Below, in pieces: positions 1 through 64,000 of a stretch of 64,000 bases of DNA (its first letter is position 1; each line of letters opens with the position of its first letter). A program made the position numbers and the translations under genes. The DNA lies in assembly GCA_003258405.1 (NCBI GenBank), contig QKPN01000010.1, forward strand, positions 1 to 64,000. The letters are read 5' to 3'. Below the pieces are notes generated by a model, which did no database searches, was not told the DNA's origin, and was given only the letters and a program-made list of their open reading frames with translations. The DNA is from Rhodobacteraceae bacterium DSL-40. GTDB taxonomy: Bacteria > Pseudomonadota > Alphaproteobacteria > Rhodobacterales > Rhodobacteraceae.

Positions 1-18
1 TCAAGAATTCGAATGTGA

Positions 19-993
19 CTATTCGACAGGCCGGGGGACCTCGATCTGGCCGCTCCGGCCCTCGGTGGGCGGTGCGCCTCTGCCGCGCCGCGCGGCCGCG
101 ACGGCCGCTCCGAGCATGACGAGGGCGGCGGCGGCGACGATTTCCCAGCTCATGGGCGCGAGGCCCGCCGCGATCAGCAGGATGGTGGAGACCAGCGGCG
201 TGAGGTAGGAGAGCGCCCCGAGCAGGGGCATGTGGCCATGCTTGGTCGCGTGATCCCAGGCGAGGAAGGCCACACCCACCGGGCCGATGCCGAGCAGCAC
301 GATCGCCGCCCATTGGCCGGCGGTCGGCACCACGGTGGGCTCGAGCGCGAGGTGAAGCCCGCCCCCCGCCAGGGCGACGAGGCCGCAGACCCCGCCGATC
401 ATGCCGCTGGGGCTGGCGCGGAACCGCGCGTTCGCGACCGAGTAGACCGACCAGACCAGCGCGCAGGCCGCGGCGGCGGCATATCCGAGCCATGCGTGGG
501 GGTATTCCCCCGCCGTGACGCCGCCCGCCCCGGCGGGGGCCCGGATCACGACCACCATGCCGAGAAAGCCCAGGCCGGCCCCGACCAGATGCCGCAGCCG
601 GAAGGCGCCGCGCGCCGTCAGCGTCGAGAGGAGCACGATCAGCAGCGGCCAGAGATAGGCGATCAGGCTGGCCTGCGCCGCGGGCGCGAGGCTGAGCGCC
701 GTGAAGTAGAAGGCGTGGTAGGCGAAGATGCCGGCGAAGGCGAAGGCCCAGGCGGCGGGCGGCTGGCGCCAGCTTGCGAGCCCGCGGCGGCCGCGGCGCA
801 GCGTCAGCGCGCTGTTGGAGAGGAAGGCGACGGCAAAGCTGAGCGAGAGAAGTTCGAAGGGCGGAAGCGGCTCCGCGAAGCGGGTCAGCAGGGCGAGCGC
901 CGACCAGCAGGCGATGGCGACGATCCCGATGGCGGTGGCGCGGCCGGCGCCGGAGAGGGGCTCGGGGGCGGAGGGGGTCGGAGGGGTGCGCAT
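19..993 (-). CDS. EamA/DMT-family transporter (metabolite exporter)
   Basis: The 324-residue protein is almost entirely hydrophobic and shows the two-fold EamA architecture: roughly ten membrane segments in two halves, about residues 20-150 and 170-305. The first half opens with IGIVAIACWSALALL, and a helix with LAPAAQASLIAYLWPLL follows, both typical of the drug/metabolite transporter superfamily. The family usually exports amino acids or other small metabolites through the inner membrane; the substrate here cannot be read from sequence. The tail is short and charged. It lies on the same strand as the AraC-type regulator upstream with a gap of about 77 bases, so that regulator may control it, but this is inference. 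Confidence 0.85.
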   Translation of the reverse strand: MRTPPTPSAPEPLSGAGRATAIGIVAIACWSALALLTRFAEPLPPFELLSLSFAVAFLSNSALTLRRGRRGLASWRQPPAAWAFAFAGIFAYHAFYFTALSLAPAAQASLIAYLWPLLIVLLSTLTARGAFRLRHLVGAGLGFLGMVVVIRAPAGAGGVTAGEYPHAWLGYAAAAACALVWSVYSVANARFRASPSGMIGGVCGLVALAGGGLHLALEPTVVPTAGQWAAIVLLGIGPVGVAFLAWDHATKHGHMPLLGALSYLTPLVSTILLIAAGLAPMSWEIVAAAALVMLGAAVAAARRGRGAPPTEGRSGQIEVPRPVE

Positions 994-1070
994 GGAGGGG
1001 CCGGGAGGTTTCGAGTGTCCCTCCGGGCATAGGCCGGCCCGCGCGCCGGGTCTTGGGCCGGGCCTGCCGG

Positions 1071-1853
1071 TTACTGGTCCGATCCTGCCGTTTCCGCATC
1101 GCCCCGGCCGCCGTGGCGCCGGCGATAGGCCGCCGGGGTGACGCCGTGCGACCGCTTGAGCGCGCGGGTGAGCGCGCTCTGATCGGCATGGCCGGTCAGG
1201 TGGGCGATCTCGGCGATCGGGAGCGATGTCCGGGCGAGGAGGTCGAGGACGCGCTCGCCCCTGCGCCGGGCGAGATAGGCGTGCGGCGTGGTGCCGAGCT
1301 CCTCGCGGAACAGCCGGTGGAGCCGCCGCGGGCTGGCGCCCGCCGCCCGCGCGATCACCGCGATGCTGGGCGGGCTGTCGAGATTGGCCTCGATATGCGC
1401 CTGCGCCCGGGAGACCGGCCCCGAGGCGCTGCGCTCGGCGGCAGGGGCCGCGGTGGCCAGCAGGAGATCGACCCAGGCGGAGGGGTCGGGAAGCCGCTGG
1501 CCGGCAAATCCGGCGGCATAGGCGACGAGATGATCGAGCGCGGGGCTCATCGGGAAGAAGATCCTGTCGGCCAGCTGGTCGATGGCGGCGCTGGCCCCCC
1601 TCCCCCCGGCCAGCCCGTCCCGCGCGAGATCGACCACGAGGAAGCCGTGATCGCCCCGCACCTCGAAGGCGTGCGCGTGCCCGGAGGGAATGAAGGCCGC
1701 GCCCTGCCGGCTGACGGTGCCCGCGCGGCCGGCGATCTCGATCTGCATCAGCCCCGCGCGCGGCAGCACGAGCTGGTGGAAATCGTGGCGGTGACGCGCG
1801 GCTCCGGCGGCGTAGGAGCGCTGTTCGAGGCGCGGCAGGGGCATCGGGTTCAT
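1071..1853 (-). CDS. AraC-family transcriptional regulator with N-terminal cupin
   Basis: This 260-residue protein has an N-terminal cupin-like ligand domain (His21, His23 and His26 in ARHRHDFH; the later FIPSGHAHAFEV is a typical arabinose-binding fold strand). Its C-terminal AraC double helix-turn-helix spans about residues 148-248 and includes IAVIARAAGASPRRLHRLF and the conserved second-helix signature IAEIAHLTGHADQSALTRALK. Such proteins bind DNA as ligand-responsive activators in the cytoplasm. The neighbouring DMT exporter on the same strand downstream is the most natural target, a common arrangement for AraC/exporter pairs. The effector is unknown. Confidence 0.85.
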   Translation of the reverse strand: MNPMPLPRLEQRSYAAGAARHRHDFHQLVLPRAGLMQIEIAGRAGTVSRQGAAFIPSGHAHAFEVRGDHGFLVVDLARDGLAGGRGASAAIDQLADRIFFPMSPALDHLVAYAAGFAGQRLPDPSAWVDLLLATAAPAAERSASGPVSRAQAHIEANLDSPPSIAVIARAAGASPRRLHRLFREELGTTPHAYLARRRGERVLDLLARTSLPIAEIAHLTGHADQSALTRALKRSHGVTPAAYRRRHGGRGDAETAGSDQ

Positions 1854-1962
1854 GGCGCGACCTTGCTCGGTGCGGGACTTCCGGGGGGCGGGGCTTCGGG
1901 TGTGCGGGACTTCGGGGGCGGGATCGCCCGGCGCTCTGTGGCCGGGCGCCCGGGATGGCCGG

Positions 1963-3105
1963 TCAGCCGCGTGCGATCTTCTGGGCGATCGGGAACTGGG
2001 CCGAGAAGCGCGCGCGCAGGATCAGGGTGAAGACCACCACCGCGCCCACCTGATGGACGATCGCGATCTGCCACGGCGCGCCATGCATCACGGTGAAGAT
2101 GCCGAGCGCGAGCTGGGCAAGGAGGGCGAGCCCCATCGCATCGAAGGCCCTGCGGATGTGGAGCATCGAGGACTTGCGGCTGCGGACCCAGGCGACGGCG
2201 GCGAGCAGCACCAGCAGGTAGCCGACCACGCGGTGGTTGAACTGGACCAGCGCGGCGTTCTCGAGGAAATTCCGCCAGAGCGGCGTGATCTCGAAGGCTT
2301 CGGGCGGCAGGATGGCGCCGTTCATCAGCGGCCAGTCGGTATAGCCGCGGCCCGCGTCGATGCCCGCCACCAGCGCGCCGAGCAGGATCTGGACGAAGGC
2401 GACGCCCGTCAGCACCGCGCCCCAGCGCATCAGCGCCTCGTTGCGCTGGCGCCGGGCCTGCAGCAGCTCGGCGCTCTCGCGGCGGAGGCGGAGCACATAC
2501 CAGCTGATGAGGCCGAGAATGGTGAAGGCGAGCCCGAGATGGACCGCGAGCCGGTAGGAGGCGACAGCGACCATCTCGCCGCCGAGCCCGGAGGAGACCA
2601 TCCACCAGCCGATGGCGCCCTGGAGCCCGCCGAGCACGCCGAGGCCGAGGAGGCGCGGGGTCCAGCCGGGCGGGATCTGCCGCCGGAGGAGGAACCAGAA
2701 GAAGCCCAGCGCCCAGACGAGGCCGATGGCGCGGCCAAGCTGGCGGTGGCCCCATTCCCACCAGTAGATCGCCTTGAACTCGGCAAGTGTCATGCCGGGA
2801 TTGACCAGCTCGAACTGCGGGATCTCGCGGTAGCGGGCGAATTCGGTTTCCCAGGCGGCCGCGCCCGAGGGCGGCAGCGCGCCGAGGACGGGCTTCCATT
2901 CGGTGATGGAGAGCCCCGCGTCGCGCAGCCGGGTCATGCCGCCGATGACGATCATCGCGGCCACCAGCAGGAAGAGGAGGGTGAGCCAGAGCGCGATGGC
3001 GCGGCGCGCGGGCGACGGGCGGCGCGGCTTTGCCGGCACGGCGGCGGCGGCGGGGGCCGGTTTCTCCCCCACTTCCTCGAAAATGCTGCGTGTCTTGCGG
3101 TTCAT
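1963..3105 (-). CDS. ctaA: Heme A synthase (COX15/CtaA)
   Basis: A 380-residue inner-membrane protein of the CtaA/COX15 family, which oxidises the C8 methyl of heme O to the formyl group of heme A for aa3-type cytochrome oxidases. Visible family marks are GGMTRLRDAGLSITEW after the first membrane segment (residues 55-70), and membrane histidines in EWGHRQLGRAIG, RLAVHLGLAF, FNHRVVGYLL and HQVGAV that serve as heme ligands in the family. About eight membrane segments are visible, after a cytoplasmic N-terminus rich in Ala and Pro. The ATG at 3105 is preceded by GGAGG at five bases spacing; a TTG 15 bases upstream is in frame but has no such site. Confidence 0.95.
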   Translation of the reverse strand: MNRKTRSIFEEVGEKPAPAAAAVPAKPRRPSPARRAIALWLTLLFLLVAAMIVIGGMTRLRDAGLSITEWKPVLGALPPSGAAAWETEFARYREIPQFELVNPGMTLAEFKAIYWWEWGHRQLGRAIGLVWALGFFWFLLRRQIPPGWTPRLLGLGVLGGLQGAIGWWMVSSGLGGEMVAVASYRLAVHLGLAFTILGLISWYVLRLRRESAELLQARRQRNEALMRWGAVLTGVAFVQILLGALVAGIDAGRGYTDWPLMNGAILPPEAFEITPLWRNFLENAALVQFNHRVVGYLLVLLAAVAWVRSRKSSMLHIRRAFDAMGLALLAQLALGIFTVMHGAPWQIAIVHQVGAVVVFTLILRARFSAQFPIAQKIARG

Positions 3106-3222
3106 GCCCACCTCCGGCAAGGATCTCAGGCACCGTGCTAGACCAAAACCGCCCCGGATTGAAACGCAATCTGAGGCGGGATTCCGGCCAGTTCAGGGCG
3201 TTGGAGCGCGGCGCGGGGGGCC

Positions 3223-4005
3223 TCAGCCCTGCTCGGTGCCGCGCGCCCGCGGCGGTTCGGACAGCGCGCGGATGACGCCGTGGAGCGTGCGCACATCGGC
3301 ATCCGTGAGCGGCGCGCGGCGGAAGAGGTTGTCGAGATTGGCGACCATGCTCGGCCGCTTCTCGTCGGGCCAGAAGAAACCGGCGCCATCGAGCCGGGCG
3401 ACGAGGCGCTCGACGAAGCGGTCGATCTCGCGGGTCTCGGCGAGGCGGGTGCCCGCGAGGCGGTATTCCTCGGCCTCGGCCGGCACTTCGCCCCGGCCCC
3501 ATTCATAGGCCATGAGCAGCACGCATTGCGCGAGGTTGAGCGAGGAGAACGCCGGGTTGACCGGCACGGTGATGACGGCATTGGAGCGGATCACGTCGGC
3601 GCTCTCGAGCCCCGAGCGCTCCGGGCCGAAGAGGATGCCGACGCGCTCGCCCGCCGAGATCATCGCGCGGGCCTCCTCCATGGCGCGCTCGGGCGTGAGC
3701 ACGCGCTTGGTCATCGCCCGGTCGCGCGCGGTGGTGGCGAAGATCTGGGTGAGATCGGCGCAGGCCTCGGCGGTGGTGGGCGCGATCATCGCCTCGTCGA
3801 GCAGCCGCCCCGCCCCGCTCGCCATCGCCACGGCCTTCGGGTTGGGCCAGCCGTCGCGCGGGTTGACGATGCGCATCCGGTCGAGGCCGAAGTTCCACAT
3901 CGCGCGCGCCGCCGCGCCGATGTTCTCCCCCATCTGGGGGCCGACGAGGATGAAGGCCGGTCCCGGCCGCGGGCCCTCGCCCGTATCCTGATTCGCGTCT
4001 GTCAC
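3223..4005 (-). CDS. trmJ: tRNA (cytidine/uridine-32 2'-O)-methyltransferase TrmJ, SpoU family
   Basis: A 260-residue SPOUT-class RNA methyltransferase. SpoU motif 1 is FILVGPQMGENIGAAARAM (about residues 18-36); the knot motifs ILFGPERSGLES and VPVNPAFSSLNLAQCVLLMAYE occur at about 125-170. TrmJ enzymes use S-adenosylmethionine to methylate the ribose of residue 32 in several tRNAs. The domain order (knot domain followed by a helical C-terminal extension of about 80 residues with LFRRAPLTDADVRTLHGVIRAL) fits TrmJ rather than TrmH or TrmL. The start is a GTG preceded by AGGAG at about six bases. It is 117 bases from ctaA, on the same strand. Confidence 0.9.
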   Translation of the reverse strand: MTDANQDTGEGPRPGPAFILVGPQMGENIGAAARAMWNFGLDRMRIVNPRDGWPNPKAVAMASGAGRLLDEAMIAPTTAEACADLTQIFATTARDRAMTKRVLTPERAMEEARAMISAGERVGILFGPERSGLESADVIRSNAVITVPVNPAFSSLNLAQCVLLMAYEWGRGEVPAEAEEYRLAGTRLAETREIDRFVERLVARLDGAGFFWPDEKRPSMVANLDNLFRRAPLTDADVRTLHGVIRALSEPPRARGTEQG

Positions 4006-4098
4006 CTTGGCTCCTGCCTCCCGCTGTCGCGGGAGGGGTGATAGTCGGAAAGGGCGCGGGATGCAAAGCGGCGCCCGACGGGGGGCGCCGCCGGGGCG

Positions 4099-6333
4099 TC
4101 AGAAACTGGCGCGGAGCGTGATCTCGGCGCGGCGCCCCTGGCCATAGATCACGCTGTCGTAGAAGCCGGTCGTCTGGTAGTACTTCTCGTCGAGGAGGTT
4201 GGTGACGTTGAGCTGCAGCGTCGCCGCCTCGGTCATCCGCCAGGCGGCCATCGCGTCCACGAGCGTGTAGGGGTCCTGCACGATGTCGGTGTCGAAGGCG
4301 CTTTCGCCCGGCACGGTGGTGAGGCTTCGGGTCTTGCTCTGCCAGCGCAGGCCGCCGCCGATGGTGAAATCGGAGAACCGGCCGGGCAGGTCGTAGCTCG
4401 TGTTGAGCTTGAGGCTGCTGCGCGGCTGGTTGGTGTTGACCTCGGCGCCGTCGTCGTCGCGCGAATAGCGGTAGGTGTAGCCCCCGAAGACATTCCAGCC
4501 GGGCAGGATCTCGCCCGCGAGCTCGATCTCGAAGCCCTGGGTCCGGATGCCGTCGATCGCCTCGTAGACGCCGCGGTTGGTGTCGGCATCCCAGTAGAGG
4601 TAGTTGGCGTAATCCGACTGATCGGTCTGGAAGAGCGCGGCCGAGGCGTTCAGCGCGCCGCCGAACCAGCCGGCCTTGGCGCCGATCTCGTAGTTGTTGC
4701 CCTGGGTCGGGTCGAGATAGTCGCCCGCGGCATCCTGCACGACCTGCGGATAGTAGATGTTGGTGTAGCTCGCATAGAGCGTGTAGGTGTCGCCGAGATC
4801 GTAGGTGACGCCGAGATAGGGCGTCACCTCGCCGGAATAATCGTATTCGAAGGCGTTCTGCCGCCCCTCCCAGTAATTGAGGCGGGCGCCGGCGATCAGG
4901 TGGAGCGCCTCGGTGACGGCGAAATCGCCGGTGGCGTAGACGGCATACTGGGTGGTCTCGCTCTCGTCGGTGGATCCGGGCTCCGACGGCCAGTCGGGTT
5001 CGGGATAGGACCCGTCCCAGCCCCAGAGGCTCGGAAGCGGCGCGGTTTCGGTGGGGCTGTAGGCGTCCTGCTCGGTCTCGGCGTGGCTCGCGAAGGCGCC
5101 GAGGACGAACTGGTGGTTGCGGCCGAGGGCGGTGAAATCGCCGTTGAGCGTCGCGTTCGCGGTATTCTGGGTGCGCTCGCCGATATAGCGGGTGGTGGAG
5201 GTGCCGTAGCCGAGGCCGGTCTCCGGATCGGGATTGCCGTAGAAATACATCAGCTTGGCGTCGCTGTCGTTGTGGAGGTGGTTGAGCCCGATCCGGCCGG
5301 CCCAGCCGTTGTCGAAGACATGCTCGAGCGCGCCGAAGACCTCGGTCGTGCGCGTGGCCCACTGCGTCCAGTCGGAGCCGGTGGTGGCGCCATCGGGCCA
5401 GTCGATGAGCGCGCCGGTGCTGTCGACGGCGGGCAGGCCGGCCCAGGTCGTGCCCGAGGGGTCGGTGTCCTGGTGGCTCGCACCGACGCTCAGGGTGGTG
5501 TCGGGCCCGAGATCGGCCTCCACGATGCCGTAGAAGATCGAGCGCTGTTCCTCCCACACATCCTGGGTGCTGCCGGTCGTCTGCCCCGCCGTGACGAAGC
5601 GGCCCCGGAGCCGGCCGTCGAAGGCGAGCGGGCCGGAGATGTCGATCTCGCCGCGCACATAGTCCTCGGTGCCGGCGGTGGCGGCGGCGCTGGCCTGGAA
5701 GTCGCGGGTCGGGCGCTTGCGGATGAAGTTGACCGAGGCGCCCGGCTCGCCCGCGCCGACCATGAGGCCGGTGGCGCCGCGCACGAGCTCCACATGGTCG
5801 TACATCGCCATGTCCACCACGGCATCGCCATACTGATAGGCGGAATCGACCGATGTGGGGACGCCGTCGAACATGTAGTTGGTGATCTGGAAGCCGCGCG
5901 AGAAGAACAGGGTCCGCTCGCTGTCGTATTTCTGCACCGTGATGCCGGTGGCGTTTTCCATCACGTCGGTCACGTCGGTCAGGTTCTTGTCCTGCATGAG
6001 CCCGAAGGTGACCGCGGAGGTCGATTGCGGCGTATCCTTCTGCGGCAGCATCAGCCCGGTGGCCGACCGCATCCAGTCGGTGGTCCAGGAGCCGGTGCCC
6101 TCGGTGGTGGTGCCCGCCGCGGCCGTCACGTCGATCGTGTCGAGCACGAGCATCGCGCCGCCGGGCGCCTCTTGCGTCGGCGCAGGCACGGAGGGCGCCG
6201 CCGCGCCGGGCGCGTCGTCCTCCACCATGTCCTGAGCCTGGAGCGGGGCCGCGAGCCCCATCGCCGTTCCCACCATCAGTGCGGCGCGTACACGCCGCCT
6301 GCGGCGCACATCCCGTGCGTCCCCTGTCGTCAT
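4099..6333 (-). CDS. TonB-dependent siderophore receptor
   Basis: A 744-residue outer-membrane receptor. A twin-arginine-like basic start ([26 protein letters not shown]) acts as signal peptide with cleavage after about residue 34. The plug domain, about residues 85-215, contains [27 protein letters not shown] and the typical [29 protein letters not shown]. The rest is beta-barrel with aromatic-rich strands, ending in AEITLRASF with the terminal Phe needed for outer-membrane assembly. The pattern matches the FhuE/FpvA/FecA-type siderophore receptor family, which imports ferric chelates with TonB energy. No siderophore-specific ABC transporter or biosynthesis gene lies beside it, and I see no convincing Fur or Irr box. 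The ligand is unknown. Confidence 0.93.
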
Positions 6334-6645
6334 TCCAACCCTCGCTTCTCTTCAGAGACATCTCGATGGCTGGCGAAAGGCTGGCGCGGGCCGGAAACTA
6401 TCAGCGGCGGCCGGGGGCGTCCAGTGTCGGCGCGGACCCGCAGCGAAGCCTACCCCTCCGCCACGGGAGCGTGCTACGGTGCCGGCCGGAGCGAGGCACG
6501 AAGCCGCCCGTCGGAACCTGCCGGCGGGACGGGGCGATTGAGGCATTTTTTTACGTATACCCTTGTATACCGGACTTCCATTTGCTGCCGCAATCGTCTA
6601 GAGAAGCCTCGCCAACCCACCATTCAGGATGCGAAGGGGCTGCCC
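6334..6645. other. Divergent intergenic region between TonB receptor and icd
   Basis: The 312 bases separate the minus-strand receptor gene from plus-strand icd, so both promoters must lie here. No conserved coding is visible. The icd-proximal half is more AT-rich around 6541-6600 and holds the GTATAC repeat listed separately. The icd ribosome-binding site is AAGGGG at 6634-6639. Confidence 0.5.
6555..6570. promoter_or_regulatory. Tandem GTATAC-N4-GTATAC element, candidate operator
   Basis: Two copies of the self-complementary hexamer GTATAC, separated by four bases, lie 76-91 bases upstream of the icd start, immediately after a T-run. Because each hexamer is its own reverse complement, the element can be read as both a direct and an inverted repeat. 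GntR- and LacI-type repressors often use GTATAC cores, but no cognate regulator is nearby. The element may instead overlap the icd promoter. Confidence 0.35.
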
Positions 6646-7860
6646 ATGACCAAGATCAAAGTCGATAATCCGGTCGTCGAGCTCGACGGCGACGAGATGA
6701 CCCGGATCATCTGGGATTTCATCAAGCAGAAACTGATCCTGCCGTATCTCGATATCGACCTGAAGTATTACGATCTTGGCATCGAAGAGCGTGACCGGAC
6801 GGACGACCAGATCACCATCGACGCCGCCAACGCGATCAAGGAATACGGCGTCGGCGTGAAATGCGCCACGATCACCCCCGACGAGGCCCGCGTCGAGGAA
6901 TTCGGCCTCAAGAAGATGTGGCGCTCGCCGAACGGCACGATCCGCAACATCCTCGGCGGCGTGATCTTCCGCCAGCCGATCATCTGCCAGAACGTGCCGC
7001 GGCTCGTGCCGGGCTGGACCCAGCCGATCGTCGTCGGCCGTCATGCCTTCGGCGACCAGTATCGCGCCACCGACTTCCGCTTCCCCGGCAAGGGCAAGCT
7101 CACCATCAAGTTCGTGGGCGAGGATGGCGAGACGATCGAGCGCGAGGTGTTCGATGCGCCTTCGGCCGGCGTCACCATGGCGATGTACAACCTCGACGAT
7201 TCGATCCGCGATTTCGCGCGCGCCTCGATGAACTACGGCCTCTCGCTCGGCTGGCCGGTCTATCTCTCCACCAAGAACACCATCCTCAAGGCCTATGACG
7301 GCCGCTTCAAGGATCTGTTCCAGGAGGTCTACGACGCCGAATTCGCCGACAAGTTCAAGAAGGCCGGGATCACCTACGAGCACCGCCTGATCGACGACAT
7401 GGTCGCCTGCGCCATGAAGTGGAACGGCGGCTATGTCTGGGCGTGCAAGAACTACGACGGCGACGTGCAGTCCGACACCGTGGCCCAGGGCTTCGGCTCG
7501 CTCGGCCTGATGACCTCGGTGCTGATGACGCCGGACGGGAAGACGGTGGAAGCGGAAGCCGCGCACGGCACGGTGACGCGCCACTACCGCCAGCATCAGG
7601 CGGGCAAGGAGACCTCGACCAACTCCATCGCCTCGATCTACGCCTGGACCGGCGGCCTCAAGCATCGCGCCAAGCTCGACGACAACTCGGCCCTGCTGAA
7701 CTTCGCCGAGACGCTCGAGAAGGTCGTGGTGAGCACCGTCGAATCGGGCTCGATGACCAAGGACCTCGCGCTCCTCGTCGGGCCGGACCAGAAGTGGCTC
7801 ACCACCATGGGCTTCCTCGAGAAGGTCGACGAGAACCTCAACAAGGCCCTGGCGGGCTGA
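6646..7860 (+). CDS. icd: NADP-dependent isocitrate dehydrogenase
   Basis: A 404-residue TCA-cycle enzyme converting isocitrate and NADP to 2-oxoglutarate, CO2 and NADPH. It belongs to the subfamily shared with eukaryotes: the start [20 protein letters not shown], the substrate-loop [14 protein letters not shown], and the NADP-binding [20 protein letters not shown] followed by [14 protein letters not shown] are nearly identical to mitochondrial enzymes. The open frame extends far upstream, but conservation begins at this ATG, which has AAGGGG seven bases upstream. The downstream membrane protein starts five bases after the stop, suggesting cotranscription. Confidence 0.97.
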
Positions 7861-7865
7861 CCGGC

Positions 7866-8504
7866 ATGGCGGCGGGCCCTTCCCCGGAGAACCGGCCGGA
7901 GGGGCCCGCCGCCCCGCGCCACAGCGCGCTCGAGGATGCCCAGGGCCTCTTTGCCGGGACCGTGATGGTCTCGCTCGGCCTTGCGCTTCTTCAGCATCTG
8001 GGGCTGGCGACGGGGCAGATCGCGGGGCTCGCGCTGCTCGTCGCAACCTGGACCGGGCTCGGTTTCGGCCCGGTCTTCTTCTGTCTGAACCTGCCCTTCT
8101 ACTGGCTCGCGATCCGGCGGATGGGCTGGGCCTTCACCCTCAAGACCTTTGCCGCCGTGCTGCTCATCACCGTCTTCTCGATGGTGCAGCCGAAGCTCCT
8201 GACCTTCGGGACGGTGTCGCCGCCGGTGGGGGCGCTTGTGGCGGGCATCGTCTCGGGCGCCGGGCTGCTCGCGATCTTCCGCCACCGCGCGAGCCTCGGC
8301 GGCGTCGGCGTGCTCGCGCTCTATCTCCAGGACCGCTACGGCTTCCGGGCGGGCTGGACGCAGATGATCGTGGATGCCGGCGTCTTCGCGCTGGCCGTCT
8401 TCACCCTGCCCCCGGGGGCCGTGTTCTATTCGGTGCTCGGCGCGGTCGCGCTCAATCTCGTCATCGCCATCAACCACCGCCGCGACCGCTACATCGCGAT
8501 GTAG
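7866..8504 (+). CDS. YitT-family membrane protein
   Basis: A 212-residue integral membrane protein with about five to six hydrophobic segments. The segment FCLNLPFYWLAIRRMGWAF and the following LKTFAAVLLITVFSM, PPVGALVAGIVSGAGLL and SLGGVGVLALYLQDRYGFRAGWTQMIVDAG match the YitT/DUF161 family, whose biochemical role is not established. It starts five bases after icd and is probably translated from the same transcript. It converges with the minus-strand DUF1330 gene, with 33 bases between stops and no clear intrinsic terminator. Confidence 0.75.
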   Translation: MAAGPSPENRPEGPAAPRHSALEDAQGLFAGTVMVSLGLALLQHLGLATGQIAGLALLVATWTGLGFGPVFFCLNLPFYWLAIRRMGWAFTLKTFAAVLLITVFSMVQPKLLTFGTVSPPVGALVAGIVSGAGLLAIFRHRASLGGVGVLALYLQDRYGFRAGWTQMIVDAGVFALAVFTLPPGAVFYSVLGAVALNLVIAINHRRDRYIAM

Positions 8505-8537
8505 GCGGCGGCGGGCGGTGGCCCCGCCCCCCGTGGC

Positions 8538-8822
8538 TCAGACGCCCTCGACCACCACGAGATCGCGCACGGAGACGCCATGGGCGAAGCCGAGCGCCAC
8601 CTGATAGGCATCGGAGTGGTAGCAGGCTTCCGCGGCCTCGAGGCTCGGGAATTCGATCACCACGTTGCGGGCGCGCCCCTTGCCCTCGAGCGTCACGCTG
8701 CGCCCGCCGCGGGCGAGGAAGCGGCCGCCATGCGCGGCGATCGCGCTGGTCGCCGCCTTGGCGTATTGCGCGTAGGTTGCTGCGTCGCTCACATCGACGT
8801 GCGCGATCCAGTAGGCAGGCAT
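8538..8822 (-). CDS. DUF1330 domain protein
   Basis: A 94-residue cytoplasmic protein of the DUF1330 dimeric alpha/beta-barrel type: it opens MPAYWIAHVDVSDAATYAQYA and carries GRFLARGG, VVIEFPSLEAAEACYHSDAYQ and a C-terminal strand VVVEGV. The fold resembles ferredoxin-like monooxygenase-type domains, but catalytic function is unknown. The frame can be extended upstream to 8948, but that sequence overlaps the 3' end of alaS and is low-complexity, so the ATG at 8822 is preferred. It lies 34 bases downstream of alaS on the same strand. Confidence 0.85.
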   Translation of the reverse strand: MPAYWIAHVDVSDAATYAQYAKAATSAIAAHGGRFLARGGRSVTLEGKGRARNVVIEFPSLEAAEACYHSDAYQVALGFAHGVSVRDLVVVEGV

Positions 8823-8856
8823 GTCAAGTCTCCCCTCATTGCCGCCGCGGCCCGCC

Positions 8857-11517
<2,661 letters not shown>

Positions 11518-11665
11518 GGCATCTCGTTCCGCAGGTCTGGCGGGCGGCGGGAATCCGCAGCCCCGATCATTCAGTCTGCGGTGTTAGCGCCAGAGACCGC
11601 CCCTGTCCACGGCTGGCGTGGCCGAGGGGCGGGCGAAGCGGGCGAAAGCGGCCCCGGAGGAGCCT

Positions 11666-12730
<1,065 letters not shown>

Positions 12731-12789
12731 TTCGGCCCCTTATTCCACGTTTGCCCGATGCCGGCAACGACGCTGGTGATGGCGGATAT

Positions 12790-12815
12790 GTTCGCTACTT
12801 GTTCCTGTCGGGAAC
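12790..12815. promoter_or_regulatory. SOS (LexA) box upstream of recA
   Basis: GTTC at 12790-12793, seven bases, GTTC at 12801-12804: an exact copy of the alphaproteobacterial LexA operator GTTC-N7-GTTC. A third half-site in inverted orientation, GAAC at 12812-12815, follows after another seven bases. The element is 60-85 bases upstream of the recA start. Reading toward recA, a TTGACC at 12826-12821 could serve as the -35 element, so LexA binding would block it. Confidence 0.8.
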
Positions 12816-12881
12816 ATGGGGTCAAAACAAGAACATTGCAATGCGAATTTTCGACGTATGCCGAGAATCCGCGTGCAACGG

Positions 12882-13451
12882 TTAAGAAAGCGTAAAGCTC
12901 CGGCGGAGGCCGGCGGCGAGGCCGAGCGCGGCGAGACCGGCGAGCAGCAGGCCCGCGGGGCGCGGCAGCGGCACGACCTCGAGCCGCCAGCCCGGGCGCC
13001 TCGCATCGCCGCTCGCTAGGCCGCTCCAGCCGGAGGGGAATTCGAGCATGGCCGCGACCAGCACGCTGAGCGATAGGTTCTGCGGACCGGCGGGCATGGC
13101 GGCCCGGTGCCCGAGGACCTTGCCGGTGAGCGGCACGGCGGTGCCGGTCGCGGCGGGTGGCGGCCCGGCGGGCGCGGCGAAGCGGCGGAGGGTTTCCTCC
13201 CAGCGGCCCGGACCGCTGGACCAGGCGCCGGCCCCGAAGCGCTTCGCGGCCTCGCGGCGATGGAGGGCGTTGGCGGAAAGCCGGGCGGCGAAGGCGGCTT
13301 CGCGCGCCGGGACGGCATAGGGATTGCCGGGTGCGGTGAATTCGAGCGCGATACCGCTGGCCGCGACGGGCGCTGCACCGGCAGAGAGCGCGAGAGCCAG
13401 CGCCACGGCCGCGGCACGGGCGCTTCTGCGCGCCGGAGATGGCTGTCTCAT
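12882..13451 (-). CDS. Secreted VPLPA-CTERM sorting-domain protein
   Basis: A 189-residue predicted exported protein of unknown function. It has an N-terminal signal peptide (basic MRQPSPARRSARAAAVALALA, then a small-residue cleavage region ending AAPVAASG). At the C-terminus, VPLPRPAGLLLAGLAALGL is followed by basic residues, matching the VPLPA-CTERM tripartite sorting tag recognised by exosortase XrtD in Rhodobacterales. The mature part has no recognised domain; it contains NPYAVPAREAAFAARLSANA and PLTGKVLGHRAAMPAGPQNLSLSV. The ATG at 13451 has AGGGGG upstream; the open frame continues to 13574 but without a signal peptide start. No exosortase gene is in the window. Confidence 0.7.
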   Translation of the reverse strand: MRQPSPARRSARAAAVALALALSAGAAPVAASGIALEFTAPGNPYAVPAREAAFAARLSANALHRREAAKRFGAGAWSSGPGRWEETLRRFAAPAGPPPAATGTAVPLTGKVLGHRAAMPAGPQNLSLSVLVAAMLEFPSGWSGLASGDARRPGWRLEVVPLPRPAGLLLAGLAALGLAAGLRRSFTLS

Positions 13452-13577
13452 CGAGGTCCCCCTGCCCGAACCGCACGCGATCACACCTTCGTGCACACTC
13501 AGGTATCGCGGAATGCCGCGCAGGCCACAAGGCGATATGGGCAGTGCAGCAAGGCTTTCGGCGGTGCAGGGCAACCC

Positions 13578-15890
13578 TTACGCTTGCTCGAGCGTGTCCT
13601 TCACCTTCTGCGTGAGTTCGGGAAGCGTGAAGGGCTTCGGCAGGAAGGCGGCGTCGGGAATGCCGCCGTCGCCCGCGAAGGCCTCCTCGGCATAGCCGGA
13701 CATGAAGATCACCTTCACATCCGGGCGTTTCTTGCGGGCCTCCCGCACCCAGGCCGGGCCATCGAGGCCGGGCATGATGACATCGGAGAGCATGATGTCG
13801 ACATGGAGATCGTCGTCGCTCAGGGTCTCCAGCGCCTCCTCGCCCGAGGCCGCCTCGATCACCGTATAACCCCGGAGTTGCAGAGCGCGCGCAGCAAAGG
13901 AGCGCACCGGGTCCTCATCCTCGACCAGCAGCACGAGGCCGCGGCCGGTGAGGTCGCGCGGCTGGCGGATCTCGGGCTCGGGCGGCGGCAGCACCGGAGC
14001 GTCGCCACTGGTCTCGTAGGCGGGCAGATAGATCGTGAAGATCGCGCCGCTGCCCGGCGGGCTCTCGACGAAGATGAAGCCGCCCGTCTGCTTGATGATG
14101 CCGTAGGCGGTGGAGAGGCCGAGGCCGGTGCCCTCGCCCACCTGTTTCGTGGTGTAGAACGGCTCGAAGATCTTGTGGAGCTTGTCCTCCGGGATGCCGT
14201 TGCCGCTGTCGGCGACCTCGATCACCACATACTCGCCCTTGAAGACCACGGCGCGGTCGCGGTGGAGATCCTCGTCGAGATGGACGTTGCGGGTGGTGAT
14301 GCGCACCTCGCCGCCGCGGGGCATCGCGTCGCGCGCGTTCACGACGAGGTTCATGATGACCTGCTCGAGCTGGCGCTCGTCGACGCGGACGGGCAGGAGA
14401 TCGGGGCCATTGTCGATGCGGAGCGTGACCTTCTCGCTCAGGAGGCGGTTGAGCAGGTGGGTGAGCTCGGAGAGCGTGTCCTGGAGGTTGACGATCGTCG
14501 GGCGCAGGGTCTGCTTGCGCGAGAAGGCGAGAAGCTGGCGCACGAGCGCCGCGGCGCGGTTGGCGTTCTGGCGGATCTGCATCAGGTCGCCATGTTCGAC
14601 ATCCGCGACGTCATGGCGCATCAGCAGGAGGTCGCAGTGGCCGTTGATCGCGGTCAGCAGGTTGTTGAAGTCATGCGCGACGCCGCCGGCGAGCTGGCCC
14701 ACCGCCTGCATCTTCTGGCTCTGGACGAACTGGGCCTCAAGGGTCTTGAGCTCGGTCGCATCGCTCATCACCGCGAGGATCGACTGCGCGCCCTCGTGCA
14801 CGGTGCGGGTGAAGGCGACCTGAAGGAAGATCTCGTGCCCGGCGACGCGGCCGCGGGCGACCTCGGAGCGCCCGAGCGCGCGGCCCTTGAGCGTGTCCTG
14901 GAGGCGCTCGGAGATCGAGCGGCCGAGGCCCTCGATCAGCTCGGTGATGTTCTTGTCGGGCTGTGCGGCCGCGCCCAGAAGCGCGCGGGCGGCGCGGTTG
15001 GCGAAGGTGAGCACGCCATCGCCGCGGAGCCGGGCGAGCGCCACAGGAAGCTCCTCGAGGAAGTGATCCGGCGCGAGGCCGGAGACCTCGGTGCTTTCGA
15101 GCGGGATCATCAGCACGTCGCGGAGGCCTTCGGCATCATCGAGCGGGAAGGAGCGCACGGCCCGTCCGCTGCGCTCCATCACCTGGATCGCGCCGGGCTG
15201 GAAGGGCGGATCGAGGAGCAGCGCGTCGAGCGTCTCGGCCTCGCCCCCCGAGAGCTCCCGCGCCGCATGATTGCAGGAGATGATGTGGTTTTCGTCGTCG
15301 ATGCGGAACCAGGGGGCGGCGCTGTGCGAGAAATCGGGCGGCGGCGGCGCCACCGGTGCGGTGCGCTCGACCCGCCAGAGAAGGGCGCGCGGCCCGGAGC
15401 GCCAGGCCGACACGCTGTAGCGGCCGTCGGAGGAGAGCTCGGAGGCGTGGCCATTGGTCTCGGCCTCGCGCGACATGCGGTAGACGACCGAGCCGGCATC
15501 CGGCAGCCAGCGCTCGATGAAGCCGGCGGGGCCCGCCGAGGGGTTGCGCGCAAGCACCCGCCCGCCGAGATCGGTGACATAGACCGGCGCGATGTCGCTC
15601 TCGAAGAAGGCGATGCCGCCGCGCGGACGGCGGCTGGCGCCCGTGAAGAGGCCGGCGCGGAGCGTGAGGAGATAGGTTCCGAAGACGACCAGCGCCACGG
15701 CGATCGCGATGGGCACCACGATCGAGCCGGACCAGAGCGTGGTGAGGGTGCTGGCGAACAGGCAAAGCCCTGCGAGCATCAGGATAAGCCCGGATCGGCC
15801 TTCCGTCGGGGCCGCTGCACCTCGTGACTGGCCACTGTCCTGCAAGGGTTCGCCTTCCGGTTGATGTGCGCAGTTTAGCGCAAACACCAT
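13578..15890 (-). CDS. cckA: Cell-cycle hybrid histidine kinase CckA
   Basis: A 770-residue hybrid kinase. Two membrane segments occupy about residues 33-80, followed by PAS-like sensory domains (about 100-380). The HisKA dimerisation/phosphoacceptor motif is GGVAHDFNNLL with His406, followed by the ATPase domain (N-box NLVVNARDAM, DSGNGIP, GTGLGLSTAYGI). A C-terminal receiver domain (about 651-770) has Asp703 in MLSDVIMPGLDG. HDFNN with this domain order is the signature of alphaproteobacterial CckA, which feeds phosphate through ChpT to CtrA and CpdR. In Rhodobacterales that pathway governs motility, gene transfer agents and related traits. A canonical CtrA box sits just upstream. Confidence 0.93.
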   Translation of the reverse strand: MVFALNCAHQPEGEPLQDSGQSRGAAAPTEGRSGLILMLAGLCLFASTLTTLWSGSIVVPIAIAVALVVFGTYLLTLRAGLFTGASRRPRGGIAFFESDIAPVYVTDLGGRVLARNPSAGPAGFIERWLPDAGSVVYRMSREAETNGHASELSSDGRYSVSAWRSGPRALLWRVERTAPVAPPPPDFSHSAAPWFRIDDENHIISCNHAARELSGGEAETLDALLLDPPFQPGAIQVMERSGRAVRSFPLDDAEGLRDVLMIPLESTEVSGLAPDHFLEELPVALARLRGDGVLTFANRAARALLGAAAQPDKNITELIEGLGRSISERLQDTLKGRALGRSEVARGRVAGHEIFLQVAFTRTVHEGAQSILAVMSDATELKTLEAQFVQSQKMQAVGQLAGGVAHDFNNLLTAINGHCDLLLMRHDVADVEHGDLMQIRQNANRAAALVRQLLAFSRKQTLRPTIVNLQDTLSELTHLLNRLLSEKVTLRIDNGPDLLPVRVDERQLEQVIMNLVVNARDAMPRGGEVRITTRNVHLDEDLHRDRAVVFKGEYVVIEVADSGNGIPEDKLHKIFEPFYTTKQVGEGTGLGLSTAYGIIKQTGGFIFVESPPGSGAIFTIYLPAYETSGDAPVLPPPEPEIRQPRDLTGRGLVLLVEDEDPVRSFAARALQLRGYTVIEAASGEEALETLSDDDLHVDIMLSDVIMPGLDGPAWVREARKKRPDVKVIFMSGYAEEAFAGDGGIPDAAFLPKPFTLPELTQKVKDTLEQA

Positions 15891-15909
15891 ATTTCAACCA
15901 TAGGCAATG

Positions 15910-15924
15910 TTAACGTCTGATTAA
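15910..15924. promoter_or_regulatory. CtrA-binding box upstream of cckA
   Basis: TTAA at 15910-15913, seven bases, TTAA at 15921-15924, with the extra C that is common after each half-site (TTAAC-N6-TTAAC). This is a perfect match to the CtrA consensus. It lies 19-34 bases upstream of the cckA ATG and just beyond the stop of the upstream methyltransferase gene, where it would overlap a cckA promoter. Confidence 0.6.
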
Positions 15925-15943
15925 CTCTCGCATGACGCCTGGA

Positions 15944-17137
15944 TCAGGCGCTGCCCGGCGCGATCAGGCGCGCGACGTAGAATCCGTCGCCGCCCTCGAG
16001 CGGGCTGAGGCGGCAGTCTTCCTCGAGGCGCCAGCCGGGATGACGGGCGAGGAAGGCGGCGACACGCGCCTCGTTCTCGATGCGCAGGAAGGAGCAGGTC
16101 GCGTAGGCAAGGCAGCCGCCCGGCCGGACATGACCCGCGGCCTCGTCGAGGATACGGTCCTGCAGCGGTGGGAAGCCGGCGAGCCGCTCGGGATCGAGCA
16201 GCCACTTGCCCTCGGGCTTGCGCCGCCAGGCTCCGGTGCCCGAGCAGGGCGCGTCGACGAAGACGAGATCGCAGACGGCACCGAGCGCCTTGCGGGCCGG
16301 GGTTTCCAGCACCTCGATGCGGGCGCCGGCGCGTTGCGCCCGGCCCGGCAGGTCGCGCAGGCGGCGGGGGTTGGCATCCCAGGCCATGAGCCGCCCCTCG
16401 CCCTCCATCGCCGCGGCGAGCGCAAGCGTCTTGCCGCCGCCGCCGGCGCAGTAGTCGAGCACGGTCATGCCGGGCTCTGCCTCGGCGAAAGCCGCCGCCA
16501 GCTGGCTGGAGACATCCTGCAGCTCGACCATGCCCTGGGTGTAGGCGCGGCTCGCGGCGACGAGGCGCGGGTTTTCCACGACGCGGAGCGCGGTGGGAAG
16601 CTGGGGCAGCGGCGTGGCGTGGACGCCGTCGCGGGCGAGCACGACGATGGCGGCTTCGCGGCGGGCCTTGAGGGTGTTGACGCGCAGATCGACGGGGGCG
16701 CGGGATTGCAGCTCGGCGAGGATCGCGTCGCAATCCGGACCGAGCGAATCGGCGAGATCCTCGAGCAGGAAATCGGGCACGTCGGCCCGCACGCCCGGCG
16801 GGGCCCCGGCGAGATCGCGGGCGAAGCTCTCCGTCTCCGCCCCGGTCACCGGCGCCGGATCGTAGCCCTCGCCGGTGAAGAGGCCGGCGAGCGGCTCGCC
16901 CGCCTGGGCCTGGCCCGCGAGGACGATGGCCCGGCCGGTATCCCCGCCGCCGAGCCAGCCGAGCGAGCGGCGGCGCCGCAGGCCGTCGAACACCAGGTCG
17001 CGCACCGCGGCGCGGTCCTTGGAGCCGGCAAAGCGGCTGGCGCGCGCCCATCGGGTCAGAGCCCGCTCCGCGGGTTCTCCGGCAAGGATCGCGTCCAGGA
17101 GGGCGATCGCGGCAGACAGGCGGGCTCCGGGTGTCAT
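15944..17137 (-). CDS. RsmB/NOP-family 16S rRNA cytosine-5 methyltransferase-like protein
   Basis: A 397-residue S-adenosylmethionine-dependent RNA methyltransferase. The N-terminal helical region resembles the NusB-like/RsmB N-domain (ARLSAAIALLDAILAGEPAERALTRWARASRFAGSKDRAAVRDLVFD). The Rossmann part has the SAM-binding motif VLDYCAGGGGKTLALA, the proline-containing catalytic loop VFVDAPCSGTGAWRRKPE, and the second catalytic cysteine region AYATCSFLRIENE. Family members transfer methyl to C5 of cytosine in rRNA. It may be RsmB or a relative; the site cannot be assigned by eye. It is 53 bases upstream of cckA on the same strand. Confidence 0.85.
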   Translation of the reverse strand: MTPGARLSAAIALLDAILAGEPAERALTRWARASRFAGSKDRAAVRDLVFDGLRRRRSLGWLGGGDTGRAIVLAGQAQAGEPLAGLFTGEGYDPAPVTGAETESFARDLAGAPPGVRADVPDFLLEDLADSLGPDCDAILAELQSRAPVDLRVNTLKARREAAIVVLARDGVHATPLPQLPTALRVVENPRLVAASRAYTQGMVELQDVSSQLAAAFAEAEPGMTVLDYCAGGGGKTLALAAAMEGEGRLMAWDANPRRLRDLPGRAQRAGARIEVLETPARKALGAVCDLVFVDAPCSGTGAWRRKPEGKWLLDPERLAGFPPLQDRILDEAAGHVRPGGCLAYATCSFLRIENEARVAAFLARHPGWRLEEDCRLSPLEGGDGFYVARLIAPGSA

Positions 17138-17348
17138 CGACGCTCATCTGCCCGCAAATCCCGCAGGGCGCAAGGCAAAGCGCCTCCTTCCGCGGTGGCT
17201 GGGGGCCGGTGGAGGCGAGCGGGCAGGATGGTGGGGGGGGGCCGGATCGGGCGCGAGAGGCGGCTGACCCGCCCCGGTGCGGCTGCGGGACCGGAACGCC
17301 TGCACCGCGGCCTGCGCGACGGGCCCAAACGACCGGCCCAAACGAAAT

Positions 17349-17370
17349 CGGCCCCGGAGATCCGGGGCCG
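17349..17370 (-). terminator. Hairpin downstream of carD, probable terminator
   Basis: A perfect 9-bp stem, CGGCCCCGG/CCGGGGCCG, with a four-base loop lies 46 bases after the carD stop. Reading on the minus strand it is followed by ATTTCGTTT, a weak T-tract. It is the only strong hairpin between carD and the convergently placed sequence and probably ends the carD transcript. Confidence 0.6.
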
Positions 17371-17416
17371 TTCGGAAAGGTTTGCTGCCCTGCCCCGGCG
17401 CTCCGGGGCGGCAGGA

Positions 17417-17932
17417 TCAGGCCGCGACGCGACCGCCGAGCACGCTGTCGACGTGCTGCTGCGCCTTCACTTCCTCGATGCCGTTGACGGCCGCGACTTC
17501 GCGGGTCAGGCGCTCGAGGGCGGCTTCATAGAGCTGACGCTCGGAATAGGACTGCTCGCGCTGATCGTCGTTGCGGTGCAGGTCGCGCACGACTTCCGCG
17601 ATCGAGATCAGGTCGCCGGAATTGATCTTCTGCTCGTATTCCTGCGCGCGGCGGGACCACATCGCGCGCTTGACGCGGGCGCGGCCCTTCAGCGTTTCCA
17701 GGGCCCGCTCGACGATGTCGGACGAGCTGAGCGGACGCATGCCGACCGCGCTCGCCTTTGCCGTCGGCACGCGCAGGGTCATCTTGTCCTTCTCGAAGGA
17801 GATCACGAACATCTCGAGACTCAGGCCAGCAACTTCCTGCTGGTCGATCGAGACGATCTGACCGACGCCGTGTGCGGGATAGACAACAAAGTCGTTCGGG
17901 CGGAACTCCGCCAGCTTCCTGGACTTGCTCAT
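17417..17932 (-). CDS. carD: CarD/CdnL-family RNA polymerase-binding transcription regulator
   Basis: A 171-residue protein. Its N-terminal Tudor-like RNA polymerase interaction domain (FRPNDFVVYPAHGVGQIVSI and EMFVISFEKDKMTLRVPTAKA, about residues 8-60) is followed by a helical DNA-contacting domain (RARVKRAMWSRRAQEYEQKINSGDLISIAEVVRDLHR). CdnL/CarD proteins stabilise open complexes at rRNA and other growth promoters. An in-frame start 36 bases further upstream is possible, but MSKSRKLAEF is the conserved beginning. It sits downstream of fdxA with a 293-base gap that should hold its own promoter. Confidence 0.93.
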   Translation of the reverse strand: MSKSRKLAEFRPNDFVVYPAHGVGQIVSIDQQEVAGLSLEMFVISFEKDKMTLRVPTAKASAVGMRPLSSSDIVERALETLKGRARVKRAMWSRRAQEYEQKINSGDLISIAEVVRDLHRNDDQREQSYSERQLYEAALERLTREVAAVNGIEEVKAQQHVDSVLGGRVAA

Positions 17933-18225
17933 GTCTTGCGTCTTTTCCTTTTGTGTCTCAGGCCCCACCTGCGGCGAAAAGAAACCCGCGGTTGCTTAAC
18001 AACCCGGAGAACGAATCACCTTCAGGACGGATTTTTGGCACGTCGACTTGCGACCGGTGGGGACCCCAGCGAATTCATATCGCCTGTCTTGTAGCAGAAA
18101 AGGGCCGATAAGGGAAGCCTCATCGTCCTGGGGCGCCTTGATCCGACGCGAATGCGGGCCCTGTAAACGTTTGTTCAGGTCCGAAATGAGCCGATTTCCG
18201 CCGGCCTCCAAGTGGGCGTGGCGGC

Positions 18226-18564
18226 TTAGCCGCCCTCGCCCGGCGCTTCCGAGAAGTATTTCTCGAGCTTTCCGGTCTCGCCGTCGCGCTCTTCCGCATC
18301 CGGCAGAGGATCGCGCTTCATGGCGAGCACAGGCCATTGTTCGGAGTACTTGCGGTTGAATTCAACCCAGTTCTCCATTCCCGGCTCGGTATCAGGGCGA
18401 ATCGCATCCGCCGGGCATTCCGGCTCGCACACGCCACAGTCGATGCATTCGTCGGGGTGAATGACAAGCATGTTCTCGCCTTCGTAGAAGCAGTCCACCG
18501 GACATACTTCCACGCAGTCCGTGTACTTGCAGGCGATGCAATTGTCGGTCACGACATAAGTCAT
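18226..18564 (-). CDS. fdxA: Seven-iron ferredoxin FdxA
   Basis: A 112-residue ferredoxin with two cluster motifs. C9-IAC12-KYTDC17-VEVC21-PVDC25 and C40-IDC43-GVC46-EPEC50-P carry the ligands for the [3Fe-4S] and [4Fe-4S] clusters typical of FdxA. The start [20 protein letters not shown] is highly conserved in alphaproteobacteria. The tail is acidic ([20 protein letters not shown]). It acts as a low-potential cytoplasmic electron carrier. It is 55 bases downstream of the S4-domain gene, in the same transcription direction as the helicase. Confidence 0.95.
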
Positions 18565-18619
18565 GGGTCGCAGCCTTGTCCTTGATCCGTCCGCAAAGCC
18601 TGTCACACTTCGCAGGGCG

Positions 18620-18934
18620 CTATTTATCAGGCTCTGCCCCATGTTCAAGGGGCGCTGGCGCATCAAGGTCAAGGTAAAGCCCGCGCGCCTCGGTGGCCGG
18701 GCCTCGCCGGGAGCCGAGGGCCGCGACGCGCACGGCGCGAATCTGCCCGCCCAGCACCAGCACGATGCCGTCGCCGATCCGGATCGCCGTTGCCGGCTTG
18801 GTCACGCGCTGGGAATTCACCCGGACCTTGCCGTCCGCCACGAGGCGGGCGGCGAGGCTGCGGGTCTTGCAGAAGCGCGCCTGCCAGAGCCACTTGTCGA
18901 GTCTGAGCGACAGTGGCGGCTCCGGCGGCAGCAT
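18620..18934 (-). CDS. S4-domain RNA-binding protein, HslR (Hsp15)-like
   Basis: A 104-residue protein made essentially of one S4 RNA-binding domain ([33 protein letters not shown] split over two helices and a strand, about residues 9-42), followed by [17 protein letters not shown]. It matches the Hsp15/HslR family, which binds free 50S subunits carrying nascent chains. It starts eight bases after the helicase stop, so translation is probably coupled. Confidence 0.9.
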
Positions 18935-18942
18935 GTCCCGGC

Positions 18943-21933
18943 TCAGTTCTTGAGCTTCAGCGCCATCAGAGCGGCGAAGGGGCTGTCGGGATCGATCGGC
19001 TTCTCGACCTTCGGCGGCCGGTTGCGTCCGCCGCCCTGCTGCGGCTTCGGCCCACCGTCCCGCGGCTTGCCCTTGCCGCCGCCCGGCTTGCCGCCGTGCT
19101 GCGATTTCGGCCCGCGGGCCCGCTGCGGCTCGTCGCCCTTCGCCGCGGCGCCACGCGGCCTCCCGCCTTCGCGCGGTGCGCGCTCGGGACGGCGCCGGGG
19201 GGCGCGGGTGAAGACATAGAAGCTTTCGAGCTCTTCCTCGGCAGCTGCCCCTGCCCCTGCGGGCTCCGGCGCGGCCTCTGCCGCTGCGGCGGGGGCCTCG
19301 GCCTCGACTTCGGATGCGGCGGCGGCCTCCGGCTCGATGTCGGCGGGGGCGGCGTCCTCTGCGGGTGCTTCGGCGGCTGGCGCTTCGGCTGTGGGCGCTT
19401 CGGTTTCTGGCGCTTCGGCGGCCGGAGTTTCTGCGGCGGGAGTTTCCTGGGCCGCGGATTCGGGGGCTGCGTCAGCCGGGGCTGCGTCAGCCGGAGCTTC
19501 GGCAGCAGCTTCGGGTGCGGGGGCTTCGGCGGGGGTTTCGGGCTCGGGCTTCTTCTTCGGCCGGGAGCCCGGAGTCGCCTGATAGCCGAGGCCCTGCATG
19601 AGCTTGGCGAACTGATCGAGCGTCAGGCCGCTGATCGAGAGCATGTCCGGGGTCGCCTCGAAGCCTTCGCGCGCATCGAGCGGGCGGAGCATGTCGGCGA
19701 GACGTTCGAGCATGTCGATGCGGATCGCGCGGTCGCCCGCAAGCCGGTAGCCCGCACGCGGGTAGTAGCCCTTCGGCGCGTCCGGCACGGCCGGAACCGT
19801 CACCAGGCCCGGCGGCGGGGCTTCGGGGAAGATGTCGAGCCCGGAGCTGAGCGCCCAGAGCACCAGGCGCAGGCGCGTCGGCGCCGGCTTCAGCAGGAGC
19901 GGCATGAAGACGGTGAACTGGCCGAATCGCACGCCGTGCTTGCGCAGGCCGGCCCGCTGGTCCTGTTCGAGCGCCTTCACCTCACTGGTGATCTCGGCGC
20001 GCGGCATCACGCCGAGCGCCTCGACAAGCCGGAAGGCGATGCCGCGGGCCATGCCGGTCAGCGTCTCGTCGTCGCGGAGCGCGATGAGCGGCGCGAACTG
20101 TGCCGCGATCCGGCGGTCGACGAAATGGCCGAGGCGACGGCGGATCTTCTCGGCGATCTCCGGCGCGGCATCCTCGTCGACGAAGGGCTGGACCTGCGGG
20201 CTCAGCGGATCGTTTCCGGCGCTGAGACGGCCCACCGCGTGCTCGCCCCACATGAGGCCGCCCTGATCGGTGATGTCGAACTCGGTGTCGGGGGCGTTGT
20301 AGAACTTGTCGGAACGCAGCGAATAGACCGGCGCGAGAGCGGCGATGGCAGCGGCGCGCAAGGTCGGCACCTGTTCGGGATCCGCATTCGGATCGATCCG
20401 GAACCTGAATCCTTCGAGACGGCCAATGAACTGGTCGTCGATCGAGACCTCGCCGTTTTCGGTCACATTGGCCACCAGGCTCTCCCTCTGCTTCAACCGC
20501 CGCATCAACACCGATGTGCGCCGGTCAACAAACCTCTGGGTCAGACGCAGATGCAAAGCGTCCGACAGACGGTCTTCTACAGCACGTGTTTCATCCCGCC
20601 AATGGTCGGAATCGTCCACCCACCGATTGCGCTGGGCCACGTAGGTCCATGTGCGAATATACGCCAATCGCTTGGAGAGTGCGTCGATGTCGCCTTCGGT
20701 GCGGTCGATGCGGGCAATCTGGGCCGCGAGCCAGTCGGTCGGGATGCCCTTGCCCTCCTGGAGGAAGCCGAAGAGCCGCGTGCAGAGGCTCGCATGCTCG
20801 GTGATCGAGACCTTGCGGAAATCGGGCACCCGGCAGACATCCCAGAGCAGCCGCACGTCGGGCGCGGCGCGGATCCGGTCGCGCATCTCGGGCGCGCCGC
20901 CCAGGGTGCGGAGGGTGGCGAGGTCGTCGGCCTCGCGGGCGCGCACCAGTTCGGGCTCGCCCGACGGCGCCTCGAGGCTCGCGATCAGCGCGTCGATCGT
21001 GCCGTATTCCAGCCGGGAATTGCGCCATTGCAGCCGCTGGAGCGGCGAGAAGCGGCTGTTTTCGATGGCATCGATCACATCCTCGTCGAGCGGCGGCGCC
21101 TCGCCCGTCACCCCGAAGGTGCCATCGGTGGTGTAGCGCCCGGCCCGGCCGGCGATCTGCGCGAGCTCGTTCGGCGAGAGGTGGCGATGCCGCCGCCCGT
21201 CGAACTTCACGAGGCCCGAGAAGGCGACATGGGCGATGTCGAGATTGAGGCCCATGCCGATCGCATCCGTCGCGACGAGGTGCTCGACATCGCCGTTCTG
21301 GTAGAGCGCGACCTGGGCGTTGCGGGTGCGCGGGCTGAGCGCGCCCATCACCACCGCGGCCCCGCCCTTCTGGCGGCGGATCAGTTCGGCGATCGCATAG
21401 ACGTCATCGGCGGAGAAGCCGACGATGGCGCTGCGTGGCGGCATCCGGCTGAGCTTGCGCAGGCCGGAATAGGTGAGTTTCGAAAACCGCTCGCGGCGCA
21501 TGAACTGGGCGGAGGGAATCAGGCTCGCGATGCGGGGGCGAATGGTCTCGGCGCCGAGAAACAGTGTCTCGGAGAGGCCGCGGGCGTTCAGAAGCCGGTC
21601 GGTGAAGATATGGCCGCGGTCGGGGTCGCCGCAGAGCTGGATCTCGTCGACGGCGAGAAATTCCGCCCCGAGATCGACCGGCATCGCCTCGACCGTGCAG
21701 ACCCAGTACGCCGCGCGCGGCGGCACGATGCGCTCCTCGCCGGTGACAAGCGCCACGACGGAAGGTCCGCGCAGCGCGACGATGCGGTCGTAGACCTCGC
21801 GGGCGAGCAGCCGAAGCGGCAGGCCGATCACGCCGGTGCGGTGGCCGAGCATCCGTTCGATCGCGTAATGGGTCTTGCCGGTGTTCGTCGGCCCGAGAAC
21901 CGCCGTCACCCGTCCTGCCGTCAGGCCATTCAT
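18943..21933 (-). CDS. Suv3-like superfamily 2 helicase with long Ala/Pro/Glu-rich tail
   Basis: A 996-residue protein. Its N-terminal helicase core has Walker A GPTNTGKT (residues 14-21), motif II VDEIQLCGD, motif III-like FSADDVYAI, and motif VI ELAQIAGRAGRYTTDG, all as in Suv3/mitochondrial RNA helicases. The core ends near residue 470. After a further conserved domain, about residues 775-900 are almost entirely Ala, Pro and Glu, followed by a basic tail (PRRRPERAPREGG, KPGGGKGKPRDGG) ending FAALMALKLKN. The ATG at 21933 has GGAGG at eight bases; an upstream in-frame GTG lies inside that site. It is predicted to unwind RNA. It starts 31 bases after a TPR gene and is followed by S4 and fdxA genes. 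Confidence 0.88.
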   Translation of the reverse strand: MNGLTAGRVTAVLGPTNTGKTHYAIERMLGHRTGVIGLPLRLLAREVYDRIVALRGPSVVALVTGEERIVPPRAAYWVCTVEAMPVDLGAEFLAVDEIQLCGDPDRGHIFTDRLLNARGLSETLFLGAETIRPRIASLIPSAQFMRRERFSKLTYSGLRKLSRMPPRSAIVGFSADDVYAIAELIRRQKGGAAVVMGALSPRTRNAQVALYQNGDVEHLVATDAIGMGLNLDIAHVAFSGLVKFDGRRHRHLSPNELAQIAGRAGRYTTDGTFGVTGEAPPLDEDVIDAIENSRFSPLQRLQWRNSRLEYGTIDALIASLEAPSGEPELVRAREADDLATLRTLGGAPEMRDRIRAAPDVRLLWDVCRVPDFRKVSITEHASLCTRLFGFLQEGKGIPTDWLAAQIARIDRTEGDIDALSKRLAYIRTWTYVAQRNRWVDDSDHWRDETRAVEDRLSDALHLRLTQRFVDRRTSVLMRRLKQRESLVANVTENGEVSIDDQFIGRLEGFRFRIDPNADPEQVPTLRAAAIAALAPVYSLRSDKFYNAPDTEFDITDQGGLMWGEHAVGRLSAGNDPLSPQVQPFVDEDAAPEIAEKIRRRLGHFVDRRIAAQFAPLIALRDDETLTGMARGIAFRLVEALGVMPRAEITSEVKALEQDQRAGLRKHGVRFGQFTVFMPLLLKPAPTRLRLVLWALSSGLDIFPEAPPPGLVTVPAVPDAPKGYYPRAGYRLAGDRAIRIDMLERLADMLRPLDAREGFEATPDMLSISGLTLDQFAKLMQGLGYQATPGSRPKKKPEPETPAEAPAPEAAAEAPADAAPADAAPESAAQETPAAETPAAEAPETEAPTAEAPAAEAPAEDAAPADIEPEAAAASEVEAEAPAAAAEAAPEPAGAGAAAEEELESFYVFTRAPRRRPERAPREGGRPRGAAAKGDEPQRARGPKSQHGGKPGGGKGKPRDGGPKPQQGGGRNRPPKVEKPIDPDSPFAALMALKLKN

Positions 21934-21964
21934 GACATTCGCCTCCACAGCACGGCACGAGCCC

Positions 21965-22582
21965 TCAGAGCTCGGCGGCGCCCTTCATCCGCTCAAGCCG
22001 TTCGATGGCCGCGGCCACCTCGGGCTGGTTGGGGTTGAGGGCATGTGCCCGGCGCAGCGCCCGGAGCGCAAGATCGGGCTCGCCCACTTCCTCGAGCATG
22101 ATGGCAAGCCCCTGGAGCGCGCCGAAATGCCGTGGATTGAGGACGAGCACATGCTCGACATCGGAGATGGAAAGCCCATATTCCTCCAGCAGAAAGAAGG
22201 TCGTCGCGCGGGCGTTCCAGCCTTCGGCGAAATCGGGGGCATGGTCGGTCAGCGCGGAGAAATAGTCCAGAGCGGTATCGTAATCCCGGGCCTGCAGGGC
22301 GGCGTTGCCGCGTTCGAGCAGGAGGTCCATCGAGGCCGAGCCCGATTGCGACCAGATCCGCTGGATTTCCTTCTCGACGCGCTGCCAGTCCTCGCGGCCG
22401 GGTTCGGCAAGCTGGTCGTAGAGCGTTTCGAGCCTGTCCGCCGGCGGGGCTTCGTCCCGGGTGGCGATGGCCGGGCCCGGCGCCAGAGGCTCGAACGGCT
22501 GCGCCCAAGCCCCGGGCGCCGCTCCGCAGGTGAAGAGCGACGCGACGGAAACCAAGAGGAGGCGCTTTCGAAACTGCGTCAT
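21965..22582 (-). CDS. Secreted TPR-repeat protein
   Basis: A 205-residue protein with a signal peptide (MTQFRKRLLLVSVASLFTC followed by GAAPGAWAQ, cleavage near residue 28). A region of tetratricopeptide repeats follows, about residues 75-190, including LLERGNAALQARDYDTALDYFSAL, EGWNARATTFFLLEEYGLSI and FGALQGLAIMLEEVGEPDLALRALRRAHALNPNQPE. It is probably a periplasmic scaffold; the partner is unknown. It lies immediately upstream of the helicase gene in the same direction and is divergent from the SCP2 gene, with 63 bases between starts. Confidence 0.8.
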   Translation of the reverse strand: MTQFRKRLLLVSVASLFTCGAAPGAWAQPFEPLAPGPAIATRDEAPPADRLETLYDQLAEPGREDWQRVEKEIQRIWSQSGSASMDLLLERGNAALQARDYDTALDYFSALTDHAPDFAEGWNARATTFFLLEEYGLSISDVEHVLVLNPRHFGALQGLAIMLEEVGEPDLALRALRRAHALNPNQPEVAAAIERLERMKGAAEL

Positions 22583-22645
22583 GACGCATAGATTAGCGCC
22601 GGAACGACAGAAAGCGAGGGGCTTCCCCCTTCCGGAGTGACAAAA

Positions 22646-22936
22646 ATGAGCAAGGTGATCGACGGCGCGGTCAAGGCCCTCAACGAGCGGCTCGGCGGCG
22701 GCGGGTTCGACGGTTCGGTGAGGTTCGATATCGAGGGAGAGGGCTCGATTCTGGTGGACGGCGAAGGTGCGCGCGCGAGTGACGCCGATGCCGATTGCGT
22801 GGTGAGCGCTTCCCGCGAGACCTTCGAGGGGCTGCTCGAGGGCGAGATCAACGCGACATCGGCCTTCATGACCGGCAAGCTGCGCATCGACGGCGACATG
22901 GGGCAGGCCATGAAGCTCGGCAGCCTGTTGTCATGA
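22646..22936 (+). CDS. SCP2 sterol-binding domain protein
   Basis: A 96-residue, single-domain protein of the SCP2 sterol-carrier type: GSVRFDIEGEGSILVDGEGA, DADCVVSASRETFEGLLEGEINATSAFMTGKLRIDGDMGQAMKLGSLL. Such small bacterial SCP2 proteins are presumed to bind hydrophobic acyl or lipid ligands. The ATG at 22646 has GGAG eight bases upstream. An in-frame GTG at 22637 overlaps this site, so it is less likely. The stop overlaps the next gene by four bases (ATGA), indicating translational coupling with the lipase-like hydrolase. Confidence 0.9.
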   Translation: MSKVIDGAVKALNERLGGGGFDGSVRFDIEGEGSILVDGEGARASDADADCVVSASRETFEGLLEGEINATSAFMTGKLRIDGDMGQAMKLGSLLS

Positions 22937-23937
22937 ACATGGGCGCGCCGCTCCGGATCGGGATGCAGGCCGCCCCCTTCCATGCCGACGTCGCCCATGC
23001 CCCCGAGGGGGCAGAGGCCTTCTGGCTCGAGTCCCTCGACGGGCTCCGCATCCGCATCGTCCTCTGGCGCGGCGGCACCCGCGGCACGGCCTTCGTCTTT
23101 CCGGGCCGGACGGAATATGCGGAGAAATACGGGCTTGTCGCCGGACACCTCCTTGCGCGCGGCTTTTCGGTCGTGGTGATCGACTGGCGCGGACAGGGGC
23201 TCTCGACCCGCCCGCCGGGCGCGCCGATGATGGGCCATGTGCGGAGCTTCCCGGACTATCAGAACGACGTCGCCGTGGCGCTCGCCGCGGCGGAGGCGCT
23301 GGCGCTGCCCGCCCCGAAGCTGCTCGTCGCGCATTCGATGGGCGGCTGCATCGCGCTGCGCACGCTCCTCGAGACCCGCATCTTCCGGGCCGCGGTGATG
23401 TCGGCGCCGATGTGGGGGCTGCAGGTCCGCACCGCGCTCCGCGAGATCAAGGCCAAGGCGCTGCGGCGGGCGCGGCAGTTCGGGGTTCGGGCGACCGTGC
23501 CCGCAGGCTCCTCCTCGGATGCGACAGAGGTGAGCCGGGTGTTTGCCGGAAACGCGCTCACCTCCGATCCGGCGGCCTTCGACCGGGCGATGGCCCAGGT
23601 GGCGGCGCATCCCGAACTCGGCCTCGGACCGCCGAGCGCGGGCTGGACCCGCGCCGCCTTCGCCGAAATGGGCCGGCTGGCGCTGAAGGCCTCGCCCGCG
23701 ACGCCGATGCTCGTCTTTGCCGGCAGCGAGGAGCAGGTCGTCTCGCTCCGCGCGATCCGGCGGCGCTGTGCCCGGACACCGCAGGCAAGGCTCGTCGAAT
23801 GCCCGGAGGGGCGGCACGAGATCTTCATGGAGCACGAGGGGATCCAGCGGCTCGTCTGGGGCGAGGTCGACGGCTTTCTCGCGCAGTCGGACGCTGCCCT
23901 CGGCGAAGACCGCACGGATGAGACGGCCTCGGACTGA
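22933..23937 (+). CDS. Alpha/beta hydrolase, monoglyceride lipase/lysophospholipase (PldB) type
   Basis: A 334-residue hydrolase of the serine aminopeptidase S33/Hydrolase_4 type. The oxyanion region is FPGRTEYAEKYGLVAGHLLARGF, the strand WRGQGLSTR is characteristic of lysophospholipase PldB-like proteins, and the nucleophile elbow is VAHSMGG. The probable acid and base lie in PMLVFAGSEEQVVS and CPEGRHEIFME. Members hydrolyse monoacylglycerols or lysophospholipids. The start overlaps the SCP2 stop (ATGA), and this pairing with a lipid-carrier protein supports a lipid substrate. It converges with the HisN-like gene, with 12 bases between stops. Confidence 0.85.
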   Translation: MNMGAPLRIGMQAAPFHADVAHAPEGAEAFWLESLDGLRIRIVLWRGGTRGTAFVFPGRTEYAEKYGLVAGHLLARGFSVVVIDWRGQGLSTRPPGAPMMGHVRSFPDYQNDVAVALAAAEALALPAPKLLVAHSMGGCIALRTLLETRIFRAAVMSAPMWGLQVRTALREIKAKALRRARQFGVRATVPAGSSSDATEVSRVFAGNALTSDPAAFDRAMAQVAAHPELGLGPPSAGWTRAAFAEMGRLALKASPATPMLVFAGSEEQVVSLRAIRRRCARTPQARLVECPEGRHEIFMEHEGIQRLVWGEVDGFLAQSDAALGEDRTDETASD

Positions 23938-23949
23938 GGCGGTCCTGCT

Positions 23950-24756
23950 CTAGGTGGCCGCGCGGGACAGAAGCGCGAGCGCTTCGGCATGGGTGCGCGC
24001 GTCGCCGGCCGCGAGGATGCGGCCGCCCTGATGCGCGGGGCCGCCTGTCCAGTCGGTGACGATGCCGCCCGCCGCCTCGATCACGGCGATGGGCGCCTGC
24101 ACGTCATAGGCTTGAAGACCGGCTTCGATCACCAGATCGGCCTGCCCCATCGCAACGAGCGCATAGGCGTAGCAGTCGAGGCTGTAGCGGGTGAGGCGCG
24201 CGCGATCGCGCACCGTCTCGAAGGCCTTGCGCTCGACCGTCGACCCAACTTCCGGATAGGTGGTGAAGAGCACGGCCTCCGAGAGGCCCGCGCAGGGGCG
24301 GACGCGCATGGCGCGCCGCTCGGTGCCGCGCCGCATCTCGGCCGCGCCGAAGCCGCCGATGAAGCGCTCGCCGGTGTGGGGCTGGTCGATCACCCCGAGC
24401 ACGGGCCCCTCGCCCGCGTCCAGACCGATCAGGATGCCCCAGGTCGGGGCGCCGCAGATGAAGGCGCGGGTGCCGTCGATCGGATCGAGAACCCAGGTCA
24501 GGCCGCTGGTGCCCGGCCTCGCGCCGAATTCCTCGCCGTGGATCGCGTCTTCCGGCCGCCGTTCGGCCAGAAGTGTGCGCATTGCCGCCTCGGCATCACG
24601 ATCGGCGGCCGTGACCGGATCGAAGCCGTCAGCCGCCTTGTTGGCGGCCAGAAGGCCCTCACTCCGGAAGAGCGGCAGGCACCGCGCGGCGGCGACGTCG
24701 GCCAGCTCGCAGGCGATATCCCTGAGCGCCCCCTCCAGTTCCGGCGCAATCGCCAT
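23950..24756 (-). CDS. Inositol monophosphatase-family phosphatase, HisN-like (histidinol-phosphatase)
   Basis: A 268-residue metal-dependent sugar-phosphatase-fold enzyme. The metal site residues are visible in HGEEFGA, WVLDPIDGTRAF and the C-terminal LQAYDVQAPIAVIEAAGG. Details such as DPVTAADRDAEAAMRTLL and SGLTWVLDPIDGTRAFICGAPTWG are closest to the HisN histidinol-phosphatases of actinobacteria and alphaproteobacteria. These supply the penultimate step of histidine synthesis, but SuhB/CysQ-like roles cannot be excluded by eye. I chose the ATG at 24756 because a GGGGGG tract precedes it. The upstream ATG at 24771 has no site. Confidence 0.8.
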   Translation of the reverse strand: MAIAPELEGALRDIACELADVAAARCLPLFRSEGLLAANKAADGFDPVTAADRDAEAAMRTLLAERRPEDAIHGEEFGARPGTSGLTWVLDPIDGTRAFICGAPTWGILIGLDAGEGPVLGVIDQPHTGERFIGGFGAAEMRRGTERRAMRVRPCAGLSEAVLFTTYPEVGSTVERKAFETVRDRARLTRYSLDCYAYALVAMGQADLVIEAGLQAYDVQAPIAVIEAAGGIVTDWTGGPAHQGGRILAAGDARTHAEALALLSRAAT

Positions 24757-24852
24757 GCCGACCCCCCGCATCCCTGACCGTCAATCTCGGAACGGTTTCG
24801 GCCATCGGGATGCCGGGGTCAAGTGCATGGGCACTCCCCCCGGAGCAGCGGT

Positions 24853-25239
24853 TCAGGCGACGTCGCTGAGGACGCGCGCGAGGTCGAACAGGCGGCGGCG
24901 CTGGGTCTCGGGGATCGCGTAGTAGGACCGCACGAGCTCGAGCGCTTCCTTGTCGGCGAGCAGGTCGCCGCGCTGGGCTTCGGAGGAGGCGGGAGCCGCG
25001 GTCTCCTGACCTTCTTCCGCCCCTTCGAAGCCTTCGAAGAAGAAGCTGATGCTGACGTCCAGCGCCTGCGCGATGTCCCAGAGGCGGGACGCGCTGATGC
25101 GGTTCATCCCGGTCTCGTATTTCTGGATCTGCTGGAACTTGATGCCGACGATATCGCCGAGCTGCTGCTGAGTCATGCCGACCATCCAGCGACGGTGGCG
25201 GACGCGCTTGCCAACATGAACATCGACCGGGTGTTTCAT
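24853..25239 (-). CDS. XRE-family transcriptional regulator
   Basis: A 128-residue DNA-binding protein. Its N-terminal helix-turn-helix of Cro/C1 type (KRVRHRRWMVGMTQQQLGDIVGIKFQQIQKYETGMNRISASRL, about residues 10-55) is followed by an acidic linker (FFFEGFEGAEEGQ) and a short helical tail (ALELVRSYYAIPETQRRRLFDLARVL). Close relatives of this size are widespread single-domain regulators in Rhodobacterales; the target is unknown. The ATG at 25239 is preceded by GGAG at nine bases, and the longer open frame to 25299 lacks one. A 327-base upstream region holds two palindromes that may be its operators. Confidence 0.88.
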   Translation of the reverse strand: MKHPVDVHVGKRVRHRRWMVGMTQQQLGDIVGIKFQQIQKYETGMNRISASRLWDIAQALDVSISFFFEGFEGAEEGQETAAPASSEAQRGDLLADKEALELVRSYYAIPETQRRRLFDLARVLSDVA

Positions 25240-25353
25240 ACCATTTGCTCCGCTTTTCGCACTATTGCTACCCCTCAACCCAAGCATGAATCGTGCCAAC
25301 TCTTCTCACATGGGCTGTTGTCCCGCGGCATCATTCAATCAGAGGTGTTTTAA

Positions 25354-25365
25354 CTCAAATTTGAG
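25354..25365. promoter_or_regulatory. Perfect palindrome CTCAAATTTGAG
   Basis: This 12-base perfect palindrome lies about 115 bases upstream of the XRE start, in an AT-rich stretch. Its length and symmetry fit a dimeric Cro/C1-type regulator, so autoregulation by the adjacent XRE protein is plausible. No experimental match is known to me. Confidence 0.35.
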
Positions 25366-25445
25366 CAATTGGGGACACAATCCAGAGGCGAGCGTGTGCA
25401 TTGCACAAAACTCCCGTCAAAGGCGTCGCCCCTTTCTGCGAAGCA

Positions 25446-25462
25446 TTTTGCATTTTGCAAAA
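25446..25462. promoter_or_regulatory. Inverted repeat TTTTGCA-TTT-TGCAAAA
   Basis: A perfect 7-base inverted repeat with a three-base spacer lies about 207 bases upstream of the XRE start and about 105 bases beyond the typA stop. It lacks a T-tract in either direction that would make it a strong terminator. A protein-binding site is therefore as likely as a structured RNA element. Confidence 0.3.
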
Positions 25463-25555
25463 AGATTGAATGGTATTTTCCGAGATTTGTCTCGAAGCGC
25501 GAAGATGGGCATTGCTGCCACATCTTCCGAGGTCAGTCCAACAACCGGAGGGTAA

Positions 25556-25580
25556 GCAAGGCCGGTTCAACCGGCCTTGC
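25556..25580 (-). terminator. Hairpin overlapping the typA stop codon, possible terminator
   Basis: A perfect 10-bp stem (GCAAGGCCGG/CCGGCCTTGC) has a five-base loop that contains most of the typA stop codon. On the minus strand it is followed by TTACCC, so there is no real T-tract. It may end transcription weakly or protect the 3' end. Confidence 0.4.
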
Positions 25581-27384
25581 GTGCGTTGCGCTTGCGTTCG
25601 TGGGGGTCGAGATGGCGCTTGCGAAGCCTGATCGCCTTGGGCGTGACCTCCACAAGTTCGTCATCTTCGATATAGGCGATGGCCTGCTCGAGCGAGAGCC
25701 GCGTCGGCGGCGTCAGCACCACGGCCTCGTCCTTGCCCGCAGCCCGGACGTTGGTCAGCTTCTTGCCCTTGAGCGGGTTGACCTCGAGATCGTTGTCACG
25801 GCTGTGCTCGCCGAGGATCATCCCGGTGTAGACCTTTTCGCCCGACCCGATGAAGAACTTGCCGCGATCCTCGAGGTTGAAGATCGCATAGGCCACGGAA
25901 ACGCCGTCCTCCATCGAGATCAGCACGCCGTTGCGGCGGCCCGGCATGGTGCCCTTGTGCGGGGCCCAGTCGTGGAAGACCCGGTTGAGCACGCCGGTGC
26001 CGCGCGTGTCGGTGAGGAACTCGCCGTGATAGCCGATCAGGCCGCGCGAGGGCACATGCGCGATGATACGCGTCTTGCCACCGGCGCCGGTGCGCATGTC
26101 GGCCAGTTCGCCGCGGCGCTGGGAGAGCTTGTCGACCACGGTGCCGGCGAATTCCTCGTCGACGTCGATGGTGACTTCCTCGATGGGTTCCAGCGTCTGG
26201 CCGTCCTCGTCGCGGAAGAGCACGCGGGGGCGCGAGATCGACAGCTCGAACCCCTCGCGGCGCATGTTCTCGATCAGCACGCCCATCTGGAGCTCGCCAC
26301 GGCCCGAGACCTCGAAGGCCTCGCCGCCGGGCGTGTCCGTGACGCGGATCGCGACGTTCGACTCGGCCTCGCGCATCAGGCGGTCGCGGATGACACGGCT
26401 CTGCACCTTGTCGCCGTCCTGGCCCGCGAGGGGGCTGTCGTTGATGCCGAAGGTGACCGAGATCGTCGGCGGGTCGATCGGCTGCGCCGGGATCGGCGCC
26501 TCGATCGCCATGTCTGCGATGGTGTCGGCGACCGTCGCGGACGACATGCCAGCGAGGCTCACGATATCCCCGGCCTCCGCAATATCGATCGCCTGCTGCG
26601 ACAGGCCGCGGAAGGCGAGGATCTTGGAGACGCGAAACCGCTCGACTTCCTTGCCGTCGCGGCTGAGCGCCTTCACCGTGCGCCCGGCCTTGAGCGAGCC
26701 GGTCTCGACGCGGCCGGTCAGCAGGCGACCGAGGAACGGATCGGCCGCCAGCGTGGTCGCGAGCATGGAGAACGGTTCGTCCGCGCGCGCAAGCTGCTTC
26801 GGCGCCGGCACATGGTCGAGGACGAGCTGGAACAGCGCGTCGAGGTTTTCCCGCGCCCCCTCGAGATCGGTATCTGCCCAGCCGGCGCGGCCGGAGGCAT
26901 AGAGAACCGGGAAATCGAGCTGATCGTGATCGGCCTCGAGCGTCACGAAGAGATCGAACACCTCGTCCAGCGCCCGGTCGGGTTCGGCATCGGGCTTGTC
27001 GACCTTGTTGAGCACGACGATCGGCCGGAGGCCGAGGGCAAGCGCCTTCGAGGTCACGAACTTGGTCTGCGGCATCGGCCCTTCGGCGGCATCGACGAGC
27101 AGGACGACGCCGTCGACCATGCTGAGAATGCGTTCCACCTCGCCGCCGAAATCGGCATGGCCGGGCGTATCGACAATGTTGATCCGGTGCCCCTTCCACT
27201 CGACGGAGGTCGCCTTGGCGAGGATGGTGATCCCGCGCTCGCGCTCCAGATCGTTCGAATCGAGCGCACGCTCGGTCAGAGCCTGGTTCTCACGAAAGGT
27301 GCCTGATTGCTTGAGCAACGCATCGACAAGTGTCGTCTTGCCGTGGTCGACATGCGCGATGATCGCGATATTTCTGATGTCCAT
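25567..27384 (-). CDS. typA: Ribosome-binding GTPase TypA/BipA
   Basis: A 605-residue translational GTPase. G1 AHVDHGKT (residues 10-17), the switch region [16 protein letters not shown]3 [12 protein letters not shown] and G4 NKVDKPDA are intact. The C-terminal region with LIEYHGEF-like [20 protein letters not shown] and the terminal basic segment [18 protein letters not shown] are typical of TypA/BipA. It binds the ribosome under stress and affects 50S assembly. The open frame extends upstream across the tRNA-Gln region, but conserved sequence begins with [18 protein letters not shown] at 27384. It is divergent from tRNA-Gln. Confidence 0.97.
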
Positions 27385-27537
27385 AGCGGTAGGATCCCGA
27401 ATAACGGGTCGAGGCACCCGCGTGAGGCGCCATATATGCAGCGCAGCGAAAACGCAACGCCGCGTTGTCCGGGAGAAGAATGCCGGGGCTGCCCGAGAAA
27501 ATGCGGCCAAAGGAGCAAGAAAGCCGTTTTCACGCGC

Positions 27538-27566
27538 TTGACATTCCCAGCCCGGTGCGCGATTGA
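27538..27566 (+). promoter_or_regulatory. Promoter of tRNA-Gln
   Basis: TTGACA at 27538-27543 is a perfect -35 element. Seventeen bases later comes GATTGA as a -10 element. The predicted start would lie about 9-10 bases before the mature tRNA 5' end at 27582. Confidence 0.6.
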
Positions 27567-27581
27567 GGGCCCCGCAAACGC

Positions 27582-27655
27582 TGGGGAATAGGTTAACGGT
27601 AGACCCACGGACTCTGACTCCGTTAGTCCTGGTTCGAATCCAGGTTCCCCAGCCA
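27582..27655 (+). tRNA. tRNA-Gln (anticodon CTG)
   Basis: A complete cloverleaf. The acceptor stem TGGGGAA (27582-27588) pairs with TTCCCCA (27645-27651), followed by discriminator G and an encoded CCA. The anticodon stem ACGGA/TCCGT encloses the loop CTCTGAC with anticodon CTG at 27614-27616, and the T-arm is CCTGG-TTCGAAT-CCAGG. It reads CAG codons. The ben/cat gene cluster begins about 450 bases downstream on the other strand. Confidence 0.97.
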
Positions 27656-28110
27656 ATTTTCCCAACCCCATGATTTGATGATGCCCTTCCGGGAACCCGG
27701 AGTGTCGGCTTCTCCTGTGCCACCGCGCCGTGCCGCGACGTGTGCCACATGCAGGTGCGGGCGGCGCGCAACGCGTCTCCGGACCATGGGTCGGCGCACT
27801 GCCCACGCGAAAAGGCTTTCTGGCTGACGGTGCGCGCGCCGGAGCGTTTGGCGCACCGGGCCCCCAGATTTTTTTTGGCGCTTCTCGCGCCAGACCAATG
27901 TCCGCCGCGAGGCCCTCTGTCTGGCCCGGTCAGTCCGGGTGCCTTTGCGGCCCGACCTAAGGGCCGCATGGCGCCCTGACCAGCAACGGGGTGAGGTTCG
28001 CCTCAGGTCTCCCAGATAATAATGTGGACCTCTTCAGTGGGGCGGATCAGATACCGACCCGGCCTTGGGGCTCGTGACCGGAGGGCAGCCACGGATCTGC
28101 ACGCTCAGGA
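27656..28110. other. Gene-free junction between tRNA-Gln and the aromatic catabolic operon
   Basis: 455 bases without a supported gene. Open frames here are translations of tRNA complement or shadows. It contains a 7-bp stem GGTGCGC/GCGCACC at 27829-27857, then T8 at 27869-27876 separated by 11 bases, which is too far for a standard terminator. No repeat of the tRNA 3' end and no integrase remnant was found. Confidence 0.5.
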
Positions 28111-28971
28111 CTACGCTGAGTGTAAACTTGCCAGTACGCCCGCCCGCATCTCCACTCCCAGTATCTCGCGTGCCTGCTGCCACGTCGCGACCGGGCGCTC
28201 GTGCTTCTCGCAGAGATCCACGACGCGGGCGACCAGCGCGGCATTGGATGGCGCCAGCGTCTCCCGATCCAGACGGACGTTGTCTTCGAGGCCGGTGCGG
28301 GTGTGACCGCCGGACGCAATGCACCATTCGTTGATCGTCGCCTGATGTCGGCCAATCCCCGCAGCGCACCAGGGCACATCCGGGCCAAAGAGGCGCCTGA
28401 CGGTGTGGACATAGAAGTCGAAGACTTCGCGGTCCACCGGCATGGCATTCCTGACGCCCATGACGAACTGGACATATGGCGTTGCTGCGATCAGGCCATC
28501 GCGATGCATCCTGGCCGCCTGGAAGATGTGGCTGAGATCGAAGGCTTCGACTTCGGGCTTCACCCCGTATCTGACCATCTCGGCAGCGAGCCACTCGACC
28601 AGGTCCGGCGGGTTTTCGTAGACGCGGGTCGGGAAGTTGTTGGACCCCACCGAGAGAGAGGCCATGTCGGGCGCAAGCGACAGCATGCCACCACGGGCCC
28701 GCCCGGCCCCTGACCTGCCACCGGTCGAGACCTGGAAGATCATGCCGGGACAATGCCGCTCGATCCCTTCCTTGAGCCGCGCGAACCTCTCGGGATCGCT
28801 GGTGGGTTTCCCCTCCTCATCGCGGACATGCGCATGCACGATGGCGGCACCGGCCTCGAACGCCTCGTGCGTGCTTTCGATCTGTTCCGTGAGAGTAATG
28901 GGGACGGCCTGGTTGTTGGCCTTGTTCGGCAGCGAGCCGGTGATGGCAACACAGATGATGCAGGGGGTCAT
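28111..28971 (-). CDS. Beta-keto acid cleavage enzyme (BKACE, DUF849)
   Basis: A 286-residue TIM-barrel enzyme of the BKACE family (founding member 3-keto-5-aminohexanoate cleavage enzyme, Kce). Family members condense a beta-keto acid with acetyl-CoA to give acetoacetate and a new acyl-CoA. The zinc ligands His46 and His48 in VHAHVRD fall at the same numbers as in Kce, and Glu229 with Asp230 (RTGLEDN) and Ser82 match the catalytic set. Residue 14, a Glu in Kce that (from memory) contacts the substrate amino group, is Leu here. The start overlaps the pcaD-like stop by four bases. As last gene of the ben/cat operon it may act on 3-oxoadipate; that role is inferred. Confidence 0.88.
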   Translation of the reverse strand: MTPCIICVAITGSLPNKANNQAVPITLTEQIESTHEAFEAGAAIVHAHVRDEEGKPTSDPERFARLKEGIERHCPGMIFQVSTGGRSGAGRARGGMLSLAPDMASLSVGSNNFPTRVYENPPDLVEWLAAEMVRYGVKPEVEAFDLSHIFQAARMHRDGLIAATPYVQFVMGVRNAMPVDREVFDFYVHTVRRLFGPDVPWCAAGIGRHQATINEWCIASGGHTRTGLEDNVRLDRETLAPSNAALVARVVDLCEKHERPVATWQQAREILGVEMRAGVLASLHSA

Positions 28972-29825
28972 GACATGCTTTCTGATCTTGTCCGGTCGAC
29001 GGCGAAGGGCCGTCGGGATGCGGCAGTATCGGTTACTGGGTCGGGGGAGCAGAGGAAGTCCGACAGATGTGAATTGAACCCGCTCGCTGCTTCGATGTTG
29101 ATGATATGCCGCCCCGGCAGGATCACATGCTGCCCGTTCGGAACGGCCATGGCGATCGCCTCCAGATCGGCAGGCGGGCAGACCGGGTCGTCATCGCCCG
29201 AAATGGCCAGGAGGGGCGCCGTGATCCTGCCAAGACTGTCTTGGAGATCCGCCCCGGCAAGTGCCGCGCAGCAGGCCGCATAACCATCGACCGAGGTCGC
29301 GGCGAAGCTGTGGAGGATTCCGTCCACGATTTCTGGCTGGGCTGCGCGAAAGGCGGGTGTGAACCAGCGCTCCGCGGTCGCGGGCACGAGCCCATCCAGC
29401 CCGTTGGCTTCGACCTCGCCGATGCGCGCGTTCCAGCTCTCCGCTGTGCCGATCCGGGCCGCAGTGGCGCAGAGGACGACGCGGTCGAGCCGGCTGCTGG
29501 CGTGGATGCCCAGCCATTGCCCGGTCAGTCCGCCGATGGACAGGCCGCAGAAATGGGTTCGCTCGATGCCGAGTGCATCCATGAGCGCGATCACGTCGCC
29601 GCCCAGATCGGCCAGGCTCAAGGGGGCCCCCGCAGTGCCGGACTTGCCATGTCCACGGCGATCATAGCGCAGGATGCGGAACCTCTTCGACAGACCGGCA
29701 ACCTGGGCGTCCCACATGTGCAGGTCCGTGCCCAGGGAATTGCAGAAGGTCAGCCAGGGTTTTTCCGTCGAGGTCTCGTCGATGCGGTAGTGAAGACGAT
29801 GGGTCGGCAGGTTCAGATACGGCAT
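28968..29825 (-). CDS. pcaD: 3-Oxoadipate enol-lactonase
   Basis: A 285-residue alpha/beta hydrolase hydrolysing 3-oxoadipate enol-lactone to 3-oxoadipate. The family signatures are FCNSLGTDLHMWDAQV near the N-terminus, YDRRGHGKS, the nucleophile motif GLSIGGLTGQWLG, and the catalytic His in LPGRHIINIEA. It follows the MFS gene by 60 bases and overlaps the BKACE start by four bases (ATGA). It accepts the product of the CatC isomerase. The C-terminus extends about 20 residues beyond the usual end. Confidence 0.9.
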   Translation of the reverse strand: MPYLNLPTHRLHYRIDETSTEKPWLTFCNSLGTDLHMWDAQVAGLSKRFRILRYDRRGHGKSGTAGAPLSLADLGGDVIALMDALGIERTHFCGLSIGGLTGQWLGIHASSRLDRVVLCATAARIGTAESWNARIGEVEANGLDGLVPATAERWFTPAFRAAQPEIVDGILHSFAATSVDGYAACCAALAGADLQDSLGRITAPLLAISGDDDPVCPPADLEAIAMAVPNGQHVILPGRHIINIEAASGFNSHLSDFLCSPDPVTDTAASRRPFAVDRTRSESMS

Positions 29826-29885
29826 GTCAGATTTTCCCGAAAATGCGGCGCGCGGCCGGACCGCGCGCCGTCTCTCATGGTTCGA

Positions 29886-31214
29886 TCAGGTGGCGGCAAG
29901 CTGCGGGGTGCCGCGGACAGGCCCGCTGCTCAGCGCGAAGACCAGCATCGCAATGGCCGAGATCGCCGCCGGGATCGCGAAGATGAGGAAGTTCTGCTCG
30001 AGCGGCAGTTCCCGCGCCAGCAGCACACCGCCGAACGTCGGTCCGACGATCGCACCGATCCGGCCCACGCCCGAGGCCCAGCCGAGTCCGGTCGAGCGGA
30101 CCGACAGGTTATAGAGCTGCGCAACGCTGGCGTAGAGCAGGATCTGCGTGCCGATCGTGGTGGCTCCGGCGACGAAGACCAACGCGAAGAGCAGGCCCGA
30201 TGCGGGGTTGAAGCCGATCAGCGCGATCGACAGGCTCGCCGCCACGAAATAGGCAATGACGATCTTCGGGAGGCCGAAGCGGTCGCCCAGTCTGCCGCCC
30301 GCGATTGCCCCTGCCATGCCGCCGAAGTTCAGCGAGAACAGCGACAGAAGGCTGGCGCGTTCGGCATAACCGGCTTCCTGCAGCACCTTGGGCAGCCAGG
30401 ACGACAGCAGATAGACGAGGAGCAGGCAGCAGAAGAACGAGAGCCACAGCATCAGCGTGCGCAGGGCGCGGCCGTGGCGGAACAGTTCCGCGACCGAAGC
30501 CGAAACGCCCTTGGTCTCCGCGAACACAAGCCGGTCGTCCGCGGCCAGCGGCGTTCCCGAGACCTTGGCGAAGATGCGCCTTGCCTCGTCCTGCTTGCCC
30601 TGACGGATCAGGAACCCCAGAGACTCCGGCAGCTTCCACAGGATGACCGGCAACAGCAGCAACGGCACGGCAGCGATGAAGAACATGGGCTTCCAGCCGA
30701 AACTGGGAATGAGCCCGATCCCGAGGCCGGCCGCGACCATGCCGCCAATCGAATAGCCCGAGAACATCAGCGCAACAATCGTTCCGCGCATGCGTTTTGG
30801 CGCATATTCATTCATCAGCGCCACGGCATTCGGCATCAGGCCGCCGCAACCCAGACCGGCGATGAAGCGGAAAATCTTGAACTGCTCCGGCGAGTTCGCG
30901 AACCCCGTCAGCAGGGTCGCCGAGGTGAAGAGCAGAAAGCTGATCGCCACGCCCTTCTTGCGGCCGATCCTGTCGGCCAGCGGCCCCAGGATCAGCGCTC
31001 CGAACATCATCCCGAAGAGCGCCCACGCCTGGAGCGCGCCCGCCTGCGGCTTGGTCAGGCCCCATTCCGCGATCAGCGTCGGCAGCACCGTGCCGGCCAC
31101 GAATACGTCATAGCCATCGATCACCAGCAGCGCTCCGCAGAGCGCGACCACCATCCATTGAAAGCTTCCGAACGGGCCCTGGTCGATGGCCTCGCCTACG
31201 TCGATATTGCGCAT
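29886..31214 (-). CDS. MFS transporter, aromatic acid:H+ symporter family (benzoate uptake)
   Basis: A 442-residue inner-membrane protein with about 12 hydrophobic segments. The AAHS-type motifs are visible: DGYDVFVAGTVLPTLI in the first segment, the loop motif GPLADRIGRKKG after segment 2, GLGCGGLMPNAVALMNEYAPKRMRGT, and GGRLGDRFGLPK after segment 8. Family members import benzoate, protocatechuate or related aromatics by proton symport. Position within the ben/cat operon makes benzoate the most likely substrate (BenK-like), but specificity is inferred. Confidence 0.88.
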   Translation of the reverse strand: MRNIDVGEAIDQGPFGSFQWMVVALCGALLVIDGYDVFVAGTVLPTLIAEWGLTKPQAGALQAWALFGMMFGALILGPLADRIGRKKGVAISFLLFTSATLLTGFANSPEQFKIFRFIAGLGCGGLMPNAVALMNEYAPKRMRGTIVALMFSGYSIGGMVAAGLGIGLIPSFGWKPMFFIAAVPLLLLPVILWKLPESLGFLIRQGKQDEARRIFAKVSGTPLAADDRLVFAETKGVSASVAELFRHGRALRTLMLWLSFFCCLLLVYLLSSWLPKVLQEAGYAERASLLSLFSLNFGGMAGAIAGGRLGDRFGLPKIVIAYFVAASLSIALIGFNPASGLLFALVFVAGATTIGTQILLYASVAQLYNLSVRSTGLGWASGVGRIGAIVGPTFGGVLLARELPLEQNFLIFAIPAAISAIAMLVFALSSGPVRGTPQLAAT

Positions 31215-31251
31215 GTCTTGTCTCCACCCTGTTGATTGGTTCAGTTCTGGT

Positions 31252-32037
31252 TCAGCCCGTGTCGCCGCCCGCCACGGGCAGGACGGTCCCGGTGATGTAG
31301 GACGCCTCGTCGGACGCCAGGAAAAGGATCGGGGCGGCCTGTTCCTCGATCGTGCCGTAGCGCTTCATGAAGGCCGATTGGGCCACTTGGGTAACGACCT
31401 CCGCCATCCAGGCCTTTTCGGCAGCGCTGTCGCCCGAGGCGTTACGCGGGATCCGGCGGGGCGGCGCTTCGGTTCCGCCTGGAGCGGTGGCCACGACGCG
31501 GATGTTGCGGGGCGCCAGTTCCATCGCGAGCGACTGCGTGATCGCATTCACCCCGCCCTTGGCCGCCGAATAGGGGACGCGGTAGATGCCGCGCGTGGCA
31601 TTGGACGAGACGTTGACGATCGTCCCCCTGCCCCGCTCCAGCAGGTGCGGCAACACCGCATGACAGCAGTGGAGCGTCGGCATCAGCGAGCGCCGGATCT
31701 CGGCATCGATCTGGGCCGGTTCGAATTCGGCGAAGGGCCGCATGCGGATCGCGCCGCCCACGTTGTTGATCAGGATATCTATGCCGCCGAAGGTCTCGGC
31801 GGCGTGGCGCATGGCCGCGGCGGCACCGTCCCAGGTTTCCAAGTCAGCCTCGAAGGCCGCAGCGTCTCCGCCCGCCTCGGCGGCCACATCGGCCACGAAA
31901 TCGGCGCGGTCCACGAACAGGACCTTGCCGCCTTCGGCCGCGGCGCGCAGGGCGACCGCGCGCCCGATCCCCTGCGCGGCGCCGGTCACCACCAGCACCT
32001 TGCCCGCGAAGCGCCCGGCGAAATGTGCCCCGGTCAT
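31252..32037 (-). CDS. benD: 1,6-Dihydroxycyclohexa-2,4-diene-1-carboxylate dehydrogenase
   Basis: A 261-residue short-chain dehydrogenase. The NAD-binding motif is VTGAAQGIGRAVAL, followed by NNVGG, the catalytic Ser in NVSSNATRG and YSAAKGG for the Tyr-Lys pair. BenD oxidises the cis-diol produced by benzoate dioxygenase, releasing CO2 to give catechol. The start overlaps the benC stop by four bases, so it is coupled to the dioxygenase reductase. Local context fixes the assignment more than sequence alone. Confidence 0.9.
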   Translation of the reverse strand: MTGAHFAGRFAGKVLVVTGAAQGIGRAVALRAAAEGGKVLFVDRADFVADVAAEAGGDAAAFEADLETWDGAAAAMRHAAETFGGIDILINNVGGAIRMRPFAEFEPAQIDAEIRRSLMPTLHCCHAVLPHLLERGRGTIVNVSSNATRGIYRVPYSAAKGGVNAITQSLAMELAPRNIRVVATAPGGTEAPPRRIPRNASGDSAAEKAWMAEVVTQVAQSAFMKRYGTIEEQAAPILFLASDEASYITGTVLPVAGGDTG

Positions 32038-33062
32038 GCGATGGCCTTCAGGGGCACGTTGGGCGTGAACTTCTCGTAGTGGAAGCTCGCCGGGGTGAAG
32101 CCGCTCTCATCGAGGTAGTGCCGCACGGCATCGACCATCGGCGGAGGGCCGCAGAGATAGACATCGACCTCGCCCGCGGCGAGCATCTCCTCGGGCATGT
32201 GCTGCGTCACCCAGCCCTTGCGCAGGTGATCGGACGCCGGATCGGCAACGACCGTCGCGAAGGTGAAGTTCGGCAGACGGCTGGCGTAGGCCGCAATCTC
32301 GTCGACCAGAACCAGATCCAGATCGCGCGTGACGCCATAGACGAGATGGATCTGCCGCGTCGATCCGGCACGGGCCAGAACCTCGAGCATCGACAGGAAG
32401 GGCGCGAGGCCGGTGCCGCCCGCGAGGAACAGAAGCGGGCCGTCGCCGTCGCGCAGATAGAAGCTGCCCATCGGACCCGTCAGGTCCAGCTGGTCGCCGG
32501 GCTTCGCGCGGGCCAGCCAGCCGCTCATCAGGCCAGCCTCGATCTTCTTGATCAGGAAGCCCAGATTGCGCTCACCCGGGGCGCTACTGAACGAATAGGA
32601 GCGGTGCTCGCCGCTGCCCGGCACGCCGATGTTGACATATTGTCCCGGCAGGAAGGCGGGCGCCGAAGCGCTCTCGTCCACCTCCAGTTCCAGGACCACC
32701 GCCGCGTCCTGGTGCGGCTCGATGCGGGCCACGGTCGCCGGGAAGGTTTGCTGGCCGGTCTTGCAGGCCAGCGAGGTTGTCGGGACCGAGAGGACGCAGT
32801 CCGAAGACGGGACCATCTGGCAGGTGAGGACCAGCCCCTCCGCGGCCTCGTCCTCGGTGAGCGCGTCCTCTATATAGTCCTCGCCCATATCATAGCTGCC
32901 GCATTCGGCGCGGCACTTGCAGGTACCGCACACCCCGTCCGAGCAGTCCATCGGCAGGTTGATCTTGTTGCGAAATGCGGCGTCGAGAACCTTCTCGCCC
33001 GGCTTGCAGTCGACGAAGCGGGTGATGCCGTCCTCGAAGTTCAGTGCGATCCTGTAGCACAT
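32034..33062 (-). CDS. benC: Benzoate 1,2-dioxygenase electron-transfer component (reductase)
   Basis: A 342-residue reductase. Its N-terminal plant-type [2Fe-2S] ferredoxin domain has Cys40, Cys45, Cys48 and Cys81 (CSDGVCGTCKC, then LVLTCQMV). A FAD-binding domain (HRSYSFSSAPGERNLGFLIKK, residues about 180-200) and an NAD-binding domain (LLFLAGGTGLAPFLSMLEVL) follow. It passes electrons from NADH to the BenAB oxygenase. It lies between benB (45-base gap) and benD (four-base overlap), the standard ben order. Confidence 0.95.
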   Translation of the reverse strand: MCYRIALNFEDGITRFVDCKPGEKVLDAAFRNKINLPMDCSDGVCGTCKCRAECGSYDMGEDYIEDALTEDEAAEGLVLTCQMVPSSDCVLSVPTTSLACKTGQQTFPATVARIEPHQDAAVVLELEVDESASAPAFLPGQYVNIGVPGSGEHRSYSFSSAPGERNLGFLIKKIEAGLMSGWLARAKPGDQLDLTGPMGSFYLRDGDGPLLFLAGGTGLAPFLSMLEVLARAGSTRQIHLVYGVTRDLDLVLVDEIAAYASRLPNFTFATVVADPASDHLRKGWVTQHMPEEMLAAGEVDVYLCGPPPMVDAVRHYLDESGFTPASFHYEKFTPNVPLKAIA

Positions 33063-33107
33063 GGTCGCTTCCTCCTTGCGGTTTCTTGTGGCTGGGCTCC
33101 GTGGCCG

Positions 33108-33623
33108 TCAGACGTGGTAGACGTCGATGACCTGGCGGATGTAGTCGTTCTTCAGGACGATCTTCTTGGCCGCGATCACCGGTCCGTTCTCCGTCTGACG
33201 AAGGGTCACGAACATCGTTCCGAAGAACTGGTCGGTGGTCTTGTAGCGGTGGTTCAGCGTGTGGAAGTTATAGCGCACGTCCACCTCGCCCCCCCGCTCG
33301 GCGATCACCTCGACGTTCAGGACGGCATGGCTGGTGCGCGGTTCGGGCGTGGATGCGCCCGAACGCTCGGTCTTGATGCGGAAGACGCGGTCTTCGAGAC
33401 CTTCGCGGTTGGGATAGTAGATCAGCGAGATCTCGGACTGCGGGTCCTCGGTCGTCTGGTCGTTGTCGTCCCAGGCCGGCATCCAGTAGGACGCATCCGG
33501 CGCATAGCAGGTCAGCCACTCGTCCCATTGCCTGTCATCGAGCAGGCGCGCCTCGCGGTAGAGGAAGGCGCAGATGGTGCTGTAGTCCAGGCTGGTGCTG
33601 GCGATGTCCTGATCGAGGCTCAT
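33108..33623 (-). CDS. benB: Benzoate 1,2-dioxygenase small (beta) subunit
   Basis: A 171-residue ring-hydroxylating dioxygenase beta subunit with the SnoaL-like fold: [64 protein letters not shown] and the C-terminal [23 protein letters not shown]. It is structural in the alpha3beta3 oxygenase. The start overlaps the benA stop by four bases. Confidence 0.95.
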
Positions 33624-34990
33624 GCTGCTGCTCCCGTCTTCGCGCCGGCTTTCTCGGTCGCGAGCGCTTCACGCATCACGCGGGCCCAGTATTCGTGCTG
33701 GCAGACGAACAGGCCCTCGTCCTCGCTGCGTTCGCCCGACAGGAGCGGATTGAGCCCCATGCCGCGGGCGTTCTCGTCCGGGCCCTCGATCCACAGGGGC
33801 GCGCCGCGCGACATGTCGTTCCAGAGGTGCAGGCTGCCGGCATAGGCGGTCTGGCAGGCACGGAATTCCTCCAGATCGTCCGAGGTGCCCATGCCCGAGA
33901 CGTTGAAGAAGTCCTCATACTGGCGGATGCGGTTCGCGCGGTCCTCTGCGCTTTCGCCCTTGGGAGCAAAGCAGAAGATGGTGACCTCGGTCCGGTCCAC
34001 GCCGAGCGGGCGGACGACGCGGATCTGGGTGCTGAACTGGTCCATCAGGAACACGTTCGGATAGAGGCAGAGGTTGCGCGTCTGGTTGACGATGTAGCCC
34101 GCCTTCTTCTCGCCGACGCGGGCGATGATCTCGTCGCGGCGGTTGTAGACCGGGCGGACCTCGGGGTTGCGGGTGTTGGTCCAGAGGAGGATATGGCCGT
34201 TCTCGAAGCCGTAGACGCCGGCGACGGACTTGCTCCAGCTGTTGGCGTCGACTGCCTTGGTGCCGGTTTCGCTGCGGCGGTCCATCGTGGTGGCGTAGTT
34301 CCAGTGGACGGAACTCACGTGATAGCCGTCGCAGCCGTTCTCCATCTGCAGCTTCCAGTTGCCGTCATAGATGTAGGAGGAATTGCCGCGCAGAACCTCC
34401 AGGCCTTCGGGCGCCTGGTCGACAATCTGGTCGATGATGACGGTGGTCTCGCCCAGATAGTCTTCCAGGGGCGCGGCATCGGGGTTCAGGCTGCCGAACA
34501 GGAAGCCGCGATAGCTCTCGAAGCGGGCAACCTTCGTCAGGTTGTGCGAGCCGTCCTTGTTGAACTGTTCGGGATATTGCGTGGTCTTGGCGTCCTTCAC
34601 CTTCAGGAGCTTGCCGGTGTTGGCGAAGGTCCAGCCGTGGAACGGACAGGTGAAGCTTCCCTTGTTGCCCTGCTTGCGGCGGCAGAGCATCGCCCCCTTG
34701 TGGGCGCAGGCGTTGATGACGGCGTTCAGCGTGCCGGTCTTGTCGCGGGTGATGACCACCGGCTGACGGCCGATCCAGGTGGTGTAGTAGTCATTGATTT
34801 CGGGGATCTGGCTTTCATGGGCCAGATAGACCCAGTTGCCTTCGAAGATGTGCTTCATCTCCAGCGCGAAGAGATCCTCGTCGGTGAAGATGTCGCGCCG
34901 GCAGCGGTAGAGGCCGGCCTCGGCGTCGTCCTGCACGGCCGTGGCCAGCAGGTTATCCAGATCGCGGGCCTTTTCGAGTATCGCGGACAT
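33620..34990 (-). CDS. benA: Benzoate 1,2-dioxygenase large (alpha) subunit
   Basis: A 456-residue catalytic subunit. The Rieske [2Fe-2S] cluster is bound by Cys95-x-His97 and Cys115-x2-His118 (CAHKG and CPFHGWTF). The mononuclear iron site is around Asp221, His224 and His229 ([13 protein letters not shown]). The enzyme adds O2 to benzoate to form the 1,2-cis-dihydrodiol. Length is the usual 450-460. GAGGGAG lies a few bases before the ATG. Relatives such as toluate or anthranilate dioxygenase share these motifs, but the cat genes and a BenM-type regulator support benzoate. Confidence 0.94.
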
Positions 34991-35065
34991 GAGTTCTCCC
35001 TCGAGGGGTCGCGCCCTTGTCGGGCAGGCCCCTGCTTGATGTTGGTCTTGGGTGGACGGTGGGGT

Positions 35066-35094
35066 CGGGCAGTCGCGCCTTGGCGGACTGCCCG
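35066..35094 (-). other. Intercistronic hairpin between catA and benA
   Basis: A strong inverted repeat: GGGCAGTC...GACTGCCC, extended inside by CGCC/GGCG and outside by one C-G pair. It forms about 13 base pairs with one bulge and a two-base loop. It sits in the 115-base catA-benA spacer. No T-tract follows on the minus strand, so it is more likely an mRNA stabiliser or processing signal than a terminator. Confidence 0.5.
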
Positions 35095-35105
35095 GGATAT
35101 GCCGG

Positions 35106-36044
35106 TCAGGCGGCGGCGCGGCGGCGCTGCTCGTTGACCTGGTTGTCGACGCCGTCGACCAGCGCGGTCAGATGAATGTCGAAGCAGATCTCGGCGAAGG
35201 GGCCGTTCAGCCCGTTGGCGTGAATGCTCTCCTCGTCGGTGCGCTCAATGACGTGGGGCACCAGGCCTTCGCGGGTCGCATAGGCGAAATCGTCGTTGAT
35301 GAGCGGATCGCCTTCGATGTTGATCTGTGTGGTGAGCTTGCGATGACCATCGGCGCTGATGAAGAAGTGGATGTGCGCGGGGCGCTGTCCGTGCCGTCCG
35401 AGTGCCGTGAGAACCTTTTCGGTCGGGCTGCCGGGGGGCACGCCGTAACCGCTCGGCAGGATGCTCTGGAACCTGTAGCTGCCATTCTCGTCAGCGATGA
35501 TCGTGCGGCGCATGTTGAAGGGCGCCTGCTTGCCGGTCGGATCGAAGTGCGAATAGAAGCCGCGCGTGTCGCAGTGCCAGACCTCGACCTTCGCGCCGGG
35601 AAGCGGCTTGCCGTCGGCCCCATGGACCGTGCCGTGCATGATCAGCGTGTGGCCGTTGGTGTCGGTGCCGTCGTCAAGGCGCGCGAAGCCCGTCGATTCC
35701 GGGGCGCCGGCCACGTAGAGCGGGCCTTCGATGGTGCGCGGCGTCGGGTTCTCGATCCCCAGCGAGGCATCGATGGCGTCGAGCCGTTCGTCGATGAAGT
35801 GATCAATCCCCAGGCCCGGCGAAATGAGGCCCGCCTCGCCGGCTGCGCCCATATCGTTGAGCCACGCGACGCCGGCCCAGTATTCGTCCGGCGTGATATT
35901 CAGATCGTCGATCGCCTTGAACAGGTCCGACATCAGCCGATGGACGATCTCCTTCATGCGCGGGTTGCCGTCGTTGTTGTTCAGGCCGCTGAGTTCCTTC
36001 AGGAACGCCTGCACATCGGGACGGTCAAAAATCTGTACGGTCAT
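35106..36044 (-). CDS. catA: Catechol 1,2-dioxygenase
   Basis: A 312-residue intradiol dioxygenase opening catechol to cis,cis-muconate with a non-heme Fe(III). With the ATG at 36044 the iron ligands fall exactly at Tyr164, Tyr200, His224 and His226, the same numbers as the Acinetobacter enzyme ([28 protein letters not shown]). The N-terminal helical linker domain typical of catechol enzymes is present ([21 protein letters not shown]). The chosen start has GGAGG at eight bases; an in-frame ATG at 36062 lies ahead of that site. It lies between catC and benA. Confidence 0.96.
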
Positions 36045-36114
36045 GGTGTCTTCCTCCTTCATTCGTTTTCGAAACTGGGTGGGACGGCTTGTGCCGCCGT
36101 CCTCGTGGGCAGGG

Positions 36115-36405
36115 TCAGCTGTCGTCGTCGCGGATTGCGGACGGGTGGCGCAGCAGCGGCGTCACCTTGATGTCCATGAACGGAAAGAGCGGCAGCCCCG
36201 TCAGGATCTCGTGCAGCTCGGCGGTATCGCGCACGTCGAAGATGCTGACGTTTGCGTATTGTCCCGCGACCCGCCAGATGTGCCGCCACTTGCCTGAGCT
36301 CTGCAGATCCTGAGAGTAGGCCTTCTCGCGCGCGAGGATCTGGGCGGTCTCTTCGGCCGGCAGGTCGCGCGGGATCTTCACGTCCATGAAAACATGAAAG
36401 AGCAT
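36115..36405 (-). CDS. catC: Muconolactone delta-isomerase
   Basis: A 96-residue enzyme of the CatC family, which isomerises (+)-muconolactone to 3-oxoadipate enol-lactone. The start MLFHVFMDVKIPRDLPAEE, the central WRHIWRVAGQYANVSIFDV and the C-terminal MDIKVTPLLRHPSA are close to family consensus, and length is exactly normal. It starts two bases after the catB stop. Confidence 0.96.
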   Translation of the reverse strand: MLFHVFMDVKIPRDLPAEETAQILAREKAYSQDLQSSGKWRHIWRVAGQYANVSIFDVRDTAELHEILTGLPLFPFMDIKVTPLLRHPSAIRDDDS

Positions 36406-36407
36406 TG

Positions 36408-37613
36408 TCAGACCTTTCCGGCTGAGAGGTTCTTCGGGGGCAGACTGATCGTCTTGCGGATGCCGTCGCGGGCAAAGAAGGCCACGCGGTCCTCGTCGAG
36501 CGTCAGGCCGAGCCCCGGTCCGTTGGGAACGCTCAGTTCGAACTCGCTGTAATCGAGCGGCTCGGCCAGGATTTCCTCGGTCAGAAGCAGCGGGCCGAAG
36601 AGTTCCGTGCCCCATTGCAGATTGGCGAAGGTCGCGAAGGCGTGGGCGGAAATCACGGTGCCGACTGCGCCTTCCAGCATCGTGCCGCCGTAGAGGCCGA
36701 TGCCGGCGGCGTCAGCGATGGCCGCGACCCGCAGGGCGTTGAAGGCGCCGCCGCTCTGCTCGAGCTTGACGGCGAAGACGTCGGCCCCCTGGACCTGGGC
36801 AAGCTCGAAGGCGCTTTCAGGGCCGGTCAGCGCCTCATCCGCCATCAGCGCGACGGGAAACCGGCGCACAAGCCGCGCGAGCGCCGCGCTCGAGGCGACA
36901 GGCTGTTCCACCAGTTCACATCCCGCATCGGCGAGCGCTGCCATCCCCCAGGCCGCCTCCAGCTCGGACCAGGCCATGTTGACATCGACCCGGACCGCGC
37001 CCCGCGCGCCAAGCGCCGACCTGATTGCGGCGACGTGAGCGATATCGTCGCGGATCGGGCGGGCGCCGATCTTGAGCTTGAAGATGCGGTGCCGGCGGCA
37101 ATCCAGCATCTGTTCCGCTTCGGCAATGTCGCGAGACGTGTCGCCCGAGGCGAGGGTCCAGGCCACCGGCAGCCGGTCGCGCCGCCGCCCGCCGAGAAGC
37201 TCGCTGACCGGCAGGCCGAGCCGCTTGCCCTGTGCATCGAGCAGCGCGGTCTCCACCGCGGATTTCGCGAAGCGGTTCTCGCGAACAAGCGAGCCGATCC
37301 GCCCCATCAGGGCCTGGACCCGCGTCGCGTCCTGGCCGACCATCGCCGGCGCGAACCACGTGTCGATATTGGTCTTCATGCTTTCGGGGCTTTCGCCGCC
37401 GTAGGCCAGGCCGCCGATGGTCGTGCCTTCCCCGATGCCCACGATCCCATCGCTGCAATGAACCCGAACAAGCACAAGGACTTGCCCGGTCATCGTCGCC
37501 ACGGAAAGCTTGTGCGGCCGGATGGTCGGAAGATCGATGATCACCGTCTCGATGCGCGTGATGACAGCGCAGGTTTCGGTGGCGGGGGTGAGGGGTGCAA
37601 ATGACTGGTTCAT
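36408..37613 (-). CDS. catB: Muconate cycloisomerase
   Basis: A 401-residue enolase-superfamily enzyme (MLE subgroup) converting cis,cis-muconate to muconolactone. The catalytic Lys pair in FKLKIG, the metal ligands in RVDVNMAW, LVEQP and ALMADEALT, and the second Lys in FAVKLEQSGG are all present. It is the first gene of the operon. The ATG at 37613 lies 57 bases from the LysR-type operator. An upstream GTG at 37652 is possible but would bring the start very close to the operator. Confidence 0.95.
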   Translation of the reverse strand: MNQSFAPLTPATETCAVITRIETVIIDLPTIRPHKLSVATMTGQVLVLVRVHCSDGIVGIGEGTTIGGLAYGGESPESMKTNIDTWFAPAMVGQDATRVQALMGRIGSLVRENRFAKSAVETALLDAQGKRLGLPVSELLGGRRRDRLPVAWTLASGDTSRDIAEAEQMLDCRRHRIFKLKIGARPIRDDIAHVAAIRSALGARGAVRVDVNMAWSELEAAWGMAALADAGCELVEQPVASSAALARLVRRFPVALMADEALTGPESAFELAQVQGADVFAVKLEQSGGAFNALRVAAIADAAGIGLYGGTMLEGAVGTVISAHAFATFANLQWGTELFGPLLLTEEILAEPLDYSEFELSVPNGPGLGLTLDEDRVAFFARDGIRKTISLPPKNLSAGKV

Positions 37614-37669
37614 GGCGTGAAACTGCCCCAGAGGCCAGTTTGCGTCCAACACCGTTTGCGTTTACTATC

Positions 37670-37684
37670 ATACCCTCAGGGTAT
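37670..37684. promoter_or_regulatory. BenM/CatM-type LysR operator ATAC-N7-GTAT
   Basis: ATACCCTCAGGGTAT at 37670-37684 is a perfect palindrome (ATACCC-TCA-GGGTAT). It also fits exactly the ATAC-N7-GTAT consensus known for BenM and CatM of Acinetobacter. It lies 57 bases upstream of catB and 90 bases upstream of the divergent regulator gene, where it can control both. Confidence 0.75.
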
Positions 37685-37773
37685 AGTGAGCGCATAGTCG
37701 TGGAGTTTCAGCCTCCTTTGCGCCGCATGATACTCAGAATGGAGACCTGTTCCGCTTTCTCGGGGGTGTGACG

Positions 37774-38733
37774 ATGGATCTGAGACAACTGCGCTATTTT
37801 ACCGCCGTCGCGCGCGAGCGGAACTTCACCCGGGCGGCGGAGCGCCTTCACATTGCGCAGCCGCCGCTCAGCCGCCAGATCCAGCTGCTTGAAGAGGAGC
37901 TGGGCGTCTCCCTGATCCATCGGAAGAGCCGCCCCATCAAGCTCACCGACGCCGGACGGCTCTTCTACGAACAGGCGCTTCAGGTTCTGGGGCGCATCGA
38001 TCAGATGAAGGATGCCACACGCCGGGTCGGCCTGCACCGGAACAAGGTGCTGTCCATCGGCTTTGTCGCCTCGACGCTCTACGGCGGACTGCCCTTGCTT
38101 ATCAGGAAATTGCGCCAGAATGCGCCCGAACTCGACATCCAGTTGCTCGAGATGCTGTCGATCCAGCAGATCGCGGCACTGAAGGAAGGGCGCATCGATC
38201 TGGGCTTCGGCCGCCTCAAGCATAGCGATCCGAATATCCACAGCACCGTCATGCGCGAGGAGCGGCTCGTTGCCGCACTGGCCCAGGACACGGAGCTCGC
38301 GCGGGACATCGCGCCGCTGCCGCTGGCGGCACTCTCAGGCCAGAAGCTGATCGTTTACCCGAAGGAGCCCCGTCCCAGCTATGCCGACCAGATCCTGACC
38401 TTGCTTCAGGACGAGGACGTTCGCCCCTCCGAGGTCCTGGAAGTGCGCGAGATACAGACAGCGCTCGGACTGGTTGCGGCCGATTCGGGGATCAGCATCA
38501 TTCCGGCCTCGGCACGGCAGATGCGTTCGGATGTGCTCTACCGGTTGATCGACGGGCCGCGGGCCTTCTCTCCGGTCATTCTCAACCATCGCGCGGGAGA
38601 CAGCTCGCGGTATCTGGTGTTGGTAAAGCAACTGATCCGCGACATGTATGCCGAGAACCCTCCCTGGCTTGAAGCCAACAATATACACCCCCTGCCAGCC
38701 GAAGGAGGCTCCCCGGGAGCTGCGGAGAACTGA
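37774..38733 (+). CDS. catR: LysR-type regulator of benzoate/catechol genes (BenM/CatM/CatR type)
   Basis: A 319-residue LysR protein. Its N-terminal winged helix is MDLRQLRYFTAVARERNFT, then AAERLHIAQPPLSRQIQ. The effector domain strongly resembles BenM/CatM: IGFVASTLYGGLPLLIRKLRQ, IAALKEGRIDLGFGRLKHSDP and ALGLVAADSGISIIPAS. BenM and CatM respond to cis,cis-muconate and benzoate and activate ben and cat operons. It is divergent from catB with the operator in between. An in-frame GTG six bases upstream is possible, but MDLRQL is the standard start. Confidence 0.93.
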   Translation: MDLRQLRYFTAVARERNFTRAAERLHIAQPPLSRQIQLLEEELGVSLIHRKSRPIKLTDAGRLFYEQALQVLGRIDQMKDATRRVGLHRNKVLSIGFVASTLYGGLPLLIRKLRQNAPELDIQLLEMLSIQQIAALKEGRIDLGFGRLKHSDPNIHSTVMREERLVAALAQDTELARDIAPLPLAALSGQKLIVYPKEPRPSYADQILTLLQDEDVRPSEVLEVREIQTALGLVAADSGISIIPASARQMRSDVLYRLIDGPRAFSPVILNHRAGDSSRYLVLVKQLIRDMYAENPPWLEANNIHPLPAEGGSPGAAEN

Positions 38734-39120
38734 CCTACCGTTCCGGCTGCCCGCGAGTCAGGCGTCACTCAGCCGACTCGGAAAGGCGCTGGAACCGTTC
38801 TGCCCGCAGCCTGAAAGCCTTTCGGATCGAGAATGACCTAGCTGTGAGCCTCCTCCTGGATTAGGGCCGCGTTGATCCAGAAAATTCCGGTCGATGTACA
38901 GCCTCGAGAGCTGAGGCGGCGCCCGGCTGCGGCGCGGTCGCCGAACGAATGTTCCGGCAGGGTGCTGGCCGCGCCCGGTGAAAGGAATATTTTCCGCGGA
39001 TCACTGCGGGGGAGGGTGACAGGTTTCTCGCCGAGTCAGATCTTGACCGATGTTTGCCTTTTTGTGCCCGGACCGGCTTGCACTGGCGTGCAGGTTGGTC
39101 ATTTAACTCGTCCAGACGCA
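38734..39120. other. Gene-free region upstream of the sulfate transport operon
   Basis: 387 bases between the LysR stop and the sulfate-binding protein start; no gene supported. A short palindrome GGAATATTTTCC at 38984-38995 is the only AT-rich feature and may be part of a promoter or operator. The binding-protein gene has several in-frame ATGs close together, so its 5' boundary is uncertain. Confidence 0.4.
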
Positions 39121-40167
39121 ATGCAGATGAGAAAGCTCCCGATGTTCCGCATGGTGCCCAGACCCGCCCGCCTCTCCGCCGCACTGGCCGTGGCGGCCTT
39201 TGCCGTGACCGCGCCCGTCGCACCCGCGCGGGCCGATCAGGTCGAGATCCTCAACGTCTCCTATGACATAGCCCGCGAACTCTACGCGCAGATCAACCCG
39301 GCGTTCATCGAGCAGTGGGACGCGGAGACCGGCAACGAGCTCACCGTGAACCAGAGCCATGCCGGCTCCTCGAAGCAGGCGCGCGCCATCCTGCAGGGCC
39401 TGCAGGCCGACCTCGTGACCTTCAACCAGGTGACCGATGTGCAGGTGCTTGCCGATGCGGGCTTCGTCTCGGAGAACTGGCGCGAGGAATTCCCCAACGA
39501 TGCCTCGCCCTACTACTCCCTGCCCGCCTTCATGGTGCGCGGCGGCAACCCCAAGGGCATCAAGGACTGGGACGACCTGATCCGCGATGACGTGCAGATC
39601 GTCTTCCCGAACCCGAAGACCTCTGGCAATGGACGCTATACCTATCTCGCGGCCTACGCCTACGCCCTGAAGCAGAGCGGCGGCGACGATGCCGCGGCGC
39701 AGGCCTTCGTCGACAAGCTTCTGGCCAATGTCGCGGTGTTCGACACCGGCGGGCGCGGTGCGACGACGACCTTCGTCGAGCGTGGCATCGGGGATGTGCT
39801 GATCACCTTCGAGGCGGAGGTGGAGAACATCCGCAAGGCTGAGGCCGAAGGCGCCTATGACCGCGTCGTGCCCTCGCTCTCGGTGCTGGCAGAGTTTCCC
39901 GTCGCCGTGGTCGACCGCGTGGCGCAGAAGCGCGGCACCGAAGAGGTGGCCAAGACCTACCTCGACTTCCTCTACAGCCGCCAGGGACAGGAAATCCTCG
40001 CGTCCTTCAACAACCGCGTGCATGATCCGGAGGTCGTTGCCGCCCATGCCGCGGACTTCCCCGATGTCGAGCTCGTGAAGGTCGAGGATGTCTTCGGCGG
40101 ATGGGATCAGGCGATGGACACGCATTTTGCCTCCGGCGGCGTGCTCGACGTGCTGCTCGCCAACTGA
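39121..40167 (+). CDS. sbp: Sulfate-binding periplasmic protein
   Basis: About 348 residues. An N-terminal signal peptide (RPARLSAALAVAAFAVTAPVAPARA, cleavage before DQVEILNVSYD) is followed by the Sbp/CysP signatures EILNVSYDIARELYAQINPAF, VNQSHAGSSKQARAILQGL, VFPNPKTSGNGRYTYLAAYAYAL and FDTGGRGATTTFVERGIGDVL. It captures sulfate or thiosulfate in the periplasm for the CysTWA permease. Four in-frame ATGs (39121, 39127, 39142, 39151) are candidates; I give the first. It leads the sbp-cysT-cysW-cysA operon. Confidence 0.93.
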   Translation: MQMRKLPMFRMVPRPARLSAALAVAAFAVTAPVAPARADQVEILNVSYDIARELYAQINPAFIEQWDAETGNELTVNQSHAGSSKQARAILQGLQADLVTFNQVTDVQVLADAGFVSENWREEFPNDASPYYSLPAFMVRGGNPKGIKDWDDLIRDDVQIVFPNPKTSGNGRYTYLAAYAYALKQSGGDDAAAQAFVDKLLANVAVFDTGGRGATTTFVERGIGDVLITFEAEVENIRKAEAEGAYDRVVPSLSVLAEFPVAVVDRVAQKRGTEEVAKTYLDFLYSRQGQEILASFNNRVHDPEVVAAHAADFPDVELVKVEDVFGGWDQAMDTHFASGGVLDVLLAN

Positions 40168-40236
40168 ATCCCGACCCGATCCAAGCGCGCCGCCGGATCT
40201 GAACCCTCCGGCGGCGCGCAACTGCGCTGAGGTCCG

Positions 40237-41082
40237 ATGTTCGCCAGTCTTGTTTCGCGCCGCCGTTCGCCCCTCCCCGGCCTCGGCCTCACGCTTGGGG
40301 TGACGCTGCTCTTCGTCACCCTGATCGTGCTTCTGCCGCTGATCGGGCTCGGCTGGCAATTCGCCCGTCTCGGTGCATCGGACTATCTGCGCGTGATGGG
40401 TGATCCGCGTGTGCTGGCCTCGCTCCGGGTGACGATCAGCGCGGCGGCGGCGGCGACGCTGGTCAATGCCGCGGGCGGGCTGCTTCTGGCCTGGGTCATC
40501 ACCCGCTACCGCTTCGCCGGGCGGGGTGTGCTCGATGCGCTGATCGACCTGCCTTTCGCCCTTCCGACCTCCGTCGCCGGGATCGCGCTGGTCGCGCTTT
40601 ATGCCAAGGACGGCTGGATCGGCGGGCTGCTGGCCCCGTTCGGGCTCACGCCGGCCTACACCTGGTGGGGTATCGTGATCGCAATGGCCTTCACCTCGAT
40701 CCCCTTTGCCGTACGCGCGATCCAGCCGCTGATCGAGGAGCTCGACGCGGCGGAGGAAGCCGCTGCAAGGACGCTGGGCGCAAGCGACGGCCAGATCTTT
40801 GCCCGCGTCATCCTGCCCCATCTGATGCCGGGCATCCTCACCGGAACCGGGCTTTCCTTCGTCCGCTCGCTCGGCGAGTTCGGAGCGGTGATCTTCATTG
40901 CCGGGAACCTGCCATTCAAGACCGAGATCGCCTCGCTGCTCATCATGATCCGGCTCGACGAGTTCGACTATCCCGCGGCGGCCGCGATCGCCGGAACCAT
41001 GCTGCTGCTCTCGCTCGCGCTGCTCATTGCGATCAACATCGCCCAGACGCGGCTCTATCGGCGCTTCGAGCAGGGCGCCTGA
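40237..41082 (+). CDS. cysT: Sulfate ABC transporter permease CysT (CysU)
   Basis: A 281-residue inner-membrane permease with about six helices. The ABC-permease EAA loop is visible as EEAAARTLGASDGQIFARVILPHLMPGI, followed by SFVRSLGEFGAVIFIAGNLPF, diagnostic of CysT. It pairs with CysW and the CysA ATPase. A TGAGG site lies a few bases before the ATG. The gap to sbp is 69 bases. Confidence 0.94.
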   Translation: MFASLVSRRRSPLPGLGLTLGVTLLFVTLIVLLPLIGLGWQFARLGASDYLRVMGDPRVLASLRVTISAAAAATLVNAAGGLLLAWVITRYRFAGRGVLDALIDLPFALPTSVAGIALVALYAKDGWIGGLLAPFGLTPAYTWWGIVIAMAFTSIPFAVRAIQPLIEELDAAEEAAARTLGASDGQIFARVILPHLMPGILTGTGLSFVRSLGEFGAVIFIAGNLPFKTEIASLLIMIRLDEFDYPAAAAIAGTMLLLSLALLIAINIAQTRLYRRFEQGA

Positions 41083-41095
41083 CATGGAGGGCACG

Positions 41096-41905
41096 ATGTC
41101 TCTTCGCCAGCGTCTGCTCATCGGCCTTGCCGTGCTGTTCGCGCTGATCGCGATCGTCGCGCCGGTCGCAGCCATCCTCACCCGCGCCTTCGGGGACGGG
41201 CTGGGCGCCTGGTGGTCGGCCATCGTCGAGCCCGAAACACTGCACGCGATCTGGCTGACCGTGCTGACCGCGCTGATCGTGCTGCCGATCAACATCGTCT
41301 TCGGCATCGCGGCCGCCTGGGCCATCGCCCGCTTCCGCTTTCCCGGACGCCGCGCGCTCCTCATCCTGATCGAGATCCCCTTCGCCGTCTCTCCGGTGAT
41401 CGCGGGGCTCTGCTTCCTGCTGATCTACGGCGCCTACGGGCCTGTCGGTGCGCCGCTGATGAACGAGGGCATCCAGCTCATGTTCAACCTCACCGGGATC
41501 GTGCTGGTTTCGCTCTTCGTCACTTGCCCCTTCGTGATGCGTGAGGTGCTGCCCGTGCTGCAGGTGACGGGCGAGGACGAGGAGAAGGCCGCCCTGACGC
41601 TCGGCGCGAACGGTTGGCAGATCTTTCGCCACGTGACGCTGCCGAACATCCTGTGGGCGCTCGTGCACGGCGCGATTCTGGCCACCGCGCGTGCAATGGG
41701 CGAGTTCGGTGCCGTTTCGGTCGTCTCGGGCGCGGTGCGCGGCCAGACCATGACGCTGCCGCTCCAGGTCGAGCTGCTCTACAACGATTACAATACGACC
41801 GGCGCCTTCGCCGCCGCCACGGTGCTGACCGCGCTCGCGCTCGTCACACTGATGCTGCGCAGCGCGATCGCCGCCGTCCATCCCGAGGCGGGAGGCCGCA
41901 CATGA
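41096..41905 (+). CDS. cysW: Sulfate ABC transporter permease CysW
   Basis: A 269-residue permease with about six helices. The EAA loop is [30 protein letters not shown], followed by [31 protein letters not shown], as in CysW. The ATG at 41096 has GGAGG at five bases spacing. An in-frame ATG at 41084 precedes that site and is less likely. The stop overlaps cysA by four bases. Confidence 0.94.
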
Positions 41906-42636
41906 GTTTCGTGGTTCAGGACATCGCCAAGACCTTCGGCGGGCAGAAGGTGCTCGAGAGCGTCTCGCTCTCGGTCGAGAAGGGCGAATTCGTCGCGCTG
42001 CTCGGGCCATCCGGGTCGGGCAAGACCACCCTTCTCAACATCATCGCAGGTCTTACCCAGCCCGACGGCGGCCGGCTCGAGATCGATGGCGAGGATATCA
42101 CGCGGCTGCCATCGGGCGCGCGGCGCTTCGGCATGGTGTTCCAGTCCTATGCGCTCTTCCGGCACATGACCGTGGCCGACAACATCGCCTTCGGGTTGCG
42201 GGTGCTGCCCCGGGCGCAGCGGCCGGGCCGCGCCGCTCGGGCCGAGAAGGTGAAGGCCCTGCTCGAGCTTGTCGAGATGCCCGAGCTCGGCAACCGCTAT
42301 CCAGCCCAGCTCTCGGGCGGACAGCGCCAGCGCGTCGCCATGGCGCGCGCGCTGGCCATCGACCCGCGACTGCTGCTTCTCGACGAGCCGTTCTCCGCGC
42401 TCGACGCCAAGGTCCGGCAATCGCTTCGCAGCTCGGTGCGCAGCCTGCAGAAGAAGGTCGGGGTTTCCGCGATTCTCGTCACGCACGATCAGGCGGAAGC
42501 CTGGGCGCTCGCCGACCGGGTGGCCGTGATGAATCGCGGCCGGATCGAGCAGTTCGATACGCCGGAAATGCTCCGCGGCGCACCCGCGACATCCTTCGTC
42601 GCCGATTTCCTCGGCATCGACATGCTGGAACGCTGA
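41902..42636 (+). CDS. cysA: Sulfate ABC transporter ATPase CysA (short form)
   Basis: A 244-residue ABC ATPase. Walker A is GPSGSGKTT, the Q-loop [13 protein letters not shown], the signature [15 protein letters not shown], Walker [13 protein letters not shown] and the H-loop THDQAEA are all intact. The QSYALF and ALF-x-HMTV elements are characteristic of CysA. Standard CysA is about 350 residues with a C-terminal TOBE/regulatory domain; this protein stops right after the ATPase domain (IDMLER). It overlaps cysW by four bases and is the last gene of the operon. Confidence 0.93.
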
Positions 42637-42718
42637 GCGCGGCCATCCCGGCCGCGCATGGCCTCAGGTGACGTCGGGTCCGCCAGCGGGCCCGAAAACA
42701 AGCGGTCGTGAAAAAACG

Positions 42719-42747
42719 AAAGGCCGGTCAGATCTGACCGGCCTTTT
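42719..42747. terminator. Bidirectional intrinsic terminator
   Basis: A perfect 24-base palindrome (42721-42744, stem AGGCCGGTCAGA and its complement) is flanked by AA and TTTT. On the plus strand it ends cysA with a T-tract. On the minus strand the sequence TTTCGTTTTTT follows the hairpin, so it also ends the tRNA-Gly transcript. Confidence 0.85.
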
Positions 42748-42768
42748 CGATTAACCACCAAGTGGTCT

Positions 42769-42843
42769 TGGAGCGGGCGAAGGGATTCGAACCCTCGACC
42801 CCAACCTTGGCAAGGTTGTGCTCTACCCCTGAGCTACACCCGC
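42769..42843 (-). tRNA. tRNA-Gly (anticodon GCC)
   Basis: A complete cloverleaf on the minus strand. The acceptor stem GCGGGTG (42843-42837) pairs with CGCCCGC, followed by discriminator T and an encoded CCA. The anticodon stem CAACC/GGTTG encloses TTGCCAA with GCC at 42811-42809, and the T-arm GAGGG-TTCGAAT-CCCTT closes with G-T wobbles. It reads GGC and GGU. Confidence 0.97.
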
Positions 42844-42858
42844 GTTCCGTGGAGCGGT

Positions 42859-42887
42859 GTATAACCAAATCCGGAAGACACTGACAA
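42859..42887 (-). promoter_or_regulatory. Promoter of tRNA-Gly
   Basis: Reading on the minus strand: TTGTCA (42887-42882), 17 bases, TTATAC (42864-42859). This is a near-consensus sigma-70 promoter with the predicted start about seven to nine bases before the tRNA 5' end. Confidence 0.75.
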
Positions 42888-42892
42888 GAGGC

Positions 42893-42928
42893 AAAGCGCA
42901 GGGAAATTCACCAATCCCGCGCTTTTTT
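42893..42928 (+). terminator. Plus-strand terminator-like hairpin without an upstream gene
   Basis: AAAGCGC, one bulged A, GGGA, a ten-base loop, then TCCC, GCGC and T6: a standard intrinsic terminator on the plus strand. The only sequence upstream on that strand is the complement of tRNA-Gly and its promoter. On the minus strand no T-tract follows. Confidence 0.6.
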
Positions 42929-43150
42929 CGCATTGGCGAAGCTGGCCCCGACGCGGGGGAACGCACGACCAAATCACGGCTTGCCAAGCGCGACGCAAAG
43001 ATGAATTCTTGAGCGTAATGCGACAGATCTCGTCACGACCAGCCCTTGCTCTCTTGATTTCGGGATAGGCATTCTTCAGGCGTCATGCTACCTTAAGGGG
43101 AATAACACCACCTGTGGTTGTATTGCCTGTACAGATAGGGTGATAATCGT

Positions 43151-44896
43151 ATGCTCCGCTCGGACAACCGAACGATAACGGCGTTTCTGAGGCTCGTCGC
43201 CTCGCGACTGGACGTGCCTGCGATCGGTGTGTTTCTCCTCGACGGCGCGAACGCGGCCCTTCTCACCGCCACGGACGAATTCCTGCACACATGGTCGCAA
43301 CGGCGCGGCACCGGCCCTGAGGCAGGCGACGGTGCGACGATTTCCGGCGCCGTCGAGACGCAGATCGGCCGGAGCACACCAAGCCGGGTGGACCCGGCCG
43401 CATTCGGCCTCGAAAGCGCCTATGCCGTCATCATGCCGATCTGCTCCGGCAGCGAGCCAAGAGCCTTCCTGCTGCTCCTGAGCGCCCGCCGCCGCTGGTT
43501 GGGCCCGGGTGTGGCGGGAGCACTTCAGGACGCTGCGGATGTGCTTCAGAGCCTGCTGCCAACGCCGGTAGAGCAGGCCTCTCCGGCGGCACCTGCTGAT
43601 GGAGCCGCGCATGCGGACGAGAATGTCGCGCCGTTGGCCCATGCCGCGCCCAGTTCGCATGCCGAGGCGCTGCGCCTGATCCGGGACATGTGCAGCACTC
43701 CGGACGGCGGCGCCCGGGGGCTGCTCATGCTGGATCTCGACCGGTTCCGCGCGATCAACGAAGCGCTCGGCACGACCGCGGGCGATGTCATTCTGGCGCG
43801 GACCGCTTCGCGGCTTGCCCGCCACATCGACCCCGAGCGTGAACGGCTCGCGCGGCTCGGCGGCGACCGCTTCCTGATTCTGAGCGACAGATCCGGCGCG
43901 GCACTGGCCCAGTACGCGATCGATCTGCTCGACTGCGTGGCGGAGCCCTTCACGGTCCGGGACGAGCCGGTGCAAATGCAGGCCACGATCGGGCTCGTCT
44001 TCGTGGAGCCCGGCGAGGATATCCCGGCCGCGACGCTCTTCATGCGCGCCGATCGCGCGCTCAAGCGCGGCAAGACCGCGGGCGGCAACCGGGTCATGCC
44101 CCACGATCCCTGCGAGGATGCGGCCCTTCGCGATCGCAGCCGGCTCGAGCTCGACCTGAATGGCGCGATCAAGGCCGAGCAGCTCAGGCTCGTCTACCAG
44201 CCCTATGTCCGGCTGCTCGACGACAGCGTCGCCGGGGTCGAGGCGCTGCTGCGCTGGCAGCACCCGGGCCGCGGCGAGCTTTCGCCGGGCAGTTTCATGA
44301 CGCTCGCCGAAACCTCCGGGCAGATCCTGCCGATCGGCTCCTGGGTGCTGCGCGAAGCGCTCTGCAGCGCCGCCGAGTGGCCCGGCGAGACGCGGCTTTC
44401 GGTCAACATCTCCGCACTGCAGTTCCAGCAGGCGGATTTCATCGCCCAGGTCGATTCCGCGCTGGCGCTGAGCGGCTTCCCCGCCGACCGGCTCGAGCTC
44501 GAGATCACCGAGACGGTGCTGATGCGCGACGACCCGGAAACGCTCGGGCAGCTCCGGATGCTGATCGCGCGCGGAATCCGGATTGCGCTCGATGATTTCG
44601 GCACCGGTTACAGCGCGCTCTCCTATCTTGCGCGGCTGCCGCACCACCGGATCAAGCTCGACAAGAGTTTCATCGACGATCTCGACAACCCCGGCACCCG
44701 CGATGTGATCAAGGCCATCGTCGCCTCCGCCCGCGCCCAGGGCATCGCGGTGACGGCCGAAGGGGTCGAGACCGCCGACTGCCTCGAGCGCGTGCGCCAG
44801 ATCGGCTTCACCCATGCCCAGGGCTTCGAGATCGGCACGCCGATGGAAGATCCGGGCCAGATCCTCGCCCGCCCCTTCCGCTGCGCCACCGCCTAG
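43151..44896 (+). CDS. Cyclic-di-GMP phosphodiesterase with degenerate GGDEF and intact EAL domain
   Basis: A 581-residue protein with three parts. Residues 1-135 look like a GAF-type sensory region (VASRLDVPAIGVFLLDGANAALL). Residues 170-315 form a GGDEF domain with the degenerate signature LGGDRF (237-241), so cyclase activity is unlikely. Residues 330-575 form an EAL domain with EALLRW (364-369), the conserved Asn in SVNISALQFQ, Glu in ELEITET, the DDFGTGYS loop, KLDKSF, AEGVE and AQGF all intact. It should hydrolyse c-di-GMP, with the GGDEF part perhaps sensing GTP. No membrane segment or signal peptide is seen, so it is cytoplasmic. Confidence 0.92.
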   Translation: MLRSDNRTITAFLRLVASRLDVPAIGVFLLDGANAALLTATDEFLHTWSQRRGTGPEAGDGATISGAVETQIGRSTPSRVDPAAFGLESAYAVIMPICSGSEPRAFLLLLSARRRWLGPGVAGALQDAADVLQSLLPTPVEQASPAAPADGAAHADENVAPLAHAAPSSHAEALRLIRDMCSTPDGGARGLLMLDLDRFRAINEALGTTAGDVILARTASRLARHIDPERERLARLGGDRFLILSDRSGAALAQYAIDLLDCVAEPFTVRDEPVQMQATIGLVFVEPGEDIPAATLFMRADRALKRGKTAGGNRVMPHDPCEDAALRDRSRLELDLNGAIKAEQLRLVYQPYVRLLDDSVAGVEALLRWQHPGRGELSPGSFMTLAETSGQILPIGSWVLREALCSAAEWPGETRLSVNISALQFQQADFIAQVDSALALSGFPADRLELEITETVLMRDDPETLGQLRMLIARGIRIALDDFGTGYSALSYLARLPHHRIKLDKSFIDDLDNPGTRDVIKAIVASARAQGIAVTAEGVETADCLERVRQIGFTHAQGFEIGTPMEDPGQILARPFRCATA

Positions 44897-44985
44897 AGCG
44901 AAAACGGTTCTGGCCCGGGGCTTGCGCCGGGCCTCGGGCCGCAGCCATAGTCGAAGCCCCTCTCACGGCCTTCCGGGATCGCACG

Positions 44986-46194
44986 GTGCCTCCGCTTCCT
45001 CGCCTCAACCAGTCGCCGCGCGATGCAGCGTTCGTGCAGGATCCGTATCCGTTCTACGAGCGCGCCCGCGCCGCGGGGCCGCTCTTCGACTGGGAGGAGT
45101 ACGGCTTTCCCTGCGCGGCGGGGTATCGCGAGGTCAGCCTGCTTCTGAGGGACCGCCGCTTCGGGCGCGAGCCGCTCACCGGGCTCGCTCAGGAAGGGCC
45201 GGCGCATCTCAGGGATTTCCGCGCAGTCGATACGCTCTCCATGCTCGACCGCGAACCGCCCGCCCATACCCGCCTGCGCGGCCTCGTGCTGCGCGCCTTC
45301 ACCTCGCGCCGGATCGCGGGGCTCGAGCCCGAGATCGGCGGGATTGCCGCCGATCTCCTCGAGCGGCTCGCGACGGCGGAGCAGGCTGATCTCATAAGGG
45401 ACTTTGCCGAACCCCTGCCCGTCATCGTGATCTCGCGCCTTCTCGGCGTGCCCGACGCGATGGCGCCACAGCTGCTCGCCTGGTCCCACGCCATGGTCTC
45501 GATGTATCAGGCGCGGCGCGACCGGACCATCGAGGAGGCCGCAAACACGGCGGCGCGGGAGTTTTCTGCCTGGCTCCGCGCGCTCATCGACACGCGACGG
45601 CACGCCCCGGCCGATGACCTGCTGACGCATCTGATCGTGGCGGAGAGCGGAAACGAGCACCTCTCGACCGAAGAGATGATCGCAACCTGCATCCTGCTTC
45701 TCAACGCGGGCCACGAGGCGACCGTCCATGCGATCGGCAACGGGGTCCGGACACTTCTGCAGGTCGTGCCGGAGCCCGCAGCGGTCCTCGGGCCGGGGCA
45801 GATCGCGGGCACTTGCGAGGAGATCCTGCGGCACGATCCTCCCCTCCATCTCTTCACCCGAATCGCGCGGGAGGATGTCGCCCTCTTCGGACATCAGTTC
45901 CGGCGCGGTGAGACGGTCGGCTGCCTGCTGGCGGCGGCCAACCGGGATCCTGCGGTCTTTCCCGAGCCCGACCGGTTCCTGCCCCGCCGCCGGAACGCGG
46001 GCGCGCATCTTTCCTTCGGCGCCGGGATTCATTTCTGCCTCGGGGCGCCGCTCGCCCGCCTCGAGCTTCGCGTGGCGATTCCGGCGCTTTTCGCCCGTTT
46101 TCCGAAGCTCGCTCTCGCCGCGCCGCCGCGCTTTGCCGACCGTTTTCATTTCCGTGGCGTCGAAGCGCTGCCATCAGACTTGACCCGAATCTGA
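44986..46194 (+). CDS. Cytochrome P450
   Basis: A 402-residue soluble bacterial P450. The I-helix oxygen-binding motif is AGHEAT (241-246), the K-helix ExxR is Glu279-x-x-Arg282 (EEILRHDPP), and the heme-binding loop FGAGIHFCLGAPLARLE holds the proximal Cys351. It is a monooxygenase whose substrate is unknown. The start is a GTG; the preceding ribosome-binding site is weak. No ferredoxin or ferredoxin reductase gene is adjacent, so electrons must come from elsewhere. It is 89 bases downstream of the EAL gene. Confidence 0.92.
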   Translation: MPPLPRLNQSPRDAAFVQDPYPFYERARAAGPLFDWEEYGFPCAAGYREVSLLLRDRRFGREPLTGLAQEGPAHLRDFRAVDTLSMLDREPPAHTRLRGLVLRAFTSRRIAGLEPEIGGIAADLLERLATAEQADLIRDFAEPLPVIVISRLLGVPDAMAPQLLAWSHAMVSMYQARRDRTIEEAANTAAREFSAWLRALIDTRRHAPADDLLTHLIVAESGNEHLSTEEMIATCILLLNAGHEATVHAIGNGVRTLLQVVPEPAAVLGPGQIAGTCEEILRHDPPLHLFTRIAREDVALFGHQFRRGETVGCLLAAANRDPAVFPEPDRFLPRRRNAGAHLSFGAGIHFCLGAPLARLELRVAIPALFARFPKLALAAPPRFADRFHFRGVEALPSDLTRI

Positions 46195-46283
46195 TTGCAG
46201 CGGATCAGGTGACGTCCGCGCCTTCATTAACGAATCCTCCCGGCGCCGGTCCAAAAGACAAACACACTCACGCGAGGTGACAC

Positions 46284-46994
46284 GTGCTCAAGAAGTTGTC
46301 TGCCGAGGCACTCGGCACATTCTGGCTGGTGTTCGGGGGCTGCGGCAGCGCCATTCTGGCAGCGGCCTTTCCCGAACTCGGCATCGGTTTTGTCGGCGTT
46401 GCGATAGCGTTCGGCCTCACCGTTCTGACCATGGCCTATGCCGTCGGCCCGATCTCCGGCGGCCATTTCAACCCCGCCGTCACGCTCGGGCTGGCGATTG
46501 CGGACCGCTGCGAGTGGAGCGATGTGATCCCCTACTGGGTCGCCCAGGTTCTCGGCGGCCTGCTCGCCGGCGCCCTGCTCTATGTCATTGCCTCCGGCAC
46601 GCCGTTCGACATCACCGGCGACGCGCCGCTCTGGTCGCCCGGCAGCTTCGCCTCGAACGGCTACAATGATCTCTCGCCCGGCGGCTACAACATGATCTCC
46701 TGCCTGCTCATCGAGATCGTGCTGACCGCCTTCTTCCTGATCGTGATCCTCGGCGCGACGCAGCGCGGCGCTCCGGCAGGCTTCGCACCGATCGCGATCG
46801 GTCTCTGCCTCACGCTCATCCACCTGATCTCGATCCCGGTGACGAATACCTCGGTCAACCCGGCCCGCTCGACCGCGGTGGCGTTCTTTGCCGAGACCAA
46901 TGCGGTTTCCCAGCTCTGGCTCTTCTGGGTCGCGCCGCTCGTGGGCGCCGCAATCGGCGCCTTCATCTGGGACACTGTCCTCGACAGCGATTGA
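46284..46994 (+). CDS. aqpZ: Aquaporin Z
   Basis: A 236-residue major intrinsic protein with six membrane segments and both pore boxes: NPA at 63-65 in [12 protein letters not shown] and the second in [10 protein letters not shown] near residue 190. The start [27 protein letters not shown] is typical AqpZ. It carries water through the inner membrane. The start is a GTG with GAGG six bases upstream. Confidence 0.96.
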
Positions 46995-47109
46995 TCCCGA
47001 CCGGGGCGGCGCGGGCCCGCGCCGCCTTTCCCCTCGCCCCTGGCCCCCGCCGCACCGCGCGGGTTGGCATGCGGTTTTCAGGGGAGGCCCCTCACGGTGC
47101 AAGCGAGGC

Positions 47110-47124
47110 TTTTCACCGTGAAAA
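47110..47124. promoter_or_regulatory. Palindrome TTTTCAC-C-GTGAAAA
   Basis: A 7-base perfect inverted repeat with one central base lies in the 280-base spacer between aqpZ and mazG, followed by an AT-rich stretch to about 47175. It could be an operator for mazG or a weak hairpin. I recognise no specific regulator. Confidence 0.3.
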
Positions 47125-47274
47125 CGTGTCCATATCATTGAAATTACTAAATAAACCCATTAACAAAAGATGAATCAGGGCTAGCCCTCCCCCCTGGGGG
47201 CGGTCCGGTGGCAGGTCGCGATTTCCGCCCTCCCCGGCTTGGCGCGCGCGCGGCGAGCCGCTAGTCTCGCGGCC

Positions 47275-48117
47275 ATGAAGGACGAGACATCCCACACCGA
47301 TTCCGATGCCCTGATCCGCGACCCGGACGGCGGCGTGCCGCGGCTTCTGCGCATCATGGAGCGGCTCCGCGACCCGGAGACCGGCTGCCCCTGGGATATC
47401 GTCCAGAGCTTCGAGACCATCGTGCCCTACACGATCGAGGAGGCCTATGAGGTCGCCGATGCGATCGAGCGCCAGGACCATGCCGACCTGCGCGACGAGC
47501 TGGGCGACCTGCTGCTTCAGGTGGTCTATCATGCACAGATGGCGCGCGAGGCCGGGCATTTCGGTTTCGATGACGTTGCGCAGGCGATCTCGGACAAGAT
47601 GGTGCGGCGGCACCCGCATGTCTTCGGCGACGAGAGCCGCGACAAGTCGCCGGAGGATCAGACCCGCGACTGGGAAACGATCAAGGCGGGCGAGCGCAAG
47701 GCGCAGGCCCGCGCCGCAAGTGCGCTCGACGGCGTCGCGGCGGGTCTGCCGGCGCTCACACGCGCGGTGAAGCTGCAGAACCGGGCCGCGCGCGTCGGCT
47801 TCGACTGGCCCGATGCCGGAGCCGTGCTCGAGAAGATCGCCGAGGAAACCGCTGAGCTCGTCGCCGAGCGTGACAGCGGCTCGCCCGAGACGGTCTACGA
47901 GGAATACGGCGACCTGCTCTTCGTGATGGCCAATCTGGCGCGGCACCTGAAGATCGACCCCGAGGCGGCGCTCCGTTCGGCCAACGCAAAGTTCACCCGG
48001 CGCTTCCATGGCATCGAGGCGGCGCTGCGCGCGGAAGGGCGCACGCCATCCGACAGCACCCTCGAGGAGATGGATGCGCTCTGGGACGCGGTCAAGCGCG
48101 CCGAACGGGAGGCCTGA
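47275..48117 (+). CDS. mazG: Nucleoside triphosphate pyrophosphohydrolase MazG
   Basis: A 280-residue all-alpha NTP pyrophosphatase with two MazG domains. The first is about residues 20-115 (LLRIMERLRDPETGCPWD, PYTIEEAYEVADAIE, DLRDELGDLLLQVVYHAQMA) with the acidic EExxE and ExxD metal motifs intact. The second is at about 160-265 (KIAEETAELVAE, EYGDLLFVMANLARHL). It hydrolyses NTPs, including non-canonical ones, to NMP and PPi and moderates stress responses. It converges with the ArsR gene. Confidence 0.95.
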   Translation: MKDETSHTDSDALIRDPDGGVPRLLRIMERLRDPETGCPWDIVQSFETIVPYTIEEAYEVADAIERQDHADLRDELGDLLLQVVYHAQMAREAGHFGFDDVAQAISDKMVRRHPHVFGDESRDKSPEDQTRDWETIKAGERKAQARAASALDGVAAGLPALTRAVKLQNRAARVGFDWPDAGAVLEKIAEETAELVAERDSGSPETVYEEYGDLLFVMANLARHLKIDPEAALRSANAKFTRRFHGIEAALRAEGRTPSDSTLEEMDALWDAVKRAEREA

Positions 48118-48148
48118 CGCCCCGCCCGTTCATGCGCGAGCACCAGAG

Positions 48149-48493
48149 TCAGTCATCCGCCTCGCAGAACAGGGTGTGCAGCGCGCTTATCAGGCGTTCC
48201 ACCTTCTCATCGCCGATCGAATAGTAGATCGCCTTGCCATCCCGCCGGCTCTTCACGAGCCCTTCGAGACGGAGGCGCGCAAGCTGTTGCGACACCGCCG
48301 CCTGGCGCGCGCCGACCAACTCTTCGAGCTCGCTTACCGATCGCTCCCCCGCAACCAGATGGCACAGGATCATCAGCCGGCCCTCATGGGCAACGGCCTT
48401 CATCAGCTCTGCAGCGGCTTTGGCCTGCTCAGCCATCAGGCTTGCATCCGGCGCAGGGCCGATAGCCTCCGCAGTGGCCGCCCGGATCTCCAT
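48149..48493 (-). CDS. ArsR-family repressor with SqrR/BigR-type cysteine pair
   Basis: A 114-residue winged-helix protein (SVSELEELVGARQAAVSQQLARL, about residues 52-73, then EGLVKSRRDGKAIYYSI for the wing). It has exactly two cysteines, Cys44 (LMILCHLV) and Cys110 (LHTLFCEADD), separated by 66 residues as in the persulfide sensors SqrR and BigR. In those proteins oxidation by polysulfide links the pair and releases DNA. The gene stands alone, with mazG convergent and nrdJ upstream in the same direction; no sulfide oxidation gene is beside it. Confidence 0.85.
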   Translation of the reverse strand: MEIRAATAEAIGPAPDASLMAEQAKAAAELMKAVAHEGRLMILCHLVAGERSVSELEELVGARQAAVSQQLARLRLEGLVKSRRDGKAIYYSIGDEKVERLISALHTLFCEADD

Positions 48494-48520
48494 CCCAGCT
48501 ACCTCTTCTTGCCTAAGATC

Positions 48521-48533
48521 ATCTAATATAGAT
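48521..48533. promoter_or_regulatory. Candidate autoregulatory operator ATCTA-ATA-TAGAT
   Basis: A perfect 5-base inverted repeat with a three-base spacer lies 28 bases upstream of the ArsR-type gene, in a short AT-rich region. Position and symmetry fit a dimeric ArsR repressor operator. Confidence 0.45.
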
Positions 48534-48566
48534 AATTATTCACGCGAATTGAAGTGCTCGCGCAGA

Positions 48567-51440
48567 TCACCCGCAAGCCCCTGTATATCCGCATGCCGTA
48601 CAGAAGTCACAGCCATCGCGGCGGATTACCGCAGCATGTCCGCATTCGGCGCAGATCCGCCCGGCCACGGCCACCTGCGCGTCATCCTCTTCGGGCACCG
48701 GGGCATCCGTCCAGAGCGCGGGGGCTCCCGCCACCGGATAGCCCTCGGCATCGAGCACACCGAGCATGGCGTAGCGATGGATGAGCAGCCGCGCGACATA
48801 GGCGATGGTGGAGGGCTGGACCGCCTGCTTCTCGGCCCCCGGCACACGGGCAAAGAAATCGCCCTGCGCTTCGGGAAGATCCTTGAGGCCGCGAAGCTTC
48901 TTGCCGATCCAGGCCGGATCGATCACCCGCATGTCGAGACTGAGGCTCTTGGTGAGCCCATTGAATTCAAGCGGATAGGCGCCGGAGAGCCAGACGCTGA
49001 ACGGCCGCTTGGTGCCGTCGGGCAGCACGCATTCCTTCACGAACATCGCGAAATCGTCACCCGTCGTGGGATTGAGGATGTCCACCGTCCAGGAGAGCGT
49101 TCCGTCCGCGCCCGATTTCGGCTCCTTGCGCGAGAACATCGCATCGACGAGCGGGGTGCCGCGGCCTTCGTCATCGAAGACGCCGAGCCGCTCGCAGCGG
49201 TAGCGCACCACCTGGGCAAAAGCGGAGACATTGCCCGCCACCGGCTGGATGCGGCCGTCGGGCGGCATCGCGACGCGGTAGGGCGCACCGGGGGTCTTGG
49301 CGAGGCTGTCGAGCTTCAGCGCGAGCCAGCTGCTGTCCTGCGCGCGCATGTCCATGCTGAGGTTCTTGGCCAGCGCGCCGAGGCCGCGCGGGGTCTGCTC
49401 GCCGTTGACCCAGACCTCGAAAGGCTGGTTCCGGCCGTTCTCCACATGGCCGACGAAGACGGCGAAGCGGTTCTGCGGCGCCTCGACCATGTAGGTCCAG
49501 GAGGGCGAGCCGGCGGTGAGCTTCGGCCGGTGCGGCCAGCGCAGCGCCGCGAGCGCCACCTGCGGCGCGTCGCCGATGCGGATGCGGCGGTCGGGCTCGG
49601 ACTGATCGAGATCCTGCGGCGTCTCCCCCTCGACGGAGAGGACCGCGCCGAGGACGCTGTTCGGGCGGTAGGTGGTGATGCCCTTCAGGCCTGCCTTCCA
49701 GGCCTCGAGGTAGAGATCCTCGAAATCTTCGAAGGGATAGTCCTCGGGCACGTTCACCGTCTTGGAGATGGCGGCGCAGATATAGGGCTGGATTGCCGCC
49801 TGCATCGCCATGTGATCCTTCGCCGCGATCTCGAGCGCGTTGCGGAAGGCAGGCGGCAGCTCCTTCGTGTTGCCGCCGCGGGCGCGCCAGAGCCGATAGG
49901 CGTGGTCCTCCACCCGGTATTCGCGCATGGAACCATCCGCCTCGCGCTTCTTGCGGGTGTAATACCAGGAATAGGCGGGTTCGATGCCGTTCGAGGCGTT
50001 GTCGGCGAAGGCGAGGCTGATCGTACCGGTCGGGGCAATCGAGAGGAGATGGCTGTTGCGCATCCCGTGCGCCCTGATTTCGGCGCGGATGTCCTCGGGC
50101 AGGCGTCCGGCCATGCCGGAGGCGAGGAAACGCTCGGCGTCGAAGAGCGGGAAGGCACCCTTCTCGCGCGCCAGCCCGATGGAGGCCCGGTAGGCGGCAT
50201 CGCGCATCTGGCGGGTGACATCGGCGGCGAAGTCGCGCGCCTCGGCGCTGTCGTAGCGCAGCCCCATGAGGATGAGCGCATCGCCGAGACCGGTGAAGCC
50301 GAGGCCGATCCGGCGCTTGTTCTCGGCCTCCGCCGCCTGCTCGGGCAGCGGCCAGACGGTGGCGCTCAGCACGTTGTCGAGCATCCGCACCGCAGTGGTG
50401 ACGCAGGCCGCGAAGGCCTCCCCCTCGAAGCGCGCGGCGGGGGTGAAGGGCTCGGAGACGAAGCGGGTGAGATCGATCGAGCCGAGGCAGCAGCAGCCGT
50501 AATCGGGGATCGGAATCTCGCCGCAGGGGTTCGTCGCCTCGATCCGCTCGATGTAGTGGAGGTTGTTCTCGGCATTGATCCGGTCGAGGAAGAGCACGCC
50601 GGGCTCGGCGGCCTCGTAGGTGTTGCGGGCGATGATCTGCCACAGCTCGCGGGCGCGGATCGTGGCATAGACCCAGCGCCCGTCGGCGCGCTTGTGGGCG
50701 CCATTGGCGATCTGGACCGGCGAGGGCTCGGCCTCGTGGACCAGCTCGAAGGTGGCATCCTTGTCGACCGCTTCCATGAAGACGTCGGTGACGCCGACCG
50801 AGATGTTGAAGTTGTTGAGCTTGCCCGCCTGTCGCTTCGCGCCGACGAATTCCATGATGTCGGGATGATCGCAGCGCAGCACGCCCATCTGTGCACCGCG
50901 CCGGGCGCCAGCCGATTCGACGGTCGCGCAGGACTGGTCGAAGACATGCATGTAGCTGATCGGGCCGGAGGCCGAGCTGTCGGTGCCGTGCACCCGGGCG
51001 CCGCGCGGGCGGATCGAGCTGAAATCGTAGCCGACCCCGCCGCCGCGGCGCATGGTTTCCGCCGCCTCGCGCAGCGCGTGATAGATGCCCGGCTTGCCGT
51101 CGACCCTGTCGGAGATCGAATCACCCACAGGTTGAACGAAGCAATTGATGAGGGTGACGGCGCGAATACCGGAACCGGCCGCGGAATTGATCCGGCCGCC
51201 GGGAATGAAGCCTGCCTCGAGCGTCTCGAGGAAGTCCTGCGCGTGCTCTTCGGGGTGCTCCTCGACCTCCGCAAGCCCTCGCGCGACCCGCAAACGCACG
51301 GCGCGGACCATTTCCGGGCCATCAAGGTCCTTTTCGGAGCCCTTGGCATATTTCTCGCGCAGCACGTCGAGGCTCACCTCCTGCCACGGGAGTCCGGCGC
51401 CGGCGGCGGGGGAAAAGGTCCGAAGGTCCGGCTTGTTCAT
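48567..51440 (-). CDS. nrdJ: Adenosylcobalamin-dependent (class II) ribonucleoside-diphosphate reductase
   Basis: A 957-residue class II RNR. The catalytic barrel is within residues 80-600: Cys100 ([13 protein letters not shown]) and the NPCGE motif at 304-308 give the active-site and thiyl residues. Residues about 646-900 contain two related TSCPD-type units offset by about 140 residues (PFEVWVNGE... and PFSVWLSGA...). The C-terminus has a zinc ribbon with Cys930, 933, 944, 947 and 950. It reduces ribonucleotides to deoxyribonucleotides using B12, independent of oxygen. It stands alone, divergent from the DUF1489 gene; I see no cobalamin riboswitch or clear NrdR box in the 152-base gap. Confidence 0.95.
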
Positions 51441-51592
51441 GGAGACGCTGCCTCGTGCTGCGGTTGCGGGATCAGGATAGGGCCGCGCCCCTCTCCGGTC
51501 AATTCCGGCGCCCGTGGCGATTCCGGATGACGCCGCCCGAAATCCGACTATGTTGTGCGGAATGTGGACATCGATATCTAGGGATTGAGGCC

Positions 51593-52030
51593 ATGACGGC
51601 CAAGGTGCATCTCGTCAAGCTCTGCGTTGGCGCGGAAGCCCTCTCCGATCTCGAAGAGTGGCAGAGACGGCGCGCCGCGGAAAAACGCGCGGCCGAACAG
51701 GATCCGCGCCCGATGCATGTGACCCGGATGTGGCCCCGGCGCGCAGACGAGCTGCTCGGCGGCGGCTCGCTCTACTGGGTCATCAAGGGCATGATCCTGG
51801 CGCGCCAGCAGATCGCCGAGCTTCGGAAATGCTTGGGCGAGGACGGGATCGAGCGCTGTGGCATCGTGCTGGAGCCGGAGATCGTGCGCGTCGCGCCGAG
51901 GCCGCGGCGCCCGTTCCAGGGCTGGCGCTATCTTTCGCCCGAGGATGCGCCGCCGGATCTGTCGGGTAGCGCCGAAGACGACCTCCCCCCCGCCCTCGCC
52001 GCAGAGCTCGCGGCCATCGGAATTGTCTGA
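51593..52030 (+). CDS. DUF1489-family protein
   Basis: A 145-residue conserved alphaproteobacterial protein of unknown function: [20 protein letters not shown] at the start, then [33 protein letters not shown] and [16 protein letters not shown]. No signal peptide, membrane segment or catalytic motif is evident; an RNA-related role has been suggested by genome context in the family only. The ATG at 51593 has TGAGG a few bases upstream. The next gene starts two bases after the stop. Confidence 0.85.
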
Positions 52031-52031
52031 C

Positions 52032-52487
52032 ATGACTCGCTTCAGAATTGCGGCCGGACTTGCGATCGGCCTGCTTCTCGCTCCGCTGCCTGCCGCCGCG
52101 AAGAGCCCGTTTGGCTACAACTGGGATGCAATCGGCGAGGAGTTCTGCCGCCTCACGCGCGCCAACGACATGGCCGGCATCGCGACCCTTCTGAGCCCGC
52201 AGCTGGTCGCGCTGCTCCGTCAGGCGGCGGCGCGGGGCGGGCTTCCCGAGGCGCAGACACTGTTCCAGACCTATGTGAACGTGGTGCCGGAGTGCACGGT
52301 TTCGACCCGCAATGCCGCACTGGTCGAGATCCGCCGCGGCGGACCGGGCGGCACCCCCGCCTGGGTCGATTATCTGGTGATCACGCCGGAGCCGGACGGC
52401 ACCTCCCGCATCGACGACGTGCTCTTCGCCACGCGCAAGAGCGATACGCTACGCGCGCGCCTTGCCGTCTATGCCGGTCAGGGCTAG
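52032..52487 (+). CDS. Secreted protein of unknown function
   Basis: A 151-residue protein with a clear signal peptide (MTRFRIAAGLAIGLLLAPLPAAAKS, cleavage near residue 23). The mature domain (FCRLTRANDMAGIATLLSPQL, then YVNVVPECTVSTRNAALVEIRRGG and WVDYLVITPEPDGTSRIDDVLFA) looks like a small periplasmic or extracellular fold of the SnoaL/nuclear-transport-factor type, but I do not recognise the family. The start lies two bases after the DUF1489 stop, so the two are probably one operon. Confidence 0.8.
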   Translation: MTRFRIAAGLAIGLLLAPLPAAAKSPFGYNWDAIGEEFCRLTRANDMAGIATLLSPQLVALLRQAAARGGLPEAQTLFQTYVNVVPECTVSTRNAALVEIRRGGPGGTPAWVDYLVITPEPDGTSRIDDVLFATRKSDTLRARLAVYAGQG

Positions 52488-52514
52488 CGCGGACCCGTCG
52501 CGGCTCCCTTCATT

Positions 52515-52793
52515 TCAGAGCGAGCCGTGCACGGCTTCGGGATGCTCGCGGATGAAGTGGTGGAGCGTCGCGTAGAGCAGGCGGGCGCGGTCGAGATTGT
52601 CGGCGTGCAGGGCCGCGCGGATCTCGTCGCAGATCATCCGCTGCACCGCCTGCGGCCCCTTGTGCTGATGCATCAGGTAATCCGCCATGGCCGCGGCGGC
52701 GACAATTCCGCTCACATGCTCATGCTCCCCGATTGCCGCGACCTCGTCGACGGACAGGTCCGTCATGTCCACAATTTCCTCCGGTGTAATCAT
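52515..52793 (-). CDS. Hypothetical protein, His-rich
   Basis: A 92-residue soluble protein with no recognised domain: ITPEEIVDMTDLSVDEVAAIGEHEHV, then GIVAAAAMADYLMHQHKGPQAVQRMICDEIR and LLYATLHHFIREHPEAV. It is rich in His and Glu in its first and last thirds, suggesting a helical, possibly metal-binding protein. It is divergent from the lipoprotein gene at 52960. Its reading frame and composition are coherent, so it is probably real. Confidence 0.65.
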   Translation of the reverse strand: MITPEEIVDMTDLSVDEVAAIGEHEHVSGIVAAAAMADYLMHQHKGPQAVQRMICDEIRAALHADNLDRARLLYATLHHFIREHPEAVHGSL

Positions 52794-52874
52794 GGCAGAT
52801 TCTCCTCTCGGAATATGGATCAGAGTTACGCCCTGCGGCGCCGGGCGCCTTGACCGGCATCAATCAGAGCGGGG

Positions 52875-52891
52875 TTAACCCTCTGCTAACC
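52875..52891. promoter_or_regulatory. Imperfect CtrA-like box TTAACC-N5-CTAACC
   Basis: TTAA at 52875-52878, seven bases, CTAA at 52886-52889: one mismatch from TTAA-N7-TTAA with the correct 11-base period, and each half followed by CC. It lies about 70-85 bases upstream of the plus-strand lipoprotein gene. Confidence 0.25.
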
Positions 52892-52959
52892 ATCTGATTG
52901 ACCAAAACAGTCGTAAAAGTCATTTTCTGGCAATGGGGATTGCGGTTCGGGGGATCTGC

Positions 52960-53286
52960 ATGAGGGGCTTTTTGAAAATTGTGCTGCCGCTTTGTGCGGT
53001 GGCGATCCTGAGTGCCTGTTCGGGAGACAAACCGATCGTGACGCCAACCGAGAGCGGCGGCTACAAGCCCGATGGAATCGTCTCGATGTCCTCGACGGTC
53101 TCGCTCTTCCACCCGTTCTTGCCGGACTGGTCGGACGCACAGGCGGGCGCCGACAAGCGCTGCCGCTCCTGGGGCTACAAGCGGGCGACGGATTTCACCG
53201 GATCGCGCGAATTCTGCAAGGCTTGGGACCGCCATGGCCGGTGCATGGAGATGCAGCTCACCCGCTACTACGAATGCACCGAGTGA
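52960..53286 (+). CDS. Small lipoprotein, YecR-like
   Basis: A 108-residue lipoprotein. The signal peptide MRGFLKIVLPLCAVAILSAC ends in the lipobox LSAC with Cys20. The mature part contains AGADKRCRSWGYKRATDF and cysteine-rich CKAWDRHGRCMEMQLTRYYEC, resembling small YecR-type lipoproteins, though the family match is tentative. The ATG at 52960 has GGGGGA upstream; an earlier in-frame ATG at 52933 lacks a site and delays the signal peptide. Confidence 0.8.
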   Translation: MRGFLKIVLPLCAVAILSACSGDKPIVTPTESGGYKPDGIVSMSSTVSLFHPFLPDWSDAQAGADKRCRSWGYKRATDFTGSREFCKAWDRHGRCMEMQLTRYYECTE

Positions 53287-53331
53287 GCTGATGCGGGCGG
53301 CCCAAGCCCAAGGAGCGGGCCGGCCGCGCGC

Positions 53332-53832
53332 CTAGTTCAGCACGACATGTGCGGACGGGTAGCGATAGTTCGACTGGTTTGAGCCGTAGCCGCCGCCGTA
53401 CCATCCCATCCCGACACCCACGCCATTGCCGCCGCCGCCGGTGCCGACGGAAACACCGACCGCCGGCCAGCCACCGAGACCGCGCTCGGCAAACGGCTCC
53501 GGGGCTACCTCGACCCGGCCCGAGGCCGAGCCGGCAGTGCAGCTCACGGAGACCTGCGGCGACTGCGCCCCGTAATAGGGCATGAGAATGCGGGCGGGAG
53601 ACACCGTCTCGGCCGAGTAGAGCCCGGATTCGGCCACGCAGCGCGCGCCGGTGATCTCGCTGCGATCCGGCGCGAAGGTACGCACGACAAGATCCATCTC
53701 ACCTTGAGCGGCCGGCGTCGCAACCCCCGGCTTCGGCACCGCCCGCGTCACATTCGCCCCGGCGGGCAGGCGCTCCTGTGGCGAGCAGGCGGCGAGACCG
53801 ACGGCCAGAAGGGCAAGTACGGCAGCGCGCAT
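53332..53832 (-). CDS. Lipoprotein, paralogous family member A
   Basis: A 166-residue lipoprotein with lipobox LAACS, Cys16. The mature part has GARC...VSVSC with two conserved cysteines, ARILMPYYGAQSPQVSVSC, then a Gly-rich stretch (GVSVGTGGGGNGVGVGMGWYGGGYG) and the end YPSAHVVLN. It is related to the genes at 53832-54251 and 54941-55420. Function unknown. The start overlaps the preceding gene stop by one base. Confidence 0.8.
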   Translation of the reverse strand: MRAAVLALLAVGLAACSPQERLPAGANVTRAVPKPGVATPAAQGEMDLVVRTFAPDRSEITGARCVAESGLYSAETVSPARILMPYYGAQSPQVSVSCTAGSASGRVEVAPEPFAERGLGGWPAVGVSVGTGGGGNGVGVGMGWYGGGYGSNQSNYRYPSAHVVLN

Positions 53833-54251
53833 CAGCTCGCACCGAGCATGTTGACCTGGATGGTGCCGTGATACCCGATGCCGAACGGCCCCTTCTGCGG
53901 CGGCAGCTCGGTTCCGCCCGAGAGCCCCGGCGCGGTGCAGGTCGCAACGAGAGCCGGCGTTTCCGGCTCGAGGATCGGAACGGCGAGCAGCACCGGCGTG
54001 GCGGCGACCACGGCACCGTAGGGGGTCGTGGTGACGGTGCAGCGGGCACCGGCGATTTCTTCCTGCACGCCATCGGCGCCCACACGGTAGGTCCGGAGCG
54101 CGATGCGCTCGTAGCGCAGAGGCGGGGCGACGATGTCGGCGCCCGGATTTGTCAGAACGACCTCGCTCAGGTCGCGGTCGGTGAACGGAACGCTCGCCCC
54201 GGAACAGGCCGAAAGGGCGAGAAGGCCCGCAAGCCAGACGGATCGCTTCAT
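53832..54251 (-). CDS. Lipoprotein, paralogous family member B
   Basis: A 139-residue lipoprotein with signal peptide MKRSVWLAGLLALSAC, Cys16. It shares with its neighbours the pattern GARC...ATC (GARCTVTTTPYGAVVAATPVLLAVPILEPETPALVATC) and a C-terminal strand (HGTIQVNML). It lacks the glycine-rich tail. The ATG at 54251 is preferred because AAGGA precedes it. It lies 24 bases after hdeD in the same direction. Confidence 0.8.
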   Translation of the reverse strand: MKRSVWLAGLLALSACSGASVPFTDRDLSEVVLTNPGADIVAPPLRYERIALRTYRVGADGVQEEIAGARCTVTTTPYGAVVAATPVLLAVPILEPETPALVATCTAPGLSGGTELPPQKGPFGIGYHGTIQVNMLGAS

Positions 54252-54275
54252 GGGATGGGTCCTTTTCGGCACGGG

Positions 54276-54863
54276 TCAGAGGCCCGTCGTGACGGAATTG
54301 CGCACCCGCCAGGCGAGCCAGGCGAGCGCACCGCCTTCGGTGATGAGCTGTATGCCGAGCAGGATGCCAAGCAGCCAGGCCGCCGCGCCGGGCAGGTTTC
54401 CGATGAGAACGATGGCGCAGAGGATCGCGATGAGGCCGCTGGCGAGGATCCAGCCCCAGTCGGGCATCGGCCGGATCATCAGGGCAAAGACCACGCGCGC
54501 GATGCCGCCGACCATGAAAAGCACGAGCATGAGCAGGGTGATTGCCACGACGCCCGCCTCGGGGTGCGAGATGAGCAGGTAACCGACGATGATCTGGAGC
54601 GCCGTCGAGACGAGCTGCATCCAGAAATAGGGCACTTGGGTCGCGCCGATCAGGGTGATGCTCTGGAAGACGCCGCTGATGACGAGAAGCCAGCCCAGCA
54701 CCTCGATGAGCCCGGTGCTCATGAGCGCCGGAAAGAGCAGCGCGAGCACGCCCGCCACGACCATGACGCCGCCCTGGATGAGAAAGAGGAGTGAGCGCTT
54801 GCGGATCGTGTCCCGCACCGCCTGGCGCAGGACCGCGGAGGCATCGTTTACGGTGATCGACAT
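54276..54863 (-). CDS. HdeD-family acid-resistance membrane protein
   Basis: A 195-residue inner-membrane protein with six predicted helices of the HdeD/DUF308 type: LLFLIQGGVMVVAGVLALLFP, GLIEVLGWLLVISGVFQSITLIG and PDWGWILASGLIAILCAIVLIGN. In E. coli HdeD contributes to acid resistance at high density. Here it sits inside a set of lipoprotein genes, between members B and C. GAGAGGG precedes the ATG. Confidence 0.88.
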   Translation of the reverse strand: MSITVNDASAVLRQAVRDTIRKRSLLFLIQGGVMVVAGVLALLFPALMSTGLIEVLGWLLVISGVFQSITLIGATQVPYFWMQLVSTALQIIVGYLLISHPEAGVVAITLLMLVLFMVGGIARVVFALMIRPMPDWGWILASGLIAILCAIVLIGNLPGAAAWLLGILLGIQLITEGGALAWLAWRVRNSVTTGL

Positions 54864-54940
54864 GGGGCGTCCCTCTCAGCAGCCGGACCGGATACTGTGT
54901 CGAACCTAGCCGTTTTGCGGCGCCTGTCCAGACGCCGCCG

Positions 54941-55420
54941 TCAGCGCAGCATCACGTGCACATCCGGATAGCCCGAAACCGGCACCGCCCCGGCGGGCCA
55001 GCCCCAGCCGCCCCACGGGCCACCGTAGTAATAGCCCGGCGGTCCCAAGCCGTAACCGGCGTAGCCACCCGGCGGATAGGCCCAGTCGGTTTCGACCGGC
55101 ACCTCGGCCCGGCCGCTCCACTCCTCCGCCTGACAGGTGATGGAGAGCTCGGGCGATTGCGGGCCGAAATTCGGCAGCTTGAGCCGCGCCGGGGTGGTGA
55201 AACGGGTGGCGTAGAGAATCGTGTCGAGCTCGCAGACCGCGCCTGTCACCTCGCGGCGGGTGTTTTCCTCCGCGGGCAGGAAGGTGCGCACGACGAGATC
55301 GGCCTCGCCCTGCACGTTGTCGAATTTCGCCCCCGACACGGTGACGACGTTTTCCACCGGCACGCCCCCCGCGCAGGCCGCAAGCGGCAGCAGGGCAACA
55401 AGCATTGTTCTCGCCTTCAC
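54941..55420 (-). CDS. Lipoprotein, paralogous family member C
   Basis: A 159-residue lipoprotein. The GTG at 55420 has a strong GGGGAGG site and gives MKARTMLVALLPLAAC with lipobox Cys16, matching the Cys position in members A and B; the ATG at 55405 would remove the basic residues. The mature domain has GAVC...LSITC (LPNFGPQSPELSITCQAEEWSGRAEVP), a Gly/Tyr/Trp-rich tail and the end YPDVHVMLR. It starts 19 bases after the iorAB-type gene stop, so it may be cotranscribed with it. Confidence 0.8.
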   Translation of the reverse strand: MKARTMLVALLPLAACAGGVPVENVVTVSGAKFDNVQGEADLVVRTFLPAEENTRREVTGAVCELDTILYATRFTTPARLKLPNFGPQSPELSITCQAEEWSGRAEVPVETDWAYPPGGYAGYGLGPPGYYYGGPWGGWGWPAGAVPVSGYPDVHVMLR

Positions 55421-55439
55421 CGGATCCTCCCCAGCAGCC

Positions 55440-58400
55440 TCATTCCGCCGCGTGGACCTGCGGCGCTCCGGCTTGGTCGAATGCAGCGAGCAGCTCCTCG
55501 CGCCGCTTTGCCGCCTGCCTGGCAGCCGCCATCTTGACCGGCCCGAAGCCTCGGATGTCAAGCGGCAGCGCCGCCAGTTCGATGGCGCTCACCCGGTTGT
55601 CAGAAGACAGGCCCTTTTCGAGCCTGTCGATGTCCTGCTCGTATTCGGTGATGAGCGCGCGTTCGAGGCGGCGCTCCTCCGTACGCCCGAACGGGTCAAG
55701 CCAGGTGCCGCGCAGGCCCTTGAGGCGGGCAAGGAGGCGGAGGTATTTCATCAGGCCCGGCCCGAACTCGCGCTTCTCGGGACGCCCGTCGGGGCCGGTC
55801 CGCGCGCTGATCGGCGGCGAGAGCAGGAAGCGTACGGAGCGGATCCCGACGAAATGCCGTTCCAAGGCCGGGCCGAGATGCTCGGCGTGGAGCCGCGCGA
55901 CCTCGTATTCATCCTTGTAGGCGAGCAGTTTATGATAGCCCCGCGCCACCGCCGCGCCGAAATCGGCATCGGCGGCGCGGGCGCGGGCGACGCGCGCGCG
56001 ATAGCGTTCGGCGAGCGCCCGGTTCTGGTATTTCTCGAGATGCACCGCGCGGCGGTCGACCAGTGCCGCGAAGCTCTCGTCGGGTGCGGCTTCCGGCGCA
56101 AGGCGCGCAGCGGCCTCGGCGGGATGCGCCACCGCCCAGCGTCCGATGCCGAAGGCGCGCGTGTTGCCCGCGGCATCGGCGCCGTTGAGCTCGATCGCCT
56201 TGAGGATCGCCTCTTCCCCGAGCGGGACGAGCCCCGCCTGCCAGGCCGCGCCGAGGAGAAGGACATTCGCGTAGATCGCATCACCGAGCAGGCGCTCGGC
56301 CAGCTTTGTCGCATCGAGCATGGCGAGGGCGTCGTCACCGAGGCGCGCGCGCAGCGCAATGCCGAGCCGGTCGGTCGGAAGCTGGAAGGTCCGGTCGCGG
56401 GTGAAATCGCCGGTGACGATCTCATGGGTGTTGACGATGGCCCGCGTTCTGCCGCGGGTGGTGAGGCCGAGTGTTTTCGCCCCGGCCGAGACGACGAGAT
56501 CGCCGCCGATCAGCGCATCGGCCTCGCCGACGGCAACCCGGATCGCGGAAATGTCGTCGGGGCGAGCGGCGAGGCGGCAATGGATATGGACCGCGCCCCC
56601 CTTCTGGGCGAGCCCGGCCATTTCCATCACGCCGGCGCCCTTGCCCTCGAGATGGGCCGCCATGGCGAGGAGCGCGCCGACCGTGACGACGCCGGTGCCG
56701 CCGACGCCGGTGATGACGATGTTCCAGGTGCCGTCGATTGCGGGGAGCTCCGGCCGGGCAAGATGCGGCAGGTCGAGATCGGTCGGGGCCTCCTTCTTTG
56801 GCCGCGCCCCTTCGAGCACGACGAAACTCGGGCAGAAGCCCTTGAGGCAGGAATAGTCCTTGTTGCAGCTCGACTGATCGATCTCGCGCTTGCGTCCGAA
56901 GGGCGTCTCGAGCGGCAGGATCGAGACGCAGTTCGACTGAACGCCGCAATCGCCGCAGCCCTCGCAGACCTCCGGATTGATGAAGACGCGCCGGTCCGGG
57001 TCGGGGAAGGCGCCGCGCTTGCGCCGCCGCCGCTTTTCCGCCGCACAGGTCTGGATATAGACGATGGCAGAGACACCCTTCACGCGCTCGAGGGCCTTCT
57101 GCACCTGATCAAGCTCGTCGCGCGGGCGGATCGGCACACCGGAGGGAAAGGCCCCCTCGTCGATGCCTTCCTTCGGGTCATGCACCACGACAACCTCGCG
57201 CACGCCCATCGCCAGCAGTTCGCGTGTGATCTGCTCGGGCGAGAGCCCGCCGTCATTCGGCTGGCCACCCGTCATCGCGACAGCATCGTTGTAGAGGATC
57301 TTGTAGGTGATGTTGACGCCCGCAGCGAGTGCAGCCCGGATCGCCTGCACACCGGAATGGTTGTAGGTGCCGTCGCCCAGGTTCTGAAAGATGTGCGGCC
57401 GTGTCGAGAACGGCGCCTCGCCGATCCAGTTGGCCCCCTCGCCGCCCATATGGGTGAAGCCCTCGGTATTCCGGCCCATCCACTGCACCATGTAGTGGCA
57501 GCCGATCCCGGCATAGCCGCGCGCGCCCTCGGGCAGCCTGGTCGAGGTGTTGTGCGGGCAGCCGGAACAGAACCACGGCCGCCGGAGCGCGATATCCTCG
57601 GCATTGTCGGCCCGCGCGGCCTCATCGAGACGGGCGCGCCGCGTGACGAGTTCTTCGGTCTCGATGCCTTCCGCAGCGAGGAGCGCCCCAAGCTTGCGGG
57701 CGATCGTCACCGGATCGAGCGCGCTCTTGACCGAAAACAGCGTCTCGCCCTGTTCGTCCTTCCAGCCCACCACGCGGCGGCCATGGCGTTCGTCGAAGAT
57801 CGCTTCCTTGATCTGCACCTCGACGAGCTTGCGCTTTTCCTCGACGACGATCATCAGCTCGAGATCGTGCGCCCATTCGCGGAATGAGGCCATGTCGAGC
57901 GGCCAGACCATGCCGACCTTGTATGTGGTGATCCCGAGCGCCTCGGCCCGCGCCGCATCGAGGCCGAGCAACTGAAGCGCATGCTGGGTATCGAGCCAGC
58001 TCTTGCCACAGGAGACGATACCGATCCGCGCCCCGGGGCGGCCCCAGACGCGTCTGTCGATCCGGTTTGCCCGGCCGAAGGCCTCGGCCGCGAACCGCTT
58101 GTAGTCATGCAGCCGCGCTTCCTGAGCGACAGGCGTATCGCCGAGCCGAATGTTAAGCCTATCGGGTGGCAGGGCGAAATCCGACGGCGTGACGATCTTC
58201 AGCCGGTCGGGATCGCCATCGACCACCGCCGTCACCTCGATCGTGTCCTTGACGCACTTGAGCCCGACCCAGCAGCCGCAATACCGCGAGAGGGCCCAGC
58301 CGAGGATGGCATAATCGAGCACTTCCTGCACGCCCGCCGGCGAGAGGATCGGCATGAGCACATCGACAAGCGCGAATTCCGACTGGTGCAGCACCGTCGA

Positions 58401-58856
58401 GCTCTCGCCCGTGTGGTCATCGCCCATGCAGGCAACGACCCCGCCAAGCGGTGCCGTTCCGGCCATGTTGGCGTGGCGGAGCACGTCCCCCGAGCGGTCC
58501 ACGCCCGGCCCCTTGCCGTACCAGAGGCCGAAGACGCCATCGACACGGCCTTCGCCGCGGAGGGCGACCTGCTGCGTACCCCAGAGCGCGGTGGCGGCGA
58601 GATCCTCGTTCAGGCCGGGCTGGAAGACGATGTCAGCGGCATCGAGCGCCTTCCGCGCGCGGGTCATCTGGATATCGACACCGCCCAGCGGCGAGCCGCG
58701 ATAGCCCGTGGCATAGCCGGCAGTAGACAGGCCTGCCGCTTCATCGCGGGCCTTCTGCATGAGCATCGCGCGGACAAGGGCCTGCGTGCCGTTCAGAAGA
58801 ACGTGGCGTCTGGCAAGGTCGAACCTGTCAGCCAGAGAGACCTGGGCAAGTGTCAT
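55440..58856 (-). CDS. Indolepyruvate ferredoxin oxidoreductase (fused alpha-beta)
   Basis: An 1138-residue fusion that oxidatively decarboxylates arylpyruvates or similar 2-oxo acids to acyl-CoA, passing electrons to ferredoxin. The thiamine-diphosphate motif is NLGDGTYNHSG...NITYKILYNDAVAMTGGQ at about residues 490-530. A 4Fe-4S segment, CEGCGDCGVQSNC, is near residue 632. The gamma-type domain (GVGGTGVVTVGALLAMAAHLEGKGAGVMEMAGLAQKGG) follows. The N-terminal pyrimidine-binding region starts GYATGYRGSPLGG. The single-chain layout is typical of proteobacteria. It is divergent from a LysR gene at 59107. Confidence 0.93.
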   Translation of the reverse strand: MTLAQVSLADRFDLARRHVLLNGTQALVRAMLMQKARDEAAGLSTAGYATGYRGSPLGGVDIQMTRARKALDAADIVFQPGLNEDLAATALWGTQQVALRGEGRVDGVFGLWYGKGPGVDRSGDVLRHANMAGTAPLGGVVACMGDDHTGESSTVLHQSEFALVDVLMPILSPAGVQEVLDYAILGWALSRYCGCWVGLKCVKDTIEVTAVVDGDPDRLKIVTPSDFALPPDRLNIRLGDTPVAQEARLHDYKRFAAEAFGRANRIDRRVWGRPGARIGIVSCGKSWLDTQHALQLLGLDAARAEALGITTYKVGMVWPLDMASFREWAHDLELMIVVEEKRKLVEVQIKEAIFDERHGRRVVGWKDEQGETLFSVKSALDPVTIARKLGALLAAEGIETEELVTRRARLDEAARADNAEDIALRRPWFCSGCPHNTSTRLPEGARGYAGIGCHYMVQWMGRNTEGFTHMGGEGANWIGEAPFSTRPHIFQNLGDGTYNHSGVQAIRAALAAGVNITYKILYNDAVAMTGGQPNDGGLSPEQITRELLAMGVREVVVVHDPKEGIDEGAFPSGVPIRPRDELDQVQKALERVKGVSAIVYIQTCAAEKRRRRKRGAFPDPDRRVFINPEVCEGCGDCGVQSNCVSILPLETPFGRKREIDQSSCNKDYSCLKGFCPSFVVLEGARPKKEAPTDLDLPHLARPELPAIDGTWNIVITGVGGTGVVTVGALLAMAAHLEGKGAGVMEMAGLAQKGGAVHIHCRLAARPDDISAIRVAVGEADALIGGDLVVSAGAKTLGLTTRGRTRAIVNTHEIVTGDFTRDRTFQLPTDRLGIALRARLGDDALAMLDATKLAERLLGDAIYANVLLLGAAWQAGLVPLGEEAILKAIELNGADAAGNTRAFGIGRWAVAHPAEAAARLAPEAAPDESFAALVDRRAVHLEKYQNRALAERYRARVARARAADADFGAAVARGYHKLLAYKDEYEVARLHAEHLGPALERHFVGIRSVRFLLSPPISARTGPDGRPEKREFGPGLMKYLRLLARLKGLRGTWLDPFGRTEERRLERALITEYEQDIDRLEKGLSSDNRVSAIELAALPLDIRGFGPVKMAAARQAAKRREELLAAFDQAGAPQVHAAE

Positions 58857-59106
58857 ATCCCCTCCCGGTTTGCGTTGGAGTTATGTTCCCCATTGAGGTT
58901 AGTATAGGTCAGATCGGGTGACCGAAGAAGGGGGATGGGGCGCACCGTTGCGCGAGTATCTGCCGTCGTCGGGGTTTCACATGTCACATATCACGACAAA
59001 TTCACCGTCTGTCGGCACATGAACGCGGCTTTGAGCACAACATGTGGTATCGCCAGCGGGCAACCCCGCGACGATTGCCCTGAGGAAGGCACTTGAGAGG
59101 TACAGG

Positions 59107-60006
59107 ATGGATTGGGACAAGCTGCGTATCTTTCATGCCGTCGCCGATGCCGGCAGCCTGACCCATGCGGGAGAGGTCCTGCATCTGAGCCAGTCGGCGG
59201 TCAGCCGCCAGATCCGCGCGCTCGAGGACAGCCTCAACACGACGCTCTTCCGGCGCCATGCCCGCGGGCTGCTGCTGACCGAGCAGGGCGAACTGCTGTT
59301 CGAGGCCACCCGAACGATGACGAAGCGCCTCGATGCGACCGCGGCCCGGATCCGCGATTCCGAGGATGACGTCTTTGGCGAACTGCGCGTCACCACATCC
59401 ACCGGCTTCGGCACCCTTTGGCTCGCGCCGCGCCTGCCGCGGCTCTTCGACCGCTATCCCAAGCTCAAGATCGACCTCATGCTCGAAGAGCGGCTGCTCG
59501 ACCTCGCAATGCGGGAAGCCGATGTCGCGATCCGCATGAAGGAGCCGAGCCAAGCCGACCTCATCCGGCGGCGGCTGATGCAGACGCAGATCCGCTTCTA
59601 TGCGACGCGCTCCTATCTCGAGAAGGCCGGCACGCCGACGAGCCTCGAGGACCTGAGCGAGCACCGGCTCGTCACCCAGAGCCCGCACTCGCCGCAGGTG
59701 CGCGCCGGCTCCGAATTCGTGCAGCCGCTGGTGTCGAACCAGCCGTCCCTTCTGACGGTGAACAACTACTTCGGCATCCTGCAGGCCGTCATCCATGGGG
59801 TCGGCATCGGTTCGCTGCCCGACTATGTCACCGCGGATTTTCCGGATCTCATCAACGTGCTGCCCGAGATTTGCAGTGCACCAATTCCGGTCTATCTCGC
59901 CTTCGTCGAGGAGCTCCGGCACTCGAAACGGGTCTGCGCCTTCCGTGATTTCGTGCTCGAGGAACTGAGCCTTTTCAAGCGCCAGCTGTCGGGAGACGAG
60001 GATTGA
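59107..60006 (+). CDS. LysR-family regulator
   Basis: A 299-residue LysR protein with N-terminal helix-turn-helix MDWDKLRIFHAVADAGSLT followed by GEVLHLSQSAVSRQIRALE. The effector domain (LRVTTSTGFGTLWLAPRL, VAIRMKEPSQADLIRRRL) is of the type common in alphaproteobacteria. It is divergent from the indolepyruvate oxidoreductase gene with 250 bases between starts, which is the usual layout for a LysR regulator and its target. AGG precedes the ATG at 59107. Confidence 0.88.
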   Translation: MDWDKLRIFHAVADAGSLTHAGEVLHLSQSAVSRQIRALEDSLNTTLFRRHARGLLLTEQGELLFEATRTMTKRLDATAARIRDSEDDVFGELRVTTSTGFGTLWLAPRLPRLFDRYPKLKIDLMLEERLLDLAMREADVAIRMKEPSQADLIRRRLMQTQIRFYATRSYLEKAGTPTSLEDLSEHRLVTQSPHSPQVRAGSEFVQPLVSNQPSLLTVNNYFGILQAVIHGVGIGSLPDYVTADFPDLINVLPEICSAPIPVYLAFVEELRHSKRVCAFRDFVLEELSLFKRQLSGDED

Positions 60007-60063
60007 GCCCGGCAGCCATGCACTCAGCGCAAGGCTGCTATGCCAAGTGTCAAGCCTTTTTTT

Positions 60064-60092
60064 CTTGAAGCAAGAGGTCTGTGCAGCTATAT
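60064..60092 (+). promoter_or_regulatory. Candidate promoter of small RNA 1
   Basis: CTTGAAG at 60064-60070, 16 bases, CTATAT at 60087-60092. The CTTGAA core with a CTATAT-like -10 resembles heat-shock (RpoH-type) promoters as well as sigma-70. The start would be near 60099-60101. Confidence 0.4.
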
Positions 60093-60099
60093 CAGTTCT

Positions 60100-60180
60100 C
60101 GAAGGCGGGCCGCAGTTTTGCATTGCCCACTTCACCTCCCTGTTGGACTTGGGCCGAGCTTATCGCTCGGCCTTTTTTTT
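60100..60180 (+). ncRNA. Candidate small RNA 1 with CCTCCC linker and intrinsic terminator
   Basis: About 80 bases. The 5' hairpin uses GAAG/CTTC and GGGC/GCCC (60101-60133) around a 14-base loop. A single-stranded linker contains ACCTCCC, and then a terminator hairpin GGCCGAGC/GCTCGGCC (60152-60172) is followed by T8. The order hairpin, CCTCCC linker, ACTTGGGCCG-type terminator is shared with the element at 62932-63013. It may be independent or processed from the LysR mRNA 3' end. Confidence 0.5.
60152..60180 (+). terminator. Intrinsic terminator
   Basis: A perfect 8-bp stem GGCCGAGC/GCTCGGCC with a five-base loop and eight Ts. It is 146 bases after the LysR stop, so it ends either a long LysR transcript or the small RNA. 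Confidence 0.9.
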
Positions 60181-60329
60181 GGCTTTTCAACAGGATATTT
60201 CGGGAACCCGCGGGGAGCTTTCCATGCTGCGCCGCCACAAGGCGCACGCCGGCAGCCCACCCCTGACATGCCCCGGCCGGGATGCCTGGCGGCACAGGAC
60301 GGCGAGAATCGCATACCGGGAGGAAAGCC

Positions 60330-61502
60330 ATGCCATTTGAACATACCGGCGCGCTCGAGCGCGCGCTCGCAGACGCCCTGCCCGGTGTGCCTGGCGCTTC
60401 AGCCGTCGTCACCAGCGCCTCGGGCGAGTTCTTCGCAAGCGCAGCAGGATTACGATCTCTCGCCAGCCCGGACCCCTTCACTCCGGACACGGTCTGCGCG
60501 ATTTTCTCGGCAACGAAGGCGCTGACCGCGACCCTCTGCCTGCAACTTGCCGAAGAGGGCCGGCTCGATCTCGACGCCCCTGCCCGGCTTCACGCCCCCG
60601 GCCTTGCCCGGGCACAGGTTCTCACCGGGTTCGATGCCGCCGGCGCACCCTGCCTGCGGGCGGCCGAGGGCGAGATCACCACACGGATGCTGCTGCTTCA
60701 CACGGCGGGGTTTGGCTACGATTTCTTCAACCCGACACTCAGCCGCTTTGCGCGCGAACATGGGCTCCGAGCCATTCTCACGGGCACACGCGCCGCCCTC
60801 GACGCGCCGCTCCTCTTCGACCCCGGAGAGGGCTGGGAATACGGCATCGGCATGGACTGGGCCGGACAGGTCATCGAGGGCGTGACCGGCCTGCCGCTTG
60901 CCGAGGCGATGCAGGAGCGATTGCTCGACCCGCTCGGCATGGAAGATACCGGCTTCCGCATCCGCCCGCACATGCGTGCGCGGCTTGCGAAAATCCACCA
61001 GCGCGGCAAGGACGGAAGCCTCACCTCCACGGATATCGAGCTTCCCGCCGCGCCGGAGGTCGACATGGGCGGGCATGGCCTCTACTCGACCGCGAGGGAT
61101 TTCGCGAAGTTCCTGCGCATGTGGCTTGCGGGCGGCACCGGGCCCTCGGGGCGGATCCTGAAGCCCGAAACCATCGCGATGGCATCGCGGAGCGGGCTCG
61201 GGGCGCATGGGGTTCACCCCCTGCCCGGCGTGCGGCCAAATGTCTCGCACGACCTCGATTTCTTTCCTGGCCTGCCGAAATCCTGGGGCCTCTCCTTTCT
61301 CATCAACGAGGCCGATGCCCCGACCGGTCGCAAGGCGGGATCACTGGCCTGGGCGGGGGTCGCGAATGTCTTCTACTGGATCGATCCCAGAAGCGGCATC
61401 GCCGGCGTCTGGATGGCTCAGGTCTTTCCTTTCCTGGACCCAGAAGCGCTCGCTGGCTATCTCGACTTCGAGCGCGCGACCTATGAGGCCCTGACGCGCT
61501 GA
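60330..61502 (+). CDS. Serine hydrolase, class C beta-lactamase/esterase type
   Basis: A 390-residue member of the beta-lactamase-related family. The nucleophile SxxK motif is visible in CAIFSATKALTATL (Ser-Ala-Thr-Lys), the tyrosine motif region in WEYGIGMDWAGQVI, and the third motif region in AGSLAWAGVANVFYW. Other family marks include RMLLLHTAGFGYDFF and LDPLGMEDTGF. It has no signal peptide, so it is more likely a cytoplasmic family VIII-type esterase than a beta-lactamase. A strong site, GGGAGG, precedes the ATG at 60330. Confidence 0.88.
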   Translation: MPFEHTGALERALADALPGVPGASAVVTSASGEFFASAAGLRSLASPDPFTPDTVCAIFSATKALTATLCLQLAEEGRLDLDAPARLHAPGLARAQVLTGFDAAGAPCLRAAEGEITTRMLLLHTAGFGYDFFNPTLSRFAREHGLRAILTGTRAALDAPLLFDPGEGWEYGIGMDWAGQVIEGVTGLPLAEAMQERLLDPLGMEDTGFRIRPHMRARLAKIHQRGKDGSLTSTDIELPAAPEVDMGGHGLYSTARDFAKFLRMWLAGGTGPSGRILKPETIAMASRSGLGAHGVHPLPGVRPNVSHDLDFFPGLPKSWGLSFLINEADAPTGRKAGSLAWAGVANVFYWIDPRSGIAGVWMAQVFPFLDPEALAGYLDFERATYEALTR

Positions 61503-61547
61503 GGCGAGGCCCTCCCCTCCGGCGCCGGCGGCTGCTATTCTCCGCCG

Positions 61548-62813
61548 ATGGAGCATGCCACCGCCCTTTGCCGCGACTGCCTGACCGCCTGGAGCGGGGC
61601 CGGACGCTGCCCGTCCTGCCGGAGCCCCCGGGCGCTTCGCCACGCCGAGCTGGGCGCACTTGCGATCGCACATGTGGATTGCGACGCCTTCTATGCCTCC
61701 GTCGAGAAGCGCGACAATCCCGAGCTGCGCGATGTCCCGCTGATCGTCGGCGGCGGCTCCCGCGGGGTCGTCACCACCGCTTGCTACCTTGCGCGGATCC
61801 GCGGCGTGAAATCCGCGATGCCGATGTTTCAGGCGCGCAAGCTTTGCCCGCAAGCCGTGATTGTGAAGCCGCGGATGGCGCATTACGTCGCCGTTTCGCG
61901 GGAGATCCGCGCGATGCAGGAAGAGCTCACGCCGCTCGTCGAACAGCTCTCGCTCGACGAGGCCTTCCTCGATCTGTCAGGGACGGAGCGCCTCCACGGC
62001 ATGCCGCCCGCCGCCCTGCTCGTGCGGCTGCAGAATCGGATCGAGGCGGAGATCGGCGTGACCGTCTCCGTCGGCCTGTCGCACAACAAGTTTCTCGCCA
62101 AGATCGCCTCGGACCTCGACAAGCCGCGCGGGTTTGCCGTGATCGGGCGGGCGGAAACCCGGGATTTTCTCGCGCGCCAACCCATCGGCGTGCTCTGGGG
62201 CGTCGGATCAGCCACCCGGCGCGCCCTTGAGGCAGACGGAATCCGCACCATCGGCGACTTGCGGCTGCGCGAGCGCAAATACCTCATCGAGCGATTCGGC
62301 GCGCTGGGCGATCGGCTGTGGCATCTTGGGTTCGGTGAGGATCACAGACGTGTGATGCCTGAGCACAAGCTGAAGTCGATTTCCAACGAAACAACCTTCT
62401 TCGAGGATATTACGGACATCCCCAGCCTCGAATCACACCTCTGGCGATTGACGGAGAAGGTCGCGATGCGCGCCAAGGCCAAAGGCCTCGGCGGCCGGAC
62501 GGTAGTGCTCAAACTCAAGCACAGCGACCACAGGCTGCTGACCCGGCGCCACTCCCTGGACGAACCCACGCAGATGGCCAACCGGATCTTTCCCGTTGCA
62601 CAAAAACTATTGCTGCAGTGCAGCAATTTGAATTTCTCGTTTAGGTTGATAGGGTTGGGCCTAAGCAACCTGACCGCTGCCGATGATTCCGATCGCCTCT
62701 CGGGCCTTATCGACCCGGACGACGCGCGGCTTTGCGCATCCGAAACGCTTGCAGATCAAATTCGCGCACGATTCGGTGACAAATCGATCATGTTCGGCCG
62801 CTCCTTTCGCTAG
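61548..62813 (+). CDS. dinB: DNA polymerase IV (DinB) with N-terminal zinc-finger-like motif
   Basis: A 421-residue Y-family polymerase for translesion synthesis. The catalytic acidic residues are in AHVDCDAFYASVE and LSLDEAFLDLSGTE, with SVGLSHNKFLAKIASDLDKPRG and the helix-hairpin-helix GVLWGVGSATRRAL. Before the catalytic domain it has about 30 extra residues with CRDCLTAWSGAGRCPSC, two CxxC pairs that may bind zinc. No SOS box is visible in the short 45-base spacer from the serine hydrolase. The gene ends about 120 bases before the second small-RNA candidate. Confidence 0.94.
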   Translation: MEHATALCRDCLTAWSGAGRCPSCRSPRALRHAELGALAIAHVDCDAFYASVEKRDNPELRDVPLIVGGGSRGVVTTACYLARIRGVKSAMPMFQARKLCPQAVIVKPRMAHYVAVSREIRAMQEELTPLVEQLSLDEAFLDLSGTERLHGMPPAALLVRLQNRIEAEIGVTVSVGLSHNKFLAKIASDLDKPRGFAVIGRAETRDFLARQPIGVLWGVGSATRRALEADGIRTIGDLRLRERKYLIERFGALGDRLWHLGFGEDHRRVMPEHKLKSISNETTFFEDITDIPSLESHLWRLTEKVAMRAKAKGLGGRTVVLKLKHSDHRLLTRRHSLDEPTQMANRIFPVAQKLLLQCSNLNFSFRLIGLGLSNLTAADDSDRLSGLIDPDDARLCASETLADQIRARFGDKSIMFGRSFR

Positions 62814-62897
62814 GCCGGAGGCGTCGCCACAAGTGCGCATAAATTCATCATTTTCATTCGGAATGCGAAAAAATATCCGCAAAATACCTTTGGTCGG

Positions 62898-62925
62898 TTG
62901 ACTATGTTGCGGCGCGACATAATGT
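62898..62925 (+). promoter_or_regulatory. Candidate promoter of small RNA 2
   Basis: TTGACT at 62898-62903, 16 bases, TAATGT at 62920-62925. The start would be near 62932. The sequence is AT-rich compared with its surroundings. Confidence 0.4.
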
Positions 62926-62931
62926 AGATCA

Positions 62932-63013
62932 CGTGATGCGTTGCATCATACACGCCCTACGGGCGTTTCCTCCCTAAACTTGGGCCGTGCTTCGCGCACG
63001 GCCTCTTTTTTTG
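62932..63013 (+). ncRNA. Candidate small RNA 2 with CCTCCC linker and intrinsic terminator
   Basis: About 80 bases with two short 5' hairpins (TGATGC/GCATCA at 62934-62948, ACGCCC/GGGCGT at 62952-62966). A linker TTCCTCCC follows, then a terminator hairpin GGCCGTGC/GCACGGCC with TTCGC loop and a T-tract. It is related to the element at 60100-60180 in linker and in the ACTTGGGCCG leading into the terminator. It lies in the spacer between dinB and the convergent amidohydrolase gene. Confidence 0.5.
62983..63013 (+). terminator. Intrinsic terminator
   Basis: An 8-bp perfect stem GGCCGTGC/GCACGGCC with a five-base loop, then TCT7. It serves dinB and/or the small RNA on the plus strand. Confidence 0.9.
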
Positions 63014-63041
63014 GAGAATCGGAATCCTGCGCAGCCATCCC

Positions 63042-63917
63042 TTATTCGGCGGCGACGCGCAGCGGCCGGACACCGAGATTGGCCAGCCCCTCCACCGCCC
63101 TTCGCACCAGCGAAGCGACCTCAGCGAAGTCATTCCGCCGCTCGATGCGCTTTTCGTCCATGTAGAGCGAGCGATTGATCTCGATCTGGAGCGCATGGAC
63201 GCCCTGCCGCGGGCGACCATAGGTCTGCGTGATGTAGCCGCCCGCGAACGGCGCGTTGCGCGCGACGGAAAAGCCCGCCTCGCGGAATACATCCACCGCG
63301 CCCTCCATGACCCAGCGGTCGCAGGAGACGCCGAAACGGTCGCCCAGAATGATGTCGGGGCGGCGGCCCTGGACCTCGGGTGCGGAGGCAAGCGCGTCGC
63401 GCGGCATCGAATGGCAATCGAACAGCAGCGCGACACCGAAAAGTCTGCGGCTCTCCTGTATCAGCTCCTGCAGCCGGTCGTGATAGGGATACCAATTGGC
63501 CGCGAGCCGCCGGCGCGCCTCGAAGAGCGTAAGCTTGCCGGTCATGATTGGCCGCCCCTCGGCCACCACGCGCGGAATCACCCCGAGGCCGGCCGCGATC
63601 CGCGGGCTGACAAAGCGCCGCATCGTGCCGGAAATCAGCGCCGGATCGAGATCCTCGGGCGAGCGGTTCAGATCGACATAGGCCCGCGGGACACGTGCAG
63701 CCATCAGCGGCGCGCCGAAGCGCGGCGCGTCGCAGTAGAGCTCGTCGACAAAGGCATCCTCGGAGGAACGGATTTGCAGGGGGCCGAGCGCCGTGCGTGC
63801 AAGGAAATCTGCCGGATAATCCGCACCACTATGGGGCGAATCGAACACCGCACAGGTCCGCCGGGCCGCCGGCAGCGAGAGGGAATAGACCGCCGATTCC
63901 ATCGCGTCCTCACACAT
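63042..63917 (-). CDS. N-formylglutamate amidohydrolase family protein
   Basis: A 291-residue zinc amidohydrolase of the HutG/N-formylglutamate deformylase family. FDSPHSGADYPADF near the N-terminus, SEDAFVDEL, RAYVDLNRSPEDLDP, LLFDCHSMPRDAL and GGYITQTYGRPRQGVHALQIEINRSLYMDE carry the conserved His, Asp and Glu residues. Such enzymes release formate from N-formylglutamate in histidine catabolism, but many homologues have other amidase substrates, and no hut gene is nearby. Two starts are possible (63917 and 63902); both have a purine-rich site. I give the longer. Confidence 0.88.
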   Translation of the reverse strand: MCEDAMESAVYSLSLPAARRTCAVFDSPHSGADYPADFLARTALGPLQIRSSEDAFVDELYCDAPRFGAPLMAARVPRAYVDLNRSPEDLDPALISGTMRRFVSPRIAAGLGVIPRVVAEGRPIMTGKLTLFEARRRLAANWYPYHDRLQELIQESRRLFGVALLFDCHSMPRDALASAPEVQGRRPDIILGDRFGVSCDRWVMEGAVDVFREAGFSVARNAPFAGGYITQTYGRPRQGVHALQIEINRSLYMDEKRIERRNDFAEVASLVRRAVEGLANLGVRPLRVAAE

Positions 63918-64000
63918 ATGCCAACCTTCTTAATATGCGCACATGGTTTGTGGCAAAAGGACTTGAACCCGGTGAAAGCTCCGCATATAGACACGCGGAC

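Follow-up and report, generated by a model that had tools for sequence, protein, structure and literature searches.

The benzoate/catechol operon of Rhodobacteraceae bacterium DSL-40 ends in a gene for a beta-keto acid cleavage enzyme (BKACE, DUF849) which, to judge from sequence, probably splits 3-oxoadipate in one reaction where the textbook beta-ketoadipate pathway uses two. The operon lies in the 64,000-nucleotide stretch of DNA that we analysed, hereafter the window. Its BenABCD, CatA, CatB, CatC and PcaD enzymes would convert benzoate to 3-oxoadipate, which the predicted BKACE would cleave with acetyl-CoA into succinyl-CoA and acetoacetate; a ScoAB-like CoA-transferase pair encoded elsewhere in the genome would activate acetoacetate with succinyl-CoA as CoA donor, and the resulting acetoacetyl-CoA would be split by a thiolase into two acetyl-CoA. 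We hold this reading as a whole with high confidence. Both the substrate of the BKACE and the fate of acetoacetate are what we infer: the assignment is based on a match to the equivalog model NF053568, the lack in the assembly of a PcaF above the cut-off and of PcaIJ-like genes, a paralogue in a protocatechuate operon, and published work, and these same lines of evidence support the one-step cleavage put forward in the original prediction.

The operon comprises ten co-directional genes on the minus strand, catB-catC-catA-benA-benB-benC-benD-MFS-pcaD-DUF849 (28111-37613; Table 1), with intergenic gaps, from catB to DUF849, of 2, 52, 115, -4, 45, -4, 37, 60 and -4 bases; three of the junctions are four-base overlaps, including that between pcaD and DUF849 (28968/28971). 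NCBIfam cut-offs are passed by eight of the ten genes (catB through a subfamily model), and benA and the MFS gene fall slightly under theirs. CatA, CatB, CatC and PcaD provide the catechol branch down to 3-oxoadipate, and NCBIfam profiles found no pcaI, pcaJ or pcaF among the ten genes. Gene order, short spacings, the overlap of the last gene with pcaD and the absence of pcaIJ and pcaF from the cluster had all been predicted and are borne out. The arrangement is more than chance, since the same gene order is annotated in a second genome: a plasmid of Rhodobacter sp. CZR27 carries a LysR gene followed by catB-catC-catA-benABCD-MFS-pcaD-BKACE. In another genome of the family (G023), the operon is present without pcaD, and the sole pcaD above the cut-off adjoins a second BKACE gene elsewhere.

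Table 1. Genes of the benzoate/catechol operon and of its upstream region (positions in the window).
Feature	Position	Strand	Evidence
BKACE/DUF849, predicted 3-oxoadipate:acetyl-CoA acetyltransferase, 286 aa	28111..28971	-	PF05853 308 bits; NF053568 489 bits, cut-off 350; active-site residues
pcaD, 3-oxoadipate enol-lactonase	28968..29825	-	TIGR02427 320 bits, cut-off 256; 4-base overlap with BKACE
MFS transporter, aromatic acid/H+ symport family	29886..31214	-	TIGR00895 370 bits, just below cut-off 419
benD, benzoate diol dehydrogenase	31252..32037	-	NF040811 437 bits, cut-off 380
benC, benzoate dioxygenase reductase	32034..33062	-	NF040810 549 bits, cut-off 430
benB, benzoate 1,2-dioxygenase small subunit	33108..33623	-	TIGR03232 253 bits, cut-off 226
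benA, benzoate 1,2-dioxygenase large subunit	33620..34990	-	TIGR03229 748 bits, just below cut-off 781
catA, catechol 1,2-dioxygenase	35106..36062	-	TIGR02439 449 bits, cut-off 392
catC, muconolactone isomerase, 96 aa	36115..36405	-	TIGR03221 149 bits, cut-off 131
catB, muconate cycloisomerase	36408..37613	-	TIGR02534 (subfamily) 553 bits, cut-off 335
ATAC-N7-GTAT palindrome, possible operator for LysR regulator	37670..37684	.	exact motif match; conserved 15-mer
LysR-type regulator, BenM/CatM-like, divergent from operon	37768..38733	+	BenM 265 of 600 bits, CatM 251 of 580 bits

The best models for the divergent LysR protein are those of BenM and CatM, yet it scores far below both of these narrow cut-offs. 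Between its gene and catB lies ATACCCTCAGGGTAT, the sole exact occurrence of ATAC-N7-GTAT in the window (base composition predicts about 0.14), which we take to be the BenM/CatM motif. The identical 15-mer is found, in the same orientation, in the corresponding intergenic regions of Rhodobacter sp. CZR27 and G023. The LysR protein may control the operon through this putative site. A scan for sigma-70-type promoters returned none.

The product of the last gene far exceeds the PF05853 cut-off of 24.8 bits and also passes NF053568, the model of the 3-oxoadipate:acetyl-CoA acetyltransferase, from which we saw no difference. As had been predicted, its translation carries His46, His48, Ser82, Glu229 and Asp230, presumably the metal-binding and catalytic residues. 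These five, along with Arg86, Arg116 and Arg225, are invariant across 84 aligned sequences (the operon BKACE, its two paralogues, the CZR27 protein and 80 further loci), although invariance says little alone because all 84 are close relatives that have 105 invariant positions; position 14 is Val in 44 of them and Leu in 40. The nearest solved structures are 3fa5 (515 bits), 3chv (461) and 3no5 (408), and the lysine-fermentation enzyme Kce (2y7d) comes fourth. The first three are DUF849 or uncharacterized entries whose molecule names give no function.

PF05853 detects three genes in the genome, 77-80% identical, all of which exceed the NF053568 cut-off and adjoin genes of ring-cleavage type. 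The second BKACE gene is on the same contig as the first, in a pobA-pcaD-pcaC-pcaH-pcaG-BKACE-pcaB cluster whose pcaB is slightly under its cut-off; operons of both branches to 3-oxoadipate therefore carry a BKACE. The neighbours of the third encode a muconate cycloisomerase, an alpha/beta hydrolase and a protein resembling intradiol dioxygenases, the last of which scores below the catechol dioxygenase cut-offs; this hydrolase and dioxygenase are also found upstream of a BKACE at two loci from other genomes (L045 and L065).

Could the operon enzyme nevertheless be a lysine-fermentation Kce, or a BKACE for some other substrate, that stands there by chance? Among the plasmid matches listed, 27 of 30 are indeed named 3-keto-5-aminohexanoate cleavage protein or enzyme, and the operon protein has the BKACE family and the active-site residues in common with Kce. 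It scores, however, only 246 bits against the Kce equivalog NF052387, whose cut-off is 382. Its Leu14 aligns with a Glu of 2y7d that we take to be the residue numbered 14, in agreement with the original prediction; in Kce, Glu14 serves the amino group of the substrate. Where Kce has Ala and Asp, the operon protein has Arg86 and Arg116, two residues that may therefore bind the second carboxylate of 3-oxoadipate. Apart from the BKACE gene, the operon consists of ben, cat, pcaD and MFS genes, with no lysine-fermentation gene among them, and it is kept in CZR27 and, without pcaD, in G023. We find a Kce-like or fortuitous role scarcely credible.

An accessory role for the BKACE would leave the main route to a CoA-transferase of the genome and a broad thiolase (BktB-like, for example), with the BKACE taking a by-product, for instance a methylated oxoadipate. 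The genome does contain several thiolases, one of which (C114) scores 655 bits with a BktB subfamily model whose cut-off is 565, and two A/B CoA-transferase pairs, corresponding to four matches above the PF01144 cut-off; the joint pcaI_scoA and pcaJ_scoB models accept both pairs but cannot tell PcaIJ from ScoAB. But neither pair is more than 50% identical to the PcaIJ of our two references, the pcaIJF clusters of Rhizobium sp. TAL182 and Thioclava sp. GXIMD4216 (mutual identity 74-78%). The first pair, at 87% (A) and 79% (B) identity to a Sinorhizobium meliloti plasmid pair located away from pca genes, is read as ScoAB. The second shares 43-48% identity with the PcaI of the references and 48-50% with their PcaJ, and its A subunit is nearest the acetate CoA-transferase alpha model, below cut-off (279 of 315 bits). 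The 17-18 kb around either pair contain none of the queried ben, cat and pca genes, whereas the BKACE gene overlaps pcaD and a second one sits in the protocatechuate operon. No thiolase in the assembly exceeds the PcaF cut-off (TIGR02430, 597 bits; best 397); the four highest-scoring full-length thiolases share 37-46% identity with PcaF of the two references. The whole-genome search that the original prediction had proposed thus returned no PcaF above the cut-off and no CoA-transferase close to the PcaIJ references. As the assembly is in 190 contigs, a gene may have been missed despite a stated completeness of 100, and the substrate range of the thiolases, or that of the second CoA-transferase, could be unexpected. 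On balance we consider an accessory role quite unlikely.

Cleavage of 3-oxoadipate by the BKACE, the reading that we prefer, does not make the pathway shorter as a whole. Acetoacetate has yet to pass through a CoA-transferase and a thiolase, so that the net reaction, derived from known reactions, is 3-oxoadipate + CoA -> succinate + acetyl-CoA, the same as for PcaIJF. The 'shortened pathway' proposed originally therefore holds for the 3-oxoadipate step, but not overall, where activation and thiolysis of acetoacetate restore the classical balance. The genome has a SCOT-like CoA-transferase pair and several thiolases that may serve these reactions, and no acetoacetyl-CoA synthetase above the TIGR01217 cut-off (best 250 of 521 bits). 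In the operon, one gene replaces three, yet it leans on general acetoacetate enzymes.

How widespread is this solution in the family? Among 61 family genomes, own included, a BKACE above the NF053568 cut-off is present in 44 and a PcaF above its cut-off in 36: 28 have both, 16 BKACE only, 8 PcaF only and 9 neither, counting only matches above cut-offs and thus leaving out one PcaF and four PcaD matches below them. We find no mutual exclusion of BKACE and PcaF (Fisher p 0.26). No anti-correlation appears among pcaD genomes only (p 0.11), and when PcaF genes near paaA are left out, PcaF is found in 10 of 44 BKACE genomes versus 7 of 17 others (p 0.20). Since so many genomes have both, the BKACE need not be the sole route elsewhere. 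Genomes with pcaD have a BKACE more often (40 of 49) than those without (4 of 12; p 0.002), and in 10 of the 61 the two genes are at most 5 kb apart. In none of the 61 does PcaF come as near as 30 kb to pcaD, a separation that rests partly on draft contigs because only 7 of the 33 genomes having both have them on one contig. In 19 of the 36 PcaF genomes, PcaF lies no more than 12 kb from paaA; the DSL-40 genome has no match to PaaA at E 1e-80. The survey suggested by the original prediction thus confirms DUF849 genes close to pcaD, in CZR27 and in these ten genomes, but the absence of PcaF is not general.

We also examined the best 80 of 216 named relatives. Pca genes are found at 44 of these loci, the third module at 2 and another aromatic gene at 3, while 31 have none of the queried aromatic genes nearby, 9 of these loci being shorter than 20 kb. 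The cat-ben order of the window occurs in none of these 80. At L065, pieces of benC and benD stand at the cut end of the locus. With the DSL-40 genome counted both times, a benB passes the cut-off in 10 of the 295 family genomes sampled and, within the genus, in 3 of 11. Ten ben regions from other genomes (about 20 kb each) contain no pcaI, pcaJ or pcaF, and three (G023, G186 and G295) contain a BKACE. Except in G023, the ben cluster is of another kind, its Ben proteins sharing 52-65% identity with those of the window.

For much of the family, we lean towards a view in which both beta-ketoadipate branches normally end in BKACE, roughly half of the PcaF matches belong to phenylacetate degradation, and some genomes keep several BKACE copies, one per ring-cleavage operon. 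If this is true, acetyl-CoA and acetoacetate metabolism, and not PcaIJF, would set how aromatic acids drain. With genes commonly named after the lysine-fermentation enzyme, the aromatic pathway would look incomplete; once they are named correctly, many alphaproteobacteria regain the use of benzoate, catechol and protocatechuate, and aromatic breakdown is tied to acetoacetate.

A 3-oxoadipate role for BKACE is not new, having been proposed for relatives in 2019 (PMC6449761) and 2022 (PMC8963497), whereas the very operon of the window is not reported in the portions of the literature that were searched. In the available parts of PMC6449761, a COG3246 gene of Ralstonia eutropha (Cupriavidus necator) H16 is co-transcribed with catBCD under CatM/BenM, and its product is suggested as a possible beta-ketoadipate cleavage enzyme in catechol metabolism. 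As in the window, a BKACE accompanies catechol/benzoate genes, but in a betaproteobacterium and in another gene arrangement. Excerpts of PMC4922564 place beta-ketoadipate in group G3 of Bastard et al., a work also cited in PMC8963497; the two papers, in these excerpts, disagree on the group. For deoxyribose breakdown by another BKACE, the accessible text of PMC6365646 describes an acetyl-CoA C-acetyltransferase gene as important too, which fits the conversion of acetoacetate to acetyl-CoA that we propose. A further parallel comes from Methylobacterium: pca clusters without pcaIJF and with DUF849 (kce) are described in the sections consulted of PMC8963497, and those of PMC12379598 (2025) state the one-step cleavage of 3-oxoadipate and report growth of M. 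extorquens on protocatechuate with a construct carrying pcaHGBL, kce and van genes, without pcaIJF. Logic and proposed reaction are the same as in the window operon. The Methylobacterium operon serves the protocatechuate branch and that of the window the benzoate/catechol branch, though the DSL-40 genome, in its own protocatechuate operon, likewise has a BKACE gene between pcaG and pcaB.

Besides the benzoate/catechol and protocatechuate operons, the own genome carries a third region with a DUF849 gene (BKACE, the predicted 3-oxoadipate:acetyl-CoA acetyltransferase), comprising LysR-like, intradiol-dioxygenase-like, alpha/beta hydrolase, BKACE and muconate cycloisomerase genes. A third pcaD-type gene lies on contig C180, where no BKACE was found; the ORF adjoining it resembles, by eye, a CBS-domain protein. 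In G023, a family genome with a window-like cat-ben-BKACE operon lacking pcaD, one internal TGA was reported within the benB match (C11:734338-734802).

Coordinates of the features discussed
Feature	Location	Strand	Score
typA/bipA ORF as called	window 25567-27969		
tRNA-Gln gene	window 27582-27655	opposite to typA/bipA ORF	
Third BKACE module	L020:5000-11000 (own genome contig C169, about 23000-29000)		
Third pcaD-type gene	own genome contig C180:172436-173185		327 bits

In the window, the typA/bipA ORF as called overlaps the tRNA-Gln gene. Its GTPase match begins at residue 197, so the real start is likely to lie downstream.

Among close relatives of the BKACE (the best 80 of 216), 31 of 80 lacked any neighbouring aromatic gene of the query set; 9 of these 31 loci span less than 20 kb. 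At one of the 31 (L026:7985-10831), BKACE lies downstream of two genes, one for a fatty acid desaturase and one that weakly matches a xylose-isomerase-like TIM barrel; at another (L029:9995-10834), it adjoins a gene for an rpsA-like protein with six S1 domains. At a further locus (L038:4243-5620), the gene immediately after BKACE is scoA-like and shares 86% identity with the scoA-like gene of the window's genome. This order fits the idea that acetoacetate passes to ScoAB, the succinyl-CoA:3-oxoacid CoA-transferase-like pair proposed to activate it.
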